A DNA stretch of 64,000 nucleotides from Pseudomonas lopnurensis (lineage in GTDB: Bacteria; Pseudomonadota; Gammaproteobacteria; Pseudomonadales; Pseudomonadaceae): positions 171,019-235,018 of the forward strand of contig NZ_JADDIX010000099.1 of NCBI RefSeq assembly GCF_015070855.1, written 5' to 3'. Under the pieces are notes generated by a model. That model was not told the DNA's origin, searched no databases, and saw only the letters and a program-made list of their open reading frames with translations. This document shows, piece after piece, positions 1-64,000 of this stretch. A program made the position numbers and the translations under genes. Numbering within the stretch: position 1 is the first letter of the stretch; each line of letters starts with the position of its first letter.

Positions 1-999
1 GACCCGCCGGCGCAGGCGCCGGCAGTAACCGCGGGGATCGGCCAGGCCGTCGATGTGGTCGATGCGCAGGCCATCCACCAGGCCTTCGGCGATCAGCTCG
101 AAGATTTTCGCGTGGGTTTCCTCGAACACCACTGGCCGCTCGACGCGCAGGCCACCGAGTTCGTTGATGTCGAAGAAGCGCCGCCAGTTGATGTCGTCAG
201 CGGCGGTGCGCCAGCTGGCCAGTCGGTAGTGCTGGCGCTCCAGCAGCCCGTGCAGGCGCTGGAAGCCTTCGCCGGTGGTGCCGTCGTAGTGCTGCAGCGC
301 TTGCTCCAGGGCCTGCCGGGTGTCGGCGTCCTCCAGTTGTTGCGCCAGTTCGCTGCGTAGCAGCCGCGCGGTCTGATAGGGAGCAGGCTCGGTCTTCAGT
401 GCATCGAAATGTTGCGCCAGGGCGCGAAGCTGCGGATGGTCGGCGGCGCGCAGCACTTCGCCATAACTGGGCGGCGTGATGGGGAAACGGTGCTCGTAGT
501 GCTCGACGTAGAGCGAACCGTTGTCCGCATCCAGCCGCAGGACGACGCTGCCCTGCTGCAGGGCTTCGCCATAGTCGCTGCCGAGGAAGGGCACCAGCAA
601 CTGCCCCTCGAGCAACGGGTCGGGCGAATTCCATTCGATATCGAAGAACAGCGCATAGGGGCTGCGCCGGCCCCACTCCAGCACGTCGAGCCACCAGGCA
701 TTGCCGGCACCACCGACCGCCATGTGGTTGGAAACGATGTCCAGGATCAGGCCCATGCCTTTGGCGCGCAGGGCCGTGACCAGCCGGCGCAGGGCGGGCT
801 CGCCGCCCAGTTCCGGATTGATGCGGGTCGGGTCGATCACGTCGTAGCCATGCATCGAGCCCGGGCGGGCGGTCAGCAATGGCGATGCGTAGAGGTGGCT
901 GATGCCCAGTTCGGCGAAGTAGTCGACCAATGCGGTGGCATCGTCGAGGGTGAAGCCGCGGTGGAATTGCAGGCGCAGGGTGGCGCTGAGTGCTTTCAT
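1..999 (-). CDS. treY: Maltooligosyl trehalose synthase, 3' end outside the window
   Basis: TreY rearranges the reducing-end alpha-1,4 bond of maltodextrins to alpha-1,1, giving the maltooligosyl trehalose that TreZ cleaves. The protein starts MKALSATLRLQF and shows GH13 features: ISHLYASPLL and GSMHGYDVIDP near the N-terminus, GLILDIVSNHM (region I), and GLRIDHIDGLADP around residue 310, which carries the predicted nucleophile Asp. About 333 residues are present. The rest, including the catalytic Glu region, lies left of the window. The ATG overlaps the malQ stop as ATGA, so the two are translationally coupled in the glgA-treZ-malQ-treY operon. The family call is secure; only the C-terminus is unseen. 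Confidence 0.95.
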   Translation of the reverse strand, partial: MKALSATLRLQFHRGFTLDDATALVDYFAELGISHLYASPLLTARPGSMHGYDVIDPTRINPELGGEPALRRLVTALRAKGMGLILDIVSNHMAVGGAGNAWWLDVLEWGRRSPYALFFDIEWNSPDPLLEGQLLVPFLGSDYGEALQQGSVVLRLDADNGSLYVEHYEHRFPITPPSYGEVLRAADHPQLRALAQHFDALKTEPAPYQTARLLRSELAQQLEDADTRQALEQALQHYDGTTGEGFQRLHGLLERQHYRLASWRTAADDINWRRFFDINELGGLRVERPVVFEETHAKIFELIAEGLVDGLRIDHIDGLADPRGYCRRLRRRV

Positions 1000-3074
1000 C
1001 GATGCGCCGCTCCGCGGGTTGTGCGCCGTGCCTCGGCCAGGCACTTCAGGCGTTGGCTGCACACCGGGCTGTCGAGCAGGGTGGCGCTGTCGCCGGGATA
1101 GCGGCGGCGCCAGTTCGGATGTTTTTCGACGATGCCGGGCATGTTGGTCTGTTCGTCGAGACCGAGGGCGTCCTCCACCGGTAGCAGTACCAGGGGAGCC
1201 GGCGTCTGGCCGATGAAACGGATGCTGGCATCCACCGCCGCAGCGGGTGCCAGCGGGGCGTCGCCGGGCTCTCCCGAGGTTTCGCGCAGGGCTCGATTGA
1301 GACCTGCGCGTTCCCGCTCACGCTCCTCGAACTGCTCGGCGCGGGCCTGTTCGGTGACCTGGCCGACGCGAATGCGCCAGTCGATGTCATGACCCTGCCA
1401 CCAGCCGCTGACGGTCGGGATGTCATGGGTGGTGGTGGTCGCCAGCGCGTGCCGGGACCAGTGCGCCGCCGGCAGGAAATTCGCGGCACCATCACGCTCG
1501 AAGAGCAACACGCGCATACCGAGAACGCCACGCGCGGCCAGCTTGTCGCGCAGACCTTCGGGCACCGTGCCGAGGTCCTCGCCGAGAATCACCGCGCTGT
1601 GCCGCCAGGCTTCCAGCGCCAGCAGACGCAGCAGGTCGTCGAACGGGTAGTTGAGATAGGCGCCCTGGTCCGGTCGCGCGCCGGACGGCATCACCCACAG
1701 GCGCATCAGCCCCATCACATGATCGATGCGCATGCCGCCGGCATGCGCCAGATTGGCGCGCAGCATCTCGATGAAAGCCCGGTAGCCATGATCCTTCAGG
1801 CCCCAGGGTGAAAAGGCGGAGATGCCCCAGTTTTGCCCGTCCCGGTTGAGGATGTCCGGCGGCGCGCCAACGGCGAGGGCCGCCAGCACCTCGTCCTGGC
1901 GGCTCCAGGTCTGGCTACCGCCGCCATCGGCACCGACCGCCAGGTCGCTGATCAGGCCGATGCGCATGCCGGAACTGCGGGCGGCCACCTGGGCACGTTC
2001 CAGGCCGCGCGCCATCAGCCATTGGCAGAAGGCATGGAAGCCGACCGCATCGGCGTTTTCCTCGGCGAAGCGCTGCACGGCGGCACTCTGCGGATCGCGG
2101 TACTGCAGCGGCCAGTCGCGCCAGTGCTGCGGGCGACCTTCAGGCGAGCGCAATGCGGCGTGCAGTGCCTCGAAACGGCAATGGTTCTCCAGCGCTTCGC
2201 CAGCAGCCTTGCGGAAACTCTCGAAATCCTGCTGCTGGGCGTTGCCACCGCTATTGAAGTCATGAAACAGCGTGCGCAGCAGGCGCTGGCGGGCCTCGGC
2301 CACAGCCGGCCAGTCGATCAGTTCGAGTTGCTCCAGCCGTTGCAGTTCGTCGCTCAGGCCGCAGCGTTCGATGGCCTGGCGCAGCGGGTAGTCGCCGAGG
2401 ATGCTGCCCGGCGCGCTGTGCAGCACGTTGTAGAACAGCCGGCTGGACGGTGAATAGGGGCTGTACTGGTTGGGGTGTTCGCTGAACATCGCATGCACCG
2501 GGCTGATGCCCAGTGCATCGGCACCGTAAGCAGCGGCACTGCGGGCCATGGCTTCGAGTGCCAGGGTATCGCCCAGGCCCCCATCGCCGGGGCGACGCAG
2601 GCTGTAGAGCTGCACGGCGAGGCCCCAGGCGCCGTCGCCGGCAATCTCGGTCACGGACGGGCAGGCTGGCGGGGCAATGGCCAGCGTTACCCGGCTATCG
2701 CCGATCTCCAGTCGGTGATAGCCGGGGATTTCGATGGGCGGCAGGCATGCCTGGTCATCCAGTACGCCGTCGCGCCGCTCGCCATTCTCCAGCTGCAGGG
2801 CGAATGCCGCTGCCGGCCGAACATAGCTGGAAAGGTCCAGGGCCGCGTGCTGGTCGCCGGTCAGCAGTGGCGGCAGGCTGGCGCGGCGGTTGTTCATGTG
2901 CAGTTTTTCCAGGCTGGCATCGATTTCTGCGCGGGTTTCGGCCGCCAGCCCCAGGCCGGCGAGTATGGCGCGCAGCACATCCGGCTGGACCCGCTGATCA
3001 CGGCCGTCGGCGTCCACCCAATCGATGGACAACCCTGCGGCCTCGGCCAGGCGGATCAGGCGTTCATCGCTCAT
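996..3074 (-). CDS. malQ: 4-alpha-glucanotransferase (amylomaltase)
   Basis: MalQ is a cytoplasmic GH77 enzyme that moves maltosyl and longer units between alpha-1,4-glucans, here presumably supplying chains for TreY and TreZ. The 692 residues match the long bacterial MalQ form. Visible motifs are GGMRIDHVMGL (nucleophile Asp), VILGEDLGTVP (acid/base Glu) and TTTTHDIPTVSGWW (third catalytic Asp). A GGAG sits 8 bases before the ATG. The gene overlaps treZ by 4 bases upstream and treY by 3 bases downstream. Nothing looks damaged. Confidence 0.96.
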   Translation of the reverse strand: MSDERLIRLAEAAGLSIDWVDADGRDQRVQPDVLRAILAGLGLAAETRAEIDASLEKLHMNNRRASLPPLLTGDQHAALDLSSYVRPAAAFALQLENGERRDGVLDDQACLPPIEIPGYHRLEIGDSRVTLAIAPPACPSVTEIAGDGAWGLAVQLYSLRRPGDGGLGDTLALEAMARSAAAYGADALGISPVHAMFSEHPNQYSPYSPSSRLFYNVLHSAPGSILGDYPLRQAIERCGLSDELQRLEQLELIDWPAVAEARQRLLRTLFHDFNSGGNAQQQDFESFRKAAGEALENHCRFEALHAALRSPEGRPQHWRDWPLQYRDPQSAAVQRFAEENADAVGFHAFCQWLMARGLERAQVAARSSGMRIGLISDLAVGADGGGSQTWSRQDEVLAALAVGAPPDILNRDGQNWGISAFSPWGLKDHGYRAFIEMLRANLAHAGGMRIDHVMGLMRLWVMPSGARPDQGAYLNYPFDDLLRLLALEAWRHSAVILGEDLGTVPEGLRDKLAARGVLGMRVLLFERDGAANFLPAAHWSRHALATTTTHDIPTVSGWWQGHDIDWRIRVGQVTEQARAEQFEERERERAGLNRALRETSGEPGDAPLAPAAAVDASIRFIGQTPAPLVLLPVEDALGLDEQTNMPGIVEKHPNWRRRYPGDSATLLDSPVCSQRLKCLAEARRTTRGAAHR

Positions 3075-4843
3075 GACGATTTCTCCAGATACAGCAGGGC
3101 GGTACGGGCCGGTAGTTGCCCGCAGGGGGCGTTCGGCAACTCGCGGCTGGCGAACAGCAGTTGCGCGGCGGCAGACGCGACGGATACCGGGACGGCGGTC
3201 GCGCCGAGGTTCAGCTCCAGTCGCAGTTCACTGCCATCGCCGAGGCGCCAGCGCGCGAGCGCCGCCGCTTCGCCGAGCACCTGGGCGCCGAGGAACCGTG
3301 CCCCCGGCAGGCGCGGGATGATTTCGGCATGTCGGATCTGCAGCAACTGGCGATACAGCGCATGCCACTCGGCGTGGCCCGGCTCCCGGCGGCTGCCGAA
3401 GTCGGGACGGGAATCCTCGAAGGTGGATACGGCATTGGGGTCGGGAATCCGCTCGCGGGTATGTTCGTCGGCGAATTCGGCAAACTCGGCGAACTCGCCA
3501 CGCCGGCCTTCGCGCACCGCGTCGGCCAGCTCGCCATGGTGGCTGGTGAAGAACAGGAACGGCTGGCGGGCGCCCCATTCCTCGCCCATGAACAGCAGCG
3601 GGACCATCGGTGACAGCAGCAGCAGCGCGGTGGCCGCGCGCAGGGCGTGCGGATCAGTCAGGCTGATCAGGCGTTCGCCGAAGGCACGGTTGCCGGTCTG
3701 GTCGTGATTCTGCAGAAACAGCACGAAGGCGGTAGGCGACAGGTGCGCGCTGGGCTCGCCGCGCGCTTCGCCGCGCCGATTGTTCTGGCCCTGGTAGACG
3801 AAGCCTTCGCCGAGAAAGCGCGCCAGCTTGTCGGTCGTGTCCGGGTGATAGTCGGCGTAATAGCCCTGGCGCTCGCCGGTGAGCAGGGTGTGCAGGACGT
3901 TGTGACCGTCGTCGTTCCACTGCGCAATGAAACCCTGGGTCAGCAGGCTGGCGCGGTTATCCTCGTTCTCCAGCACCAGGTGCACGTGGCGCCCGGGCTC
4001 GACCGCGGCCTGTACCCGTTCGGCCAGTTCGGTAAGAAAGCTGCGATCGGGAATGGCGTGCACCGCGTCCAGGCGCAGGCCGTCGAAACGGTAGTCGAGC
4101 AGCCATGTCAGCGCGCTGTCGATGAAGAAGTCCCGCACCTCGCCGCGGCGGAAATCGATGGCGTCGCCCCAGGGGGTCTGCTGGTCGTGGCGGAAGAAAT
4201 GCCTGGCGTAGCGGCCCAGATAGTTGCCGTCCGGGCCGAAGTGGTTGTAGACCACGTCGAGAAACACCATCAGGCCCAGGCCGTGGGCGGTGTCGATCAG
4301 GTGCTTGAGTTCTTCCGGGCTGCCGTAGGCGGCTTCCGGCGCGTAGGGCAGCACGCCGTCGTAGCCCCAGTTGCGGTCGCCGGGAAACTCGGCGATCGGC
4401 ATCAGCTCGATGGCGGTGACGCCCAGTTCGGCGAGATCGGCCAGGTGCGCCTCCATCGCCGCGAAGCCGCCGTAGAGGCCGGCATGCATTTCATAGAGCA
4501 CCGTCTCGTGCCAGGGGCGGCCACGCCACTCGGCGTTGCGCCAGAGGTAATCGTCGGGATCGACCACCAGACTCGGCGCATGCACGTCGCCGGCCTGGGC
4601 GCGCGAAGCGGGGTCGGGCACCTCCAGCTCATCGTCGATCAGGAAGCGATACAGCGTGCCCGCGCCGTAGGGCGCTTCGATACTGTACCAGCCGTCTTCA
4701 TCGGCGATCATCGGCAGCGTTTGCGCACCCACCACGATCAGGCTGACCTTTCGCGCGTCCGGGGCCCAGAGCCTGAAGCGGGTGGTCCGACTATCCAGTA
4801 ACTCCGGGCCGTGTCGCCCCCTGTGGGCACGCTGCTTCTGCAT
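3071..4843 (-). CDS. treZ: Malto-oligosyltrehalose trehalohydrolase
   Basis: TreZ hydrolyses the alpha-1,4 bond next to the trehalose end of maltooligosyl trehalose and releases trehalose. The 590 residues are the usual family length. An N-terminal carbohydrate-binding-like domain (TTRFRLWAPDARKVSL, about residues 20-100) precedes a GH13 barrel with VFLDVVYNHFGPDGN (region I), GLRLDAVHAI (nucleophile Asp), VLENEDN (Glu) and LQNHDQTGNR (third Asp). AGGTGA lies just ahead of the ATG. The gene begins 12 bases after glgA ends and overlaps malQ by 4 bases, so it belongs to the same transcript. Confidence 0.96.
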   Translation of the reverse strand: MQKQRAHRGRHGPELLDSRTTRFRLWAPDARKVSLIVVGAQTLPMIADEDGWYSIEAPYGAGTLYRFLIDDELEVPDPASRAQAGDVHAPSLVVDPDDYLWRNAEWRGRPWHETVLYEMHAGLYGGFAAMEAHLADLAELGVTAIELMPIAEFPGDRNWGYDGVLPYAPEAAYGSPEELKHLIDTAHGLGLMVFLDVVYNHFGPDGNYLGRYARHFFRHDQQTPWGDAIDFRRGEVRDFFIDSALTWLLDYRFDGLRLDAVHAIPDRSFLTELAERVQAAVEPGRHVHLVLENEDNRASLLTQGFIAQWNDDGHNVLHTLLTGERQGYYADYHPDTTDKLARFLGEGFVYQGQNNRRGEARGEPSAHLSPTAFVLFLQNHDQTGNRAFGERLISLTDPHALRAATALLLLSPMVPLLFMGEEWGARQPFLFFTSHHGELADAVREGRRGEFAEFAEFADEHTRERIPDPNAVSTFEDSRPDFGSRREPGHAEWHALYRQLLQIRHAEIIPRLPGARFLGAQVLGEAAALARWRLGDGSELRLELNLGATAVPVSVASAAAQLLFASRELPNAPCGQLPARTALLYLEKSS

Positions 4844-4855
4844 TGATCACCTATA

Positions 4856-6409
4856 TCACGGGATGGAAAGACTGACCTCGCGGCGCTCCCCGAGCAACTG
4901 TTGATAGAGCGCGTCGTAAGGCCCGATGGCGTGCCGCCAGAAGAAGCCGGCGGCCATCGCCCGGCAGCGCATGGCACCGAGCAACTGCGGATGCTTGTGA
5001 ATCTCCAGCGCGCGCTTCACCGCTTGCCGGTAGCTGTCGGCACTGGGCTCGTCGAACAGCAGGCCGGTGACGCCGTCCTCGATGGAATCCGCCAGGCCAC
5101 CAGTACGACGGGCGATCGGCAATGAGGCGTAGCGCTGTGCGTACATCTGGCTGAGGCCGCAGGGCTCGTAACGCGAGGGCATCAACAGGAAATCGCTGCC
5201 GGCGAACAGCCGCCGGGCATCGGTCTCGTTGAAGCCGATGTGCGCCGCGACACGCCCCGGATGGCGCTGCGCAAGCTGCCGCACAGCCTCTTCGATGGGG
5301 GGCTCACCACGGCCGAGAATGGCCAATTGGCCGCCGCCCTCGACGATGCTGCGCGCCACGTCGAGGGTCAGGTCCACGCCTTTCTGGTGCACCAGTCGCG
5401 ACACCACGGCGAACAGCGGAGCGTCGCAATGTTCGAGGCCGAAGGTTTCGCGAACGTAGGAGGCGTTGGCCTCCTTGCCATCCCAGTAGCGGGCACTGAA
5501 GCCGCGCACCAGATGGGAATCGCTTTCCGGCTCCCAGCTTTCGTCGATGCCGTTGAGCAGGCCGCTGAGCAATCCCTGGCGAGCCTTCATGCGCAGGAAG
5601 CCTTCCATGCCACAGCCGAACTCCGGTGTGGTGATCTCTTCGGCGTAGGTGGCGCTGACGGTGGTCACGTGGCTGGCGTAGGCGATGCCCGCCTTGAGCA
5701 ACGAGAGCTTGCCGTAGAACTCCATGCGCTCCGGGTCGCAGGCTTCTGCCGGGATCCCCAGCGGGCGCCGCAGACTCATGTCGATGTTGCCCTGATAGGC
5801 GAGGTTGTGAATGGTGAACACGCTCGGCGTGGTCAGCCCGCGCCAGTGCATGTACGCCGGAGCCAGGCCGGCCGGCCAGTCATGGGCATGCACCAGCTCC
5901 GGGGCCCAGCTGATGCAGGCGGTGCCGGCGGCGATTTCCGCGGCAGCCAGCCCCAGCCGGGCGAAACGCACCGGATTGTCCGGCCAGTCGTTGCCGTGCT
6001 CGTCGCCGTAGGGCAGGCCCTCGCGCTCGTAGAGTTCGGGGCAGATCAGGACGTAGATGATCAGGCCGTCGGGCATGTCCATGCGGCCGATGCGGCAGCC
6101 CGGCACGTCGGCGTATGGCCCGAGCGTACCGACGATGCGAATGGGCTGGGCACCATTCATCACCTGCGAATAACCCGGGATCAGCACCCGCACGTCGTGC
6201 AACCCGCCCAGAGCGCGGGGCAGGGCAGCGGAAACGTCGGCGAGGCCGCCGGTCTTGATCAGGTCGGTCAGTTCGGAGGTGACGAAGAGGATTCGTCGTT
6301 TGTCGTCATGGCGACTGCGAATCTGCAACGTGGGGCGTATTGCCGGCGGTACGACGGGTGTGGTTCTGAGCAGGCTGAAAGGCCGGGTGTTCACAGCGGC
6401 AATACTCAT
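4856..6409 (-). CDS. glgA: Glycogen synthase (ADP-glucose type)
   Basis: GlgA adds glucose from ADP-glucose to the non-reducing end of alpha-1,4-glucan. It is a GT5 enzyme of 517 residues with the chosen start. The N-terminal ADP-glucose motif appears as KTGGLADVSAALP and the C-terminal catalytic motif as PSRYEPCGLSQMYAQRYA. Two ATGs are adjacent. GGGGAG lies 6 bases before the second (6407-6409), which I prefer; the first would start at 6412. An in-frame extension to 6511 looks non-coding. This is the first gene of the operon, so the main promoter should lie in the 296 bases between it and the divergent cinA-like gene. Confidence 0.95.
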   Translation of the reverse strand: MSIAAVNTRPFSLLRTTPVVPPAIRPTLQIRSRHDDKRRILFVTSELTDLIKTGGLADVSAALPRALGGLHDVRVLIPGYSQVMNGAQPIRIVGTLGPYADVPGCRIGRMDMPDGLIIYVLICPELYEREGLPYGDEHGNDWPDNPVRFARLGLAAAEIAAGTACISWAPELVHAHDWPAGLAPAYMHWRGLTTPSVFTIHNLAYQGNIDMSLRRPLGIPAEACDPERMEFYGKLSLLKAGIAYASHVTTVSATYAEEITTPEFGCGMEGFLRMKARQGLLSGLLNGIDESWEPESDSHLVRGFSARYWDGKEANASYVRETFGLEHCDAPLFAVVSRLVHQKGVDLTLDVARSIVEGGGQLAILGRGEPPIEEAVRQLAQRHPGRVAAHIGFNETDARRLFAGSDFLLMPSRYEPCGLSQMYAQRYASLPIARRTGGLADSIEDGVTGLLFDEPSADSYRQAVKRALEIHKHPQLLGAMRCRAMAAGFFWRHAIGPYDALYQQLLGERREVSLSIP

Positions 6410-6705
6410 CATGTTCTCCCCAGAGGCCCGGCTTCCAGATGCCGGAGCAGCTACGAGCATATTTCTCCCATGCAACGATCCGATGACCGCCGCACACCAT
6501 GAACACGACAAGGCTGAAAGCTTGTTCGGAGCAGCCGCAAAGGGCGGTAGAGCTACGTTGGCCCTACCAGAAACCAGACACGGCGGCGCGGTAGAAGTTC
6601 TTGAATCCAGTCAAATATCTGCAGCTGGAACTCGCACCTTGCAATCTGCTCCGAAACACAAAGGCCGAGACGGCTGTGACCTGTAATCCGGGTGGAGCAA
6701 AAAGC

Positions 6706-7200
6706 ATGCAAGAGATCGAGCGCATCGTCGCTTTTCTTCAGCGCGAAGGACTTCAGCTGACTACCGCCGAATCCTGTACCTGCGGGCTGATGGCCTCGCT
6801 GCTCGCCGATATCCCTGGCTGCGGGCAGGTGCTGGATAGCGGCTTCGTGGTCTATTCACCCAAGGCGAAGAACCGCCTGCTCAAGGTGGATTTCGAAACC
6901 ATCGAGAAATTCGGTCTGACCAGCGAAGAGGTCGCCAGCGAGATGGCCGTCGGCGCGCTCAACGTCAGCGTCGCGACGTTTGCGGTCGCCAATACCGGCG
7001 TGGCGGACGACGCGCAGCAGGACGAAGGCGGCACCCAGTGCTTCGCCTATGCACTGATGCGGGGCGAACGGCAGGTGGTGGTGAGCGAAACGGTGCAATT
7101 CGAGGGTAGCCGGGTGGAGATTCGCGAACAGGCGGCGCGCCATGGGCTGACCCGGCTGCCGGAGAAATATGCCGAGCTGTTGGAGAGGCTTGGAGGGTAA
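6706..7200 (+). CDS. CinA C-terminal domain protein (nicotinamide-nucleotide amidase-like)
   Basis: A stand-alone CinA C-terminal domain of 164 residues. Proteins of this type (PncC, YgaD) deamidate nicotinamide mononucleotide in NAD recycling. The family signature TTAESCTCGLMASLLADIPG is near the N-terminus and VANTGVADDAQQDEGGTQCF in the middle. In many homologues the last stretch reads GIAGPxGG; here it is TGVADDAQQDEGG, so activity on NMN is not assured. The start is set by GGTGGAG 8 bases before ATG; an in-frame extension back to 6601 has no such site. It is divergent from glgA. Confidence 0.85.
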   Translation: MQEIERIVAFLQREGLQLTTAESCTCGLMASLLADIPGCGQVLDSGFVVYSPKAKNRLLKVDFETIEKFGLTSEEVASEMAVGALNVSVATFAVANTGVADDAQQDEGGTQCFAYALMRGERQVVVSETVQFEGSRVEIREQAARHGLTRLPEKYAELLERLGG

Positions 7201-7424
7201 GGCTGTTGGGATTTCGCCAAACTGTTGCCCGGCAAGCCGTTAACTGAACAATGCTTCCGATACGCGGCTCGGCCCCAGCGTATACGTAATAACCCGTGCA
7301 GCGGCTCCATCTCAGCCGTACTGTTCCGTCGCGAAGCGCGTGGCTGCAGGGTTCGCGTGACGTTCTTCCGCAATCCTTTCTTCAGTCGACACGCCGCTCT
7401 GTCCGTAAAGCCGCCCGGCATCGG

Positions 7425-7640
7425 TCACAGCACCTCGGCGCAGAACTCGGCGGGCGTGACGATCCGGGTCCGCCCAATATGGCCACGTTGCAGCAGGCCG
7501 GCGCGGCGATCCCCGGTCACGAGGTAGTCCGCCTCTCCCGCCAAGGTCATGGCCAGCAGGAAGGCGTCGTCCGGATCGTCTGCTTCGGCCTCGATATCCA
7601 GGCGCTCCAACACCACCGCTCGTTGCAGGTTGTTGATCAT
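7425..7640 (-). pseudogene. C-terminal remnant of a PIN-domain toxin
   Basis: The frame encodes about 71 residues ending DPDDAFLLAMTLAGEADYL, VTGDRRAGLLQRGHIG and TRIVTPAEFCAEVL. This matches the second half of PIN-family ribonuclease toxins, including the Asp pair of DPDD and the late Asp of VTGD. The first catalytic Asp (normally in an N-terminal LDTNV-type motif) is missing: going upstream, the frame runs straight into the 3' end of the mechanosensitive channel gene. No antitoxin gene is adjacent. I read it as a 5'-truncated, non-functional toxin. The ATG at 7640 is probably an old internal codon. Confidence 0.65.
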
Positions 7641-7686
7641 GGTGCCGACCTTGGCGGGCTGGAGAGAAATTGAACACCAACCTCGC

Positions 7687-8874
7687 TCACACCGGTGGCT
7701 GCCGCTCCGGTTCTACATGCTCCGGCTGCGAGGTATCCACCGTCGGTTTCTGCCCGACACTCAGGTCCGCGCGGACCAGCGGCAGCGCATGCGGGTATTG
7801 CCGCTGGATGAACCCGAGCAGGTTCTCGCGGATATGGCAGCGCAGGTCCCAGTTGCGCGACGAGTCAGGCGAGCTGACCAGCGCCCGCAACTGGATGGAT
7901 TTCTCGCTGGCATCGGTCACCTGCAGCACGCAGACCCGGCCGTCCCACAGTTCCGGTACGTCCTTGCACAGGCGGCGCAGTTCCTCGCGCAGCGGCTCCA
8001 GCGGTAGCGAATAGTCGGCCCAGAGAAACACCGTGCCGATGAGGCTCGAGCCGCGACGGGTCCAATTCTGGAACGGTTTCTCGATGAAATATTGCAGCGG
8101 CACCACCAGCCGACGGTCATCCCAGATGCGCACCACCACGTACGTACCGGTGATTTCCTCGATGCGCCCCCATTCGTTCTCGACGATCACCACGTCGTCG
8201 AGGCGGATCGGCTGGGTCATGGCGATCTGTACACCGGCGATCAGGTTGGCCAGCACCGGCCTGGCGGCGAAACCCACCGCAAGCCCGGCGAGACCGGCCG
8301 ACGCCAGCAGGCTCGCGCCGAACTGGCGCGCGCCGGGGAAGGTCATCAGCATCGCCGCGATGCCCACCAGCAATACGAAGAAGGCCAGGGTGCGCAGCAG
8401 TACCCGCGACTGGGTCTGGATCTGCCGCGCCCGCAGGTTGTCGACCACGTCCACCGGGTTGCGCAGCTGGATGAACAGTTGCAGACCGCGCAACAGCCGC
8501 AGCGCCATCCAGGTGAGGGTCGCGATGATGAGCAGCGTGGTGACCTGTCGCGCCGCGCCGATCAACAGCAGATCGTCGGGCGCCGAGGCCCAGACGCCTT
8601 GCAGGCCGAGCAGCGGCAGCAGCATGCGGATGGGCTTTTCCAGCTGTTCGGAGAGTTCACGCGTGAACACGAAGACTCGGGCCAGGCGCAGCATCAGCGC
8701 GGTGAGCACGCGCCCGAACAGGCTCAGTACCAGGACCACGAACAGCGCGACCGCCAAGGTGCGCAGTCCCGGCTGGCTGATGTACTGGTCCCATTGCAGG
8801 AGAAAGTGTGGAAGTTCGATGACGCAGGCTCCGGTTCGCCATTTGTCTGGGCAGTGACTTGAACGGCCATGCAA
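7687..8874 (-). CDS. MscS-type mechanosensitive ion channel
   Basis: An inner-membrane small-conductance channel that opens under membrane tension. About 395 residues: transmembrane segments at roughly 35-55, 85-125 and 155-180, then the pore helix ASLLASAGLAGLAVGFAARP rich in Gly/Ala, then the beta domain (VVIVENEWGRIEEITGTYVVVRIWD) and a soluble C-terminal vestibule. The sequence resembles larger MscS relatives of the YbdG/YnaI type. The start is uncertain: the frame opens with TTG at 8874 without a good ribosome-binding site, and no ATG lies between it and the first membrane segment. It is divergent from the DUF892 gene. Confidence 0.88.
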   Translation of the reverse strand: MHGRSSHCPDKWRTGACVIELPHFLLQWDQYISQPGLRTLAVALFVVLVLSLFGRVLTALMLRLARVFVFTRELSEQLEKPIRMLLPLLGLQGVWASAPDDLLLIGAARQVTTLLIIATLTWMALRLLRGLQLFIQLRNPVDVVDNLRARQIQTQSRVLLRTLAFFVLLVGIAAMLMTFPGARQFGASLLASAGLAGLAVGFAARPVLANLIAGVQIAMTQPIRLDDVVIVENEWGRIEEITGTYVVVRIWDDRRLVVPLQYFIEKPFQNWTRRGSSLIGTVFLWADYSLPLEPLREELRRLCKDVPELWDGRVCVLQVTDASEKSIQLRALVSSPDSSRNWDLRCHIRENLLGFIQRQYPHALPLVRADLSVGQKPTVDTSQPEHVEPERQPPV

Positions 8875-9002
8875 AGTTCATGGCCGTTTCGCCTGCCGAT
8901 GCAGCCAGTCGGGCCGGGGGAACTCCTGTCGACGGGGTGTTTCACAAATTACAGGCGGGCTGAAACGGGCCCGGATCATTCAGACCTCGCAGGAGTACCA
9001 CC

Positions 9003-9533
9003 ATGCAGAGTGCACAGACCGGCAACGATGTCCGTACCGAACGCTTGATCGAGTGGCTGCGCGATGCCCACGCGATGGAGGCCCAGGCCGAAACCATGCT
9101 GAAGAAGCAGGCCAGCCGTATCGAGCACTATCCGGAGCTCAAGGCGCGCATCGAGCAGCACATTACCGAAACGCAGAACCAGGCCAGGCTGATCGAGAGC
9201 TGTCTGCAGCGCTATGACAAGTCCTATTCCGGTTTCAAGGACCTTGGCGGCAAGATGATGGCGATGGGGCAGGCCATGGGCGGAATGATGGTCAACGACG
9301 AGATCGTCAAGGGCGCGCAGATGGGTTACGTGTTCGAGAACCTGGAGATCGCCTCCTACACGATTCTCATCGCCGCGGCCGAGGCGGTGGGCGATCTGCA
9401 GACCAAGGAAGTCTGCGAACGCATTCTGGTGGAAGAAATCGCCATGGCCGACTGGCTGCGCGACCACCTCGCCGAATTGACCCAGGCCTACCTGACCCGC
9501 GCCGCGGAGCCGCATGTCGAGGCCAAGCGCTGA
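9003..9533 (+). CDS. Ferritin-like DUF892 (YciE/YciF-type) protein
   Basis: A 176-residue, mostly helical protein matching the DUF892 ferritin-like family (RLIEWLRDAHAMEAQAETML at the N-terminus, VFENLEIASYTILIAAAE in the middle). Structures of this family are four-helix bundles related to rubrerythrin, often induced by stress, with no settled reaction. Carboxylate and His residues typical of a di-metal site are present (E/H in DAHAMEAQ, ENLEIASY, VEEIAMADWL). GGAG sits 7 bases before ATG. It is followed by a DUF2061 membrane protein on the same strand. Confidence 0.87.
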   Translation: MQSAQTGNDVRTERLIEWLRDAHAMEAQAETMLKKQASRIEHYPELKARIEQHITETQNQARLIESCLQRYDKSYSGFKDLGGKMMAMGQAMGGMMVNDEIVKGAQMGYVFENLEIASYTILIAAAEAVGDLQTKEVCERILVEEIAMADWLRDHLAELTQAYLTRAAEPHVEAKR

Positions 9534-9660
9534 GCCATGGCGCTGCTCAACGTACTTCCCTCCGGTCGGATGCATGATGCGTCCAACCGGGGCCTGAATA
9601 CTCATTCACCGCATGGGTTGGTCGAAGGGCTGCGGCCACCGCGCCTGACGGAAGCAACCG

Positions 9661-9948
9661 ATGAGAAACCGACCACTGCTCAAGACCTTCACCTTCACCA
9701 TCCTGCACTTCGCCACCGCATTCACCGTGGTCTATGCACTGACCGGCAGTGTCGCCATCGGCGGCGCGGTTGCGCTGATCGAGCCGCTGTGCAACACGCT
9801 CGTCTACTACCTCCATGAGCGGGCCTGGCAGCGCTTCGGCCGGCAACGGTCCGAGCAGTCGCACGGCTACGGCCATGACCTGTTCCTGAAATATCTGAAC
9901 CGCACACGAGGCAGTGCCGCCTCCAGCAGCATTCGCACCCCGCGCTGA
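9661..9948 (+). CDS. DUF2061 small membrane protein
   Basis: 95 residues with the DUF2061 pattern: KTFTFTILHFATAFTVVYALTGSVAIGGAVALIEPLCNTLVYYLHERAWQRFG in order, giving two membrane segments (about residues 10-30 and 32-52) followed by the family YYLHERxW motif. Function in the family is unknown. The C-terminal 40 residues are basic and probably cytoplasmic. GGAA lies before the ATG. It could share a transcript with the DUF892 gene 127 bases upstream. Confidence 0.85.
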   Translation: MRNRPLLKTFTFTILHFATAFTVVYALTGSVAIGGAVALIEPLCNTLVYYLHERAWQRFGRQRSEQSHGYGHDLFLKYLNRTRGSAASSSIRTPR

Positions 9949-9978
9949 GCGGCCGGCGAACGCTGCTGGCGAGCGCGG

Positions 9979-10257
9979 TCACTCCGCGGCGCGAAGGCGC
10001 TCAGGTTCGGTCGCGGTGGTACTGCGCGTGGCGTACATCTCGACGCGCAGTTCCTGCGCCAGGCGCACCAGATTGGCGGCGTCGCGGCACTGGTCGTAGG
10101 AAATGCCGAGGACGGTCAGCTCCTCGCTCTGGGAGGGATCGCGGTAGAGGCGCACGCTCAGCGAACTGTCCGGCTCCGCCCGGCATTCGCACTGATAAGG
10201 GCGCAAATAAGTGTGCAGAATCGCTTCGATTTTAAACAGAGGAAGACGTGAGCTCAT
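9979..10257 (-). CDS. DUF1652 family protein
   Basis: 92 residues with the layout of the Pseudomonas DUF1652 family: an N-terminal helix, then CECRAEPDSSLSVRLYRDPS, LTVLGISYDQCRDAANLVRL and AQELRVEMYATR. The family is small, cytoplasmic and of unknown role. A strong GGGAGGA lies just before the ATG. The gene converges with the DUF2061 gene (30 bases apart) and is divergent from the small exported protein gene at 10545. Confidence 0.8.
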   Translation of the reverse strand: MSSRLPLFKIEAILHTYLRPYQCECRAEPDSSLSVRLYRDPSQSEELTVLGISYDQCRDAANLVRLAQELRVEMYATRSTTATEPERLRAAE

Positions 10258-10503
10258 AAATCCTCCCTAGGGTCTGGAGTGATTGAGGCGCAGCGCTATC
10301 CTGCGCACCACCGATTTCCCGCCACCATCCAACCGTAGCAGCCATCCTCGGCTTGTACATTGCGTCATATGGCCGCTCGGCGGATTAAATCCGCAAGCGC
10401 CGTGCTACGGCCTTCGCTGCCGCTGCCGCTCATCGGGACGTGCAGCCCGAGGCGCTTTGGGAGCCTTGAACTCATACCCGCGGAGGGTGACCAAAATAGC
10501 AAT

Positions 10504-10528
10504 GCAGCCGCTTCTTTTCGGCGGCTGC
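10504..10528 (+). other. Leader hairpin upstream of the 10545 gene
   Basis: GCAGCCGC and GCGGCTGC form a perfect 8-bp stem around a 9-base T-rich loop, ending 16 bases before the ATG of the small exported protein. There is no T-run after the stem, so it is more likely an mRNA leader structure or the end of an upstream transcript than an intrinsic terminator. The rest of the 287-base divergent region shows no gene. Confidence 0.35.
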
Positions 10529-10544
10529 CCCTGCGGAGGTTCGA

Positions 10545-10838
10545 ATGAAAAGACTCGTCCTGACAGTGGCCCTGAGTGGTCTGATCGCTTTGCCGGCCAT
10601 GGCGCAGTTTCCCGCCGGCACCCCCGAGGATGATCAGGGCTCGGCGCCGAGCCCGATGGGCAATCCGACGCCTCAGGAGGAGGTGGAAACCCGCAAGGAC
10701 CACAAGGGCCGCACGGTTACCGACGACGGCCGCCCCGTGGCGCCGACGAACGACGAGCAGGAGTCCACCGACCCCACCCGGCATTCGGCGCCGGGCGGTC
10801 CGAACGATCCGTCCACGGACCCCGGCACGCTGGAATGA
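10545..10838 (+). CDS. Small secreted hypothetical protein
   Basis: 97 residues starting with a clear Sec signal peptide (MKRLVLTVALSGLIALPAMA, cleavage after AMA). The mature part is hydrophilic, rich in Pro, Asp, Glu, Thr and Gly, and probably disordered. I do not recognise a family. CGGAGG lies 6 bases before the ATG. It ends 30 bases before ligD and may be co-transcribed with it, but a periplasmic acidic protein has no obvious part in end joining. Confidence 0.75.
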   Translation: MKRLVLTVALSGLIALPAMAQFPAGTPEDDQGSAPSPMGNPTPQEEVETRKDHKGRTVTDDGRPVAPTNDEQESTDPTRHSAPGGPNDPSTDPGTLE

Positions 10839-10868
10839 CAACGCCGTATCGCCAGTGGGAGCGCCGCC

Positions 10869-13433
10869 ATGGCCCTCGATGAATACCAGCGCATGCGCGA
10901 TTTCGCCGCCACGCCGGAGCCTTCGGGCGGCACGGCGCGGGGCAAGCGGGGCAAGGCGGCGCATGCGCTGCAGTACTGCATTCAGAAGCACGACGCCACG
11001 CGCCTGCATTACGACTTTCGCCTGGAACTCGATGGCACGCTGAAAAGCTGGGCCATTCCCAAGGGGCCGAGTCTCGATCCAGGCGTGCGCCGCCTGGCCG
11101 TGCATGTCGAGGATCACCCGCTGGACTATGCCACCTTCGAGGGGCACATCCCGGAAGGTCACTATGGCGCCGGCGACGTGATCGTCTGGGACCGGGGCGT
11201 GTGGATACCGCAAGGCGATGTGCACGAGGGTTATCGCAAGGGCAAACTCAAGTTCATCCTGGAGGGCGAGAAGCTCGCCGGCAGTTGGAACCTGGTACGC
11301 ACGCGCATGGAGGGCAAGAAGGAGCAGTGGTTCCTGATCAAGTCCCGGGACGAGGCGGCGCGCGAGGAGAGCGAGTACGACATCGTCACCGCGCAGCCGC
11401 ACAGCGTGCTCAGCGATCGCACGCTGGTGCCGCGCAAACGCGCTGCGGCGAAGGCGCGGACCGAGGAAACGCCGGCCAGGCCGGTGGCGCGCCCCGCCAA
11501 GGCTCGCCCGCGCAAGCAGGAACCGGGCGTCTCGCTGCAAGGCGCCAAGCCGGCAACCTTGCCCGATAGCCTGAAGCCGCAACTGGCGACACTGGTGGAC
11601 TCGGTACCCGACGGCGACTGGCGCTACGAAATCAAGTTCGACGGCTACCGCATCGTCGCGCGCATCGACGCCGGCAAGGTTCAGCTGTTCACCCGCAACG
11701 GTCATGACTGGACGGCGAAGATGCCGCAACAGGCCGCGGCGTTGGCGGGCCTGGGGCTGGAGTCGGCCTGGCTCGACGGTGAGATCGTGGTGCCGAACGA
11801 GGAGGGCACGCCGGATTTCCAGGCGCTGCAGAATGCCTTCGAAGCGGGGCGCAGCGGCGCCATCCTCTATTACCTGTTCGACCTGCCTTATCTGAACGGC
11901 ATGGACCTGCGTGAAGTGCCGCTGGAACAGCGCCGCGCCGCGCTGCGCGAGGTGCTGGAGCGCAGCGACAGCGAACTGCTGCGCTTTTCCGAAGACTTCA
12001 CCGAACAAGCGGACAGCATTCTCGAAAGCGCCTGCCAGATGAAACTGGAGGGGCTGATCGGCAAGCGCGGCGGCAGCCTCTACACCTCGCGGCGCAGCAG
12101 CAGCTGGGTCAAGATCAAGTGCAGCAATCGCCAGGAGTTCATCATCGTCGGCTACACCCAGCCCAAGGGCGCGCGCACCGGCTTCGGCGCGTTGCTGCTC
12201 GGGCTGCACGACGACAACGGCGAGCTGCGCTACGCCGGCAAGGTCGGCACCGGCTTCAACCACGCCACCCTGCAAAGCCTGCACAAGCAACTGAAGCAGC
12301 GGGAAACCGAGCGCTGCCCGCTGGCCAAGGCGCCGCCGGCTGCCGATGTGCGTGGCGCTCAATGGCTCGAACCCGAACTGATGTGCGAAGTCGCCTATGC
12401 CGAAATGACCCGGCAAGGCGTGGTCCGCCATTCGGTGTTCCACGGACTGCGCACGGACAAGCCGGCCAAGGCGATCACCCGTGAGCGAGCCAAGCCAGTC
12501 AACGGTACGCCGGAACGCTCCGGCCACGGGAAGGCCGATCCGATCGCGAGCGGCCGGATCAGGATTTCCAATCCCGAGCGGATCATCGATCCGGCCAGCG
12601 CTACGACCAAGCTCGAACTGGCGCGTTTCTACGCACGGATCGCGCCCTGGGCGCTGCCGCAGCTACGCGCGCGCCCGCTGGCGCTGGTTCGCGCGCCGGA
12701 AGGTATCGAGGGCGAGCTGTTCTTCCAGAAGCACGCCGACAAACTGGCCATCCCGCACATCACCCAGCTCGATCCGGCACTGGACCCGAAACACGGCGCC
12801 CTGCTGGTGATCGACAGTGTCGAGGCGCTGGTTGGCGCAGCGCAGATGGGCACCATCGAATTGCACACCTGGAACGCCGTGGCGCCGAAGCTGGAGCATC
12901 CCGACCGCTTCGTGCTCGACCTCGATCCCGACCCTGCACTGCCGTGGAAACGGATGATCGAGGCCACCCAACTGACGCAGACGCTGCTGGACGAGATCGG
13001 CCTGGCTTCCTTCCTCAAGACCAGCGGCGGCAAGGGTATGCACATCATCGTGCCGCTCGAGCCGATTCACGGCTGGAGCGAGGTGAAGGCCTTCAGCCAG
13101 GCCATCGCCAAGTACCTGGCCAAGCTGCTGCCCAGCCATTTCTCGGCGGTCAGCGGACCGAAGAACCGGGTCGGCCGCATCTTCATCGACTACCTGCGCA
13201 ACAGTCGCGGCGCCAGTACCGTGGCCGCCTACTCGGTGCGCGCGCGGGCAGGCCTGCCGGTGTCCGTACCGATCCATCGCGAGGAACTGGGCGAGCTGAA
13301 GGGCGCCAACCTGTGGACGGTTGGCAATCTGTTCGAGCGGCTGCAGGAGCTGGGCGACGACGATCCCTGGACGGCTATCGCGCAGGTGGAACAGGCGATC
13401 AGCGGGCAAATGCGCGAACGCCTGGGCATCTAG
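10869..13433 (+). CDS. ligD: Multifunctional non-homologous end-joining ligase LigD
   Basis: LigD repairs double-strand breaks with Ku: it trims 3' ends, fills gaps and seals nicks. The 854 residues have the Pseudomonas order phosphoesterase-ligase-polymerase. The 3'-phosphoesterase (about 35-190) has HDATRLHYDFRLELDG and GHIPEGHYGAGDVIVWDRG. The ligase core (about 235-540) has the adenylation motif YEIKFDGYR with the nucleotidyl-accepting Lys at 256 and EGLIGKRGGSLY. The primase-polymerase (about 560-854) has FVLDLDPDP and KTSGGKGMHIIVPL. GGGAG precedes the ATG. No ku gene is in this window, so its partner must be elsewhere. Confidence 0.97.
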   Translation: MALDEYQRMRDFAATPEPSGGTARGKRGKAAHALQYCIQKHDATRLHYDFRLELDGTLKSWAIPKGPSLDPGVRRLAVHVEDHPLDYATFEGHIPEGHYGAGDVIVWDRGVWIPQGDVHEGYRKGKLKFILEGEKLAGSWNLVRTRMEGKKEQWFLIKSRDEAAREESEYDIVTAQPHSVLSDRTLVPRKRAAAKARTEETPARPVARPAKARPRKQEPGVSLQGAKPATLPDSLKPQLATLVDSVPDGDWRYEIKFDGYRIVARIDAGKVQLFTRNGHDWTAKMPQQAAALAGLGLESAWLDGEIVVPNEEGTPDFQALQNAFEAGRSGAILYYLFDLPYLNGMDLREVPLEQRRAALREVLERSDSELLRFSEDFTEQADSILESACQMKLEGLIGKRGGSLYTSRRSSSWVKIKCSNRQEFIIVGYTQPKGARTGFGALLLGLHDDNGELRYAGKVGTGFNHATLQSLHKQLKQRETERCPLAKAPPAADVRGAQWLEPELMCEVAYAEMTRQGVVRHSVFHGLRTDKPAKAITRERAKPVNGTPERSGHGKADPIASGRIRISNPERIIDPASATTKLELARFYARIAPWALPQLRARPLALVRAPEGIEGELFFQKHADKLAIPHITQLDPALDPKHGALLVIDSVEALVGAAQMGTIELHTWNAVAPKLEHPDRFVLDLDPDPALPWKRMIEATQLTQTLLDEIGLASFLKTSGGKGMHIIVPLEPIHGWSEVKAFSQAIAKYLAKLLPSHFSAVSGPKNRVGRIFIDYLRNSRGASTVAAYSVRARAGLPVSVPIHREELGELKGANLWTVGNLFERLQELGDDDPWTAIAQVEQAISGQMRERLGI

Positions 13434-13465
13434 GACGAGGGTGGGGAAGTAGTCGGATGGGCCGC

Positions 13466-13490
13466 GGCCGGTGCACCGCGCACACCGGCC
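13466..13490. terminator. Hairpin between convergent ligD and DUF2790 genes
   Basis: GGCCGGTG and CACCGGCC form a perfect 8-bp G+C stem with a 9-base loop in the 66-base gap between two convergent genes. No clear T-run follows on either strand, so intrinsic termination is only likely, not shown. Confidence 0.45.
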
Positions 13491-13499
13491 AGGGGCGGT

Positions 13500-13736
13500 T
13501 CAGAAGTTGCTGCAGTCGGCGCCTTGTCGCAGATAGGTGGTCTCGTGGGTTTCGCCGTTGGAATCCACGTAGGTCATCTTCGCTTCGACCACATCGCAGC
13601 CGCCGGCGGGCACCTCCAGTGAAACCACCTTGGCGATATCCAGCCGGTCGCCATAGCGGTACGCGGTGGGTTCGTTCGCTGCATGGGCCCATTGTGCGCA
13701 AAGCGCCAGGCCGACAATTGCGATCAACTTATTCAT
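13500..13736 (-). CDS. DUF2790 family periplasmic protein
   Basis: 78 residues with a Sec signal peptide (MNKLIAIVGLALCAQWAHA) and a mature domain reading YRYGDRLDIAKVVSLE...CDVVEAKMTYVDSNGETHETTYLRQGADC. This is the DUF2790 pattern, common and often multi-copy in Pseudomonas, of unknown function. Two Cys in the mature part could form a disulphide. GGAGG lies 5 bases before the ATG; a GTG one codon upstream is less well placed. The 283 bases between this gene and the LysR remnant hold no further gene that I can support. Confidence 0.85.
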   Translation of the reverse strand: MNKLIAIVGLALCAQWAHAANEPTAYRYGDRLDIAKVVSLEVPAGGCDVVEAKMTYVDSNGETHETTYLRQGADCSNF

Positions 13737-14019
13737 CACGACCTCCAGAGTGCCTGCGTGCCGTAACGCGGCGAGGCGCCCGGCGAAGGCTCGATAGCGG
13801 CGCCTGCAGCGTGGCAGGCGTCAGGAATAAAACGAGGCTGCCACAAGGCGGGAGCAGCCCAAAGGTGACAGGGCATTCGATCGAAGGAGCGGCCGATCGA
13901 ACGACAGAAGCGGAATCGACCCCCACTACTTGTTGCCACCGCACAAGAGTAAGGCGGCCGGGCGGCGGGAAAAACAGCGCTGCCGTTGATGAAGCTTTAC
14001 CGGATGCGCAACAGTCGCC

Positions 14020-14956
14020 TCAGGCCCAGTGTTCGGGGTTCTGCAATATCTCATGATAGTTGTGAAAGGCCCGGGGCAGTTCCTGTTTGAGGAACTCGAC
14101 CCAGGTCCTGATCTTCGCATCGAGAAAGCGCCGTGAAGGGTAGAGCGCATGGATGTGCTTGTGCTGCAGGTGGAACTGCGGCAGCACGCGCACCAGCGCG
14201 CCACGCTGCAATGCCGGCGCGGCGACGTAGTCCGGCAGCAGGCAGATGCCCATGCCGGTCTCGGCGGCGCTGGCCATGGCTTCGGCGACGTTGACCTTGA
14301 AGGTTTCACCGGGGCGAATCACCTCGTCGATGCCCTCGCCGACGAAATGCCAGTCATCGGCGAACACGGGATCGGCCAGGCGCAGACAGCGATGCCGATG
14401 CAGTGCGGACGGCGTCCGCGGAATGCCGTGTTGCACCAGATAGCTCGGCGCGGCGCAGACCACGCTGAATACCGTGCCCAGTCGCTGGGTGACCAGCTCG
14501 GAATCGGGCAGCTCGCGAGACAGCGTGATGATGACGTCCAGGCTCGCCGCGAGCGGGTCCGGTTGGCATTGCGATAGCGCCAGATCCAGGCTGACCTCCG
14601 GATAGCGTTCGTTGTAGCGCCCGGCCAGGCTGGACAGTAGCTGGATGCCCAGGCCGGTGCTCGAATGCACGCGCAACCGTCCACTGGGCGTCAGGTGCGC
14701 CCCGCTGGCTTCCAAGCCGTGCCTGCTCCACCTGGGCAAGAATCTCCCGGCAGCGCTCGAGAAATCGCGCCCCGGCCTCGGTGAGCGCAAGGCGGCGGGT
14801 CGTGCGATGCAGCAGCCGGGCCTGCAGGTGGTTTTCCAGCTCGGCTACCAGCCGGGAAGCCTGCGCCGTGGACATGGCCGCCTGCGTCGCCGCCGCGGTG
14901 AAGCTGCCTGCATCGACCACCCGCACGAATACCCGCATCGCTTGCAGCATGTCCAT
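14020..14956 (-). pseudogene. LysR-type regulator broken by a +1 frameshift
   Basis: The first frame gives a normal LysR DNA-binding domain (MDMLQAMRVFVRVVDAGSFT, then MSTAQASRLVAELENHLQARLLHR). The second gives the whole effector domain (LTPSGRLRVHSSTGLGIQLL to the C-terminus). They join near 14712-14713, where removing one G on the coding strand reads VEQARLEASGAHLTPSGRL. The span of 937 bases becomes 936, which would be an intact 311-residue protein. It lies 45 bases after the outer-membrane factor gene on the same strand. The break is either a recent mutation or an assembly error; all other parts look intact. Confidence 0.85.
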
Positions 14957-15001
14957 CTATCGTTACCTCTCAGGTCATGATGCGCCGCTCATGGCCACGT
15001 T

Positions 15002-16453
15002 TCAGTGCTCCAGCCGGGCCGATGGCTCGCCTGCACTGCCTTCCCAGCCGCCACCCAGGGCAAGAAACAGGTTCACCTGATCATTCGACAGCTGTCGCGC
15101 CGATGCCGCCAGCGCCGCTTCGGCGGACGCCAGGGTACGCTCGGCGTCGAGGCTGTCGAGGTAGGCCAGGCGGCCTTCCTGATAGAGCCGCCGGGTGTGA
15201 TCCGCGGCGCGGCTGGCGGCATCGCGGGAATCGCGCAGCGCGAGGTTGCGTTGCAGATCGTGGGCATAGCGGCTGAGCAGCGTCTGGGTTTCGCGCAGCG
15301 CGTCGAGCACCGTGCCGTCGAAACGGGCGAGGGCGGCATCGGCGCCAGCCTCCATGGCGCGAACCCGCGCGCGGTCGACCCGGGTCGGGAAATGCCAGCT
15401 GATCGCCGGCCCGAATGCCCAGCGCCGGGTGACCGCGTCGCCCATGTGTTCGAGCATGCCGGTGGAGCCCGCCGAGGCGCCCAGGCTGACCTGCGGATAC
15501 ATCATGGCGGTGGCGACGCCGATGTCCGCGCTGGCCGCGGCGAGCAGGCGTTCGGCGGCGCGGATGTCCGGACGCCGCTTGAGCAGCGCGGCGCCATCGC
15601 CGACCGGGATCGGCTGCTCCAGTCGCGGCGCATGGCTGCAGGCGGCGACCGATGCCGGCAGATCACCCGGCGTGCGCGCGAGCAGCGCGGCGAGCTGGTA
15701 CAGCGCCGCGGACTTCTTGGCTTCGAAAGGCGGCAGCTCGGCGCGTAGCGCCTCGACCTGTGCCTGCGCGCGCGCCACGTCCACTTCACTGCCGCGACCG
15801 CCACCGAGCAGGCGTACGGCCACGTCCAGCTGCCGCTCCTGAATCGCCAGCGAACGTTCGGCAATCGCCAGCTCCTCGCTGGCATGGCAGGCCTGGACAT
15901 AGTTGCGCACCACCTGCGCGACCACGGTGATGCGCGCGCTGTCCAGCGCCGCGGCGCCGGCATCGGCACTGGCGCCGGCCGCTTCGGCGGCGCGCCTGAG
16001 CTGGCCGAACAGGTCGAGCTGGTAGCCCACGGCGAGCCCTGCATCGGCGAGGTTCATCACCGGCAGTTTCTCCTGCAGGGCCAGCGCTTCGCTGGACAAC
16101 TGGCCGCGCGCGAGCGAGCCGTTGCCGCCGACCTCGATCTCCTGCGCGTGATGGGCCATCTGGAAGCCTTCGTAAGCGCGACGCAGGTTGTGGTAGGCCA
16201 GCCGCACGTCGGTGTTGCGCTCCAGCGCCTCGCTCACCAGGCGGTCGAGCAGCGGATCGTCGTACAGCTTCCACCAGTCGTCGGGCAGCGGCGCCTGTTC
16301 GACCTGCGCATTGCCGCCCAGATCGAACGGCGCCTGTGCCTCGGCGCGGCGGAACGCGGAATCATCCGGCAGCCGATAGTCGGGGCCGACCATGCTGCAG
16401 GCACCGAGCAGCCCGGCCAGGACCAGCAGCGGCGCGTGGCGGTAGCGGCTCAT
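15002..16453 (-). CDS. Outer-membrane efflux lipoprotein (NodT/OprM type)
   Basis: The outer-membrane channel of the four-gene efflux operon, 483 residues. The N-terminus is a lipoprotein signal, MSRYRHAPLLVLAGLLGACS, with lipobox Cys at 19, followed by GPDYRLP, typical of this family. Two outer-membrane-factor repeats with long coiled-coil helices follow (LAYHNLRRAYEGFQMAHHAQ and DALRETQTLLSRYAHDLQRN), and the family motif GALLKRRPDIRAAERLLAAA appears as DGAALLKRRPDIRAAERLLA. The ATG overlaps the membrane fusion protein stop as ATGA, so stoichiometric expression with the pump is expected. Confidence 0.92.
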   Translation of the reverse strand: MSRYRHAPLLVLAGLLGACSMVGPDYRLPDDSAFRRAEAQAPFDLGGNAQVEQAPLPDDWWKLYDDPLLDRLVSEALERNTDVRLAYHNLRRAYEGFQMAHHAQEIEVGGNGSLARGQLSSEALALQEKLPVMNLADAGLAVGYQLDLFGQLRRAAEAAGASADAGAAALDSARITVVAQVVRNYVQACHASEELAIAERSLAIQERQLDVAVRLLGGGRGSEVDVARAQAQVEALRAELPPFEAKKSAALYQLAALLARTPGDLPASVAACSHAPRLEQPIPVGDGAALLKRRPDIRAAERLLAAASADIGVATAMMYPQVSLGASAGSTGMLEHMGDAVTRRWAFGPAISWHFPTRVDRARVRAMEAGADAALARFDGTVLDALRETQTLLSRYAHDLQRNLALRDSRDAASRAADHTRRLYQEGRLAYLDSLDAERTLASAEAALAASARQLSNDQVNLFLALGGGWEGSAGEPSARLEH

Positions 16454-17349
16454 GGCGTCGCCGGCCTGGTTGCGGTGCCCGGCCAGGGGAGGACCGACAG
16501 CGTTGCGGTGCGGCCGATGACCAGGCGAATGTCGCTCTGCTGGCCTTCGTCGAGCACCACGCGCACCGGAATCCGCTGGGCCAGGCGCACCCAGTTGAAG
16601 CTGGGGTCGATATTGGGCAGCAGCGAATTACCGCGCGCGCGGTCGCGGTCCTCGATGCCGGCGGCGATGCTCTGTACATAGCCGTACAGGTGCTGGGATT
16701 CGCCCATCACCTTGATGTCCACCGGTTGGCCGATCTCGATGGCGTGCAGCTTGGTTTCCTCGAAGTACCCCTCGATGCGCAGCGAGCGGGTATCGACGAT
16801 CGACAGCACCGGCGTACCGGTCTTGACGTAGTCGCCGACGCGCATGGTCTGGTCGCTGAGGTAGCCGTCCACCGGGCTGCGCACGGTGGTACGCTCGAGA
16901 TCCAGGCGCGCCACGCCCAGGGCCGCTTCGGCGGTGGCCAGCGCGGCTTCGGCGCGCTTGACCCGGGTGTCGCCGATTTCCACGGTTTCGGCGGCGATCA
17001 GGTCCTTCAGTACGCGGTTGCGCTTGGCTTCGCGGCGCGCCTGCTCCAGCTCGGCGCGGCGCTCCAGCACCGCGGCCAGGCTCTCGTCCACCGCGAGCTC
17101 GAAGCGTGCCCGGTCGATCACGAACAGCACCTGGCCGCGATCGACCTTCTGGTTGTCGCGCACGTGCAGCTCGGTCACCAGCCCGGAAACGTCAGGCGCG
17201 ACCTGGATGATGTCGGCCTGCACATGGCCATCGCGCGTCCACGGCGCCTCCATGTAGTAGTCCCACAGGTGTAGGCTGACGGCGACGGCGACGGCTACGG
17301 CCAGCAGGGTCAGCACCACTGAGCCGGCGGCGGGTATCCATTTGTTCAC
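16450..17349 (-). CDS. HlyD/EmrA-type membrane fusion protein (AaeA-like)
   Basis: The periplasmic adaptor that joins the inner-membrane FUSC pump to the outer-membrane channel. 299 residues: one N-terminal membrane anchor (about 8-28), a lipoyl half-motif APDVSGLVTELHVRDNQKVDRG, a short alpha-hairpin (about 95-155), the second lipoyl half TTVRSPVDGYLSDQTMRVGDYV, and a beta-barrel. Size and neighbours match AaeA of the p-hydroxybenzoate efflux system. It begins 3 bases after the DUF1656 gene and overlaps the outer-membrane factor gene by 4 bases. Confidence 0.92.
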   Translation of the reverse strand: MNKWIPAAGSVVLTLLAVAVAVAVSLHLWDYYMEAPWTRDGHVQADIIQVAPDVSGLVTELHVRDNQKVDRGQVLFVIDRARFELAVDESLAAVLERRAELEQARREAKRNRVLKDLIAAETVEIGDTRVKRAEAALATAEAALGVARLDLERTTVRSPVDGYLSDQTMRVGDYVKTGTPVLSIVDTRSLRIEGYFEETKLHAIEIGQPVDIKVMGESQHLYGYVQSIAAGIEDRDRARGNSLLPNIDPSFNWVRLAQRIPVRVVLDEGQQSDIRLVIGRTATLSVLPWPGTATRPATP

Positions 17350-17352
17350 GTT

Positions 17353-17556
17353 TCACATCCGGGGCATGAGGTTGAACAGGGCGCCCAGCACGAGGACGTA
17401 CAGGGCGAGGTTGAACAGCGGCGGGTGCCAGACCCAGCGGTAGAAGCCCAGGCGCTCCAGGGCCGTGCCGAGCAGGCTCTTGAGCAGGTAGGCGCCGAGC
17501 ATCAGCACCAGCAGCACGGGTACGTAGACGCCGTAGAGATCGATGTGTCCGGTCAT
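17353..17556 (-). CDS. DUF1656 small membrane protein (AaeX-like)
   Basis: 67 residues, MTGHIDLYGVYVPVLLVLML then LLGTALERLGFYRWVWHPPLFNLALYVLVLGAL, matching DUF1656: two membrane segments flanking the FYRWVWHPPLFN motif. This family nearly always sits between FUSC and HlyD genes and is the AaeX component, of unclear role. The ATG overlaps the FUSC stop as ATGA. Nothing is unusual in it. Confidence 0.9.
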   Translation of the reverse strand: MTGHIDLYGVYVPVLLVLMLGAYLLKSLLGTALERLGFYRWVWHPPLFNLALYVLVLGALFNLMPRM

Positions 17557-19607
17557 GTTCCGGCTCCTGCAGGTTCGAGGCCGCCGATTGGCGGCAGTGG
17601 CCGTATGGTTGACGAGGCATCGGGGAACAGCGCCAGACGCAGGCCATGCAGGGCCAGGCAGGCTTTGTAGGCAACGCGCTCGGGACGCGCCTGCAGCCGT
17701 GGCAGGCAATCGTCCAGTTGCCGCCGCAGGCCCTCGGGCGCCGGTGGCGGCTGGCGGCTCCTGGCGCAGGCCTGGAAGTAGTCGTGCGCGGCCAGCAGGA
17801 TCGGCTGCAATTGCTCGCGGAGCGCCGTCGGTAACTGCAACTGCTTGAGTTCCAGCAGGCGGAAGCACAGCCGCAGTTCGCGAGTGGCGTCGTGCAGTGC
17901 CAGGCCCTGATCGCCCAGCTGGCCGAGGCGCGGCAGCAGTTGCGCGGTGCGGTCGATGACATCGGAAGCGACCTCGGCGTGATCGCCTTGCTTCTTCGCC
18001 ACTGCCAGCCGTGCAAGGCTCAGCCACCCGGCACGGGCCAGGCGGCGGGCTGCCCAATGCATGCCGAATGGCCGGGTCAGGCGCGCCCAGACCAGCGCGA
18101 AGACCACGCCCAGCGTGCAGGACAGGGCGATGTCGGCGAACAGCGGGAAATCGGCTTTGTAGCTGTCCTGGATGGTGATGTTGGAGATGGTCTGCACCGC
18201 CAGCACGATCACCGTGCCGGCGTACTGCGGCCGTCCGGCGAGGGTGCCGAGCAGCAGCAGCGGCACGGCCAGGAGCGCGGCCAGGCTACCGAAGTCGTGC
18301 ACGTTGGGCATCAGCGCGAACAGATAGATGGCGGCGACCACCGACGAAATCACCGTGGCGACCAGGAACGACTTGATGAACGGCGCCGGATTGTCCTGCC
18401 CGGCGAAGAAGCAGCCGGCCACTGCGGCGATGAACACAGCGCTGTAGCCATGTTCCCAGCCGGAAACGAACCACAGCAGACTGATGCAGAGTATCGAGAG
18501 CGCCACCGAGGCGGACGAAATGGCCAGCAGGCCGTAGTCGTAATGGCGTGGCCCACCGATCAGTTGGCGCACGCGGTAGCGCAACAGCGGCGCACGCTCG
18601 GGGTGACCCTTGGCGAATTCCAGGCGCAGGTTGAGGCAGTCCTGCCAGAGATCGATCAGGGCACGCAGTTGCGTCAGGGCGCTGGAAAATGCCAGCGCGT
18701 GCTCGGGATGGGTGTCGCCGAGCCAGGTTTGCAGGTGCCGGCCGCGCAGGCGCAACTGGTGGGGAGTCGCCTGCGGATCATCACCCTGGACCCAGCTGTC
18801 GACACGCCGCAGGTATTCCTCCAGTTCCGGCAGCGTCCCGTGCAACTCGCGCTGCAGACGGCGCAGTGAATCGCCGATGGACATCAGCTGCGGCGTCAGC
18901 ATCGCCACGCGCGCCCGAAATTCACGGGCGTGGCGCGCGGGCAGGGCGCTGCGGCTGTCGTAGCCGAGGTGGACGATCATCCCGTCGAGGCCCATCACAT
19001 CCACCAGCAGTCGATGCAGCTCGCCGTGATCGGCGGCGTCCCGGTGGCGGGTCGCGAGCATGCGACCGACCGCGGCACGGCCGTCGCGCAGCAGCATGTC
19101 CATCCGCGCGCCGAGCACCGGGGCGATGCGGCTGGGAAACAGCACGGCATTGACCACGCTGGCGCAGACGATGCCCAGGAGAATCTCCTCGGAACGGGCC
19201 AGTGCCACGTCGAAGATGGTTTCCGGGTGGTTCACCTCGCTGAGGCTGATCAGCGGCACCGTGTAGGCCGCGAGCATGAAAATGTAGCTGCGCGGGCTGC
19301 GGTCGAGCAGCGAGAGGAAGAGCAGGCCGCCGACCCAGAGCGCGATGACGATGCTCAGCATCATTGGCTGGTGGGCGAACAGCGGCAGCAGCGCCACCGA
19401 TGCGGCAGCGCCGGACAGCGTGCCCAGGACACGGTAGAGCGCCTTCGACCGGGTCGCCCCGGACAAGGGGTGGGATACCACGTAGACCGAGGCCATGGCC
19501 CAGTACGGGTTGTCGAGAGGAATCGCCAGGGCGATATAGAGCGCGAGCAGGGCGGCAATCAGCGCTTTGGCGGAAAACAGCCATTCACGCCAGGTCGGCA
19601 TGTTCAT
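17553..19607 (-). CDS. FUSC-family inner-membrane efflux pump (AaeB-like)
   Basis: The inner-membrane transport subunit, 684 residues from the chosen ATG. It has the FUSC layout: an N-terminal membrane block (about 10-150, beginning WLFSAKALIAALLALYIALAIPLDNPYWAMASVYVV), a cytoplasmic domain, a second membrane block (about 365-510), and a C-terminal cytoplasmic helical tail. Relatives export hydroxylated aromatic acids. The frame is open back to 19796, but that part is unlike the family. Two ATGs (19607, 19601) are possible and neither has a strong ribosome-binding site. It heads the operon and is divergent from a PobR-like activator. Confidence 0.9.
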   Translation of the reverse strand: MNMPTWREWLFSAKALIAALLALYIALAIPLDNPYWAMASVYVVSHPLSGATRSKALYRVLGTLSGAAASVALLPLFAHQPMMLSIVIALWVGGLLFLSLLDRSPRSYIFMLAAYTVPLISLSEVNHPETIFDVALARSEEILLGIVCASVVNAVLFPSRIAPVLGARMDMLLRDGRAAVGRMLATRHRDAADHGELHRLLVDVMGLDGMIVHLGYDSRSALPARHAREFRARVAMLTPQLMSIGDSLRRLQRELHGTLPELEEYLRRVDSWVQGDDPQATPHQLRLRGRHLQTWLGDTHPEHALAFSSALTQLRALIDLWQDCLNLRLEFAKGHPERAPLLRYRVRQLIGGPRHYDYGLLAISSASVALSILCISLLWFVSGWEHGYSAVFIAAVAGCFFAGQDNPAPFIKSFLVATVISSVVAAIYLFALMPNVHDFGSLAALLAVPLLLLGTLAGRPQYAGTVIVLAVQTISNITIQDSYKADFPLFADIALSCTLGVVFALVWARLTRPFGMHWAARRLARAGWLSLARLAVAKKQGDHAEVASDVIDRTAQLLPRLGQLGDQGLALHDATRELRLCFRLLELKQLQLPTALREQLQPILLAAHDYFQACARSRQPPPAPEGLRRQLDDCLPRLQARPERVAYKACLALHGLRLALFPDASSTIRPLPPIGGLEPAGAGT

Positions 19608-19779
19608 AAGAGTTCTTTTTTTGAAGGCCGTGCCGAAGGCGGGGGCATGCAAAGGCGGCACGGCTGCACAACAAGTTGTTACATTTAACGCGAAAACGAC
19701 ATGACGAATCGAGCAACCAACAGGACGATTCGATCCAATTGAGCACTCGTCATACGGCTCATCCGTACCCAAGGTAACG

Positions 19780-20679
19780 ATGAAACGCATCCCCAATTAC
19801 GCGCTGTACGGTGAAAACGCACTGCCGGCCTGGCAGGATCTGCTGCACTTCGAGTGGATCAACGAGCGCAGCGAGCTGCACAAGCAGGAGATCAAGCCGC
19901 ATCAGCACGATTCGTTGCTGCAGGTGGTGTACATCCGCAGTGGCAAAGGCGAGGTTTCGCTGGAGAACAGCCGCATGACCTTCAGCGCGCCGAGTCTGGT
20001 GCTGCTGCCGTGCCGCACGGTGCATGCCTTCAGCAACAGCCACGACACCAACGGCACGGTGATCACCGCGGCGCAGCGACCGCTGGAATCCATGGCGCGC
20101 ATCGTTTCCAGCGAACTGCTGGGGTTGATGCGCCGCCCCGGCGTGTTCCCGCTGCCGTGGCAGGCCGATGGCAGCGAACCGATCTGGCCGCTGATCGAAC
20201 TCATCCGGGAAGAGGCCACCAGCCATGAACGCGGCAACGTGGCCGCCGGGCATGCGCTGCTGCTGGCATTGCTGATGCGCATCGCGCGGCTGGGCACGCC
20301 CGCCACGATGCCGCGTGGAAGCAATCCTCGTCGTACGGCGTTGCTCGGCCGGTTTCGCGAACTGGTGGACGAACATTTTCGTCGCCACTGGCCGGTTGCA
20401 CGCTATGCGGAAGCGCTCGGCATCACGCCAACCACGCTGGGGCGAATCTGCCGTGACGAACTGGGCGAGCCCCCCACGGCGCTCATCAACGAACGCCTCA
20501 TCCGCGAAGCACAGCGGCAACTGGCGTACACGGAACTGGAAATCAAGCAGATCGCCCATGACCTGGGCTTTATCGACAGCGCCTATTTCAGCCGCTATTT
20601 CCGCAAGCAGGCGGGGCTCAAACCCAGCGAATTCCGCGTGGCATTCCAGCAGCCCGCGCCGTCGGCGAATGCCGAATAA
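19780..20679 (+). CDS. AraC/XylS-family activator, PobR-like
   Basis: 299 residues: an N-terminal cupin-type sensing domain (IPNYALYGENALPAWQDLLH, HQHDSLLQVVYIRSGKGEV) and a C-terminal double helix-turn-helix (about 195-290, with ALGITPTTLGRICRDELGEP and IKQIAHDLGFIDSAYFSRYF). The N-terminal pattern resembles PobR, the 4-hydroxybenzoate-responsive activator, more than sugar-type AraC proteins. Its divergent position 172 bases from an aae-like operon suggests that it controls that operon in response to an aromatic acid. This link is inferred from position and family. Confidence 0.88.
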   Translation: MKRIPNYALYGENALPAWQDLLHFEWINERSELHKQEIKPHQHDSLLQVVYIRSGKGEVSLENSRMTFSAPSLVLLPCRTVHAFSNSHDTNGTVITAAQRPLESMARIVSSELLGLMRRPGVFPLPWQADGSEPIWPLIELIREEATSHERGNVAAGHALLLALLMRIARLGTPATMPRGSNPRRTALLGRFRELVDEHFRRHWPVARYAEALGITPTTLGRICRDELGEPPTALINERLIREAQRQLAYTELEIKQIAHDLGFIDSAYFSRYFRKQAGLKPSEFRVAFQQPAPSANAE

Positions 20680-20818
20680 GAGGGGGCATGCAATGCACAG
20701 GCTCTTGAACCCCGACAACCGCCGCGATAATCGCTGTTTCGACCCGACCCGTGGCAGTCGCGTGCTCATAGGAGTCAACAGTGCGGTGAGAAGATGTTTG
20801 GTATTTCGATGATTAGTA

Positions 20819-20848
20819 AGGTGGGGCTGAAGCCCGCTCTACAGGGTT
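20819..20848. repeat. Short GGGCTGAAGCCC-type repeat
   Basis: A short palindromic segment (GGGGCTGAAGCCCGCTCTAC) of the kind scattered between genes in many Pseudomonas genomes. It lies directly before the HipA remnant. I see one copy only in this window, so the repeat nature is inferred from general knowledge. Confidence 0.3.
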
Positions 20849-20858
20849 TCGGCCACCC

Positions 20859-21351
20859 ATGAATCCATGCGTGGCGCGCACGGCGCTGTTCCAATGGCTG
20901 GTGTTCAACGTGTTGGTGGGCAACCCCGACGCGCACCTGAAAAACCTCTTTCCTGCTCTCCCATGCCGGCATCCAGCTGGCGCCGTTCTATGACCTGATC
21001 TGCACGGTGGTATACGGCACACCTGCCTTCGGCAGCGATCGCTGGCCGAGCGCCACGACGCTGGCGTGGCCATTGGAAGGCTGGACCCGGCTCGCCGAGG
21101 TCGACCGCCGCGGCCTGGCCGAAGCGGGTGAGGCCATGCGGATCAAGCCGAACACGGTGGAGCGTCTGTTGGACAACCTGCGCAGCAAGATTGTCGGCGA
21201 GGCGCATGCCCTGTATGCGCAGATCGAACGCGAGAATGCCGAGCTGATCGAACGCCGCCCCGAATTAGCGGCCACCCTTGCCGGAGAACTGCGCTGTCTG
21301 CGGGCCATCCTCCATGTGGTGATCGCCGAGCAGGTGGTTCGCCTGGGATGA
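20859..21351 (+). pseudogene. HipA-type kinase toxin remnant (truncated and frameshifted)
   Basis: Two frames together give the C-terminal part of a HipA-family Ser/Thr kinase. Frame one reads ALFQWLVFNVLVGNPDAHLKN, containing the catalytic-loop motif GNPDAHLKN. Frame two resumes at SFLLSHAGIQLAPFYDLICTVVYG and runs to the stop. The break is at about 20946, where a Leu codon has lost two bases. The N-terminal kinase lobe with its ATP-binding loop is absent, and no HipB-like antitoxin lies upstream. It is a dead toxin gene, convergent with the molybdenum hydroxylase operon. Confidence 0.8.
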
Positions 21352-21369
21352 CCGCGTCGGTAGGCCCGG

Positions 21370-23577
21370 TCATACGGCCTGCGGCAGCCCCTCGAGCATC
21401 TTGTCCAGCGTCACCGGATAACTGCGCACTCGCACGCCGGTGGCGTTGTAGATGGCATTGGCGACCGCCGCGGAGATGCCGCAGATTCCCAGCTCGCCGA
21501 CGCCCTTGGCCTTCATCGGCGAGGACAGCGGGTCGGTCTCGTCGAGGAAAATCACGTCCTGATGAGGGATGTCGGCATGTACCGGCACTTCGTAGCCGGC
21601 CAGGTCGTGGTTGACGAAGAAACCATGGCGGGTGTCGACCGCCAGCTCTTCCATCAAGGCGGCGCCGACGCCCATCGTCATGGCGCCGATCACCTGGCTG
21701 CGCGCCGTCTTCGGATTGAGGATGCGCCCGGCGGCGCAGACGGCAAGCATCCTGCGGACGCGCACCTCGGCAGTGGCCGAGTGGACGGCGACCTCGACGA
21801 AGTGGGCCGCGAAGGTCGAGAGCTTGTAGCGCTCGTCCAGGTCGCCGAACTCGATGGCGTCTTCCGCGACCAGGTTGCCATCGGCGGCCGCGTCGCGAAG
21901 GGACACGCGGCGGTCCCCCTGGCGAATCTCGCCGCCCTCGAACAGCGCCTGCTCGGCATCGAAACCGAGTTTCTGCGCCACGCTCGTGCGCAGCTTCACA
22001 CAGGCGGCGTAGACACCCGAGGTGGAGCTGTTCGCGCCCCATTGCCCGCCGGAGCCGGAAGATACCGGAAAGCTCGAATCGCCCAGCTTGACCACCACCT
22101 GTTCGAGCGGCACGCCCATCATTTCGGCGGCCGTCTGGGCGATGATGGTGTAGCTGCCAGTGCCGATGTCGGTCATGTCGCTTTCCACGGTGACGATGCC
22201 GCGCCCATCCAGGCGCACCCGGGCGGCGGAGGGCGTGACCGGGCTGTCGCGGAAGCCGCCGGCAACGCCCATGCCGATCAACCAGGCGCCTTCGCGGCGG
22301 GTGGCCGGCTGCGCCGCACGCCGATTCCAGCCGAAATGCTGCGCCCCTTGCAGCAGGCATTCCTTCAGCCGGCGCTGGGAGAAGGAGCGCTCCGGCTGCT
22401 CGGGTACGACCTGGGTGTCGTTGATCAGGCGAAATTCGATCGGGTCGAGCCCGAGCTTTTCCGCCATTTCGTCCATGGCGATCTCCAGCACCATGGAGCC
22501 GGGCGCATCGCTGGGCGCACGCATGGCATTGGCTTCGGGCAGGTCGAGGCTGGCCAGTCGCGTCGCGGTCATGCGGTGCGCGCCGGCGTACAGCGGCCGG
22601 GTATAGCGCACCCCGGATTCGGCCTTCTCGCCGTTCAGGTCGCCGGACCAGTTTTCGTGGCCGATGGCGACGATCCTGCCGTCTGCGTTCGCGCCGATAC
22701 GGATGCGCTGGATGGTGGCGGCGCGGTGGGTGGTGTTGTTGATCATCAACGGACGGGACAGTGCCACCTTCACCGGACGGCCGGCGGCGCGCGCGCCGAG
22801 CGCCGCTAGCAACGCATCGGCCCGCACGAACAGCTTGCCGCCGAAGCCGCCGCCGATATAGGGCGAGATCAGGCGGACATTGTCGACGGGCAGGTTCAGT
22901 GTCTTCGCGACGTCCTGCTTGCCCCACTCGATCATCTGGTTGGAGGTCCAGAGCGTCAACCGGTCGCCGTCCCAGGCGGCGATCGACGCATGCGGTTCCA
23001 TCATCGCGTGGGACTGGTCGGGCGTCGTGTAGGTCGCGTCGAGCTGCACCGGCGCAGCGGCGAACGCCGTTGCGAAATCGCCCACCGCCGTGTCGGCCGG
23101 GCCGCCGGTGATCGTGTCGGGTTTGGCGGCGCGGTCTTTCGCCGCCTCGAGATCGAAATGCCCCGCTTCGCGGACATACCGTATGCGCACCAGCTGCGCC
23201 GCGGCGCGGGCCTGCTCGAGGCTTTCCGCGACCACCAGCGCCACCGCCTGGTGGTAATGCTGGATCTCGGGACCGCCGAGCAGTTTGGCGTTGTTGTATT
23301 TACCCTTACCGAGCGCCCCGGCCGTTTCTGCCGTGACGATGGTGACGACCCCCGGTGAGCGCCGGGCATGACTCAGGTCGATGGAGGCGATGCGACCCTT
23401 GGCGATGGCGGAGCCGATCACATGGCCATAGGCGGGATTGCTGACCTGGTCGTGCCACTCGTAGGCGTAGGACGCCGTGCCGGTGGTCTTCAACGGTCCG
23501 TCGATGCGATCGACGGCCTTGCCGACCACCTGCTGGCGATCGATCGGGTTGTCTCCTGCGGCTGTCTCGAATTTCAT
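21370..23577 (-). CDS. paoC: Aldehyde oxidoreductase molybdenum-binding subunit (PaoC type)
   Basis: The large molybdopterin subunit of a xanthine-oxidase-family hydroxylase. 735 residues: the aldehyde oxidase/xanthine dehydrogenase a/b hammerhead (about 20-130, VVGKAVDRIDGPLKTTGTASYAYEWHD) followed by the Mo-binding domains with YIGGGFGGK, EAMARAPSDAPGS-like NAMRAPSDAPGSMVLE and the C-terminal KGVGELGICG carrying the predicted catalytic Glu. PaoABC enzymes oxidise aromatic aldehydes in the periplasm. The start at 23577 follows paoB by 2 bases; the frame is open further upstream, but there it lies inside paoB. Confidence 0.9.
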   Translation of the reverse strand: MKFETAAGDNPIDRQQVVGKAVDRIDGPLKTTGTASYAYEWHDQVSNPAYGHVIGSAIAKGRIASIDLSHARRSPGVVTIVTAETAGALGKGKYNNAKLLGGPEIQHYHQAVALVVAESLEQARAAAQLVRIRYVREAGHFDLEAAKDRAAKPDTITGGPADTAVGDFATAFAAAPVQLDATYTTPDQSHAMMEPHASIAAWDGDRLTLWTSNQMIEWGKQDVAKTLNLPVDNVRLISPYIGGGFGGKLFVRADALLAALGARAAGRPVKVALSRPLMINNTTHRAATIQRIRIGANADGRIVAIGHENWSGDLNGEKAESGVRYTRPLYAGAHRMTATRLASLDLPEANAMRAPSDAPGSMVLEIAMDEMAEKLGLDPIEFRLINDTQVVPEQPERSFSQRRLKECLLQGAQHFGWNRRAAQPATRREGAWLIGMGVAGGFRDSPVTPSAARVRLDGRGIVTVESDMTDIGTGSYTIIAQTAAEMMGVPLEQVVVKLGDSSFPVSSGSGGQWGANSSTSGVYAACVKLRTSVAQKLGFDAEQALFEGGEIRQGDRRVSLRDAAADGNLVAEDAIEFGDLDERYKLSTFAAHFVEVAVHSATAEVRVRRMLAVCAAGRILNPKTARSQVIGAMTMGVGAALMEELAVDTRHGFFVNHDLAGYEVPVHADIPHQDVIFLDETDPLSSPMKAKGVGELGICGISAAVANAIYNATGVRVRSYPVTLDKMLEGLPQAV

Positions 23578-23579
23578 CG

Positions 23580-24527
23580 CTAGGCCCTCGCTTCGGCCAG
23601 CACGGCACCGAGCGTGCGTTGAACCAGGGTGAGCTTGAATGCGTTGTGGTGAGTGGGCCTGGCATCCGCCAGCAGGCGCTCGCTGACGGCGCGCGCACCG
23701 CGCGGCAGCTCCGCTTCTGCCGCTTCCACGCGCCACGGCTTGTGCGCGACGCCGCCGATCGCGACCCGGCCGCTGCCGTCGGCCTGTACGATGGCAGCCA
23801 CCGACACCAGGGCGAAGGCGTAGGAGGCGCGGTCGCGCACCTTGTAATACAGTTGCGCGCCGCCGATGGGCCTGGGCAGGGTGACCGCCGCGATGAGTTC
23901 GCCGGGCGCCAGGGCATGCTCGATATGAGGGGTGTCGCCCGGTAATCGATGAAGCTCGGCGATTGGAATGCGCCTGGTCGAGCCATCGGGCCGTACGGTT
24001 TCCACCGTGGCATCGAGCGCGCGCATGGCGACTGCCATATCGCTCGGGTGCGTCGCGATGCAGGCATCGCTTGCGCCGATCACCGCATGCTGGCGGCTGA
24101 AGCCTTCGAGCGCGCCACAGCCGCTGCCGGGCATGCGTTTGTTGCACGGTTGGTTGGTGTCGTAGAAGTAGGGGCAGCGGGTGCGCTGCAGCAGATTGCC
24201 GGCGGTGGTCGCCTTGTTGCGCAACTGGCCGGAAGCGCCGGCGAGCAGGGCACGCGACAGCACGCCGTAGTCGCGCCGCACCCTGGTGTCGGCGGCCAGG
24301 GCGGTATTGCGCACCAGCGCGCCGATGCGCAGTCCGCCGTCGGCGGTGGTCTCGATGCTGTCCAGGGCCAGACCGTTCACGTCGATCAGGTGCATGGGCG
24401 TCTCGATCTCCAGCTTCATCAGATCGAGCAGGTTGGTGCCGCCGGCGATGAATCGTGCACCCGGCGCCGCCGCGGCGGCCGCGGCGGCGCTGGGGGAGGC
24501 CGGGCGCTCGTAGGTGAAGGATTTCAT
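23580..24527 (-). CDS. paoB: Aldehyde oxidoreductase FAD-binding subunit (PaoB type)
   Basis: The FAD subunit that passes electrons from the iron-sulphur subunit to an acceptor. 315 residues. The N-terminal FAD motif is present ([19 protein letters not shown]), and a 4Fe-4S-type Cys set special to the PaoB/HcrB branch appears in [21 protein letters not shown] followed by [10 protein letters not shown]. The C-terminal CO-dehydrogenase flavoprotein domain has [19 protein letters not shown]. It overlaps the paoA stop by 4 bases and ends 2 bases before paoC. Confidence 0.92.
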
Positions 24528-25180
24528 GCGCGCTCCCCAGCCACCTCGGTGATGGCCTCGATGATGTTGGAGTAGGCGCCGCAGCGGCAGATGTTGCCGC
24601 TCATGCGTTCGCGAAGCTCGTCCACGCTCAGTTGCGGCGTGGCGGCGATGTCACCGCTCGCATGGCTCGGAATGCCCTGTCTGATCTCGTCGAGTACCGC
24701 CACCGCCGAGCAGATCTGTCCCGGCGTGCAGTAGCCGCACTGGTAGCCGTCGTATTTCACGAATGCGGCCTGCATCGGATGAAGGCGCTCCGGCGTGCCC
24801 AGGCCTTCGATCGTGGTGATTTCGGCGTCCTGATGCATGATCGCGAGAGTCAGGCAGCTGTTGAGCCGCTGGCCGTCGACGAGCATCGTGCAGGCACCGC
24901 ACTGACCGTGATCGCAGCCTTTCTTGCTGCCGGTGAGATGCAGGTGCTCGCGCATCGCATCGAGCAGGGACGTGCGGTTGTCCAGTTCGAGTTCCCGCCG
25001 CTGGCCGTTGACCAGAAAGGAGACTTTCGAGGTGACCGCCTGGCGTACCGGGGATTCGTCCGCAGCAGCGGGCGATGCTGTCAGCGCCGTTACCGGCGTC
25101 GCCCCCAAGACCAGGAGGCCGCTGCCGAGGGCGAGCACCTCGCGGCGCGACAGGCCGCTATCGTCGCTGGAGTCACTCAT
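24524..25180 (-). CDS. paoA: Aldehyde oxidoreductase 2Fe-2S subunit with Tat signal (PaoA type)
   Basis: The small iron-sulphur subunit, 218 residues. It starts [20 protein letters not shown], a twin-arginine signal (SRREVL) that would export the folded, cofactor-loaded complex to the periplasm. The first 2Fe-2S cluster is bound by [16 protein letters not shown] plus NSC, the second by CGYCTPGQ plus [12 protein letters not shown] lies 8 bases before this ATG; an ATG two codons upstream is too close to it. It is the first gene of paoABC, divergent from iorAB across 562 bases. Confidence 0.92.
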
Positions 25181-25742
25181 GTTCATATCCTCATGCTGAT
25201 GCTGATCGAGCGAACACGGACCTGCGCAGCAAAGGCGGCGGCGCAGCCGGACCTCGGTACGGCCTCGCCCTGAAGGTCTCGCGATCCTGGAACCGGCATG
25301 GCGGCGCGAGCGCTCGCAACCCGTCGCGAAGCGAGTTGCCACCCTGCGGGATGCATGCGACCCAAGGATGGTAGGCCCGACAGCAAGCGCTTATTACCTG
25401 GCGCAATGTGCATACGGCTATGCGTTGCATTCATGAATCCTCGGCGGGTAACGACGTCGCATGTCGATCGGGCAGGGCGATGGCGAAATGGCTCTGTGCT
25501 GGTGTCCAGACAGATCGTGCCGCGCCGCCCGACGCTCCGCTCATGCACATGGCTTATGACCGTATGCGGTTTTGGCGGGGCAGTCCCTTTGCATACGACG
25601 CTTAAGATGCCTCCTGGTTTCCCTTCTATAGTGATTCGAGTGATTCGTAGATAGAACTTCGGTGCGCTGGCAGACGGAGCGTGCAAGGCTGCTGAAGCCG
25701 TTTAGCCGGCGTGGATGGCGATCCGCTCAAATGGGGCATTTC
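25181..25742. other. Divergent regulatory region between paoABC and iorAB
   Basis: 562 bases without a gene I can support, holding the promoters of two divergent molybdenum hydroxylase operons. The one distinct feature is a tandem 9-base repeat, GTGATTCGA followed by GTGATTCGT at 25631-25648, about 95 bases before iorA. It could be a regulator site. Both ends are more A+T-rich than the flanking coding DNA. Confidence 0.5.
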
Positions 25743-26201
25743 ATGATCACGCTCAATATCAATGGCGAGGAGAAGTCCGTCGCGGTCGCTCCTGATACGC
25801 CGCTGCTGTGGGTGCTGCGCGATACCTTGCAACTCACGGGCACCAAGTACGGTTGTGGTATGTCGTTGTGCGGCGCGTGCACCGTGCATATGGACGGACA
25901 GGCGGTGCGTTCCTGTAGCACGCCGGTTTCCGCAGCAGCCGGGGCAAAGGTCATCACCATCGAGGGCGTTGGCGAAGGCGTGACAGGCAAGGCGGTGCAA
26001 CAGGCCTGGCAGGGGCTCGATGTCGTGCAGTGCGGTTACTGTCAGTCCGGGCAGATCATGAGTGCCGTGGCCTTGCTGGACGGCAACCGCACGCCCACGG
26101 ATGCCGATATCGATCAGGCGATGGGCGGCAACCTCTGCCGCTGCGCGACCTATGTACGCATCCGCGCCGCCATCCACGACGCGGCCAGGTCGTTGGCCTG
26201 A
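25743..26201 (+). CDS. iorA: 2Fe-2S subunit of an IorA-type molybdenum hydroxylase
   Basis: 152 residues with two plant-ferredoxin-like and [2Fe-2S]-binding domains: [17 protein letters not shown] plus RSC for the first cluster, and [16 protein letters not shown] plus [17 protein letters not shown] for the second. IorAB (isoquinoline 1-oxidoreductase) is the type enzyme, but the family also includes aldehyde dehydrogenases, so the substrate is open. The start has GGGG 6 bases upstream; an in-frame extension to 25662 is not family-like. There is no Tat signal of its own, so it would be carried by IorB. It ends 16 bases before iorB. Confidence 0.9.
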
Positions 26202-26217
26202 CGCACGAGGTGAAGAC

Positions 26218-28401
26218 ATGACTCGCCCCATCGAGAACCACAGCCGGCGTCGTTTTCTCAAGGGCGCGGCGGGCCTGACGCTGGCGATCTATTTCCCCTG
26301 GTCCTTCGCGCAGAATGCGGCGAAGCGGGAGGCGCCGGCCGCTACGTTCGAACCCAACGCCTTTCTACGGATCGGCGAGGACAACGCGGTCACCGTGATC
26401 GCCAAGCACCTGGAAATGGGGCAGGGGACCTATACGGGCCTCGCCACCATCGTCGCCGAGGAGCTGGATGCGGACTGGTCGCAGGTGCGGGTCGAAAGCG
26501 CACCCGCCGACGCCAGTCGCTACAACAACCTGAACTGGGGTCCCATGCAGGGCACCGGAGGCAGCAGCGCCATCGCCAATTCCTGGGAACAGCTGCGCCA
26601 GGCAGGCGCTGCGGCCCGGGCGATGCTGGTGGCCGCGGCGGTGCAGCGTTGGCAGGTTCCCGCAGACTCGATCACGGTCGCGGAGGGGGTGCTCCGCCAC
26701 ACGGCATCGGGCCGGCAGGCGAGTTTCGGCGAACTGGCCCGCGCCGCCGCCGAGCAGCCGGTGCCGGAACAGGTGAGGCTCAAGAAACCGAGCGACTTCA
26801 AGCTGATCGGCCAGCGCCTCGCGCGCAAGGACTCGGCGGAAAAGACCAACGGCAGCGCGATCTACACCCAGGATATCCATCTGCCCGACATGCTGACCGC
26901 CGTCGTCGCGCACCCGCCGCGGTTCGGCGCGATGGTGGCATCCTACGACGCCGAACCGGCGCTCGCCATCGACGGGGTGGTCGAGGTGGTGGCGATTCCC
27001 ACCGGCGTTGCAGTGCTTGCCCGCGATACCTGGACTGCCAAGCGTGGGCGTGACGCCCTGCGTGTCGAGTGGAATGAAAGCGCAGCGCTCCGGCTGAGCT
27101 CGGCGCGGGCGTTCGAGCAGTTCCGCGCGTTGGCCGAAACGCCTGGCAACGTCGCCCGCGAGGAGGGCGACAGCGAGGCAGCGCTTGGCAGCGCCGCGCG
27201 CACCCTGGAGGCCGAATACGATTTTCCCTACCTCGCGCATGCGGCCATGGAGCCGATGAACTGCGTGATCAGGCTCAACGGGGAGGGGTGCGACACCTGG
27301 TTCGGGGCGCAGATGCAAACCCACGACCAGGCGGTGCTGGCCGAGCTGTTCGGCCTCGAACCCGAGCAGGTGCGTATCCATACCCTCTATGCCGGCGGCA
27401 GCTTCGGTCGTCGTGCCAGCAAGGGGGGCGATTACATCCTGGAAACCGCGCACATCGTCAAGGCCATCGACGGCCGCGCGCCGGTGAAGCTGGTGTGGCT
27501 GCGTGAGGATGATATGCAGGGCGGCAATTACCGGCCCATGTTCCATCATCGCCTGCGGGCCGGCCTGGATGCGCAGGGGCAACTGGTCGCCTGGCAGCAC
27601 CGTCTGGTCGGCCAGTCCGTCGCCGCCGGTTCACCATTCGAGGGCGCGATCCAGAACGGTATCGATGCCACCTCGGTGGAGGGCGCGGCGAATCTGCCCT
27701 ATGCCATACCCAACATGCGGGTCGACCTTCACACACCCGGCGATATCGGGGTGCCGGTGCAATGGTGGCGGGCGGTGGGTTCCACTCATACCGCATTCTC
27801 CACCGAATGCTTCATCGACGAGCTGGCCCAGGCAGCCGGACAGGATCCGGTGGCCTGGCGCCTGGCGATGCTCGAGGCGCACCCGCGTCATGCCGGCGTA
27901 TTGAAACTGGTCGCAGAAAAGGCCGGCTGGAGCCAGCCGCTGGAATCGGGCAAGAACGGTGAACGACGCGGTCGCGGTGTCGCGGTGCATGAAGCCTTCG
28001 GCTCCTTCGTGGCGCAGGTCGCCGAGGTCACGGTAGAGAGCGATGGGCGTTATCGCGTCGACCGTGTCGTCTGCGCCGTGGATTGCGGCATCGTGGTCAA
28101 CCCCGACGTCGTGCTGGCCCAGGTCGAAGGCGGCGTGGGTTTCGCTCTGTCCGCAGCGATGAACGAAGCCATCACCTTCACCGACGGCAACGTGGATCAA
28201 TCCAACTTCCACGACTATTCGCCGCTGCGTATTGCCGACATGCCCAGGGTCGAGCTGCATATCGTCCCGTCCACGGCCGCACCTACGGGCATCGGCGAGC
28301 CCCCGGTCGCGCCACTGGCGCCGGCCGTGGTGAATGCCTTGGCGGCAGCTACCGGCAAACGTGTGCGGCGTCTACCGATCGGCCAGCAACTGAGTGGTTG
28401 A
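26218..28401 (+). CDS. iorB: Molybdenum-binding subunit of an IorB-type hydroxylase
   Basis: The large catalytic subunit, 727 residues. It has a twin-arginine signal (NHSRRRFLKGAAGLTLAIYF), then the duplicated Mo-binding domains with KHLEMGQGTYTGLATIVAEE, GPMQGTGGSSAIANS, AGGSFGRRASKGGDYILE and the late IGEPPVAPLAPAVVNA, where the catalytic Glu lies. The pair lacks a FAD subunit; such enzymes normally donate electrons to a cytochrome c, but no cytochrome gene follows here. GAGGTGA precedes the ATG. The frame is open back to 26062, but that part overlaps iorA. Confidence 0.92.
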   Translation: MTRPIENHSRRRFLKGAAGLTLAIYFPWSFAQNAAKREAPAATFEPNAFLRIGEDNAVTVIAKHLEMGQGTYTGLATIVAEELDADWSQVRVESAPADASRYNNLNWGPMQGTGGSSAIANSWEQLRQAGAAARAMLVAAAVQRWQVPADSITVAEGVLRHTASGRQASFGELARAAAEQPVPEQVRLKKPSDFKLIGQRLARKDSAEKTNGSAIYTQDIHLPDMLTAVVAHPPRFGAMVASYDAEPALAIDGVVEVVAIPTGVAVLARDTWTAKRGRDALRVEWNESAALRLSSARAFEQFRALAETPGNVAREEGDSEAALGSAARTLEAEYDFPYLAHAAMEPMNCVIRLNGEGCDTWFGAQMQTHDQAVLAELFGLEPEQVRIHTLYAGGSFGRRASKGGDYILETAHIVKAIDGRAPVKLVWLREDDMQGGNYRPMFHHRLRAGLDAQGQLVAWQHRLVGQSVAAGSPFEGAIQNGIDATSVEGAANLPYAIPNMRVDLHTPGDIGVPVQWWRAVGSTHTAFSTECFIDELAQAAGQDPVAWRLAMLEAHPRHAGVLKLVAEKAGWSQPLESGKNGERRGRGVAVHEAFGSFVAQVAEVTVESDGRYRVDRVVCAVDCGIVVNPDVVLAQVEGGVGFALSAAMNEAITFTDGNVDQSNFHDYSPLRIADMPRVELHIVPSTAAPTGIGEPPVAPLAPAVVNALAAATGKRVRRLPIGQQLSG

Positions 28402-28705
28402 GTGGTCGCAATGCACCACGAGGCATTTCGCATCATCAGCGCCTCATGGGCGATCGGCCCGATGAACACTGCGAGCGAGTGGGTACGGTCGATGACATAT
28501 GCGAGACCGAATCTGCCGACTTCGAGAGCTGATACTTCGCATAATCTATATTATGTTAAATTGTATAGGCTATGTTGGGTGTGTTCATAAGCTCTGCAAG
28601 GTCTTGATTCGACTGATCGATAGCCAATCTGCAATGGATTTGTCGCCCATCGCTGCCGAGCCGGCGTGATATCGTGCGCCCTTCAACCGGATTCGGAGTT
28701 TTCCC
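28402..28705. other. Gene-free region with an A+T-rich island
   Basis: 304 bases between iorB and the copper chaperone. From about 28535 to 28600 base composition drops sharply to A+T (TAATCTATATTATGTTAAAT), unlike the surrounding DNA. No open frame, tRNA or insertion-sequence end is visible. It may hold the copper chaperone promoter or be the scar of an older insertion. Confidence 0.5.
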
Positions 28706-29200
28706 ATGCTGCTTCGTTTATTGGTCGCCGGCGCCTTGAGCGGGTTCTGTCTGCATGCCCTCGCGCAGGATCACGGCCACGATCACCACGCCACGGCGCA
28801 TCAATCCGCGAGCGATCTGTCCGTCAGCCAGGCCTGGTCGCGGGCGATGCCGCCCAGCGCACCGACCGGCGCCGTCTATTTCGCTCTGGAAAATCGCGGC
28901 GAGCAGGATCGGCGCCTGATCGCCGCACAGACACCGCGAGCCGACAAGGCCGAGCTGCACACTCATCTGCATGAAGGCGGCATGATGAAGATGCAGCAGG
29001 TCGAGTCGGTTGCGGTACCCGCTGCGGCCAAGGTGGAATTCAAGCCGGGGGGCAACCACGTAATGCTGTTCGGCCTGAAGCAGCCGCTGGTCGCGGGTGA
29101 GAGTTTCCCGCTCACGCTGCAGTTCGAAGGCGGTATCGAGGTCACCACCGAGGTGAGCATCGAGGACGAGGCGCCCACGTCCGATGCCATGCATCACTGA
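28706..29200 (+). CDS. Periplasmic copper chaperone PCu(A)C
   Basis: 164 residues: a Sec signal peptide (MLLRLLVAGALSGFCLHALA), then a His-rich stretch QDHGHDHHATAHQ, then the PCu(A)C cupredoxin-like domain. The copper ligands of the family are visible as LHTHLHEGGMMKMQQVE and, 30 or so residues on, GGNHVMLFGLKQPL. Such proteins deliver Cu(I) to the Cu(A) or Cu(B) site of cytochrome oxidases. It stands alone, with no cytochrome oxidase or Sco gene beside it. It converges on the glutathione reductase gene across a terminator. Confidence 0.92.
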   Translation: MLLRLLVAGALSGFCLHALAQDHGHDHHATAHQSASDLSVSQAWSRAMPPSAPTGAVYFALENRGEQDRRLIAAQTPRADKAELHTHLHEGGMMKMQQVESVAVPAAAKVEFKPGGNHVMLFGLKQPLVAGESFPLTLQFEGGIEVTTEVSIEDEAPTSDAMHH

Positions 29201-29203
29201 TTG

Positions 29204-29244
29204 AAAAGGTTCGGCGCGGTGTCCAGCCGGCACGGCGCCGAACC
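29204..29244 (-). terminator. Intrinsic terminator after gor
   Basis: GGTTCGGCGC and GCGCCGAACC form a perfect 10-bp stem between the convergent copper chaperone and gor genes. On the minus strand the stem is followed by TTTT, so it fits best as the gor terminator; it may also stop the chaperone transcript. Confidence 0.75.
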
Positions 29245-29251
29245 GAACCGG

Positions 29252-30610
29252 TCAGATCGCCGCCGGCGTGCGCATGGTGACGAATTCTTCCGCCGCCGTC
29301 GGATGAATGCCCAGGGTATCGTCGAAGACCCGCTTGGTGGCGCCCGCCTTCAGCGCCACCGCCAGCCCCTGCATGATCTCGCCGGCGTCCGGGCCGGCCA
29401 TGTGGCAGCCCAGTACGCGGTCGGTTTCGGCATCGACCACCAGTTTCATCAGGCTGCGCTCCAGGCTCTCGGTCATGGTCAGTTTCATCGGCCGGAAACG
29501 GCTCTCGAAGATGGTGACCTTGTGCCCCTGCTCGCGCGCCTGCTCTTCCGTCAGGCCGACGGTGGCCAGGTTCGGCAGGCTGAACACCGCGGTGGGAATG
29601 GTCGCGTAGTCCACCGGGCGATATTCCGCCGGCTTGTACAGCCGCCGGGCCACGGCCATGCCTTCGGCCAGGGCCATCGGGGTCAGCTGCACGCGGCCGA
29701 TCACGTCGCCGATGGCGAGAATCGAGGGAACCGACGTGCGGAACTCGTCGTCGACCGCGATATAGCCGCGCTGGTCGAGCGCCACGCCGGCCTGGTCGAG
29801 ACCCAGCCCATCGAGCATCGGCCGGCGGCCGGTGGCGTAGAAGATGCAGTCCGCCTCCAGCGTCCGCCCGTCTTTGAGCACCGCCAGCAGGCTGCCGTCG
29901 GTCTGCTTGTCGATGCGGGCGATATCGGCGTTGAACTGCAGGTCGACGCCCTTCTTGATCATCTCGTCCTTCAGGTGGTCGCGCAGCGAGCCGTCGAAGC
30001 CGCGCATGAACAGTTCGCCCCGGTACAGCAGCCGGGTGTCGGCGCCGCAGCCATGGAAAATCGACGCGAACTCCACCGCGATATAGCCACCGCCGACCAC
30101 CAGCACGCGGCGCGGCAGCGTCTCGAGATAGAAGGCCTCGTTGGAGGTGATGGCGTGCTCGCGCCCCGGGATGTCCGGTATCTGCGGCCAACCGCCGGTG
30201 GCGATGAGAATGTGCTCGGCGCTGTAGCGCTTGCCCTCCACTTCGACGCTATGGGCGTCCACCAGGCGGGCGTGGGCCTGCAGGAGCGTCACGCCGCTGT
30301 CGACCAGCAGATTGCGGTAGATGCCGTTTAGGCGCTGGATCTCACGATCCTTGTTGGCGATCAGGGTCTTCCAGTCGAAGGTCGCGCCGTCGATCGTCCA
30401 GCCATAGCCCTGGGCCTGGCCGATGTCCTCGGCATAGTGCGCGCCGTAGACCAGCAGTTTCTTCGGCACACAGCCGACGTTGACACAGGTGCCGCCCAGA
30501 TAGCGGCTCTCGGCCACGGCCACCCGTGCGCCGAAACCCGCCGCGAAGCGCGCGGCACGCACGCCGCCGGAACCCGCGCCGATGACGAATAGATCGAAGT
30601 CGTAAGCCAT
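29252..30610 (-). CDS. gor: Glutathione-disulfide reductase
   Basis: A cytoplasmic NADPH- and FAD-dependent enzyme that keeps glutathione reduced. 452 residues: FAD motif [16 protein letters not shown], redox disulphide [17 protein letters not shown](P) motif [15 protein letters not shown], second FAD motif [15 protein letters not shown], and the C-terminal catalytic His in [17 protein letters not shown] after the Rossmann motif carries the Arg expected for NADPH. AAGGAG lies 10 bases before the ATG. It is divergent from the VOC gene. Confidence 0.96.
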
Positions 30611-30681
30611 GAAATGTTGTCTCCTTCTAGAATCGACAGCATAACCCAGGGCCGCGGCCCGATTCATCGAAGGAGCGTTGC

Positions 30682-31104
30682 ATGCGCCCTACCCTCACCC
30701 ACCTGGCCCTGCATGTGCCCGATCTGGATGCCTGCATCGCGTTCTACGCCCGCTTTTGCGGCATGCATGTATTTCACGAACGCGCCGGCAAGGGTTCGCG
30801 CATCGTCTGGATGGCCGAACCCGGCAAGGAGCGTGAATTCATTTTCGTGATCATGCCCGGCGGCAAGGACCGCGCCTTGGCCGCGGACGACTACAGCCAT
30901 TTCGGCTTTGCCCTCGCCAATCGCGAAGAGGTGGACGCGATTGCCGCCCGCGCGCGCCAGGACGGCTGCCTGATCTGGGAGCCACGCGACGAGCCCTATC
31001 CCGTGGGTTACTACTGCGGCTTGCGCGATCCTGCCGGCAACTACGTCGAGTTCAGCTACGGCCAGCCACTTGGCCCGGGCGCCGAGGACATGCCGGCGCC
31101 CTGA
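30682..31104 (+). CDS. VOC-family (glyoxalase-like) protein
   Basis: 140 residues with the vicinal-oxygen-chelate fold in two halves: [20 protein letters not shown] with the first metal His, then a central [20 protein letters not shown], and [20 protein letters not shown] at the end with the last Glu. Family members include glyoxalase I and dioxygenases. The sequence is closest in style to lactoylglutathione-lyase-like proteins, and it lies next to glutathione reductase, but the substrate cannot be told. AAGGAG precedes the ATG. Confidence 0.85.
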
Positions 31105-31110
31105 ACGACA

Positions 31111-31130
31111 GGGCCACCCGAAGGTGGCCC
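31111..31130. terminator. Hairpin between convergent VOC and galU genes
   Basis: GGGCCACC-CGAA-GGTGGCCC, a perfect 8-bp stem with a tetraloop, in the 34-base gap between convergent genes. It lacks a T-run on either strand but is placed to serve both transcripts. Confidence 0.6.
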
Positions 31131-31138
31131 CATGAGGG

Positions 31139-31978
31139 TCAGAACGCCTTGCCGGTGAGGTAGAAGTTCTCGTAGCAGAAGTTGGTCGCCTCGATGTAGC
31201 CCTCGGCGCTACCGCAGTCGAAACGCTGGCCCTTGAACTTGTAGGCCAGTACGCAGCCATCCTTCGCCTGCTTCATCAGCGCATCGGTGATCTGGATCTC
31301 GCCGCCCTTGCCCGGTTCGGTCTGCTCGATCATTTCGAAGATGTCCGGGGTGAGGATGTAGCGCCCGATGATCGCCAGGTTCGACGGGGCATCTTCCGGC
31401 TTGGGCTTCTCCACCATGTGGCTGACGCGGAAGATGTCGTCGCGGATCATCTCGCCGGCGATCACGCCGTATTTGCTGGTCTCTTCCGGCGGCACTTCCT
31501 GGATGGCCACGATCGAGCAGCGGAACTGATTGTAGAGCTTGACCATCTGCGCCAGCACCGGATCGCCGTCGATGTTGATGCACAGGTCATCTGCCAGCAC
31601 CACGGCGAAGGGCTCGTCGCCAATCAACGGACGGCCACTGAGGATCGCATGGCCCAGGCCTTTCATTTCCACCTGGCGGGTGTAGGAAAAGCTGCATTCG
31701 TCGATCAGGCGACGGATGCCTACCAGGTATTTTTCCTTGTCGGTGTTGCGGATCTGGTGCTCGAGTTCGTAGCTGATATCGAAGTGGTCTTCCAGGGAAC
31801 GCTTGCCGCGCCCGGTGACCATGGCGATCTGCGTCAACCCGGCGGCCAATGCCTCTTCGACCCCGTACTGAATCAGCGGCTTGTTCACCACCGGCAGCAT
31901 TTCCTTGGGCATGGCCTTGGTTGCGGGAAGAAAACGTGTGCCATATCCGGCAGCAGGAAAAAGGCATTTTTTGATCAT
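31139..31978 (-). CDS. galU: UTP-glucose-1-phosphate uridylyltransferase
   Basis: GalU makes UDP-glucose for lipopolysaccharide, exopolysaccharide and trehalose-type sugars. 279 residues. Motifs: the nucleotide-binding FPAAGYGTRFLPATKAMPKEMLP, the sugar-phosphate site VEKPKPEDAPSNLAIIGRYI, and GGEIQITDAL near the C-terminus. AAGGA lies before the ATG at 31978; the frame is open to 32164, but that part is not family-like. It has its own promoter region and no operon partner. Confidence 0.97.
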   Translation of the reverse strand: MIKKCLFPAAGYGTRFLPATKAMPKEMLPVVNKPLIQYGVEEALAAGLTQIAMVTGRGKRSLEDHFDISYELEHQIRNTDKEKYLVGIRRLIDECSFSYTRQVEMKGLGHAILSGRPLIGDEPFAVVLADDLCINIDGDPVLAQMVKLYNQFRCSIVAIQEVPPEETSKYGVIAGEMIRDDIFRVSHMVEKPKPEDAPSNLAIIGRYILTPDIFEMIEQTEPGKGGEIQITDALMKQAKDGCVLAYKFKGQRFDCGSAEGYIEATNFCYENFYLTGKAF

Positions 31979-32470
31979 GTGAGTCCTTGAAATGAAGGTT
32001 CCAGTCGATGCACTGCCGCAGGGACAGACAGTAGCTGCCTTGCGGTGTCGTCCGGCGATACCGGCGTAGAGCCTACGACCATCGTTTTCCAAAGGGGTTC
32101 GCAGTGAGCACCGCAGGTAAATGCAGAAACTATGCCCACCCGCCGAGGGCTCGCAGCGCCGCAACCGGACCGGGGGCTGGCAACGCTAATGCCCCTTTGA
32201 CGTTCTGTAAAGCGGCCGCTGTGCGGGTGCCGCATGCGAGCAACATGACTGCCGAGCCGAGTGACACACCTACGCACATATACAGCCGAACATTGCGCTT
32301 TGTTGGCGATCCGCCGTCCGCTATGGAAATTGACTGACCTGTGTCAGTAAAACGCAGGATTCCGTTGTGATCGGGTACCCGGAGCCGATCCCACCAAACG
32401 TGAAACACATAACATATTGCCACCATTCGCCAGCGACCGGAGCATGACCATCAGCGAATGGAAACCCCCT
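31979..32470. other. Divergent gene-free region between galU and the chemoreceptor
   Basis: About 490 bases before the chemoreceptor promoter. No open frame here has a ribosome-binding site or family resemblance. The half nearest the chemoreceptor (32280-32470) is more A+T-rich. The galU promoter should lie at the left end. Confidence 0.5.
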
Positions 32471-32497
32471 TAAAGAACAGGGATATTTGGCCGATAT
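32471..32497 (+). promoter_or_regulatory. FliA (sigma-28) promoter of the chemoreceptor
   Basis: TAAAGAAC (32471-32478), an 11-base spacer, then GCCGATAT (32490-32497). This is nearly the sigma-28 consensus TAAAGTTT-N11-GCCGATAA, with exact spacing and 7 of 8 bases in the -10. It lies about 100 bases before the chemoreceptor ATG, so this receptor is expected to be made together with flagella. Confidence 0.8.
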
Positions 32498-32596
32498 ATG
32501 GCCATATACCATCGCGGCCGTCAGCGCCCTGGTAGGCAGAACTACAACAACGATGCGAAACGGCATCCCCGCGTGGCAGCAGTACTAAGGACCGAC

Positions 32597-34219
32597 ATGA
32601 ACAACAGCTTCGCTTCTCGACAAATGTCCGTACAGGCCAAGATCAACCTGGCTCTGGTGCTGGTGTTGGTGGTGATCATGTCCGCCTCGCTGTTCATCGC
32701 CGCCAGCACCGAAAAGCGCCTGGTGCTGCAGGTCGTGGAGCAGCAGACCAAGGATGCCGCCGACTCCTATTTCGACAGCATCAATACCATGATGCTGACC
32801 GGCACCATGGCCCAGCGCGACGTGCTGCGTAACAAGATCCTGGCCCGCCCGGGCGTCATCGACGCCCGTATCGTGCGCGGTGACGAAGTCACCAAGGCCT
32901 TCGGCCCCGGTTACGAGCACCAGGCGCCTGGCGACGCGCTGGACCGTCGCGCCCTGTCCGGCGAAGCCATCATGGAAGTGAGCGAACAAGACGGTGGCCG
33001 TGTGCTCACGGTCATCAACCCGATCCTCGCCCACACCGATTACCGCGGCACCAACTGCCTGACCTGCCACCAGGTGAAGGAAAACGCCATCATGGGGGCC
33101 GTGCGCATCAGTTACGACCTCAAGGCGCTGGATCGCGAGGTCGACCGCAACATCATGATCACCGCGGGCATCCAGCTGTTGCTGTTGATCGTCGGCGTGG
33201 TGGTGATGGGGCTGACCGTGCGCCACGTGATCCTGCGTCGCATCAACGCCATGCGCCACACCATGGAAGCGATGACCGAGGACGAGGACCTCAGCCGCAG
33301 CGTCGCGGTCGGTGCCCAGGACGAAGTCGGTGCCATGGGCCATGCCTTCAACCGGATGATCGGCAAGTTCCGCCACAGCCTCGAAGCGGTCGCCAGCGTC
33401 ACCCATCAGCTCAGCGACGTTTCCGACCGGGTTTCGCAGGTGGCGGAAAAGACCCTGACTGCGGTCAACGAGCAGCGCAGCGAAACCGACATGGTTGCCT
33501 CGGCGATGAACGAGATGAGCGCTACGGTGCAGGAAGTCGCGCGCAATGCCAGCCAGACCGCTACAGCTTCCAGTGGCGCCGACAGCGAATCCAGGGCCGG
33601 CGTGCAAGTCGCCACCGAGGCGCTCGACGGCATCGAGGTACTGATTCACGAAATAGAGAAGGCGGCCCAGGTCATCCAGCAGGTCGAACACGACAGCGCC
33701 AACATCGACATGGTGCTCGGCGTGATCAACGGCATCGCAGAGCAGACCAACCTGCTGGCGCTGAACGCCGCCATCGAAGCGGCCCGCGCCGGTGAACAGG
33801 GCCGTGGCTTCGCCGTCGTGGCCGATGAAGTCCGCACCCTGGCCTCGCGTACGCAGAAGTCCACCGAGGAAATCCAGGCCATGATCGAGCAGCTGCAGGG
33901 CGGCGTGCGCAACGCGGTGCAGGCCATGGAAGCGGCGCAGCAGCGTGCCCGCCTGGGTTCGCAGTGCGTGGAGAAGGCCGCGCAGAGCCTCGGCGTCATC
34001 GCCAACGAGGTCGGCACCATCAACGAGATGAACACGCAGATCGCCACGGCGGCCGAACAGCAGAGCGCCGTGGCCGAAGAGATCAACCGCAACATCACCA
34101 CCATCAGCCTGATCGCCGATACCACCTCGACGGATGCGACCCAGACCTCGCAGATCAGCGACGAGCTGGTTCACCTGGCGGCGGAACTGAACCGCCTGGT
34201 CGGGCAATTCAAGCTCTGA
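32597..34219 (+). CDS. Methyl-accepting chemotaxis protein with a periplasmic heme-binding motif
   Basis: A membrane chemoreceptor of 540 residues. TM1 is about 12-33, a periplasmic sensor about 34-180, TM2 about 183-208, then HAMP and a long signalling coiled coil with the hairpin tip [21 protein letters not shown] and [17 protein letters not shown]. The sensor contains NCLTCH (C154, C157, H158), a CXXCH c-type heme attachment site, just before TM2. Heme-bearing chemoreceptors of this sort sense redox state or gases such as NO or O2. No CheR-binding pentapeptide tail is seen. It is driven by a FliA promoter and followed by hemN. Confidence 0.94.
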
Positions 34220-34222
34220 ACG

Positions 34223-34256
34223 AACGGGGCGAGGCCGATCCGCGCCTCGCCCCGTT
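34223..34256 (+). terminator. Strong hairpin after the chemoreceptor
   Basis: AACGGGGCGAGGC and GCCTCGCCCCGTT form a perfect 13-bp stem with an 8-base loop, beginning 4 bases after the chemoreceptor stop. The downstream T content is low, but the stem is very stable. It separates the chemoreceptor transcript from hemN. Confidence 0.75.
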
Positions 34257-34446
34257 CATCGCCCGCGTCCCAGGCCGGCCGCACCGGCTATCCGGCGATC
34301 TATCCGGCCATCATTGTTGATCTGAAACAGTCGGCGCACGGCCGCCAATCGGCGATAATCCGTGCCCATGATCCGCCGGAACCGGATACCCGAGGGGGAT
34401 GCCGCGTTCCGTGCCCGACTCCCGAATTCGAAAGGTGAACCGAAAC

Positions 34447-35835
34447 ATGGAGCAACTGCCGAGCTTTGACCGGGCCCTGGTCGAGAAATATGACCGCCCG
34501 GGTCCGCGCTACACCTCCTACCCCACCGCGCCGCAATTCCACCAGGCCTTCGCGGTGGACGACTACACGGCGGCCGCCCGCGCGAGCAACGAGGCAACGC
34601 CGCCCAAGCCGCTGTCGGTGTACATCCACATCCCCTTCTGCAAGAGCCTCTGCTACTACTGCGCCTGCAACAAGATCATCACCCACAAGACCGAACGCGC
34701 CGTCGAGTACCTCGAATACCTCAAGCGCGAGATCGCCATGCAGGCCGCGCTGTTCGACCGTTCGCGCAAGCTGACCCAGCTGCACCTGGGCGGGGGCACC
34801 CCGACCTACTTCAGCAGCGAACAGCTGGCCGACCTGATGGCGACCCTGCACCAGGCCTTCAACATGGATGACAGCGACAACCATGAGTTCTCGCTCGAGG
34901 TCGACCCACGCACCGTCACCCCGCAGCAGATCCACACGCTGCGCGAACTGGGTTTCAACCGCCTGAGCTTCGGCGTGCAGGACTTCGACGAGCAGGTGCA
35001 GATCGCAGTCAACCGCATCCAGACCGAGGAACAGACCCGCGAACTGGTCGAGGCGGCGCGCGCGGCGAGGTTCAAGTCCATCAGCGTCGACCTGATCTAC
35101 GGCCTGCCGCTGCAGACCGTGGCCAGCTTCGACACCACGCTGGACAAGATCATCGACATTCGCCCGGACCGCATCGCCGCCTACAGCTATGCGCACCTGC
35201 CGGAGCTGGTCCGCGCGCAGAAACTGATTCGCCCCGAGGACATGCCGCCGCCGGAGCGTAAGCTGGAACTGCTGGAGCTGACGATCAAGCGCCTGACCGC
35301 CGCCGGTTACGTCTACATCGGTATGGACCACTTCTCGCTGCCCGACGACGAGCTGGCCCTGGCCCGCGCCAACGGTACGCTGCAGCGCAATTTCCAGGGT
35401 TATTCCACCCATGCCGATTGCGATCTGATCGGCCTGGGCATTTCCTCCATCGGCAAGGTCGCCAACAGCTACAGCCAGAACGTCAAGGAGCTTTCGCAGT
35501 ATTACGCGCGCCTCAACGAGGGCCTGCTGCCGGTACAGCGCGGTTACCGCCTGAGCGACGATGACTGCCTGCGCCGCGACGTGATCGTTTCGCTGATGTG
35601 CCACGGGCGCATCGACTACGCCGAGATCGAGCGCAAGCACGCCATCGCCTTCCGCGAATACTTCGCCGAAGCCCTCGCCAAGCTGGACGAGCACGTCGCC
35701 GACGGCCTGGTGGAGCTGCACGACGACCAACTGATCCTGCTTCCGCAGGGGCAATTGATGATGCGCAACGTCGCCATGGCCTTCGATGCCTACCTCGGCG
35801 GCGAGCAACGCGGGCGTTTCTCGCGCACCGTCTGA
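34447..35835 (+). CDS. hemN: Oxygen-independent coproporphyrinogen III oxidase
   Basis: A radical-SAM enzyme that converts coproporphyrinogen III to protoporphyrinogen IX without oxygen, so heme can be made under anoxia. 462 residues, the HemN length. Motifs: YDRPGPRYTSYPTAPQF near the start, the 4Fe-4S site PFCKSLCYYCACNK (CX3CX2C), and LGGGTPTYFS for SAM. AGGTGA precedes the ATG at 34447; a longer in-frame start at 34399 is less likely. In Pseudomonas it is usually Anr-controlled, but I see no complete TTGAT-N4-ATCAA site upstream. Confidence 0.96.
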   Translation: MEQLPSFDRALVEKYDRPGPRYTSYPTAPQFHQAFAVDDYTAAARASNEATPPKPLSVYIHIPFCKSLCYYCACNKIITHKTERAVEYLEYLKREIAMQAALFDRSRKLTQLHLGGGTPTYFSSEQLADLMATLHQAFNMDDSDNHEFSLEVDPRTVTPQQIHTLRELGFNRLSFGVQDFDEQVQIAVNRIQTEEQTRELVEAARAARFKSISVDLIYGLPLQTVASFDTTLDKIIDIRPDRIAAYSYAHLPELVRAQKLIRPEDMPPPERKLELLELTIKRLTAAGYVYIGMDHFSLPDDELALARANGTLQRNFQGYSTHADCDLIGLGISSIGKVANSYSQNVKELSQYYARLNEGLLPVQRGYRLSDDDCLRRDVIVSLMCHGRIDYAEIERKHAIAFREYFAEALAKLDEHVADGLVELHDDQLILLPQGQLMMRNVAMAFDAYLGGEQRGRFSRTV

Positions 35836-35845
35836 CCGCCCATAC

Positions 35846-35868
35846 GGGGCCGGTTCGCATCCGGCCCC
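35846..35868 (+). terminator. Terminator after hemN
   Basis: GGGGCCGG and CCGGCCCC form a perfect 8-bp stem with a 7-base loop, 10 bases after the hemN stop and followed by ATTCTGT. It fits as the hemN terminator. Confidence 0.7.
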
Positions 35869-35988
35869 ATTCTGTCCCGCCTTACCGCTCCGTTGATCGT
35901 ACCGGGATTGCCAAGGCGCGCTCGAACTGTATAAATAGCCAGCCTTCGTTCGGGCTGCCTTCACGCCCGAGTTTTCAACGGACGTGTG

Positions 35989-37623
35989 ATGCGCCAGGCT
36001 CTGGAAAACCCCTTCTACTACCTCGAGAACTTCCAGCAGGTGCTGAGCTGGGTCGGTCGGCATCATGGCGATCTGCTGGACGAGCACGAGCGCGCCTTCC
36101 TCGACCGTTTTCCCCAGTTGCCGCAGGCATCGCGCGCCTTGCTGGTACGCATGGTCATGCGCAAGGGCGCGCTGTTCCGCGCCAGCAAGCTGCTCTACGG
36201 GGAAATAGGCTGCCCCCATCGAGCCGCGCAGGCGCTTATCGAGCAGGGCTGGGTCGGTCCCGCCCCCGCACTTTCACTGGAACAGCTGTTCGGTTTGCTG
36301 AAAAAGAACGAGCTTGTGCAGATATTCGGAGCTGCCCGAGCGAGCAGCCTGCGTAAATCCGAGCTGCTGGAGAACCTGCGCCCCCATTATTCGGAAGCCC
36401 GGCCCCTGGAGGATTGGTGCGCACAGCTCGACGACAAGGTGTTCGCCCTGTGCATCGATCCGCTGTGCGAACGCCTGCGCCTGATGTTCTTCGGCAACAT
36501 CCATCAGGACTGGTCCGAGTTCGTCCTCGCCGATCTCGGCATCTATCGCTACGAGCAGGTCCCGTTCAGCTCCGAATCGCGTGCATTCCAAAGCCGCGCC
36601 GATCTGGATGCCTATCTCCAACTGCAGCGCAGCCGTGAACGCTTCGATGCCGGTGACGACCTTGCCGAGGTGCTGGCGGACATTCCCCGGCAGCCTTACG
36701 CCAACGACTGGCTGGAAAGCCGCCGCGGCAAGCTGCTGCTGCGCATCGCCCAGCAGTTCGAGCGCCTCGGCGAGCTGCCCGAGGCCTTGCGCCTGCACGC
36801 CTGCAATCGCTATCCCACTGCCCGGGAACGGGCCATCCGTGTGCTGGAGCGCTGCGGCCAGCCCGAGGCTGCGCTGGAACTGGCGCTGCAGGCCCAGGCG
36901 GCCCCGGAAAGCGAGCATGAGACACAGCAGCTCGAACGCCTGTTGCCAAGGCTGCAACGCGCCCTGGGGTTGCAGACGGCCCGCTGTCACCGCACGGAGC
37001 CGGAACGTATCGACCTCGTCCTGCCCCGTGCCGCCAGCGTCGAGCAAGCCGTGCGCGAACACTTGTCCACGCCGCAGGCCCCGCTGTACTACGTGGAGAA
37101 CGCCCTGGTCGGCTCGCTGTTCGGCCTGCTCTGCTGGGAGGCGATCTTCGCTCCGCTACCCGGCGCGTTCTTCCACCCGTTCCACTGGGCGCCGGCGGAT
37201 CTGAACCGGCCGGACTTCCATCAGCGGCGTGCCGAGCTGTTCGCGCGCTGCCTCGCCTGTCTGGACAGCGACGATTATCGCGATTGCATTCAGCGCACCT
37301 TTCAGGCGAAGTTCGGCATCCACAACGCGTTCGTCGCCTGGGGCCTGCTCGATGACCAGCTGCTGCAGCAGGCGCTGGACTGCCTGCCCGCCGCGCACCT
37401 GAAGCTGATGTTCCAGCGCATCCTCGCGGATGTCTGTGGCAATCGCTCCGGCCTGCCGGACCTGATCCAGCTCTGGCCGAGCGAACGGCGCTACCGGATG
37501 ATCGAGGTGAAGGGGCCCGGAGACCGCCTGCAGGACAACCAGAAGCGCTGGCTCGACTATGCCCACCGGCACGGTCTGCCCGTCGCGGTGTGCTACGTGC
37601 GATGGGCGGAGACGGCGCAGTGA
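35989..37623 (+). CDS. FAN1-type structure-specific nuclease (VRR-NUC domain)
   Basis: 544 residues. The layout matches bacterial FAN1: an N-terminal region (NPFYYLENFQQVLSWVGRHH, then FPQLPQASRALLVRMVMRKG), a helical TPR-like middle (about 225-330), and a C-terminal VRR-NUC nuclease with SGLPDLIQLWPSERRYRMIEVKG and DNQKRWLDY, giving the PD...EVK catalytic set. FAN1 cuts 5' flaps and helps unhook interstrand cross-links. The ATG follows a GTG by one codon; ACGGA lies upstream. Its stop overlaps the start of the next gene (GTGA), which is a nuclease-helicase. Confidence 0.92.
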   Translation: MRQALENPFYYLENFQQVLSWVGRHHGDLLDEHERAFLDRFPQLPQASRALLVRMVMRKGALFRASKLLYGEIGCPHRAAQALIEQGWVGPAPALSLEQLFGLLKKNELVQIFGAARASSLRKSELLENLRPHYSEARPLEDWCAQLDDKVFALCIDPLCERLRLMFFGNIHQDWSEFVLADLGIYRYEQVPFSSESRAFQSRADLDAYLQLQRSRERFDAGDDLAEVLADIPRQPYANDWLESRRGKLLLRIAQQFERLGELPEALRLHACNRYPTARERAIRVLERCGQPEAALELALQAQAAPESEHETQQLERLLPRLQRALGLQTARCHRTEPERIDLVLPRAASVEQAVREHLSTPQAPLYYVENALVGSLFGLLCWEAIFAPLPGAFFHPFHWAPADLNRPDFHQRRAELFARCLACLDSDDYRDCIQRTFQAKFGIHNAFVAWGLLDDQLLQQALDCLPAAHLKLMFQRILADVCGNRSGLPDLIQLWPSERRYRMIEVKGPGDRLQDNQKRWLDYAHRHGLPVAVCYVRWAETAQ

Positions 37624-39899
37624 GCTATCGCGTGGCGGTGCGGGCGCTCTGCGAGTTCACCGCCAAGACCGGAGACTTGGACCTGCGCTTCACCCCTTCG
37701 CCGACCGCGCAGGAAGGCATCGCCGGCCACGCACAGGTCACCGCCCGGCGCGGTGCGGGCTACGAACGCGAGGTCGCGTTGGAAGGCCAATACCGGCAAT
37801 TGACGATACGTGGCCGTGCCGATGGCTACGATCCACAGCGCAACCGGCTGGAAGAGATCAAGACCTTTCGCGGCGATCTCGAACGCCAGCCCGACAACCA
37901 TCGGCACCTGCACTGGGCCCAGGCCAGGGTGTATGGCTGGCTGCTGTGCCAGGCGCGCGGTCTCGCTGAAATCGAGCTGGCGCTGGTGTACTTCGACGTG
38001 GCCAGCCACAAGGAAACCCTGCTCGTCGAACGCCACACCGCCGGTGCCCTGCGTGATTTCTTCGAGACCCTGTGCCAGCGCTTCGTCGACTGGGCCGAAC
38101 AAGAACTCGTGCACCGCACCGAGCGCGACCAGGCGCTGCGCGCACTGCGCTTCCCCCATGCGGATTTCCGCAGCGGCCAGCGTCAACTGGCCGAGGCGGT
38201 GTACAAGGCCGCCTGTACCGGCACCACGCTGATGGCCCAGGCGCCGACCGGCATCGGCAAGACGCTCGCTACGCTGTTCCCGCAGCTCAAGGCCTTTCCG
38301 GGCCAACGGCTGGACAAGCTGTTCTTCCTCGCCGCGAAGACCTCCGGCCGACGCCTGGCCCTGGATGCGCTCCAAACGCTGCAGCGCAACGGGGCGACGA
38401 CGCTGCGCGTGCTGGAACTGGTGGCGCGGGAAAAGTCCTGCGAGCACCCGGACAAGGCCTGCCATGGCGAGGCCTGCCCGTTGGCGAAGGGCTTCTACGA
38501 TCGCCTGCCGGCGGCCCGCGCCGCGGCGCTGGAACATCCGCTGCTGGACCAGGCGGCGCTACGCGACGTCGCTCTCTCCCACCGGGTCTGTCCCTACTAC
38601 CTCAGCCAGGAGCTGGCGCGCTGGGCCGACGTGGTGGTGGGCGACTACAACTACTACTTCGACATCGGCGCCCTGCTCCACGGCCTGACGCTGAGCAACG
38701 AATGGCGCGTCGGCGTGCTGGTGGACGAAGCGCACAACCTCCTGGATCGCGGCCGCGGCATGTATAGCGCGGAGCTCGATCAACGCATTTTCAAAGGGTT
38801 ACGGCGCAAATCTCCAGCACAACTGAAGAGCCCGCTCGCGCGCATCCAGCGCTGCTGGAACGAGCTGCACCGCGATCAGGCGCAGGCCTACCAGGTGCTG
38901 CCCGAACTGCCCCTCAAGCTGCTCGGTGCGCTGCAGCAGGCCGTCAGCGCCATCACCGACTACCTGGGTGAAAACCCCGGCGGCCTCGATCCGGAGCTGC
39001 AGCGCGCCTATTTCGATGCCATGCACTTCTGCCGCGTGGCCGAACTGTTCGGTGAGCACTCGCTATTCGACTGCAACCTGCTGCCGACCCCCTCACGCAA
39101 CAAGACCAGCCTGTCGCGGCTGACCTTGCGCAACGTCGTCCCGGCGCCGTTTCTTGCGCCACGGCTGGCGCTGGCGCGCTCCTGCGTGCTGTTTTCCGCC
39201 ACCCTGAGCCCGCGGCGGTTCTACGCCGACACCCTCGGCCTGCCGTCGGCGAGCGTGTGGCTGGACGTCGAGTCGCCCTTTCGCAGCGATCAGCTGCGGG
39301 TTCGCCTGGCCCGCCACGTCTCCACCCGCTATCAGCACCGTGCGGCATCGCTGGCGCCGATCGTCGAGCTGATCGCCCGCCAATACCGTGAACGCCCCGG
39401 CAATTACCTGGCCTTCTTCAGCAGCTTCGAGTACCTGCAACAGGTCACCGCCCTGCTGTGCAGCCGGTACCCTGACATCCCGTTCTGGGAGCAGACCCGC
39501 GGCATGCAGGAAGACGCCCGCGCCGCTTTTCTCGCCCGCTTCACTAGCCACAGCAGCGGCATCGGCTTCGCCGTGCTCGGTGGGGCATTCGCCGAAGGCA
39601 TCGACCTGCCCGGGCAGCGCCTGATCGGCGCGTTCATCGCCACCCTCGGGCTGCCCCAGGTCAACCCGGTCAACGAGCAGTTCAAGTCGCGCATCGAAGC
39701 CTTGTTCGGCCGGGGCCATGGCTACGACTACACCTATCTCTATCCCGGCTTGCAGAAGGTCGTACAGGCCGCGGGGCGTGTGATCCGCACCCAGGACGAC
39801 GAAGGCTCCGTGCACCTGATCGACGACCGCTTCGGCCGTCCGCAGGTACGCCGGCTGCTGCCGAACTGGTGGAATATGGGCGCCGATGCCGACAGCTGA
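37620..39899 (+). CDS. XPD/DinG-type Fe-S helicase with N-terminal PD-(D/E)XK nuclease-like domain
   Basis: 759 residues from the GTG that overlaps the FAN1 stop; GGAG lies 8 bases before it. The N-terminal 180 residues read GRADGYDPQRNRLEEIKTFR followed by HWAQARVYGWLL, the D...ExK...Q/Y pattern of Cas4/RecB-like nucleases. The helicase part has Walker A QAPTGIGKT, an Fe-S cysteine set (SCEHPDKACHGEAC, later HRVCPYY), DEAH in VDEAHNLLD, and late motifs LFSATLSP and QAAGRVIRTQDDEG. With FAN1 it should form a nuclease-helicase repair unit. A slightly longer ATG start at 37602 is possible. Confidence 0.9.
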   Translation: MSYRVAVRALCEFTAKTGDLDLRFTPSPTAQEGIAGHAQVTARRGAGYEREVALEGQYRQLTIRGRADGYDPQRNRLEEIKTFRGDLERQPDNHRHLHWAQARVYGWLLCQARGLAEIELALVYFDVASHKETLLVERHTAGALRDFFETLCQRFVDWAEQELVHRTERDQALRALRFPHADFRSGQRQLAEAVYKAACTGTTLMAQAPTGIGKTLATLFPQLKAFPGQRLDKLFFLAAKTSGRRLALDALQTLQRNGATTLRVLELVAREKSCEHPDKACHGEACPLAKGFYDRLPAARAAALEHPLLDQAALRDVALSHRVCPYYLSQELARWADVVVGDYNYYFDIGALLHGLTLSNEWRVGVLVDEAHNLLDRGRGMYSAELDQRIFKGLRRKSPAQLKSPLARIQRCWNELHRDQAQAYQVLPELPLKLLGALQQAVSAITDYLGENPGGLDPELQRAYFDAMHFCRVAELFGEHSLFDCNLLPTPSRNKTSLSRLTLRNVVPAPFLAPRLALARSCVLFSATLSPRRFYADTLGLPSASVWLDVESPFRSDQLRVRLARHVSTRYQHRAASLAPIVELIARQYRERPGNYLAFFSSFEYLQQVTALLCSRYPDIPFWEQTRGMQEDARAAFLARFTSHSSGIGFAVLGGAFAEGIDLPGQRLIGAFIATLGLPQVNPVNEQFKSRIEALFGRGHGYDYTYLYPGLQKVVQAAGRVIRTQDDEGSVHLIDDRFGRPQVRRLLPNWWNMGADADS

Positions 39900-39946
39900 T
39901 CGATGGGCAAAACCGCTAGGCCCCCAGCATGGCACCGCCGTTCTGG

Positions 39947-39975
39947 TTGCGCGGGCCACGGAGGCTGGTTATAGT
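39947..39975 (+). promoter_or_regulatory. Sigma-70 promoter of tRNA-Leu
   Basis: TTGCGC (39947-39952), 17-base spacer, TATAGT (39970-39975), ending 43 bases before the mature tRNA 5' end. Spacing and sequence fit a strong housekeeping promoter. Confidence 0.7.
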
Positions 39976-40018
39976 CCTGCGCCGCTGATTTCCCCGATCA
40001 GCAGCGCGCAAGCATCAC

Positions 40019-40105
40019 GCCCGGATGGCGAAATTGGTATACGCAAGAGACTTAAAATCTCTCATCCGAAAGGGTATGCGGGTTCGACCCCCGCTCCGGG
40101 CACCA
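40019..40105 (+). tRNA. tRNA-Leu (anticodon TAA)
   Basis: 87 bases including an encoded CCA. Acceptor stem GCCCGGA pairs with TCCGGGC; the anticodon loop is CTTAAAA (anticodon TAA, reading UUA); a long variable arm (CTCATCCGAAAGGGTATG region) is typical of class II leucine tRNA; the T arm is GGGTTCGACCCCC. All parts are intact. Confidence 0.97.
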
Positions 40106-40215
40106 GTCAAGACGCTCACACCATACCGAGCGCCCGCGTCGATGCAGGTTGAAGGCCTGCGCAGAAGATCAAAAGCATCGCGCCGTGGGCACCCCTGGAA
40201 AAAGCAGTCGGTGCA

Positions 40216-40234
40216 CGCCGCTTCGCGGCGCCTT
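40216..40234 (+). terminator. Terminator downstream of tRNA-Leu
   Basis: CGCCGC-TTC-GCGGCG, a 6-bp stem with a 3-base loop, followed by CCTTTT. It lies 110 bases after the tRNA and is the first good intrinsic terminator on that strand. Confidence 0.55.
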
Positions 40235-40250
40235 TTGCAGCGATGTAAAT

Positions 40251-40445
40251 TCAGACTCGATCCGAAACGGATCGACCTGCCGCACCACAGATCGCGACGT
40301 CAGGAGCGGCCCGTCGGGCCAAAGCCAGGGCATTCGGCGGCCGGTTCGAGCTGGCCGCCGGTTGCCGATCACGCCAATGGGCCTGCGGCTGGATAGCGCC
40401 GATTTCCGATTTATTGACCAGGTCTTCAAGTGATCGCTTGCTCAT
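40251..40445 (-). CDS. Possible small hypothetical protein
   Basis: A 64-residue frame starting MSKRSLEDLVNKSEIGAIQP with a strong GAGGGGG about 6 bases before the ATG. The first 25 residues look protein-like, but the rest is Arg/Ala/Pro-rich and reads like chance coding. I recognise no family. It may be a small gene, or the 5' scrap of a lost one. The rest of the 494 bases between tRNA-Leu and arsJ holds a terminator and one short repeat. Confidence 0.25.
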   Translation of the reverse strand: MSKRSLEDLVNKSEIGAIQPQAHWRDRQPAASSNRPPNALALARRAAPDVAICGAAGRSVSDRV

Positions 40446-40557
40446 CAGAACCCCCTCGCTTCGTCGTGGGCATCCGTGCCGATCGGATGTCCGTTGCGAG
40501 TAGCATGCGCCGCCGACTGTTACAGAGGCTTTTCAGCGCGCCCCGATCACACCCCTG

Positions 40558-40583
40558 GTTGGCGCTGAATAGCGAAGCCCAAC
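40558..40583. repeat. Copy of a GTTGGCGCTGA...GCGAAGCCCAAC repeat
   Basis: GTTGGCGCTGAATAGCGAAGCCCAAC is nearly identical to the left part of the element at 58924-59010 (GTTGGCGCTGAG then GCGAAGCCCAAC). Only the left arm is present here. It sits just after the arsJ stop and looks like a degenerate copy of a dispersed intergenic repeat. Confidence 0.6.
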
Positions 40584-40599
40584 ATTGGCGCCCCACGAT

Positions 40600-41820
40600 C
40601 TATGCATCGGCCTGCTGCCGTGGCAGGCCTAGCGAAATCAGCGCGGCCAGCGCCACGAAGGCCGTCGATACCCAGAGGCAGGCCTGCAGGCCCCAGGCCT
40701 GGAAGACCCACCCCGAGAGCAAGGTGCCGATCAACCGGCCCAGCGCGTTGGACATGTAGTAGAAGCCCACATCCAGCGAGACCCCATCTTCCTTGGCATA
40801 GCTGACGATCAGGTAGCTGTGCAGCGAGGAGTTGACCGCGAACAGCGCACCGAACAACAGCAGGCCGCCAATCAATATCAGCACGGGCGACGACCCGCCG
40901 GCCAGGCCGATGGCGATCGCGGCGGGCAGCACCGCCAGCATCGCGGCCCAGATGAATGCGGCGCGGCCATCCGGCACGTGGCCGCGCTTCCCGCCGGTGA
41001 TCGCCGGTGCGAGCGACTGGATGATGCCGTAGCCGATGACCCAACTGGCGAGAAAGCCGCCGACCATCCAGAAGCTCCAGCCGAAGACCGAGCTCAGATA
41101 CACCGGCAGGGCAATGACGAACCACACGTCGCGGGCGCCGAACAGGAACAGCCGCGCTGCGGAAAGGATATTGACCGCCCGGCTCTTGGACAGGATGTCC
41201 TTGAACCTGGGCTTGGCCTTGGTTTTGCCGAGATCCTTCTTCAGCAGAACCAGGCTGCCCAGCCAGATCAGCGCCAGCACGCAGGCCATCGCCAGCACCG
41301 CGCCGCTGAAACCGAGCGTCGCCAGCAGCGCGCCGCCGAGGAAGAAACCCGCCCCCTTGAGCGCGTTCTTCGAGCCGGTGAGAAGCGCTACCCACCTGTA
41401 CAACCTGCCCTGTTCGCCAGCGGGGACCAGCAGCTTGATCGAGCTTTTCGCCGACATCTTGTTCAGGTCCTTGGCGATGCCGGACAGCGCCTGCGCGCCC
41501 ATGACCCAGGGCACGCTCAGCCAGGCGGCGGGCACCGTGAGCATCAGCAAGGCCACCACCTGCAGCGCCAGACCGATGTTCATCGTCCGGTTGAGGCCCA
41601 GCCGCGCGCCCAGGTAGCCCCCGACCAGATTGGTGATCACCCCGAAGATTTCGTAGAACAGGAACAACGCGGCGATTTGCAGCGGCGTATGGCCCAGCGC
41701 ATGGAAATGCAGCACGACCAGCATCCGCAGCGCGCCATCGGTCAGCGTGAAGGCCCAGTAGTTACCGGTGACGATCAGGTACTGGCGCACCTCGGGGGAT
41801 AGTCGGGCAAGAGCTTGCAT
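40600..41820 (-). CDS. arsJ: Organoarsenical (1-arseno-3-phosphoglycerate) efflux MFS transporter
   Basis: ArsJ exports 1-arseno-3-phosphoglycerate, made from arsenate by the GAPDH encoded just upstream; the product falls apart outside, so the pair acts as arsenate efflux. 406 residues, about 11-12 membrane segments, beginning YLIVTGNYWAFTLTDGALRM with ALSGIAKDLNKMSAKSSIK in the first half, both typical of ArsJ. It starts 42 bases after the GAPDH gene and is the last gene of the arsR-led transcript. Confidence 0.94.
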   Translation of the reverse strand: MQALARLSPEVRQYLIVTGNYWAFTLTDGALRMLVVLHFHALGHTPLQIAALFLFYEIFGVITNLVGGYLGARLGLNRTMNIGLALQVVALLMLTVPAAWLSVPWVMGAQALSGIAKDLNKMSAKSSIKLLVPAGEQGRLYRWVALLTGSKNALKGAGFFLGGALLATLGFSGAVLAMACVLALIWLGSLVLLKKDLGKTKAKPRFKDILSKSRAVNILSAARLFLFGARDVWFVIALPVYLSSVFGWSFWMVGGFLASWVIGYGIIQSLAPAITGGKRGHVPDGRAAFIWAAMLAVLPAAIAIGLAGGSSPVLILIGGLLLFGALFAVNSSLHSYLIVSYAKEDGVSLDVGFYYMSNALGRLIGTLLSGWVFQAWGLQACLWVSTAFVALAALISLGLPRQQADA

Positions 41821-41862
41821 GATAGGTTCCGGATTGTTCGGACAAGGGGATGGGCGCGCCGC

Positions 41863-42867
41863 TCAGCCAGCCAGTCCCACCTTGCGCGCCAGCTCCACCG
41901 TGCGGTTGGCATAGCCCCATTCGTTGTCGTACCAGGCATAAAGCTTCACCTGGGTGCCATTGACCACCATGGTCGACAAGGCATCGATGATCGATGAGCG
42001 TGGATCGGTGCGATAGTCGATGGATACCAGCGGTCGCTCCTCGTAACCGAGGATGCCTTCGAGCTCGCCGGCGGCGGCCGCCTTGAACAACTGGTTCACC
42101 TCCTCCACGCGGGTGGCGCGCTCGACTTCGAATACGCAGTCGGTCAGCGAGGCGTTGGCCAGTGGCACGCGCACGGCATGGCCGTTCAGCTTGCCGCGCA
42201 GCTCGGGGAAGATTTCCGCGATGGCGGTGGCCGAGCCGGTGCTGGTCGGGATCAGGCTCATGCCCGAAGCCCGCGCACGGCGCAGGTCCTTGTGCGGCTG
42301 GTCGAGGATGCTCTGGGTGTTGGTCAGATCGTGGATGGTGGTGATCGAGCCATGGCGGATGCCGAGGTGCTCGTGGATCACCTTCACCACTGGCGCCAGG
42401 CAGTTGGTGGTGCAGGACGCGGCGGTGACGATGCGGTGCCGGGCCGGGTCGTACAGCCCATCGTTCACGCCCATGACGACGTTGAGCGCCCCCGGCTCCT
42501 TCACCGGCGCGCTGACCACCACGCGCTTCACGCCCTGTTCCAGATAGGCCTGCAGCACGGCGACGGTCTTCATCTTGCCGCTGGCCTCGATGACCACGTC
42601 GCAGCCGGACCAGTCGCTATCGGCAATCGCCTTGTTGGCGGTGACCTTCACCCGCTGGCCGCCGATCAGCAGACAGTCGCCATCGGCGCCGGCCTCATGC
42701 TGCCAGCGGCCATGCACTGAGTCGAAGTTCAGCAGATGGGCGTGGGTCGCCGCATCGCCGGCGGGGTCGTTGATCCGTACGAAATCCAGCTCCGGCCAGT
42801 CCCAGGCCGCGCGCAGGGCCAGGCGTCCGATGCGGCCGAAGCCGTTGATGCCAACTTTGATGCTCAT
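41863..42867 (-). CDS. ArsJ-associated glyceraldehyde-3-phosphate dehydrogenase
   Basis: A cytoplasmic GAPDH of 334 residues that uses arsenate in place of phosphate to make 1-arseno-3-phosphoglycerate for ArsJ. The NAD-binding start [17 protein letters not shown], the catalytic Cys motif [16 protein letters not shown], and [16 protein letters not shown] at the C-terminus are all present. Its place between ynfA and arsJ marks it as the arsenic-specific paralogue rather than the glycolytic enzyme. Confidence 0.94.
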
Positions 42868-42894
42868 GGGTGACTCGCTCTTGGAAGCATGAAA

Positions 42895-43218
42895 TCAGAT
42901 GTTTCGCGGGGCGAACATGATGATCGCCATTCCCAGCAAGGCCACGGCGCAGCCGAGCAGGTCCCACCCGCTCGGGCGGACGCCATCGACCAGCCACAGC
43001 CAGAGCATCGCCACGCCGACATAGACACCGCCATAGGCGGCGTACACCCGCCCGGCAGCCGTGGGATGCAATGACAACAACCAGGCAAACAGGGCCAGCG
43101 ACAACGCCGCGGGCACCAGCAACCAGATGCTCTTGCCCTGCTTCAACCAGAGGTATGGCAGGTAACAGCCGACGATCTCGGCGACGGCGGTGATCACGAA
43201 CAAAGCCAGGGTATTCAA
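42895..43218 (-). CDS. YnfA-family membrane protein (TTG start)
   Basis: 107 residues, all but the loops in four membrane segments, reading [20 protein letters not shown], then [20 protein letters not shown] and [18 protein letters not shown]. These are the YnfA (SMR-like) family signatures. No ATG fits: the family N-terminus starts at a TTG (43216-43218) with GAGGG 7 bases upstream, which gives the usual length. Members are common in arsenic clusters, but the transported substrate is not established. It is 27 bases upstream of the GAPDH gene. Confidence 0.85.
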
Positions 43219-43231
43219 CGTGCAACCCTCG

Positions 43232-43726
43232 TCATCCGCCGAAACGTTCGATCCAGCCGGCATGAGCCGGATGCCGGATGGCCTTGGGCCGCAAGGCCTG
43301 CACGGCGGCGATGGCATCCTGGCGTGGCACGCCCCGGTCGATCAGGATGCGCGCCGCAATCAGGCCGGTACGGCCGGAACCGCCCTTGCAATGAATGGCG
43401 ACGTTGCGACCACTGCCCAGCAGTTCGGCGATGCGTGCACGGGAACGTGCCCAGGCACTATCGAAATCCGCCAGCGGCACCTGCTCGTCGGCCACCGGCA
43501 GATGGATCCATTCCAGGCCTCGTTCGGTACAGAGCCGCGGCAGTTGCGTGACCTCGTTGCGAGCCAGTTCCTCATGCGGCATCAATGTGACCAGTGCCTC
43601 GGCTCCGGCGGCCTGCAGGGCGTCCAGCGCCTCGGAGACACTGGTGTCCCGGGTACCGGGACATGGCGTGAAGATCAGCTGGCCGCCGCCGGCTGTGTCG
43701 AGGATGTCATAGGGGTGGTGGGGCAT
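43232..43726 (-). CDS. Dual-specificity/tyrosine phosphatase-like protein of the arsenic cluster
   Basis: 164 residues with the P-loop [20 protein letters not shown], the HCX5R signature of Cys-dependent protein phosphatases, and the general acid region [15 protein letters not shown]. It resembles the CDKN3-like phosphatases often found beside arsJ and GAPDH genes. It is not an ArsC: the fold type and the Cys position in the chain differ from both arsenate reductase classes. AGGAAG lies 8 bases before the ATG. It starts 19 bases after arsH. Confidence 0.85.
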
Positions 43727-43745
43727 GTCGGCTACTTCCTGTAGA

Positions 43746-44459
43746 TCAGATGGCGCGTTGGTTGACACGCAGGGACAACGCTTCGGCCGACTCCTTGCGC
43801 TCGGAATAGCGGTCGACCAGGTAGTCGGCGCGGCCACGTACCAGCAGGGTGAATTTGAACAGCTCTTCCATCACATCCACCACGCGATCGTAATAGGCCG
43901 ACGGCTTCATGCGGCCGTCGTCGTCGAATTCCAGATAGGCCTTGGCCACCGAAGACTGGTTGGGGATGGTGATCATGCGCATCCAGCGGCCCAGGACGCG
44001 CATCTGGTTCAGGGCATTGAACGATTGCGAGCCTCCGCTGACCTGCATGAGCGCCAGGGTCTTGCCCTGGGTCGGACGCACCGCGCCCAAGGCCAGCGGC
44101 ACCCAGTCGATCTGCGCCTTGAATACCGCGCTCATCGAGCCGTGACGCTCCGGCGAACACCACACCTGCCCTTCCGACCACTGCATCAGCTCGCGCAGTT
44201 CCTGAACCTTGGGGTGGCTGACCGGCGCATCGTCCGGCAGCGGCAGCCCCGCTGGATCGAAGATCCGCGTCTCCGCACCGAAGCGTTGCAGCAGGCGCGC
44301 GGCCTCCTGCGTCAGCAAGCGGCTGTATGAGCGCTCGCGGTTCGACCCATAGAGCAGCAGGATGCGCGGCCTGTGTTCCGGTTGCGGCGCCAGGCCGAGT
44401 TTTTCCAGGCTGGGCAGGTCGAGCAGTTCGGGAGCGATATTGGGCAAATCATCGTGCAT
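43746..44459 (-). CDS. arsH: Arsenical resistance FMN oxidoreductase
   Basis: ArsH is an NADPH-dependent FMN flavoprotein that oxidises trivalent methyl- and aromatic arsenicals to less toxic pentavalent forms. 237 residues. It shows [21 protein letters not shown] (FMN phosphate loop), [20 protein letters not shown] and [27 protein letters not shown], all typical of the family. It is 90 bases after arsR on the same strand. Confidence 0.96.
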
Positions 44460-44549
44460 GGAGCCGTCCTGCGGGGGGGGTTATGTATTGCCGATGCGGG
44501 CCACCTCGGCCTTTCGCACGTCGGCACCGGATATTGTCATGCCCGTGGT

Positions 44550-44906
44550 TCAGGCGCAGGCGCTGGAGCGTCCCGGGCGGTTGCGCATGTTTTCCAGGCG
44601 CTGAACGTTACTGCTCAGCCAGTTCTTGTTGGCCGTGACGATCGGCTGGAGCATGTCCGTCACCCAGTCGGGCAGATGCGGATGCAGGCGGTAATAGACC
44701 CACTGTCCCTGGCGCCGATCCTCCAGCACGCCGCAGCCACGCAACAGCGCCAGATGCCGGGAAATCTTCGGTTGGCTTTCATCCAGGGCGCAGGTCAACT
44801 CGCAGACGCACAGCTCCCCCTCACGGGCGACCAGCAGCGCGATGCGTGCCCGGGTTTCGTCCGCCAGGCATTTGAATACGGTGGTGGGAGTCAGATGCTC
44901 GACCAT
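44550..44906 (-). CDS. arsR: Arsenite-responsive repressor
   Basis: A winged-helix ArsR/SmtB repressor that leaves DNA when As(III) binds. 118 residues: FKCLADETRARIALLVAREG, then the As(III) motif ELCVCEL in helix 3, the recognition helix region SQPKISRHLALLRGCGVLED, and QGQWVYYRLHP in the wing. A GTG five codons upstream is a possible but less family-like start. It heads the arsH-phosphatase-ynfA-GAPDH-arsJ transcript and faces the ACR3 gene across a shared control region. Confidence 0.95.
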   Translation of the reverse strand: MVEHLTPTTVFKCLADETRARIALLVAREGELCVCELTCALDESQPKISRHLALLRGCGVLEDRRQGQWVYYRLHPHLPDWVTDMLQPIVTANKNWLSSNVQRLENMRNRPGRSSACA

Positions 44907-45072
44907 GGGAATGAATGACACCTCAGCGCTTGCGAGATACGTTCCGGCGAATATATTGCCTGTCGAATGGCCAAGTAAAGACCCGGCTGTTCATTCCTGC
45001 GGCGGCCAGGTGGATAACGAAACCGTCACATTGTCGGCATGGTCATGCGGGTGTATATTCCGAAAATCATAT

Positions 45073-45088
45073 ATGTACCTGAGTACAT
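45073..45088. promoter_or_regulatory. Candidate operator in the arsR-ACR3 control region
   Basis: ATGTAC-CTGA-GTACAT is a perfect 6-bp inverted repeat with a 4-base spacer, in an A+T-rich patch (about 45050-45090) of the 275-base divergent region. Its position about 95 bases before the ACR3 ATG fits an ArsR-type operator. The TATATTC motif also occurs on both strands (45054 plus; about 44960 minus). The binding protein is inferred. Confidence 0.5.
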
Positions 45089-45181
45089 GTTCTGGGCATC
45101 AATGCATCGAGAGAACCAGCCGATGCCGTCGTCGAGGCCCTCGTCCCGCTCAATCATCGCGATGCAAGAAGGTGGAAACCA

Positions 45182-46261
45182 ATGTCCAGTCAATGCGAAG
45201 TGGCCGGCAAGCAGAACGCCGGCTCCCCGCTCGGATTCTTCGAGCGCTACCTGACGCTGTGGGTGTTCCTTTGCATCGTCGTCGGCACCCTGCTCGGCCT
45301 GGGCCTCCCTTCCGCCGCGCAAGCGATCGGCGCGCTGGAAATCGCCCACGTGAACGTTCCGGTCGGGTTGCTGATCTGGGTGATGATCATCCCCATGCTG
45401 ATGAAGATCGATTTCTCGGCACTGCGGGAGGTCTATGCCCAGCGCACCAGCATGGGCATCACGCTGTTCGTCAACTGGGCGGTCAAGCCCTTCAGCATGG
45501 CCCTACTGGGCTGGCTGTTCATCAAGCAGATCTTCGCGCCCTGGCTGCCCGCGGCTGAACTGGACAGCTACATGGCCGGCCTGATCCTGCTCGGTGCCGC
45601 GCCCTGCACGGCGATGGTCTTCGTCTGGAGCAACCTGTGCAACGGCAACGCCAATTTCACCCTGACCCAGGTGGCGCTGAACGACGTGGTGATGATTTTC
45701 GCCTTCGCCCCCATCGTCGCCCTGCTGCTCGGCGTTTCGTCGATCCCGGTGCCCTGGGACACCCTGCTGCTCTCCGTGGCGATGTACATCGTCATTCCGC
45801 TGGCCATCGCCCAGTTCATCCGCGCACGCCTGATGAAACGAGGCGTGCAGGCGTTCCAGGCGGCGCTGGCGAGGATATCGCCGTTCTCCATCCTCGCCCT
45901 GCTGGCGACCCTGGTGCTGCTGTTCTCCTTTCAGGGGGGCGCCATCGTCGCCCAACCGCTGATCATCGCCCTGCTCGCCGTGCCCATCTTGCTGCAGACG
46001 CTGTTCATTGCCGGGCTCGGCTACTGGCTCAACCGCAGCTTCAGGGTTCGCCATGACGTGGCCGGCCCCTCGGCGATGATCGGCGCGTCGAATTTCTTCG
46101 AACTGGCCGTCGCCGTCGCCATCGTGCTCTATGGCTTCGACTCCGGCGCGGCGCTGGCCACCGTGGTCGGCGTGCTGATCGAAGTGCCGGTGATGCTCTG
46201 GCTGGTACGCAGCGTCAATCGCAGCCGCGACTGGTACAACCGCGCGTTGCCAGCCACCTGA
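45182..46261 (+). CDS. acr3: ACR3-family arsenite efflux permease
   Basis: An inner-membrane arsenite/H+ antiporter. 359 residues, ten membrane segments. Family motifs: WVMIIPMLMKIDFSALREV, NWAVKPFSMALLGWLF, GAAPCTAMVFVWSNLCNGN with the conserved Cys of segment 4, and ASNFFELAVAVAIVLYG with the Glu of segment 9. GAAGGTGGA precedes the ATG. It is transcribed away from arsR. In other bacteria this gene is often called arsB, but it is not of the E. coli ArsB family. Confidence 0.95.
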   Translation: MSSQCEVAGKQNAGSPLGFFERYLTLWVFLCIVVGTLLGLGLPSAAQAIGALEIAHVNVPVGLLIWVMIIPMLMKIDFSALREVYAQRTSMGITLFVNWAVKPFSMALLGWLFIKQIFAPWLPAAELDSYMAGLILLGAAPCTAMVFVWSNLCNGNANFTLTQVALNDVVMIFAFAPIVALLLGVSSIPVPWDTLLLSVAMYIVIPLAIAQFIRARLMKRGVQAFQAALARISPFSILALLATLVLLFSFQGGAIVAQPLIIALLAVPILLQTLFIAGLGYWLNRSFRVRHDVAGPSAMIGASNFFELAVAVAIVLYGFDSGAALATVVGVLIEVPVMLWLVRSVNRSRDWYNRALPAT

Positions 46262-46303
46262 AGCAGGCCTAGCGATCATCGGCGGTGGACGGCAGGCTCG
46301 GCG

Positions 46304-46549
46304 TCAGGGGTTGGCGCTGAGCAGATCGAGCGCCTCGCCGAGCGCTTCCACCGACTCGGCATGCTTGCCGGCGTTGTGCAGCTCTTCGCCCTGCGCGCGC
46401 AGTTCCTTGACCCGCTCGAGCGTGGCCGCATCCTCTGGCGGGTTGTTCTGTAGCTGTTCATCGATCTTCGCCATGTCCATCGGGCAGTGCATGGCGAACA
46501 GTGAAGTGCTGAAGGCAATCGCGAGGGTGAAACCAAGCAGGCGGCGCAT
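46304..46549 (-). CDS. Small periplasmic hypothetical protein
   Basis: 81 residues: a Sec signal (MRRLLGFTLAIAFSTSLFA) then MHCPMDMAKIDEQLQNNPPE and a helical C-terminus resembling a single TPR-like hairpin (ELRAQGEELHNAGKHAESVEALGEALDLL). The HCPMDM start of the mature part could bind a soft metal ion such as copper. AGGAG lies 6 bases before the ATG. It converges with the ACR3 gene. I do not know the family. Confidence 0.75.
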   Translation of the reverse strand: MRRLLGFTLAIAFSTSLFAMHCPMDMAKIDEQLQNNPPEDAATLERVKELRAQGEELHNAGKHAESVEALGEALDLLSANP

Positions 46550-46671
46550 GGCGGCTCTCCTCTACAAGAGATTCATCGAGTATAGGAGTCCCTGCCGGTC
46601 CGTTCGGGTTTCGGATATGCGGTCGGGTGATGGATCAGGGCATCCAGCGGCGGAAGCGCCTTGGCGAAGAC

Positions 46672-47400
46672 CTAATGAGGGTCCTGCCCGTTCCTGGCAT
46701 GCAATCCTCCGCCAAGGGACATGCCCCCAGCACCGCCTCCATCCCCGCCTGCGCCCCCAGCTTTGCCTGCGCCCTGCCTCGCCTCGTCCTTTGCGCTTTT
46801 GCCTCCGCGCGCAGTGGCGGGACGGACCGGCCCCTGTTTTGGAATCGAGAGCTGAGTGGGTATCGGGTCCAGATCGAGCGCGCTGCGGACGAAGTCGCGC
46901 AGGTGAATGACAAGTTCGGCGGTGTGTATCGGGCGGCCATCGACCAGTTCGGAAGCCGCCCTGGCCGCCAGCCGTACCTGTTCCTCGGTGCCCAACAGGA
47001 TGATGTCGGACAACGCGGCTTCGACGGCATCGCGCATCCGCCGCGATCGATCACTGCCCGCCCATTCGGTGCCCGGCCCGGCAGATACCGCCGGCTCCAA
47101 CACCATGCCCGCATCGGCCTCCACGCGTTCGGCAGCGGGCGCATCGTCCTTTCGGCGTCGCAGATCACGCAGGTGGGTAGGATCGACCTCTAGGTTCCCG
47201 GTGAATGAGCCGCCCAGCGTTTTGTAGGCTGCTATGAGCGTGCGCAGACGCTCGTTGATCTGTCGGTTTTCACGCTCGCGCCGCTGTTGGATCGTCTGCA
47301 TGGCGAGCAAGCGGATACCAACCCCGATCACGCTAATCACGGTCAGCCCGAACAGGGTCAACAGAAGCCCTTCCCACGAACTGAAATCCAGATTGCGCAT
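46672..47400 (-). CDS. Hypothetical membrane-anchored protein
   Basis: 242 residues: one N-terminal membrane segment (about 10-33), then a charged coiled-coil (TIQQRRERENRQINERLRTL), a globular middle (DAVEAALSDIILLGTEEQVR, ASELVDGRPIHTAELVIHLR) and a Gly/Ala-rich low-complexity tail (KAGGAGGDGGGAGGMSLGGG). I recognise no characterised family. GGAG is 8 bases before the ATG. The 236 bases between it and the tRNA terminator hold no gene that I can support. Confidence 0.7.
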   Translation of the reverse strand: MRNLDFSSWEGLLLTLFGLTVISVIGVGIRLLAMQTIQQRRERENRQINERLRTLIAAYKTLGGSFTGNLEVDPTHLRDLRRRKDDAPAAERVEADAGMVLEPAVSAGPGTEWAGSDRSRRMRDAVEAALSDIILLGTEEQVRLAARAASELVDGRPIHTAELVIHLRDFVRSALDLDPIPTQLSIPKQGPVRPATARGGKSAKDEARQGAGKAGGAGGDGGGAGGMSLGGGLHARNGQDPH

Positions 47401-47636
47401 ACACGCGACTCCAAGGACACGAACGTCGAATCGGCCGGAACAGGCCCTGGCTTCTCATCGGACCGCCACTCGGGGGCTGGATTCCAATGCGCCTCGAGCA
47501 GGCGCCGCTCTCGGAACGGCTCGCCGCAAGCCTTGCCGTCTATGGCCTGCTCGCCGAGCCTGCCGGGCAGGCAGCAATTGCGAAAACGCCACCCGAACTG
47601 GCGGAAACCGCATCGCGCAATCGCGCAAAAGAAAAA

Positions 47637-47667
47637 GCCCCGTAGATCTGTGATCTACGGGGCTTTT
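47637..47667 (-). terminator. Intrinsic terminator of the tRNA-Gly-tRNA-Cys transcript
   Basis: GCCCCGTAGATC and GATCTACGGGGC form a perfect 12-bp stem with a 3-base loop. On the minus strand it is followed by TTTTTC, 6 bases after tRNA-Cys. The other strand also has TTTT, so it may work both ways. Confidence 0.9.
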
Positions 47668-47672
47668 CGATA

Positions 47673-47746
47673 TGGAGGCCGATGTCGGAATCGAACCGGC
47701 GTACACGGATTTGCAATCCGCTGCATAACCACTCTGCCAACCGGCC
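47673..47746 (-). tRNA. tRNA-Cys (anticodon GCA)
   Basis: 74 bases including encoded CCA. The acceptor stem GGCCGGT pairs with ATCGGCC (one G-T wobble), the anticodon loop TTGCAAA holds GCA, and the T arm is CCGGTTCGATTCCGA. It follows tRNA-Gly by 44 bases. Confidence 0.96.
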
Positions 47747-47790
47747 TCAAAACGACGGCGCCGCAAACTTCTGCGGCGCGATCTTCAAAC

Positions 47791-47866
<76 letters not shown>

Positions 47867-47887
47867 GTTGTCTTGGTGACGGGCGCC

Positions 47888-47915
47888 ATTCTATACCATC
47901 GAATGCTGCCGTCAA
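47888..47915 (-). promoter_or_regulatory. Sigma-70 promoter of tRNA-Gly-tRNA-Cys
   Basis: On the minus strand TTGACG (47910-47915), a 16-base spacer and TAGAAT (47888-47893), 21 bases before the tRNA-Gly 5' end. It lies in the gap after the pgsA stop, so the tRNAs have their own promoter besides any read-through. Confidence 0.7.
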
Positions 47916-47935
47916 CCCCTTGATTAAAAAAGTTT

Positions 47936-48493
47936 TTATTTCTTTTCCGTAGTGCTCAGGTGCGGCCACGCGGCGACCAGGTAGTTGACCATCGACCACA
48001 GCGTCAGGCCGGCCGCGACGATCAGCAGCGCATATCCCATCCCGACCCAGATGGTCGGCTGCGGCGGGTTGGCCAGCAGGATCACCAGGGCCACCATTTG
48101 CGCGGCGGTCTTCCACTTGCCCAGGTTGGATACCGCCACCTGTGCCCTGGCACCGAGCTCCGCCATCCACTCGCGCAGCGCCGACACCACGATTTCGCGG
48201 CCGATGATGATCGCCGCCGGCAAGGTCAGCCAGAGGTTGCCGTGCTCCTCGACCAACAGCACCAGGGCCACCGCAACCATCAGCTTGTCGGCGACCGGAT
48301 CGAGGAAGGCACCGAACGGGGTGCTCTGCTCCAGCCGGCGCGCCAGGTAGCCGTCGAGCCAGTCGGTCAGTGCGGCCACGGTGAACACCGCGCTGGCGGC
48401 CAGGTAGCTCCAGTAGAACGGTAGGTAGAACAACAGGATGAAGATGGGTATCAGCAGCACGCGCAGTACGGTGAGCAGGTTTGGGATATTCAT
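47936..48493 (-). CDS. pgsA: Phosphatidylglycerophosphate synthase
   Basis: An inner-membrane enzyme joining CDP-diacylglycerol and glycerol-3-phosphate, the committed step to phosphatidylglycerol. 185 residues with the CDP-alcohol transferase signature [20 protein letters not shown] then VADK, matching DGX2ARX8GX3DX3D exactly. [16 protein letters not shown] is the usual family N-terminus, which sets the start; the frame is open to 48565 into uvrC. It is 34 bases downstream of uvrC, the standard Pseudomonas order. Confidence 0.96.
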
Positions 48494-48527
48494 CGGTACC
48501 ACTGATCTGCGGAATTCGGAGGAGAGT

Positions 48528-50351
48528 TTACTCACTGTGCAGAGCGGCATAAATCGACTCGGCAAGCTTTTTACTTATACCAGGCGCTTTTGCGATCTCA
48601 TCGAGGCTGGCTCTGCACAATTCCTGAAGACCACCGAAGTGCTTGAGCAGTTCGCGACGGCGCTTGGGGCCGATGCCCGGAACATCCTCGAGCGTCGAGG
48701 TGCGCCGCGCCTTGCCGCGCCGTGCCCGGTGCCCGGTGATGGCGAAACGGTGGGCTTCGTCGCGCACCTGCTGGATCAGGTGCAGCGCCGGCGAATCGGC
48801 CGGCAAGGTGAATTCGTGGGCGGCATCGTTCAGATAGAGGGTTTCCAGGCCCGGCTTGCGCGTCACGCCCTTGGCCACCCCGAGCAGGATCAGCTCCGGC
48901 ACGGCCAGCTCTTCGAGCACGTCGCGGGCCATGTTGAGCTGGCCCTTGCCGCCGTCCACCAGCAGGATGTCGGGCAGCTTGCCCTCCCCCTCGGCGGCCT
49001 TGCGAAAGCGTCTGGAGAGAGCCTGGTGCATCGCCGCGTAGTCGTCGCCGGCGGTGACGCCCTCGATGTTGTAGCGCCGGTAGTCGGACTTCAGTGGGCC
49101 TTCCGGGCCGAACACCACGCAGGAGGCCACGGTGGCCTCCCCGCTGGAATGGCTGATGTCGAAACATTCCAGGCGCAGCGGCGGCTCGTCGAGCTGCAGC
49201 GCCTCGGCCAGCGCCTCGAAGCGCGCCGACAGGTGTTGCCGGTTGGCCAGCCGCGCGGTCAGCGCCTGTTCGGCGTTGGTCAACGCCAACTGCTGCCAGC
49301 GCGCCCGGGTGCCACGCACGCGATGGGTGATGTTCAGTTCCAGCCCGCGCAATTCGGCGATGGCGTTGATCAGCGTGGCGAAGTCCTCGTGCACGGCGTT
49401 GACGATCAGCTCGCCCGGCAGGTCGCGCTCCGACGAGCCCAGGTAATACTGCTCGAGAAACGCCTGCAGCACTTCGCTGACGCTTTCCTCGATCGCCACC
49501 TGGGGGAAGAAGTTCTTGCTGCCCAGCACCCGGCCACCACGCACCGTGATCAGGTGGACGCAGGCACCGCCCGGGCTGACCGCGGCGGCGATGATGTCGA
49601 CGTCACCGGAGCCGCCTTCCATGCTCTGCTGATCCTGCACCCGACGCAGGATGCCGATCTGGTCACGAATCTCGGCGGCGCGCTCGAAGTCCAGGCTCAT
49701 CGCCGCCTTTTCCATGTTCCGCGACAGCTCCTCGGTCAGCGCGTTGCTGCGGCCTTCGAGGAACATCACCGAGTGGCGCACGTCTTCGGCGTATTCGGCC
49801 TGCTCCACCAGGTTCACGCAGGGCGCCTTGCAGCGCTTGATCTGATACTGCAGGCACGGTCGCGTGCGATTGCGGTAATAGCTGTCCTCGCACTGGCGCA
49901 CGAAGAAGGCCTTCTGCAGCAGGCTCAGGCTTTCGCGGATGGCCCCGGCGCTGGGATAGGGACCGAAATAGCGCCCCGGCTCCTTCTTCGCGCCCCGGTG
50001 GATGCTCAGCCGCGGAAACTCCCCGGTGGAGAGGAATACGTAGGGATAGGATTTGTCGTCGCGCAGGAGGATGTTGTATGGCGGCCGCCACTGCTTGATC
50101 AGCGTCTGCTCGAGCAGCAGTGCCTCGGTTTCGTTCGCGGTGATGGTGGTTTCCACCTGCGCGATCTTCGCCACCAGAGCCGCGGTCTTCGGCGCCTGGC
50201 CGGTCTTGCGAAAGTAGCTGGCCAGGCGCTTCTTGAGGTTCTTGGCCTTGCCCACGTAGAGCAGTTTGCCATCGCTATCGAACATGCGATACACGCCCGG
50301 CCGACTACTGCAGGCGGCCAGGAACGCGGCGGAATCGAAGGGACTTGTCAT
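48528..50351 (-). CDS. uvrC: Excinuclease ABC subunit C
   Basis: UvrC makes both incisions beside a DNA lesion in nucleotide excision repair. 607 residues: GIY-YIG nuclease at the N-terminus ([20 protein letters not shown]), a UVR motif for UvrB (around 200-235, [21 protein letters not shown]), an RNase H-like endonuclease ([20 protein letters not shown], later [11 protein letters not shown]) and C-terminal helix-hairpin-helix motifs ([20 protein letters not shown]). The ATG shares one base with the gacA stop (TGATG), so translation is coupled. Confidence 0.97.
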
Positions 50352-50995
50352 CAGTTGACGGTATCGACCATCCCGTGGCGAACCGCCAGCAGGGCCAGTT
50401 CGACGTCACTGGTAATCGAAAGCTTCTCGAAGATGCGATAGCGGTAGGTGTTGACCGTCTTCGGCGAAAGACAGAGCTTGTCGGAAATGCTCTGCACCTT
50501 CTGACAGTTGGCGATCATCAACGCGATCTGGATTTCCCGCTCGGAGAGCAGATCGAATGGCGACTCGCTGAGCTGCGGCTGGAACGACTTCAGCGCCAGT
50601 TGCTGAGCGATCTGCGGGCTGATGTAGCGCTGGCCGGCGAAGACCATGCGGATGGCCTGGACCATTTCCTCGAGCGCCGCCCCCTTGGTCAGGTAGCCCG
50701 CCGCGCCGGCTTGCAGCAGGCGTGTGGGGAAAGGATCCTCCTCGCAGATGGTCACCGCGATGACCTTCAGGTCGGGATAGCTGCGCAGGAGCTTGCGGGT
50801 CGCCTCCAGGCCACCGATTCCAGGCATTTTCACGTCCATCAGGACCACATCGGGCTTGAGCTCGCGGGCTTTCTTGATGGCTTCTTCGCCAGAATCGGCC
50901 TGGCCTATCACATGCAGCCCGTCGATATCCCCCAGCATGCGACTGATGCCTGTGCGAACCAGATCGTGGTCGTCGACCACCAGCACCCTAATCAA
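50351..50995 (-). CDS. gacA: Response regulator GacA
   Basis: The response regulator of the GacS/GacA system, which in Pseudomonas switches on small RNAs of the Rsm pathway and so secondary metabolism, biofilm and motility changes. 214 residues: receiver with D8, D9 and phospho-acceptor D54 (VLMDVKMPG), then a LuxR-type helix-turn-helix ([40 protein letters not shown]). It starts with TTG, preceded by GAGGTG; a TTG start is known for gacA in other pseudomonads. It forms an operon with uvrC and pgsA. Confidence 0.97.
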
Positions 50996-51217
50996 GCAGA
51001 CACCTCGTTGATCGTATTGAAAGCTGGCTGGCTGCTCGCTTTTCAGGAGCGAACTCTACCAAAAAAAACCATCTGGCTGGCCGATCGACAAGCCAAGCAA
51101 CTGATCGAGATCATAAGACGCTTTTCGCCAGCCGACGAACTGCTCACTGAACACCGGCGGACGGTCGCAGTCTCAGGCCTGGTAATCACCTCCATTCAAG
51201 CTGTGCCCACGCCTGCC

Positions 51218-51934
51218 ATGCCGACACTGATCGCCGCACTGGTCCTGACATTCACCCACCTGCTCGCCGGCCGGCTGGATGAACTGCACCAGTTGCCGCG
51301 CAGCCGCTGGCTGTCCGTTGCCGGCGGCGTCGCTGTGGCTTATGTGTTCGTCCATCTGCTACCCGAATTGGCACACGGGCAGCGAGTGATCGAAGACAGC
51401 GGCTTTCACCCGTTGCGTTATCTGGAACACCATGCCTACCTGCTCGCACTGATCGGGCTGTCCTGCTTTTACGGACTGGAGCGTCTGATCAAGGCCCACC
51501 GCAGCGACCTCCCCGACGATGCCGACACCCATGCCAGCATGTTCTGGCTGCACATCGGCGCCTTCGCCGGGTACAACGCCCTGATCGGCTATATCCTCGC
51601 CAACCGTGGCGCGGACCGGCCCGTCGAGCTGATCTGGTACACCGTAGCGATGTCGCTGCATTTTCTGGTCAACGACGTGGCCCTGCAGAGCGATCACCAG
51701 CGCCTCTTCGTCCGTCGTGGCCGCTGGATCCTCGCCGCATCGGCGTTGGTCGGCTGCGGCACAGGATTGCTCACCGAGCTGTCCGAACTCGCCGTATCGG
51801 CGGTCACGGCCTTCGTTGCCGGCGCTATCGTGCTTAACGTGCTCAAGGAAGAGCTGCCGACCGAGCGTAACAGCCGATTCGGCGCATTTCTCGCGGGCGC
51901 GCTGGGCTATTCGGCGTTGCTTTTGCTGTTGTGA
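51218..51934 (+). CDS. ZIP-like membrane protein
   Basis: About 238 residues, strongly hydrophobic with roughly eight membrane segments. VAVAYVFVHLLPELAHG resembles the HLLPE motif of ZIP metal transporters, and MSLHFLVNDVALQSDH has His residues in a later segment. The match is partial, so metal transport is only a suggestion. The ATG at 51218 has a poor ribosome-binding site; an in-frame GTG at 51203 is an alternative. The frame stays open far upstream because it lies opposite gacA and uvrC. Confidence 0.7.
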   Translation: MPTLIAALVLTFTHLLAGRLDELHQLPRSRWLSVAGGVAVAYVFVHLLPELAHGQRVIEDSGFHPLRYLEHHAYLLALIGLSCFYGLERLIKAHRSDLPDDADTHASMFWLHIGAFAGYNALIGYILANRGADRPVELIWYTVAMSLHFLVNDVALQSDHQRLFVRRGRWILAASALVGCGTGLLTELSELAVSAVTAFVAGAIVLNVLKEELPTERNSRFGAFLAGALGYSALLLLL

Positions 51935-51961
51935 CCAGGCACGCGCGGGCCGTGATCGTAG

Positions 51962-52252
51962 TCAACGCCTTATCCGGTCGTTGTCCAGCGGCGGCCGGGT
52001 CGGTGTGGGACGTGGCTGCGGCTGTTGCCGTTCGAAACCCGGTAGCGTCGGCTGCCGCTCATTGATTCGGGCCGGCGGTAGCGCCGGGAGCAATGGCGGC
52101 TTGGCCGATGGCAAGGTCGTTGGCCGGGGCGGCCCCGGCTCGGTATAGGGACGAGGCGTCGGCGAGCCGTGCGCACCGATGCCCTCCTCCCTTGCCAGCG
52201 CCTCGCCCAGGGCAAACAGCAGGATGCCCATGGCGATGCAGATTCGCTTCAT
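51962..52252 (-). CDS. Proline-rich secreted hypothetical protein
   Basis: 96 residues: a Sec signal (MKRICIAMGILLFALGEALA), then a low-complexity mature part rich in Pro, Arg, Thr and Gln (TPRPYTEPGPPRPTTLPSAK). GAGG lies 8 bases before the ATG. No family recognised. It follows the cus operon on the same strand, 181 bases after cusA, and converges with the ZIP-like gene. Composition suggests a disordered, cell-envelope protein. Confidence 0.65.
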   Translation of the reverse strand: MKRICIAMGILLFALGEALAREEGIGAHGSPTPRPYTEPGPPRPTTLPSAKPPLLPALPPARINERQPTLPGFERQQPQPRPTPTRPPLDNDRIRR

Positions 52253-52433
52253 CTTCGTGCCCTCGGTAGCTCTGCCGATACTATAGCCACTGCTCATCGC
52301 CCGCCCCGACGACTCGTCGGGGCGATGGCCCGCCATTGCCATGAGGACGCGCCCACAGGTCCGGTGTGCAACTGCCGTTATTGTGGGCCTGCCCCGCAGC
52401 GATGCTGTCGGGCCAATGTTCGGCGCGTGGCAT

Positions 52434-55400
52434 TCATCCTATCCCATGGGATTGTCCGGCCTCGGGACGGGCTTCGCTCAGTCGAGCATTGCTGCCCCGG
52501 CGCCGCATCAGCCTGTAGGCCGCCGGAATCACGAACAGCGACAGCAAGGGCGCGCTGAGCATGCCGCCGACCATGGGCGCAGCGATGCGGCTCATCACTT
52601 CGCTACCGGTGCCTGCGCCCCAGAGGATGGGCAGCAGGCCGGCGACGATCACCGCCACGGTCATCGCCTTGGGCCGCACCCGCTGTACCGCACCTTCGCG
52701 AATGGCCTCGCAGAGCGCCGCCTCGCCATGCCGGCCGGCCCGCTGCCGCTCGGCCCAGGCGCTCTTCAGGTACAGCAGCATGATCACGCCGAATTCCGCC
52801 GCCACGCCCGCCAGGGCGATGAAGCCGACGCCAGTGGCCACCGACAGGTTGAAGCCCATCAGATAGAGGAACCACACCCCGCCGGTAAGGGCGAACGGCA
52901 GCGTCAGCATGATCAGCAACGCCTCGTCGAAGCGTCCGAAGGTCAGGTACAGCAGCACGAAGATGATCAGCAGCGTGGCCGGCACCACCAGCTCGAGTCG
53001 CTCGTTGGCGCGCTCGAGGAATTCGAACTGGCCGGAGTAGCTCAGGCTCATGCCCGGCAGCAGCTCGACATCGGCAGCGACCGCCTGGCGCAGGTCGGCC
53101 ACCACCGAGGCGATGTCGCGGCCGCGCACGTCGACGTACACCCAGCCGGCCAGCCGCGCATTCTCGCTGCGCAGCATCGGCGGGCCGTCGCTGATCCGTA
53201 TCCGCGCCACGCTGCCCAGGGTGATCTGGCCGCCCAGCGGCGTCAGGATCGGCAACTGCTCCAGGGCCTGCGGCGAATCGCGCCATTCGCGCGGGTAGCG
53301 CACGCTGATCGGATAGCGCGCCAGGCCCTCCACCGTCTCGCCGACGGTCTCGCCGCCAATGGCGCCAGCGACGATGGACTGCACATCGGCGATGTTCAGC
53401 CCATAGCGCGCGGCATCCCGCCGGTCGATGTCGATATCGACGTAGCGCCCGCCCACCAGCCGTTCGGCCAGCGCCGAACTGACACCCGGTACGCCCTTGG
53501 CCACCGCCTCCACCTGCTGGCCGATGCGGTCGATCTCTTCCAGACTGGCCCCGGCGATCTTTACGCCGATCGGGCTCTTGATACCGGTGGCGAGCATGTC
53601 GATGCGGTTGCGAATCGGCGGAATCCAGATATTGGTCAGGCCCGGCACCTGCACCGCGCGGTCCAGCTCCTCGACCAGCTTTTCCGGCGTCATCCCGGCG
53701 CGCCATTGTTCCCGTGGCTTGAAGCGGACAGTGGTCTCGAACATCTCCAGCGGCGCCGGATCGGTGGCGGATTCGGCGCGGCCGGCCTTGCCGAACACGC
53801 CGGCCACTTCCGGTACGCTGCGGATCATCCGGTCGGTCTGCTGCAGCAGCTGCGCGGCTTTCTGTGCCGAAAGCCCCGGCAGTGCCGACGGCATGTAGAG
53901 CAGATCGCCCTCGTCCATCGGCGGCAGGAATTCGCCGCCCAGGCGTGCCAGCGGCCACAGCGTGGTAGCGAGGATCAGCACGGCGACGGCCAGGGTGGAC
54001 TTCGGATGCGCCAGTACCGCTTCCAGCGCCGGCCGGTAGAGGCGGATCAGCCCACGATTGAGCGGATTGCGCGCCTCGTCGGGCAGCCGGCCGCGAATCC
54101 AGTAGCCCATCAACACCGGCACCAGCGTCACCGAGAGTCCTGCCGCAGCGGCCATCGCGTAGGTCTTGGTGAAGGCCAGCGGCCCGAACAGGCGGCCTTC
54201 CTGGGCCTCGAGGGTGAACACCGGAATGAACGACAGCGTGATGATCAGCAGGCAGAAGAACAGCGCCGGCCCCACTTCCTGGGCGGCCGCGGTCATCACG
54301 CGCCAATGTTCCTCGCCCGCCAGTGCCCTGCCCGGGTTGGCATGGCGCCAGGCCTCGGCCTTCTTGTGCGCGTTCTCGATCATCACCACCGCCGCATCGA
54401 CCATGGCGCCGATGGCGATGGCGATGCCGCCCAGGGACATGATGTTGGCATTGATGCCCTGGTAGCGCATCACCGCGAAGGCGATCAGCACGCCGATCGG
54501 CAACGAGACGATGGCCACCAGCGACGAACGCAGGTGCCAGAGAAAGAGCCCGCAGACCAGGGCGACGACGACGAACTCCTCCAGCAGCTTGAAGCTGAGG
54601 TTGGCCACCGCGCGGTCGATCAGTTGGCTGCGGTCGTAGGTGGTGACGATCTCGACGCCCGCCGGCAGGCTCGTCTTCAATTCCTCGAGCTTGGCATGCA
54701 CGGCGGCGAGGGTTTCCCGCGCGTTCTTGCCGCTGCGCAGGATCACCACGCCGCCGACGGTTTCGCCCTCGCCGTCGAGTTCGGCGATGCCGCGACGCAT
54801 CTGCGGGCCGAGCTGGACCTGCGCGACGTCGCCCAGGGTCACCGGCACGCCGCCCGCGCTGAGCTGCAGCGGGATGCGGCGAAAGTCGTCGAGCGTCTGC
54901 AGATAGCCGGAGGCGCGCACCATGTATTCGGTTTCCGCCAGCTCGAGCACGGCGCCACCGGTTTCCTGGTTGGCCATGCCGATGGCCTCGATCACCTGGG
55001 CCTGGGTCACGCCGAGGCTGGCCAGCTTCAGCGGATCGAGCACGACCTGGTACTGTCTGACCATGCCGCCAATGGTGGCGACCTCGGCCACGTTGGGCAG
55101 CGTGATCAGCTCGTACTTGAGGAACCAGTCCTGCAGGCTGCGCAGTTGCGCCAGGTCATGCGTGCCGCTGCGGTCGACCAGCGCGTACTGGTAGATCCAG
55201 CCGACCCCGGTGGCATCCGGGCCGAGCGACGGCGTGACGCCGGCCGGCAATCGGGCCTGCACCTGGCTGAGGTATTCCAGCACCCGCGAACGCGCCCAGT
55301 ACAGGTCGGTGCCGTCCTCGAACAGCACGTAGACGTAGCTGTCGCCGAAGAACGAATAGCCGCGTACGGTCTTCGCGCCCGGGACCGACAACATGGTGGT

Positions 55401-55610
55401 GGTCAGCGGATAGGTCACCTGGTTCTCGACGATCTGCGGCGCCTGCCCCGGATAGGGCGTGCGGATGATCACCTGCACGTCGGAAAGATCCGGTAGCGCA
55501 TCGATCGGCGTGGTACGCACCGCCCAGATCCCCACGGCGGTCATCAGCAACGTCGCCAGCAGCACGAGGAAGCGGTTGACCACCGACCAGCGAATCAGCG
55601 CGGCGATCAT
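52434..55610 (-). CDS. cusA: CusA/CzcA-family heavy-metal RND efflux pump (Cu/Ag type)
   Basis: The inner-membrane proton-driven pump of a tripartite metal exporter. 1058 residues with the HME-RND layout: twelve membrane segments, two large periplasmic loops, and TM4 sequence [20 protein letters not shown]. The N-terminus [20 protein letters not shown] and [20 protein letters not shown] are typical of the CusA/SilA branch, as are its CusB and CusC partners. The ATG overlaps the cusB stop by 4 bases. The long opposite-strand frame over this gene is a shadow. Confidence 0.95.
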
Positions 55611-57079
55611 GGCCGTTGCTCCTGTTTGTGCAGCCGCTCGATCACCAGGCCGCTGGACGTTTCGCGGGCAGCGAAACGCACCCGGTCGTTCTCGGCCAGG
55701 CCATGCAGCAGGTGTGGGTTCGCCACCGCGAAACTCATCGTCATGCCCGGCATGCCCAAGGTATGGAATGGCCCATGGGCGATCCTCACACGGTCATCGC
55801 CCAGCGCGAGGATACGGCCCTCGGACTCGTGCAGCGCAGGCGCCATTGCTTCATGGGCATGGAGCGCCGCGCCGTCGTTCGGTATCGCGGTGATGCCCCG
55901 CAGACTGGCCTCCGAATCCAGCAGGAACTGCCCGGATGCGACCACCTGCTGGCCTTCTTCCAGGCCGCTGAGGATCGCCGTGTGGCTACCATTTTCGCGA
56001 CCCGGCTCGACCTCCATGGGTCGATAGCGCCCGCCGCTTTCCGCGAGCATCACCAGTGCGCGCCGGCCGGTGCGGATCAGCGCCTCGCTGGGCACCAGCA
56101 GGAGCGCTTCGCTGCCAGCATCGGCCAGCGCGACCTGCGCCGTCAGCCCCGGGCGCAACAGGCCTTCGGGATTGGGCAGTTGCACCCGTACGCGCAGCGT
56201 GCGACTGGCCGGATTGGCCTCCGGCAGTACCGCCGTGACCAGCCCATCGATGCGTCGGCCGGGCAATGCCGGCAGGCGCGCGGTCGCCTCCTGCCCGACG
56301 TGGATGCCCTCGCTCTGCGCCTCCGGTACGGCCACCTCGAGCCAGACGCTGTCCAGGCCGTTGATCCGCGCCAGGGGCGCGCCCGCCGCCAACGTCATGC
56401 CTTCGCGCACGTCCAGCTCCTGCAGCACGCCGCCGATGGGGCTGGAAAGCGTGATGGAAGCATCGACCCTGCCGCTGCGCTCGAGCCGGCCGACCGTTTC
56501 CGCCGGCATCCCGGCCAGGCGCAGCCGCTGGCGAGCGGCTTCCAGCAGGGCGTGGTCACCGGCCCTGCGCAGGGCGAGATACTCCTCCTGGGCTGCCGTC
56601 CATTCCGGGATCAGCAGGTCCGCCAGCGGCGCGCCCTTTTCCAGCAGATCGCCGGGAGCGTGGCGGTAAACCCGCTCGACGAAGCCACCCGCCCGCGCCT
56701 GCACCACGGCCACGTCACGGGCGTTGTACTCGAGCACGCCGACCGCCTCGACACGGCTGGCCAGTTGGCCGCGGCTGACCGTGGCCAGCCGCATGCCGAG
56801 ATTCTGGGTGATGCCGGCCTCGATGGTCAGCGCCGCCACGTCATCGCCTTCATCGGCGTAGCGTGGCACCAGGTCCATGTCCATGAAGGGCGATTTGCCC
56901 GGTTTGTCGAAGCGATGTTGCGGGGCCATGGGGTCGTACCAGTACAGCACCCGGGCCTGGTTTTCGGCCGCGGGTGCGACAGGCTCGCCACCGCTCCGGG
57001 CCAGCCAGTGGCCACCGCCCGCCCCGATCATCAGCGCCACGCCGGCCAGCGTGACGCTTGCGAAGATTTTCCGGCTCAT
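55607..57079 (-). CDS. cusB: CusB membrane fusion protein with C-terminal CusF-like domain
   Basis: The periplasmic adaptor of the Cu/Ag pump, 490 residues. After an N-terminal anchor it has the heavy-metal-binding segment [20 protein letters not shown] and MDMDLVPRY (Met and His ligands), then lipoyl, hairpin and barrel domains. The last 70 residues (about 420-488) form a CusF-like metallochaperone domain with [17 protein letters not shown]. In E. coli CusF the site reads WPEMTM; here Met stands in the Trp position. So the chaperone that is separate in E. coli is fused here. GGAG precedes the ATG; it overlaps cusC and cusA by 4 bases each. Confidence 0.94.
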
Positions 57080-58329
57080 TTGGTTTCTCCATAGGCAAGA
57101 TACAGGCGAGCATTGGCGATGGCTTCCAGGCCCTGCAGGTCGATGTGCTTGAGGCGCGTCTCGATCAGTTCGTTGCGCGCGGCCAGCACCGCATCCAGGT
57201 CGATGGTGCCGGCGCGATAGCCGGCCATGGCCAGCTCGGCCTTCTCGCGAGCGAGTGGCAGCTGCACCTCGGCACTACGCACACGGGCGCGCTGCAGCCG
57301 CTCGAACTCGGCCAACTCCACGGCCAGGCGCTCGGCGACCTCGCGGTTGGCGGCTTCGCGCTCCGCCTCCAGCTGATCGAGCTCGGCATGCCGGGCGGCG
57401 ATCCGCGGGTTCTGCCGCGAGCGCTGGAACACCGGCAGATCGAAGCTGAACTGGAGATTGAGCATGTCGCCAAATGCACGGCCGCGATTCAGGTAGCTGA
57501 CCTCCCAGCTCCAGTCGGGCTGTTTCTCGGCGCTGGCTTCACGGATGCGGGCCTGGGCCTGCCGGGTCAGCGGCGCGTATGCCAGCAGTTGCGGATGGTT
57601 GTGCATCTGGCTGGGCAGCCTGTCCCGGATGAGCGGCCAATGGGGCAGATCACCGTCCAGGGGCTGGCTGCCAGCCTCACCGACCCAGCGGACAAGGGCC
57701 GCGCGGGCCTGGCGGCGCAACTGCTCCAGCTCGTCCTGGCGCTCGGCCAGCGACGCGGCCTCCTGGCGCGGAACGACACTGTCGGTCAGTTGGCCGCGCC
57801 CGCCGGCGATACGCGCCCGAACGGCCTCGTCGAGGATGCGGTTTTCCTCGAGCAGTTCGTCGAACAGGCGGATCTTGCGCTCCACGGCATGGGTCGCGAT
57901 CCAGGCCTGGGCCGCAGCCAGGCGCACCTTGAGCGCCTCGACTTCCTGCTCGGCGGCGGCACGGTCGATAGCGGCCCGGGCGACCTCGGTACGCGCCTTG
58001 CGCTTGTCGCGGTTGGGCACTTCCTGCATCAGCCCGACCATGCGCATGGTCATGGCGTCGTCATTGAGACTCCAGCGTTCGGCCCCCTCGATGGGCACGC
58101 TCTGCAGGCCCAGCAAGAGCTTCGGATCGGGCAGTTCGCCGGCCGCGCTGGCCTCGCTGCGCGCGGCCTGCAGCCTGGACGCCTCGGCTCGCAGGGAAGG
58201 CGCCTGCTGCTGCGCGAGGCGCAGCGCATCGTCGAAGGTCAGGCCCAGGGCTGCGCCCGGCAAGGCCAGCGCGCAGGTGCAGAAGACGGCCGCGAGCGAC
58301 CGGATTTTCCGTATGAATCGGGACATCAT
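57076..58329 (-). CDS. cusC: CusC-type outer-membrane efflux protein
   Basis: The outer-membrane channel of the Cu/Ag exporter, 417 residues. A Sec signal (FIRKIRSLAAVFCTCALALPGAALG) is followed by LTFDDALRLAQQQAPSLRAE and two outer-membrane-factor helical repeats, ending YLAYGETK. It has no lipobox Cys, unlike E. coli CusC. GAGGAA lies 8 bases before the first of two adjacent ATGs. It overlaps cusB by 4 bases and is 93 bases after the small His/Met-rich protein gene. Confidence 0.9.
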   Translation of the reverse strand: MMSRFIRKIRSLAAVFCTCALALPGAALGLTFDDALRLAQQQAPSLRAEASRLQAARSEASAAGELPDPKLLLGLQSVPIEGAERWSLNDDAMTMRMVGLMQEVPNRDKRKARTEVARAAIDRAAAEQEVEALKVRLAAAQAWIATHAVERKIRLFDELLEENRILDEAVRARIAGGRGQLTDSVVPRQEAASLAERQDELEQLRRQARAALVRWVGEAGSQPLDGDLPHWPLIRDRLPSQMHNHPQLLAYAPLTRQAQARIREASAEKQPDWSWEVSYLNRGRAFGDMLNLQFSFDLPVFQRSRQNPRIAARHAELDQLEAEREAANREVAERLAVELAEFERLQRARVRSAEVQLPLAREKAELAMAGYRAGTIDLDAVLAARNELIETRLKHIDLQGLEAIANARLYLAYGETK

Positions 58330-58422
58330 GAGTAAGATTCCTCGGGTTCCTGCATGCCGCGGGGGCATGCGCACGGCGTCCATCAGCGCATGGCCGAGGG
58401 ACACGTCAGGTCTGCGAAGGAA

Positions 58423-58767
58423 TCAGTGGCGCGGTGGGCGCCAGACGTCGACGCCGGAGCGAGCGGGAAAGAAATCGGGGTAGGCGCTGCCGAGCAGCGG
58501 CGGCGCGGTGGCGACGGCGGGTTTGACCACGCCCGCCTGCAGCATGCTGCCGGTCTTGCACTGGTGGTCGCTGTCGCACAGCGGATTGCCCTTGTGCGAA
58601 TGGCCGCCATCGTCCTGGGTCATGGACGGGTGTCCGGCATGTGCGGACATATCCATGCCGTCCTGCATCTGGCAAGGCTGCGCGGACAGCGCCGGCGCCG
58701 CCATCCCGTTCAGGGGAAGCGCGAAGCTGATCAGCAGGGCCAGGAACAGACGCAGACAGGCTTTCAT
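58423..58767 (-). CDS. Small secreted His/Met/Cys-rich protein at the head of the cus operon
   Basis: 114 residues: Sec signal (MKACLRLFLALLISFALPLN, cleavage near GMAA), then a metal-ligand-rich stretch CQMQDGMDMSAHAGHPSMTQ, DDGGHSHKGNPLC and DHQCK. This type of short protein often precedes cus or cop efflux genes and probably binds or senses Cu(I)/Ag(I) in the periplasm. No catalytic domain is seen. It is the first gene of the operon; its promoter should lie between 58768 and 58920. No cusRS/copRS two-component pair is nearby. Confidence 0.8.
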   Translation of the reverse strand: MKACLRLFLALLISFALPLNGMAAPALSAQPCQMQDGMDMSAHAGHPSMTQDDGGHSHKGNPLCDSDHQCKTGSMLQAGVVKPAVATAPPLLGSAYPDFFPARSGVDVWRPPRH

Positions 58768-58923
58768 GGCGGGCAGTCTAACCGGGGAGCGGGGCGGTAA
58801 AACTTGATCCAGATCGTGTTGGGGTTATGAATGGCTATGTCCCCGTTACCTGTTGCAGGACCTTGGGAAGTGTCTGGCCCGGATCTCTTGCAACAGCCGA
58901 TGTTCGAGCGATCGGGCGCTCGC

Positions 58924-59010
58924 GGGTAGGTTGGCGCTGAGTGCGGCGAAGCCCAACTGGGGGTGGCATGAACCTGTTGGGCTTCGTCGCTACGCTCCTC
59001 AACCCAACCT
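58924..59010. repeat. Inverted-repeat intergenic element (REP/MITE-like)
   Basis: About 87 bases bounded by GTAGGTTGG and its exact complement CCAACCTAC. Inside, GCGAAGCCCAAC is matched by GTTGGGCTTCG in inverted order, so the whole can fold into one long imperfect hairpin. A partial second copy lies at 40558-40583. There is no coding potential. It lies between the cus operon and the hybrid kinase gene, where it could also limit read-through. Confidence 0.7.
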
Positions 59011-59016
59011 ACGAAC

Positions 59017-60723
59017 CTACGCTGGGCCTTCATCCACCGCACAGGCGTCGGCCTTGCCGCCCAGCAGGTGGCTGAGTACCGAGCGCATCTTGCCGGCCTT
59101 CACCGGCTTGTTCAGCACCGGCACGCCGAAGCCTTGCAACTGGCGACGGCACTGGTCGCTGCGGTCGGCGGTGATCATCACCAGCGGGATCGCGGCGGCG
59201 AAATGCGCACGCAGTTCGAGCACCACGTCCCAGCCGGTGACGCCCTGGTCCAGGTGATAGTCGGCGAGGATCACGTCCGGGGCCACGCCCGCCAGCGCCG
59301 AAAGTGCGGCGTCCCTGTCGGTGGCGGTCAGCACCTCGCAGCCCCACTGCTGGAGCAGCGCGGCCATGCTGTGCAGGATGCTGGTTTCGTTGTCCAGCAC
59401 CAGCAACCGCCGCCCCGGCAGCGGGTCGCCCAGCTGCGGCGCGAGTACCGGCGCCTCGCCGCCGCGGCTGGGTGCCGTCCGTGCCAGCGGCACGTCGATG
59501 CTGAACACCGAGCCGCGTCCTGGTCGCGAGCGCACGTGCACGCGGTAGTCCAGCATGTTGGCGATGCGATCGACGATGGCCAGCCCCAGGCCCACCCCGC
59601 TACGCTCCGCCGCCCGGCGTACACCGAGCTGATTGAACTCGAGGAAGATCGATTGCAACTGGTCCGCGGGGATGCCGCGCCCGGTGTCCCAGACCTGGAT
59701 GCGCAATACGTCGCCGCGCTTGCGGGCGCCGAGCAGGACCCGGCCGTGGTCGGTATAGCGACAGGCATTGCTGAGGAAGTTGCGCAGGATGCGCGTCAGC
59801 AGGCGGAAGTCGCTCTGGATCACGCAGCGGGGAATGTAGTGGGCGAGCTGCAGCCCGGCCGCGGCGGCCACCGGCTGGAACTCGGAGACCAGCGGCAGGA
59901 GCATCTCGTCCAGGCGATAGGCATCGATATCCGGCTTGATCGCGCTCTGGTCGAGCTTGGAGATGTCGAGCAGGTCGGTGAGCAGGTCCTCTGCCCCTTC
60001 CAGCGCATGATGGGCGCGCTCGACCAGATGCTGCTCGCCCGGCGGCAGGTTGCGCTCGTGCAGGGTCGAGATCAGCAGGCGCGCGGCATTGAGCGGCTGC
60101 AACAGGTCGTGGCTGGCCGCTGCCAGGTACTTGTCCTTGCTGAGGTTGGCCGCCTCCGCCGCATCCCGGGCTTCGCGCAGTTCGCAGGTGCGCTCGGCGA
60201 CGCGCTGCTCCAGTTGCTCGTTGAGCTGCAGCAGGCGCGACTGCGCCAGCTTGCGCTCGGTGATGTCGGCGACGAACCCTTCCACCAGGCCGTCTTCGTC
60301 GGGTTTGAGCAGCAGGTTCATCACGACGTCGATGGCGCTGCCGTCCTTGCGCCGCAGGCGGGTCTCGTAGCCGAACAGGCCGAGCCGCTCGCTCAGTGTC
60401 TGACGAATCTGCCGCAGCTCCTGCTCGCCGCCGATGAACAGGTGGTGGGACAGGTCGGTCAGCGTCCACAGCGCGTCTTCCGGGCTGTCGTAGCCGAGCA
60501 TGCGCGCCAGCGCCGGGTTGGCCGCGCGAATGCCCTCCTGCAGGCTGGCCTGGAAGATCCCGTGCACCGCATGCTCGAACAGCCATTTGTAGCGGTTGCG
60601 CTCGGCTTCCAATTCCTCCAGGCGTGCCAGCAGCTCCGGATAGTGGCTCTTGCGCGCAGAATGGCTGCCAAAGCCGAGCAGTTGCGTCAGTGCCTGGTGC
60701 TGCTCGTCAGAGGGCTTCGGCAT
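59017..60723 (-). CDS. PAS-domain hybrid histidine kinase (NahK/ErcS'-like)
   Basis: 568 residues, apparently cytoplasmic since no membrane segment is seen. Domains: PAS (about 45-165), coiled coil (QLNEQLEQRVAERTCELREA), HisKA with phospho-acceptor His in AASHDLLQPLNAARLL, HATPase (NFLSNACRYTDHGRV, WDTGRGIP, GVGLGLAIVDRI), and a C-terminal receiver (LLVLDNETSIL, phospho-acceptor Asp in VILADYHL). This resembles the kinases of the Pseudomonas ethanol-oxidation regulatory network. It overlaps ercA by 17 bases, placing both in one operon. Confidence 0.9.
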   Translation of the reverse strand: MPKPSDEQHQALTQLLGFGSHSARKSHYPELLARLEELEAERNRYKWLFEHAVHGIFQASLQEGIRAANPALARMLGYDSPEDALWTLTDLSHHLFIGGEQELRQIRQTLSERLGLFGYETRLRRKDGSAIDVVMNLLLKPDEDGLVEGFVADITERKLAQSRLLQLNEQLEQRVAERTCELREARDAAEAANLSKDKYLAAASHDLLQPLNAARLLISTLHERNLPPGEQHLVERAHHALEGAEDLLTDLLDISKLDQSAIKPDIDAYRLDEMLLPLVSEFQPVAAAAGLQLAHYIPRCVIQSDFRLLTRILRNFLSNACRYTDHGRVLLGARKRGDVLRIQVWDTGRGIPADQLQSIFLEFNQLGVRRAAERSGVGLGLAIVDRIANMLDYRVHVRSRPGRGSVFSIDVPLARTAPSRGGEAPVLAPQLGDPLPGRRLLVLDNETSILHSMAALLQQWGCEVLTATDRDAALSALAGVAPDVILADYHLDQGVTGWDVVLELRAHFAAAIPLVMITADRSDQCRRQLQGFGVPVLNKPVKAGKMRSVLSHLLGGKADACAVDEGPA

Positions 60724-61870
60724 AGACGACCTCGACGTCGCGCTGGGTCGAGGAGCGCGGGTTGGTGAGGATGCAGGGGTCCTGCATCGCATGTTGCGAC
60801 AGGAACGGAATGTCCGAGAGGTTGACGCCGTGCAGGCCGAGGGTTTCCTTGAAGCCGATGGCCTGCTTGAGACTGATCAGGTGCTGCACCAGGCGCTCGC
60901 GGATCTGCCGCTGGCTCAGGCCGCGGCTGTCGATGCCGAGGGTCTCGGCGACGACCTTGAAGCGATCCGGCGCGGCGTCGTAGTTGAACGCCACCACATG
61001 CTCGACCAGCACCGCGTTGCACACCCCATGGGGCAGGTCGAGGTAGCCGCCAAGGCTGTGGGACATGGCATGCACGGCGCCGAGGATCGCGTTGGAGAAC
61101 GCCAGGCCGGCCTGCATGCTGCCGAGCATGATCTGCTCGCGCAGCACGATATCCGCCGGATCGGCGATCATTTGCGCCAGGTTGCCGTTGATCAGCCGCA
61201 TGGCTTCCAGCGCGTGGGGGTCGGTCAGCGGCCCGTGGCCGGTGGAGACGAAGGCCTCGATGGCGTGCACCAGCGCATCGATGCCGGTACAGGCGGACAG
61301 GAACGGATCCATGCTCAGCGTGGTTTGCGGGTCGATCAGCGAGACGTCCGGCACCGCCGCCTTGCTGACGATGGAGAACTTCATCCGCTCGTCCTGGTTG
61401 GAGATGATCACGAACTGCGAGACGTCCGCCGAGGTGCCGGCCGTGGTGGGAATCAGGATCAGCGGCGGGCTGGGTACGCGCAGGGTGTCCACGCCTTCGA
61501 ACTCGACGATGTGGCGGCCGTGGGCGGCGACGATGCCGATGCCCTTGGCGCAATCCATCGGGCTGCCGCCGCCGACCGCGACGATCACGTTGCAGCCTTC
61601 GCTGCGATAGACCTCCGCGCCGAGCATCACCTCTTCGCAGCGCGGGTTGGGCGACACATCGGTGAACAGGCAATGCTCGATGCTCTGCCGTTCGAGGCTG
61701 GCCTGCACGTCCGCCACCCAGCCGGCGGCGACCACGCCGGGGTCGGAAACCAGCAGGACCTTGCGCGCGCCGAAGTTGCTCGCACAGGTGCCGACGCTAT
61801 GGCGACAGCCGGCACCGAAGATGATTTCCGGGGAGACGAATTTACGCTGAAGGCTGATATTCGGGCTCAT
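60707..61870 (-). CDS. ercA: Iron-type alcohol dehydrogenase-like regulator ErcA
   Basis: 387 residues of the Fe-containing alcohol dehydrogenase family: the NAD motif VAVGGGSPMDCAKGIGI, ILIPTTAGTSADVSQF, ACTGIDALVHAIEAFVS, and metal-site His residues in GAVHAMSHSLGGYLDLPHGV. In P. aeruginosa ErcA belongs to the control cascade of PQQ-dependent ethanol oxidation rather than to catabolism. The neighbour kinase supports that role here. AAGG lies 8 bases before the ATG; a GTG one codon upstream is the other option. No exaA-like gene is in the window. Confidence 0.9.
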   Translation of the reverse strand: MSPNISLQRKFVSPEIIFGAGCRHSVGTCASNFGARKVLLVSDPGVVAAGWVADVQASLERQSIEHCLFTDVSPNPRCEEVMLGAEVYRSEGCNVIVAVGGGSPMDCAKGIGIVAAHGRHIVEFEGVDTLRVPSPPLILIPTTAGTSADVSQFVIISNQDERMKFSIVSKAAVPDVSLIDPQTTLSMDPFLSACTGIDALVHAIEAFVSTGHGPLTDPHALEAMRLINGNLAQMIADPADIVLREQIMLGSMQAGLAFSNAILGAVHAMSHSLGGYLDLPHGVCNAVLVEHVVAFNYDAAPDRFKVVAETLGIDSRGLSQRQIRERLVQHLISLKQAIGFKETLGLHGVNLSDIPFLSQHAMQDPCILTNPRSSTQRDVEVVYAEAL

Positions 61871-61979
61871 CACTGCGGCCTTTTTTATTTTTTGTAATAA
61901 CCGAGCAAGCCTACTGCATCGCTGGGCTAAAGCAATGCATCCAATGGACGGTTACCGCTCGTCTGCGCGGGGCGCTGCG

Positions 61980-63881
61980 TCACAGCAATCGCTGGTAGAA
62001 GCGCCATTCGCGCTCCAGCGCATCGGCCTGGTTGCGTGCTTCGCGAAAGCCGTGGCGCTCCTGCGGATACCGCCGGTACTCCACGGCGACGCCGCGCCGG
62101 CGCAGCGCCGCCACCATGGCCTCGGTCTGTTCGGGCGGCACCACCGTATCCTGGCCGCCCTGGAAGAAGATCACCGGGGCGTCGATCCGGTCGGCATTGT
62201 GCAACGGCGCCCGTTCGCGGAAGCGTTGCGGCACCCGCTGCGGATCGCCGATCAGCCAGTCCAGGTAGTCGCCCTCGAACTTGTGCGTGACCCGGCGCAA
62301 CGCCAGTGGGTCGCTGACGCCGTACAGGCTGGCGCCGCCGCGGAACAGGTCGCTCGCCGCCAGCGCGCAGAGCGCCGTGAAGCCGCCCGCGCTGGAACCG
62401 CGGACGAAGACCCGCGCCGGATCGATCAGCCCCCGCGCGGCGAGCGCCCGCGCGGCCTGGCAGACATCCTCCACATCCACTACGCCCCACTGCTCGTGCA
62501 GGCGCTGCCGATAGGCACGGCCGAAGCCGCTGCTGCCGCGATAGTTGACATCGACCACGGCGAAGCCGCGCTGGGTCCAGAACTGGATGCGCGGGTCGAA
62601 TACCGGGTAGCACGCCGAGGTCGGCCCGCCATGGGCGAACACCACCAGCGGCGGCCGTTCGCCCGGCCGACCTCGGCAACCGGCGTTGCGCGGCGGGTAG
62701 AAGAAGGCATGCGCCGTCTCCCCTTCCCCGGTCGCGAAGCGCAGGGGTTGCGGATGCGACACCTGATTCGCCGGCAGCGGTCGCTCGCCCCCCGCGAGAA
62801 TCCGCACGTCGCCACTGGCCCGCTCGATCGCCAGCACCGCCGGGGTACGCTCCGGGGAGCCGGCGATGCAAAAGACGTACGGGTCATCCATGGCCAGTTG
62901 GCGACAGCGCGAATACTCGCCGGCCAGTTGGCGTTCGCTACCGTCCGCCGCATGCTCGAACAGCGATGCGAAGCCATCGACCATATGGGTCAGCAGCAGA
63001 CCGCCTGCGGCCAGCGGCAGGTAGCTGATGGTGCCCAATTGCCAGGGCGCCGGCGCGCAATCGAAACCGCCTTGTCCCTCCCCATGGCGCTCCTCGGCCA
63101 GCGGATACGGGACGAGTCGTTCCTGCTGCTCGCACCAGGGTTGCCAGCCGCCGTGGCGATCGCTCAGGCAGTAAAGGCGGCCATCCGCGGCGAAGCGTGG
63201 TTGCTGCAGGGATTGCTCGCCGTCCGCGCCGGCCAGGCAGCGACCATCGCCCCACTGCCCGTCGGCCATCCGCTCGGCGCACTGCAAGCGCGTCGAGGTC
63301 CAGGGTTGTGCGGGGCGGCTCCACTCGATCCAGGCCAGGCGCCCGCCCTCCGGGCTCAGCGCGGGCGACGCATAGAAATCGGCGCCTTCGGCGACGATCC
63401 GGCGCGCGCCATCGGCCAGCGCAAGGCTCACCAGCCGGTGTTCGACGCCCTGCTCTTCCACCGCCAGTATCGCGTGGCTGCGCCGGTCGAACTGCAGATC
63501 GCCATAGCGGCATTCGGCCCGTGCGCTCAGCATGAGCGGCGTCCCGTACGCATCCTCGGCCAGGTCCTGGAGATAGACCTGCTGGTCCGCCTCGTTGACG
63601 AACGCCACGCCCTGCCCGGTCAGGCAGAAGGCGCCGCCACCGTATTCGTAGACGCGGCTGCGCAGCGAGAAGCCCGGCGGCGTCAGGCAGGTCGCCGCAC
63701 CGGCGCGCCAGCGCCACAGCGTGCAACGGGCCTGGGCGGGATCGTATTCGATCCAGAACAGCCCACCGTGCCCGGCCTGCAGTTCGGCGAAGTCCCGGCT
63801 GGCCGCCGCCGCGGCGTCGGCGCTCCAGTCGCTGGGCCAGAAGCCGCAGGGATGGCGGCTCGCCATGGCCGGCGGCCTCAT
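61980..63881 (-). CDS. S9-family prolyl oligopeptidase-like peptidase
   Basis: A serine peptidase of the acylaminoacyl-peptidase/dipeptidyl-peptidase type. 633 residues with no signal peptide. An N-terminal beta-propeller (about 20-380) is followed by an alpha/beta hydrolase with VVFAHGGPTSACYPVFDPRI, VDVNYRGSSGFGRAYRQRL, nucleophile Ser in VRGSSAGGFTALCAL, Asp in FFQGGQDTVVPPEQ and His in QERHGFREA. The ATG at 63881 overlaps the upstream stop (ATGA); the ATG at 63866 has GAGG 9 bases before it and is an equally good start. Confidence 0.9.
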   Translation of the reverse strand: MRPPAMASRHPCGFWPSDWSADAAAAASRDFAELQAGHGGLFWIEYDPAQARCTLWRWRAGAATCLTPPGFSLRSRVYEYGGGAFCLTGQGVAFVNEADQQVYLQDLAEDAYGTPLMLSARAECRYGDLQFDRRSHAILAVEEQGVEHRLVSLALADGARRIVAEGADFYASPALSPEGGRLAWIEWSRPAQPWTSTRLQCAERMADGQWGDGRCLAGADGEQSLQQPRFAADGRLYCLSDRHGGWQPWCEQQERLVPYPLAEERHGEGQGGFDCAPAPWQLGTISYLPLAAGGLLLTHMVDGFASLFEHAADGSERQLAGEYSRCRQLAMDDPYVFCIAGSPERTPAVLAIERASGDVRILAGGERPLPANQVSHPQPLRFATGEGETAHAFFYPPRNAGCRGRPGERPPLVVFAHGGPTSACYPVFDPRIQFWTQRGFAVVDVNYRGSSGFGRAYRQRLHEQWGVVDVEDVCQAARALAARGLIDPARVFVRGSSAGGFTALCALAASDLFRGGASLYGVSDPLALRRVTHKFEGDYLDWLIGDPQRVPQRFRERAPLHNADRIDAPVIFFQGGQDTVVPPEQTEAMVAALRRRGVAVEYRRYPQERHGFREARNQADALEREWRFYQRLL

Positions 63882-64000
63882 ACCTTGAGGATCAGCCGGG
63901 AGGCCTTCTCGTTGCGGTACTGCAGCTGGTCGAGGCCCAGCGCGCCGTGCTCCGCCTGTTCGCGGGCGGCGAGTATTTTGCCGTGCTGCGGCGACTTGCT
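63878..64000 (-). CDS. 3' end of an unidentified gene
   Basis: The last 40 codons of a gene whose start lies right of the window, ending TGA at 63878-63880 and reading HGKILAAREQAEHGALGLDQ, then LQYRNEKASRLILKV. The tail is helical and charged. I do not recognise the family. The stop overlaps the S9 peptidase ATG, so the two are probably one operon. Confidence 0.6.
   Translation of the reverse strand, partial: SKSPQHGKILAAREQAEHGALGLDQLQYRNEKASRLILKV

Follow-up and report, generated by a model that had tools for sequence, protein, structure and literature searches.

We describe a chemoreceptor gene of Pseudomonas lopnurensis whose product, as judged from sequence homology and a structural model, is a heme-c chemoreceptor and a divergent new member of the kind represented by GSU0582 and GSU0935 of Geobacter sulfurreducens. 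The gene lies in the window, by which we mean the whole 64,000-nucleotide stretch of DNA that was analyzed. The explanation that best accounts for the evidence taken together, and that we consider very probable, is a receptor that would sense periplasmic redox state and/or NO through a heme c ligated by His158 and Met66, signal through its HAMP domain to CheA, and be transcribed from a FliA-type promoter. A preliminary description of this DNA had proposed a heme-based redox or gas chemoreceptor, and this reading withstands the computational tests available, in that the CXXCH motif is invariant and the predicted fold, the profile homology and the register of a ligand methionine all agree with it. 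Periplasmic heme-c chemoreceptors were first described, and have mainly been characterized, in Geobacter and Desulfovibrio. The occurrence of this family across Stutzerimonas offers a motile organism in which to ask whether it is the redox state of the periplasm or NO that guides swimming; the literature searched held no behavioral role for a receptor of the Stutzerimonas type.

Table 1 Features of the receptor locus (window positions)
Feature	Position	Strand	Basis
Putative FliA (sigma-28) promoter, TAAAGAAC-N11-GCCGATAT	32471..32497	+	Sequence; genome count; orthologue footprint
Promoter part TAAAGAAC	32471..32478	+	
Promoter spacer, 11 nt	32479..32489	+	
Promoter part GCCGATAT	32490..32497	+	
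Chemoreceptor gene, 540 aa	32597..34219	+	ORF; AAGGA element just 5′ of start
Periplasmic sensor domain, residues ~38-186, Cache/PAS-like	32708..33154	+	AF2 pLDDT 86; Foldseek 3b42; GSU0582/GSU0935 profile match
Invariant 12-residue segment, residues 59-70, end of long N-terminal helix, holds Met66	32771..32806	+	49 representatives; L67 nearly invariant
Met66, predicted sixth (distal) heme ligand	32792..32794	+	Aligns with conserved PF21563 Met, and through it with Met60 of GSU0935
CLTCH heme-c attachment motif, C154, C157, H158	33056..33070	+	110/110 loci; 28/28 distant relatives
HAMP domain, residues 209-257	33221..33367	+	PF00672, E 2.8e-12
MCP signaling domain, best stretch residues 351-504	33647..34108	+	PF00015, E 7.6e-47

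Sensor domain, fold and family

The receptor is laid out as TM1, periplasmic domain, TM2, HAMP and MCP signaling domain (Table 1), and thus shares with GSU0582 and GSU0935 a pair of transmembrane helices flanking a periplasmic domain of ~135-150 residues, followed by HAMP and MCP domains. The start of the gene at 32597 is supported by the AAGGA element upstream, since this recurs in orthologues, where CTAAGGA is the second commonest upstream heptamer (19 of 44 regions); position 32471, from which the preliminary description had counted the gene, is instead the first base of the promoter. An open frame of 540 codons also runs antisense over almost the whole gene (32585-34207, minus strand), for which codon usage at high G+C probably accounts.

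The CXXCH motif had been placed at C154-H158 of the sensor, ahead of TM2, and these residue numbers are exact. Its conservation among homologues, which had been set beforehand as a test, extends to all 110 related loci, with identities as low as 37%; since the window's own locus is counted among them and the genomes come from both collections, they do not represent 110 independent species. Among more distant relatives, for which 28 strong hits were kept from a phylum-wide profile search that also returned many HAMP-only matches at weak E-values, CXXCH and M66 were each present in 28 of 28, while M65 was not invariant. Across 49 representatives the invariant columns fall into two clusters, one at residues 58-70 and the other comprising the CXXCH region with G151, G167, V169 and Y173. 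The sensor occurs once in its own genome and, at E < 1e-30, in 43 of the 199 Pseudomonadaceae genomes that were sampled. A species-level collection yielded 79 sensor loci, mostly from Stutzerimonas, the other carriers being Denitrificimonas, Thiopseudomonas, gammaproteobacterial MAGs, Pseudoalteromonas, Shewanella and Cognaticolwellia.

Structurally, an AlphaFold2 model built from 49 sequences (pLDDT 86) predicts a long TM1 helix, a second helix and a four-stranded sheet. The CXXCH helix (154-158) is placed between strands 134-144 and 165-174, which are strands 3 and 4, so that the motif precedes the last sensor strand as in the GSU0582/GSU0935 type; a Cache fold with a CXXCH helix between strands 3 and 4 is also what defines sCache_heme domains (PMC12889525). 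In a Foldseek search the first match to the periplasmic model was 3b42 (GSU0935; E 3.5e-6, probability 1.00), albeit with a TM-score of only 0.41-0.49, an rmsd of 14 Å and ~16-18% identity. The high rmsd and low TM-score plausibly reflect the helix-swapped dimer in the 3b42 crystal (PMC3460858). The next matches were WalK, PctC and Cache domains, among them those of CitA and DcuS.

Sequence searches of the sensor were less telling. A Pfam scan of the 540-residue protein gave no match above cut-off for this domain, phmmer run directly with the sensor found nothing in the PDB, and the family profile retrieved from the PDB just HAMP/TM and CXXCH-only cytochrome matches. Profile-profile comparison was therefore needed, using profiles of PF21563 (Mcp40H-20_sensor) and PF11845 members collected in this analysis. 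HHalign aligned the periplasmic profile with that of PF21563 members at 96.8% (E 2.8e-10, 137 columns) and, with the two cysteines and the histidine masked, still at 93.4%; the controls, which were column-shuffled profiles and the other own-genome MCPs tested, reached at most 1.5%. PF21563 members in turn match 3b47 and 3b42 by sequence (8e-11 and 4e-10), which links this profile homology to the crystallized sensors. Against PF11845, the C-terminal 67 columns aligned in register at 96.1%, a likeness that is largely borne by the motif because masking lowers it to 42%.

The curated models themselves are not reached. The window protein gave no match at the PF21563 gathering cut-off, 6 of 49 homologues matched weakly (best E 5.1e-4) and no protein of its own genome matched at E ≤ 0.001; for PF11845 the window protein again fell short of the cut-off and 15 of 49 homologues matched weakly (best E 8.9e-4). 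Because it stays below both Pfam cut-offs, it is by its fold, its profile and the register of its ligands that we count the receptor as a divergent member. The two curated Pfam models for heme-Cache sensors thus both miss a sizeable gammaproteobacterial branch. Membership in PF11845 (Tll0287-like) was considered and rejected, both on this score and because C154 and C157 are the sole cysteines of the periplasmic domain, which leaves none for the distal Cys ligand of the stand-alone type. The receptor shares with the sCache_heme/DUF3365/Tll0287-like proteins the Cache fold and the position of the CXXCH helix, but has Met in place of the distal Cys. Another protein of this genome is of the stand-alone Tll0287-like heme-Cache type, with a PF11845 match of 76 bits and the motif CLGCH (L111, G000:C50:10570-10926, minus strand); redox roles have been suggested for the stand-alone sCache_heme type (PMC12889525).

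Alignment with PF21563 members identifies residue 110 of the 3b42 chain as the motif histidine; since this is His144, Met60 is residue 26 of the chain. Met60 of GSU0935 is matched in the alignment by the consensus Met of PF21563, and that Met in turn by M66, invariant in our family, so that C154/C157/H158/M66 correspond to C140/C143/H144/M60. M66 is accordingly placed to be the distal ligand, a role that we predict from this register. Ligation by His144 and Met60 has been seen in one GSU0935 monomer, and in the Geobacter sensors Met is bound when the heme is reduced, released upon oxidation and displaced by CO and NO, their spin and ligation state depending on whether the heme is oxidized (potentials, -156 and -251 mV; PMC8396549).

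Judging from the homology and the model, the sensor almost certainly carries covalently bound heme. The contrary reading is that of an ordinary Cache ligand sensor in which CXXCH holds no heme but binds a metal or forms a disulfide; in its favor, no Pfam heme model is reached. We regard it as very improbable in view of the profile homology, over almost the whole domain, to two crystallized heme-c sensors whose CXXCH and distal Met line up with those of the receptor, the invariance of H158, and the presence in the genome of a cytochrome c maturation gene, CcmF (CcmF_C match).

Taken as a heme-c receptor, the protein would hold one covalent c-type heme in its periplasmic Cache-like domain, with thioethers to C154 and C157, H158 as proximal and M66 as distal ligand. 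By analogy with GSU0935/GSU0582, M66 would be a ligand of the iron in its reduced state; oxidation would free it, and NO (or CO) would take its place. Loss of this tie between Met and heme would move the long helices leading into TM1 and TM2 and, through HAMP and the MCP tip, alter CheA activity and with it swimming direction. The stimulus would be periplasmic redox state and/or NO.

Among known systems, GSU0935 and GSU0582 (3B42, 3B47) come closest, with a common TM-sensor-TM-HAMP-MCP layout, the same place for the heme motif, a Met at the distal position, the best fold match and the 137-column homology. The window receptor differs from them in its low identity in the fold alignment (~16-18%), in lying below the Pfam cut-off, in a longer segment before CXXCH, in its different bacterial group and in its FliA-type promoter. 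DcrA of Desulfovibrio vulgaris, likened here by description, is likewise a chemoreceptor with a periplasmic c-type heme, but has an additional cytoplasmic PAS domain (PMC8396549). CtpM of Pseudomonas (NF058645) has a similar HAMP/signaling half (residues 176-539); identity with it was rejected, as the score of 331.9 bits compares with an equivalog cut-off of 900 bits and the sensor is unmatched.

A conserved, putative FliA-type promoter

The preliminary description had also called the upstream promoter near-perfect. This holds for its TAAAG and GCCGATA cores, but not overall: relative to the Pseudomonas FliA consensus, TAAAGTTT-N11-GCCGATAA (PMC7286023), it agrees at 5/8 and 7/8 positions, or 12/16. 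Within the window it is the sole zero-mismatch TAAAG-N14-GCCGATA, a pattern for which shuffling gives an expectation of 1.49 sites when up to two mismatches are allowed. The match exceeds what chance would give: the 4.9-Mb genome contains four occurrences of TAAAG-N14-GCCGATAW (reversed-pattern control, one), and one of the three others likewise lies 5′ of a chemoreceptor gene. When own-genome chemoreceptor genes whose upstream sequence was available over 327 bp or more were surveyed for T[AC]AAG-N14-GCCGATA, this receptor and three others carried such a site, and promoters of this kind are therefore ordinary here.

Conservation carries more weight. Of all heptamers, GCCGATA is the most frequent in 44 non-redundant regions upstream of orthologues, present in 37 as against 0.8 expected from shuffled sequence (maximum 3). 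It usually follows T[ACT][AT]AG at the right spacing, ~110 nt 5′ of the start codon, and the wider two-box pattern is found in 29 of the 44. Spacers diverge among orthologous promoters while the boxes stay, and the recurrence of GCCGATA is strong evidence of a phylogenetic footprint of a promoter of the TAAAGTTT-N11-GCCGATAA type at a conserved upstream position. The genome also encodes a FliA-type sigma factor (above the NCBIfam cut-off), and transcription of the receptor gene would most likely depend on this flagellar sigma factor.

Candidate stimuli

Two readings of the stimulus subdivide the explanation preferred here, and the confidences that we attach to the readings do not sum to one. 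In the first, the receptor would be a pure redox (energy-taxis) sensor, whose heme would pass electrons to and from periplasmic partners, Met ligation being set by the oxidation state alone. An invariant Met where GSU0935 has its ligand is consistent with this, as are the oxidation-dependent spin and ligation of the Geobacter homologues and the fact that many carriers are respiratory marine bacteria. By sequence such a sensor is indistinguishable from a gas sensor, and we hold this reading to be a real possibility, if one short of an even chance.

The second reading is a specific chemoreceptor for NO as a denitrification intermediate: NO on ferrous heme would displace M66, and the cell would avoid or find the zone of NO or nitrite, a response that might thus take either sign. 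Geobacter homologues bind NO with displacement of Met60 (PMC8396549), and an sCache_heme domain of the signaling type has NO off-rates typical of NO sensors (PMC12889525). The window's own genome contains genes for cytochrome cd1 nitrite reductase (nirS) and nosZ. Among the 199 Pseudomonadaceae, nirS was found in 37 of 43 receptor carriers versus 22 of 156 non-carriers (Fisher 1e-18), and nosZ in 36 of 43 versus 35 of 156; within the receptor's own genus, nirS was present in 24 of 26 carriers versus 2 of 6 non-carriers (p 0.006). These tests ignore shared ancestry, so that the association is suggested rather than proved, and phylogeny confounds that with nirS. Three of the six nirS-less carriers (G082, G098, G105) come from strongly fragmented assemblies, of which two are 83-85% complete; against the NO reading, two complete carriers of the same genus (G118, G125) lack both nirS and nosZ, and 22 nirS genomes lack the receptor. 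Relatives are also plentiful in Pseudoalteromonas and Shewanella, which to our knowledge are not known mainly as denitrifiers, and a strictly NO- or denitrification-related role is therefore not general. On balance we put forward NO specificity tentatively.

Stutzerimonas is a classic denitrification genus. A narrower proposal would be that this gammaproteobacterial heme-c family, lying below the Pfam cut-offs, serves specifically for NO taxis in the lineage of Stutzerimonas, so that flagellated denitrifiers would steer by the NO from their own periplasmic cytochrome cd1 nitrite reductase with a His/Met heme c as the switch; in this full form it is rather unlikely.

An oxygen (aerotaxis) receptor appears improbable. 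DcrA, the Desulfovibrio heme-c chemoreceptor, has been reported to sense oxygen or redox (PMC8396549; title of a work cited in PMC13401364), and hemN (TIGR00538, 603 bits), ~230 bp downstream of the receptor gene, hints at low-oxygen life. On the other hand, a characterized signaling-type sCache_heme domain forms no stable O2 complex (PMC12889525), and the proximity of hemN is not kept outside Stutzerimonas-type loci. The preliminary description rightly placed hemN directly downstream and took this to fit a microaerobic or denitrifying life. It is directly next in all 28 Stutzerimonas-type loci with enough flank and was found in none of the searched flanks of other relatives, and we thus regard it as the synteny of one lineage rather than a sign of a shared pathway, and reject it as functional evidence.

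Neighboring genes and other observations

Outside Stutzerimonas the receptor's neighbors are unrelated, including, for example, RND efflux genes and clpS/clpA (named by eye). In four Chromatiales-like MAG relatives (L049, L057, L074, L076) RND efflux genes lie close 3′ of the receptor, comprising a membrane fusion protein and, if the flank extends far enough, the pump (named by eye). Most Pseudoalteromonas contigs (L079-L110), from many independent assemblies, stop ~2.3-3 kb 5′ of the receptor, which points to a repeat at that place, for instance an rRNA operon.

Elsewhere in the genome, one chemoreceptor signaling domain is broken by an in-frame TGA (L134, G000:C100:121056-121577, minus strand), possibly a pseudogene or an assembly error. 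Within the window, genes for the small (2Fe-2S) and large subunits of a molybdopterin aldehyde/xanthine-type oxidoreductase (25662-28401, plus strand; large subunit named by eye) are followed by a copper-chaperone-like gene (28706-29200; named by eye), and a tRNA-Leu (TAA) gene (40019-40105, plus strand) after a DinG/Rad3-type helicase gene is a candidate site for integrated elements.

Follow-up and report, generated by a model that had tools for sequence, protein, structure and literature searches.

FAN1 is a nuclease relevant to human disease. The human enzyme and the bacterial PaFAN1 (PDB 4r89 and 5y7g) have in common with the locus described here an HTH domain, a SAP domain and a VRR-NUC domain with an intact catalytic motif. 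PaFAN1 is treated without a helicase partner in the portions of the literature available, whereas the FAN1 of this locus is paired with a helicase. The architecture of that helicase, a PD-(D/E)XK domain joined to an XPD/DinG Fe-S helicase, has been named "EndoDinG" in a 2025 review, which in its section 3.7 gives the N-terminal domain the same four motif residues plus a lysine (PMC11981726). In that section EndoDinG is given neither an operon partner nor SOS control, unlike the pair reported here; the main text of the review does not mention FAN1 or VRR, and it cites the endonuclease activity of the Bdellovibrio EndoDinG as unpublished. A third described system is MmcB (PF06319) of Caulobacter, a nuclease under SOS regulation that, in the available text (PMC9578287), confers resistance to mitomycin C and cisplatin.

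In the window, a 64,000-nucleotide stretch of Pseudomonas lopnurensis DNA, a FAN1 homologue is followed by a protein of the EndoDinG type (Table 1), and the limits of 35989-39899 given to the two genes in an earlier sequence-only reading coincide exactly with the open reading frame boundaries. The first gene begins with an ATG at 35989, with an alternative GTG three bases upstream, and ends with a TGA at 37621-37623. Its assignment in that reading as a FAN1-type VRR-NUC nuclease is confirmed by matches to FAN1_HTH (7.7e-38), FANC_SAP (6.5e-17) and VRR_NUC (3.4e-35), by the intact D, E and K of the catalytic motif, and by full-length matches to the PaFAN1 structures (E about 5e-194). By analogy with PaFAN1, the protein may cut 5' flaps or unhook cross-links.

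Table 1. Positions of the features of the FAN1-helicase locus within the window.
Feature	Position	Strand	Remarks
LexA (SOS) box CTGTATAAATAGCCAG	35927..35942	+	46 bp before FAN1 start codon
FAN1 homologue, 544 aa	35989..37623	+	Domains FAN1_HTH, SAP, VRR-NUC
VRR-NUC catalytic motif D491 ... E506-V-K508	37459..37512	+	PD...E.K intact
GTGA overlap, 4 bp (FAN1 stop / helicase start)	37620..37623	+	
EndoDinG-type protein, 759 aa (predicted N-terminal PD-(D/E)XK nuclease + XPD/DinG Fe-S helicase)	37620..39899	+	
Predicted N-terminal nuclease domain, about aa 1-180	37620..38159	+	H37, E51, D68, E79, K81, Q101, Y105 invariant
Walker A APTGIGKT, aa 208-215	38241..38264	+	
Fe-S cysteines C274, C281, C286, C324	38439..38591	+	
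DEAH box, aa 369-372	38724..38735	+	

The helicase frame starts with a GTG at 37620-37622, within which FAN1 ends, as had been claimed, and stops at 39897-39899; a further in-frame GTG is found at 37590, and conservation among relatives starts at ~37620. Matches to Helicase_C_2 (2.3e-36) and DEAD_2 (2.5e-12), together with the four Fe-S cysteines, identify the motor as an XPD/DinG Fe-S helicase. The FANCJ/XPD-family helicases belong to the same Fe-S superfamily and give weak sequence matches; they are not known to carry a nuclease domain. The Cas4/RecB-like PD-(D/E)XK domain that the sequence-only reading placed at the N terminus also appears to be sound. The residues listed for it in Table 1 are invariant in an alignment of 10 sequences (the window protein and nine relatives 34-68% identical to it), the N-terminal 187 aa give a weak match to PDDEXK_1 (E 4.7e-4, with 20.6 bits where the cut-off is 22), and a solved homologue, the Finegoldia magna DinG (9kqh), aligns end to end with the N-terminal domain included (E 2e-116). 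No paper on 9kqh was found in the literature search. Finegoldia magna belongs to a different phylum from the host. With its predicted N-terminal PD-(D/E)XK domain (H, E, D, E, K), four-cysteine Fe-S domain and XPD/DinG motor, the protein resembles the EndoDinG subgroup in each of its parts.

The PADLOC model PDLC01439, labelled typeIV_DinG, matches aa 187-761 of a 769-aa reading of the helicase (4.6e-121), which would be in keeping with a phage or plasmid defence module. Such a role is highly improbable, as the match is confined to the helicase part, and PADLOC has no match for FAN1, for the N-terminal 187 aa of the helicase or for ALT, the alternative nuclease described below. Around loci that lack FAN1, the 20 neighbour proteins scanned have housekeeping roles or no name and are otherwise unrelated to the helicase; the LexA box, and the single helicase copy seen in 8 of 8 genomes checked, fit repair. 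An identity as a type IV CRISPR DinG or defence protein was rejected, with no whole-protein match and no CRISPR-associated gene among those 20 neighbours at loci without FAN1.

The two genes are not rarely adjacent, a point for which a neighbourhood check had been named beforehand. In a class-wide sample of 303 genomes, FAN1 was found in 14 and the helicase in 11, with both in 10 (p about 7e-15, ignoring kinship). The genes lie side by side in 9 of these 10, a count that comprises eight directly adjacent pairs and one (L138) with HigAB-like ORFs inserted between them; in the tenth they are on separate contigs. From 387 confirmed relatives, the best 80 were taken, a selection in which close relatives are over-represented; FAN1 is directly upstream of the helicase in 53 of these 80. 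A start codon is present at the -4 position in 52 of these 53 loci (the exception being L033), which is weak evidence since about three-quarters would be expected given a conserved frame and a TGA stop. Of the 14 genomes with FAN1 in this class-wide sample, four were scored as having no helicase, which counts against the explanation favoured here; helicase absences are soft, however, since scoring was limited to 3-5 helicase candidates in each genome (the top 3 in this sample).

The pair is preceded by a LexA box in its promoter region, which is the single site in the window within 3 or fewer mismatches of CTGTATAAATATACAG (0.01 expected) and conforms to CTGN2TN7CAG, which the available part of a review gives as the SOS box of P. 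aeruginosa. The pattern CTGTATWWATNNNCAG occurs at four sites in the host genome, compared with none for a reversed-pattern control, and these precede the recN-like, DinG-like, Y-polymerase (IMS) and FAN1 genes; the 16-mer before the recN-like gene is the same as that of the window. Because the other three sites precede recN-like, dinG-like and Y-polymerase genes, the FAN1-helicase pair is, judging from its sequence, very probably an SOS operon. By a LexA score that was defined after the first boxes had been seen, at least 19 of 24 was reached at 43 of the 53 FAN1 loci (among the best 80 of 387), with 10 below, and at 7 of 9 ALT loci; among the controls, the same score was seen in 1.5% of random windows, in 2.7% of shuffled sequences and in 3.1% of the windows that precede other long ORFs. 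Also in favour of an SOS-induced pair, the available text of PMC12796719 reports that expression of PA1865, a nuclease-associated cross-link-unhooking gene, and of PA1866 changed on UV-C, and that PA1865 is also induced by ciprofloxacin. The same text places both genes outside the known LexA regulon, which counts against our explanation. PA1866 is presumed to be the helicase from the consecutive locus tags.

Many Burkholderiales lack FAN1 and have in its position a different gene, ALT, which also lies behind LexA boxes. Among 200 genomes of one Burkholderiales-like family, 85 carry the helicase, with FAN1 in 5, ALT in 77 and both in none. FAN1 adjoins the helicase in all five of its genomes, and ALT lies within 1.5 kb of it in 35 of 77, upstream on the same strand in 32 of those 35. 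In the same family, 26 of 103 ALT genomes were scored without the helicase, which counts against the favoured explanation. Two individual genomes may be mentioned: in G418, one of those counted as having ALT and no helicase, a helicase-like ORF of 452 aa follows directly downstream, and in G553, counted as having neither nuclease, an ALT remnant precedes the helicase. Four of the five FAN1 genomes form one clade in a quick tree (long branches flagged), and the p-values are inflated by kinship. Since an unrelated nuclease takes the place of FAN1 in related bacteria, the arrangement suggests that the helicase and its partner nuclease form one repair machine. The joint function that had been read from the gene overlap is supported by the adjacency, the LexA box and the apparent swap of FAN1 for an MmcB-like nuclease.

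ALT has no significant match in sequence searches of Pfam, NCBIfam or PADLOC; against PF06319, 2 of 70 members match, with a best E of 0.039, short of the Pfam cut-off. A PDB search with a 9-sequence profile gave no match, and one with a 70-sequence profile gave only 3dnx (E 0.032). Modelled from 9 sequences, ALT gave no usable structure (pLDDT 41.7); modelled from 70, it reached a pLDDT of 93.3. The 70-sequence model superimposes on 3dnx with a Z of 14.1 and an rmsd of 2.3 over 128 residues, and a 66-aa piece of 3dnx matches PF06319 at 3e-24. Residues D119, E138 and K140 (PD...E.K) are invariant in the 70 sequences. Structural matches to residues 3-72 are mostly MarR proteins; the fold is a common one and shows no function. 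On this confident model, ALT is a putative winged helix joined to an MmcB-like PD-(D/E)XK nuclease. It would share with MmcB of Caulobacter the catalytic-domain fold, the PD...E.K motif and the SOS link, and differ in its added N-terminal MarR-like winged helix and in falling outside PF06319.

The association could also reflect operon inertia, in which two independent SOS genes are kept adjacent by co-regulation with no joint mechanism. Both genes persist when split, as in the P. syringae group, where FAN1 lies elsewhere and one helicase copy is present in 4 of 4 genomes; this retention of both genes also speaks for the favoured explanation. In 8 of the best 80 of 387 relatives, the helicase occurs in a genome in which neither FAN1 nor ALT was found, so it can act without either. 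Inertia alone predicts neither the shared slot of FAN1 and ALT nor their mutual exclusion across helicase genomes, and we consider it unlikely.

The pair is instead probably one SOS-induced DNA-repair operon, in which a nuclease-helicase acts with an exchangeable structure-specific nuclease in cross-link or flap repair. What the sequences show directly is how the locus is built, that the pairing is conserved, that a LexA box precedes it and that FAN1 and ALT exclude each other; SOS induction, helicase direction, the activities, physical interaction and a cross-link substrate are inferred. LexA would repress the promoter upstream of FAN1, and DNA damage would lift this repression to yield both proteins from the overlapping reading frames. 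The XPD-like helicase would then travel along single-stranded DNA in the 5'-3' direction where a fork has stalled or at a flap or cross-link, while the partner nuclease (FAN1 here, ALT in many Burkholderiales) would nick near the junction to unhook the lesion or cut the flap, and the RecB/Cas4-type domain of the helicase itself may trim or cut the displaced strand. The cross-link or flap role is proposed by analogy with PaFAN1 and MmcB. The RecB/Cas4/Dna2-like grouping of the helicase N-terminal domain (PDDEXK_1; PMC11981726, section 3.7) and the LexA box common to the recN-like and DinG-like genes of the host would also suit an SOS end-resection or replication-fork repair set (Dna2/RecJ-like) that is not cross-link-specific, with FAN1 or ALT as generic 5'-flap cutters; this is doubtful, as the FAN1 (PaFAN1) and MmcB families are both tied to cross-link repair in the literature available.

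The FAN1-helicase pair, its LexA control and the FAN1/ALT swap were not found described in a literature search that most subscription journals lay outside. Taking the SOS-induced repair operon a step further, we judge the chances to be about even that it represents a new cross-link-repair machine of Pseudomonadota, with a constant 5'-3' EndoDinG and an exchangeable nuclease that is either FAN1 (Pseudomonas, Halomonas, Burkholderia and Massilia relatives) or a winged-helix/MmcB-like family that replaced FAN1 several times (Comamonadaceae-like relatives). In the literature searched, bacterial FAN1 has solved structures yet no named partner; EndoDinG is named without an assigned role, and MmcB is a cross-link nuclease without known partners. 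The linkage joins all three and predicts the same job for FAN1 and the unnamed ALT family. If true, the pair would act as the bacterial counterpart of a FAN1-FANCJ/XPD pathway, MmcB-type nucleases would be functional equivalents of FAN1, and the FAN1-helicase mechanism would become accessible in simple bacteria.

The FAN1 gene in the window ends inside the start codon of the downstream nuclease-helicase gene, the two sharing the bases GTGA, and the span of 35989-39899 assigned to this overlapping pair by the sequence-only reading is exact. As proposed there, the first gene encodes a FAN1-type VRR-NUC nuclease: a domain search detected all three family domains, and the protein matches the solved P. 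aeruginosa structures (PaFAN1) along its length and retains D491, E506 and K508. The second gene encodes the expected XPD/DinG Fe-S helicase, with its motor and four Fe-S cysteines. The PD-(D/E)XK domain proposed for its N terminus gave a weak Pfam match (PDDEXK_1, E 4.7e-4, below cut-off), and is supported by the invariance of H37, E51, D68, E79, K81, Q101 and Y105 in a 10-sequence alignment (nine relatives 34-68% identical to the window protein) and by the solved Finegoldia magna DinG (9kqh), which aligns with the helicase over the whole protein. This architecture is named EndoDinG in section 3.7 of a 2025 review (PMC11981726), and the catalytic residues described there are those of the window helicase; a term search found neither FAN1 nor VRR in the review's main text.

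Coordinates of features in the window, the host genome (G000, contigs C7 to C100) and related loci
Feature	Location	Strand	Basis or remark
LexA box CTGTATAAATAGCCAG	35927-35942	+	sole window site within 3 mismatches of consensus
FAN1	35989-37623	+	ORF reading
Nuclease-helicase, 759 aa	37620-39899	+	ORF reading
tRNA-Leu (taa)	40019-40105		just 3' of operon
Four CTGTATWWATNNNCAG sites (L261-L264)	C7:48981, C11:50991, C36:36342, C100:206945		whole-genome pattern search
ORFs between FAN1 and helicase, G349	L138:532-1229		two, short, opposite strand
Further ALT-family member	L239:531-1229
Distant ALT homologue	L109:1168-1869		no helicase in the stretch examined

The supposed pairing of the two genes was upheld by a neighborhood search in other genomes. 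Among 303 genomes across the class, 14 have FAN1 (FAN1_HTH over cut-off), 11 have the helicase (profile E no higher than 1e-50) and 10 have both (hypergeometric p 7e-15, kinship uncorrected). By their coordinates the two genes are directly adjacent and co-oriented in eight of these 10; in G349 they are separated by ORFs that may represent a HigAB-like toxin-antitoxin pair, and in G145 they lie on different contigs. Within the order, 11 of 56 genomes contain a long match, 10 of them with FAN1 beside it; the exception, L011, lacks FAN1 within the 1.5 kb examined. In the 80 named loci, which are the best 80 of 387 relatives, FAN1 is directly upstream of the helicase in 53 and a different protein, ALT, in nine. 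FAN1 is elsewhere in the genome in four, all from the P. syringae group, where the operon is split into two loci (L041, L050, L052, L064; L103-L106). One locus (L029) reaches a contig end, its genome carrying FAN1 at another contig's end, and 13 have neither gene upstream (ALT elsewhere in five of these genomes, neither gene in eight).

The window was scanned with a consensus that we take to be that of the SOS box. The site found, CTGTATAAATAGCCAG, fits the SOS box that PMC9578287 describes for P. aeruginosa. The pattern CTGTATWWATNNNCAG has four sites in the whole host genome, and its reversed control has none there. These sites are followed by a RecN/SMC-type gene, a DinG-type helicase, an IMS Y-polymerase-domain gene and FAN1, the recN and DinG names being partly our assumption, and they are a compact view of the host LexA regulon. 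The 16-mer preceding the RecN/SMC-type gene is identical to the FAN1 box. In relatives, the 200 bp upstream were scored out of 24, with random windows from the same loci, dinucleotide shuffles and windows before other long ORFs as controls. A box scoring at least 19 was found at 43 of the 53 FAN1 loci (vs 1.5%, 2.7% and 3.1% of the respective controls), and one of at least 21 at 25 (vs 0.15%, 0.17% and 1.1%). Seven of the nine ALT operons reach 21; of their controls, 0/350 random windows, 0/900 shuffles and 1.7% of the long-ORF windows do. Six of the 13 helicases standing alone reach 19, a score attained by 0.6% of random windows. Where the operon is split, in the P. syringae group, a CTG-N10-CAG box precedes both FAN1 (4/4) and the helicase (4/4); these boxes are weak, three of the four helicase boxes scoring 18 and none reaching 19. 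In Cupriavidus and Caballeronia (L060, L079, L082, L089, L092) the helicase stands alone behind a LexA box; neither FAN1 nor ALT was found in these genomes, which may hold a third partner elsewhere.

ALT, a protein of ~240-290 aa, precedes the helicase at L065, L073, L075, L076, L077, L081, L083, L093 and L094, in several of them with an overlapping start; FAN1 was found in none of these nine genomes. In one Burkholderiales-like family, sampled with 200 genomes, 85 have the helicase, 103 have ALT and 77 have both (Fisher p 4e-23). FAN1 occurs in five, where it always adjoins the helicase and ALT is absent; the p value of this exclusion among the 85 helicase genomes is 2e-6, kinship uncorrected. 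In 35 of the 77 genomes ALT is no more than 1.5 kb from the helicase (32 upstream on the same strand), and in 42 it lies away from it. It was found in none of 12 further FAN1 genomes tested (four split, eight of the 53 adjacent). In a quick helicase tree (125 rows, midpoint root, long branches flagged) FAN1-linked helicases hold the deepest branches, and the starred branches require five or more changes of the ALT-adjacent label, indicating repeated gain or loss of ALT pairing.

ALT has no significant match to any Pfam, NCBIfam or PADLOC model. Its AlphaFold2 model, built from 70 members (pLDDT 93.3), predicts a MarR-like winged helix joined to an MmcB-like PD-(D/E)XK nuclease: MarR-type winged helices align with residues 3-72 at Z up to 9.3, and 3dnx aligns with residues 70-225 at Z 14.1 (128 residues, rmsd 2.3). 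The next nuclease match, 8em1, is well below 3dnx at Z 9.0. A piece of 3dnx matches the Pfam family MmcB-like at 3e-24. D119, E138 and K140 are invariant in 70/70 members. FAN1, with a helix-turn-helix domain and a C-terminal PD-(D/E)XK nuclease, would share this arrangement. The distant homologue in L109 has neighbors that we take to be efflux-like and LemA-like genes.

Caulobacter MmcB is described as an SOS-regulated PD-(D/E)XK endonuclease that protects from mitomycin C and cisplatin, with a hypothesized role in cross-link removal (PMC9578287). A UV-C study (PMC12796719) reports PA1865 and PA1866 as damage-responsive outside the three known regulons, and PA1865 as also up with ciprofloxacin; it cites PA1865 as guiding cross-link unhooking. 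Because that study cites the PaFAN1 structure papers for PA1865, we equate the two, and the consecutive tags suggest that PA1866 is the helicase. Cross-link repair is what FAN1 and MmcB share, so the helicase beside which they alternate most likely acts in it too. The module's separate parts are already known or nearly so; no description of the FAN1-helicase module or the ALT family was found in the literature searched, where both appear undescribed. The sequence-only reading was right in its observation, and its interpretation as a joint cross-link or flap set, predicted from the genes, is well supported; the probable LexA control and the apparent exchange of FAN1 for ALT are additions to it.
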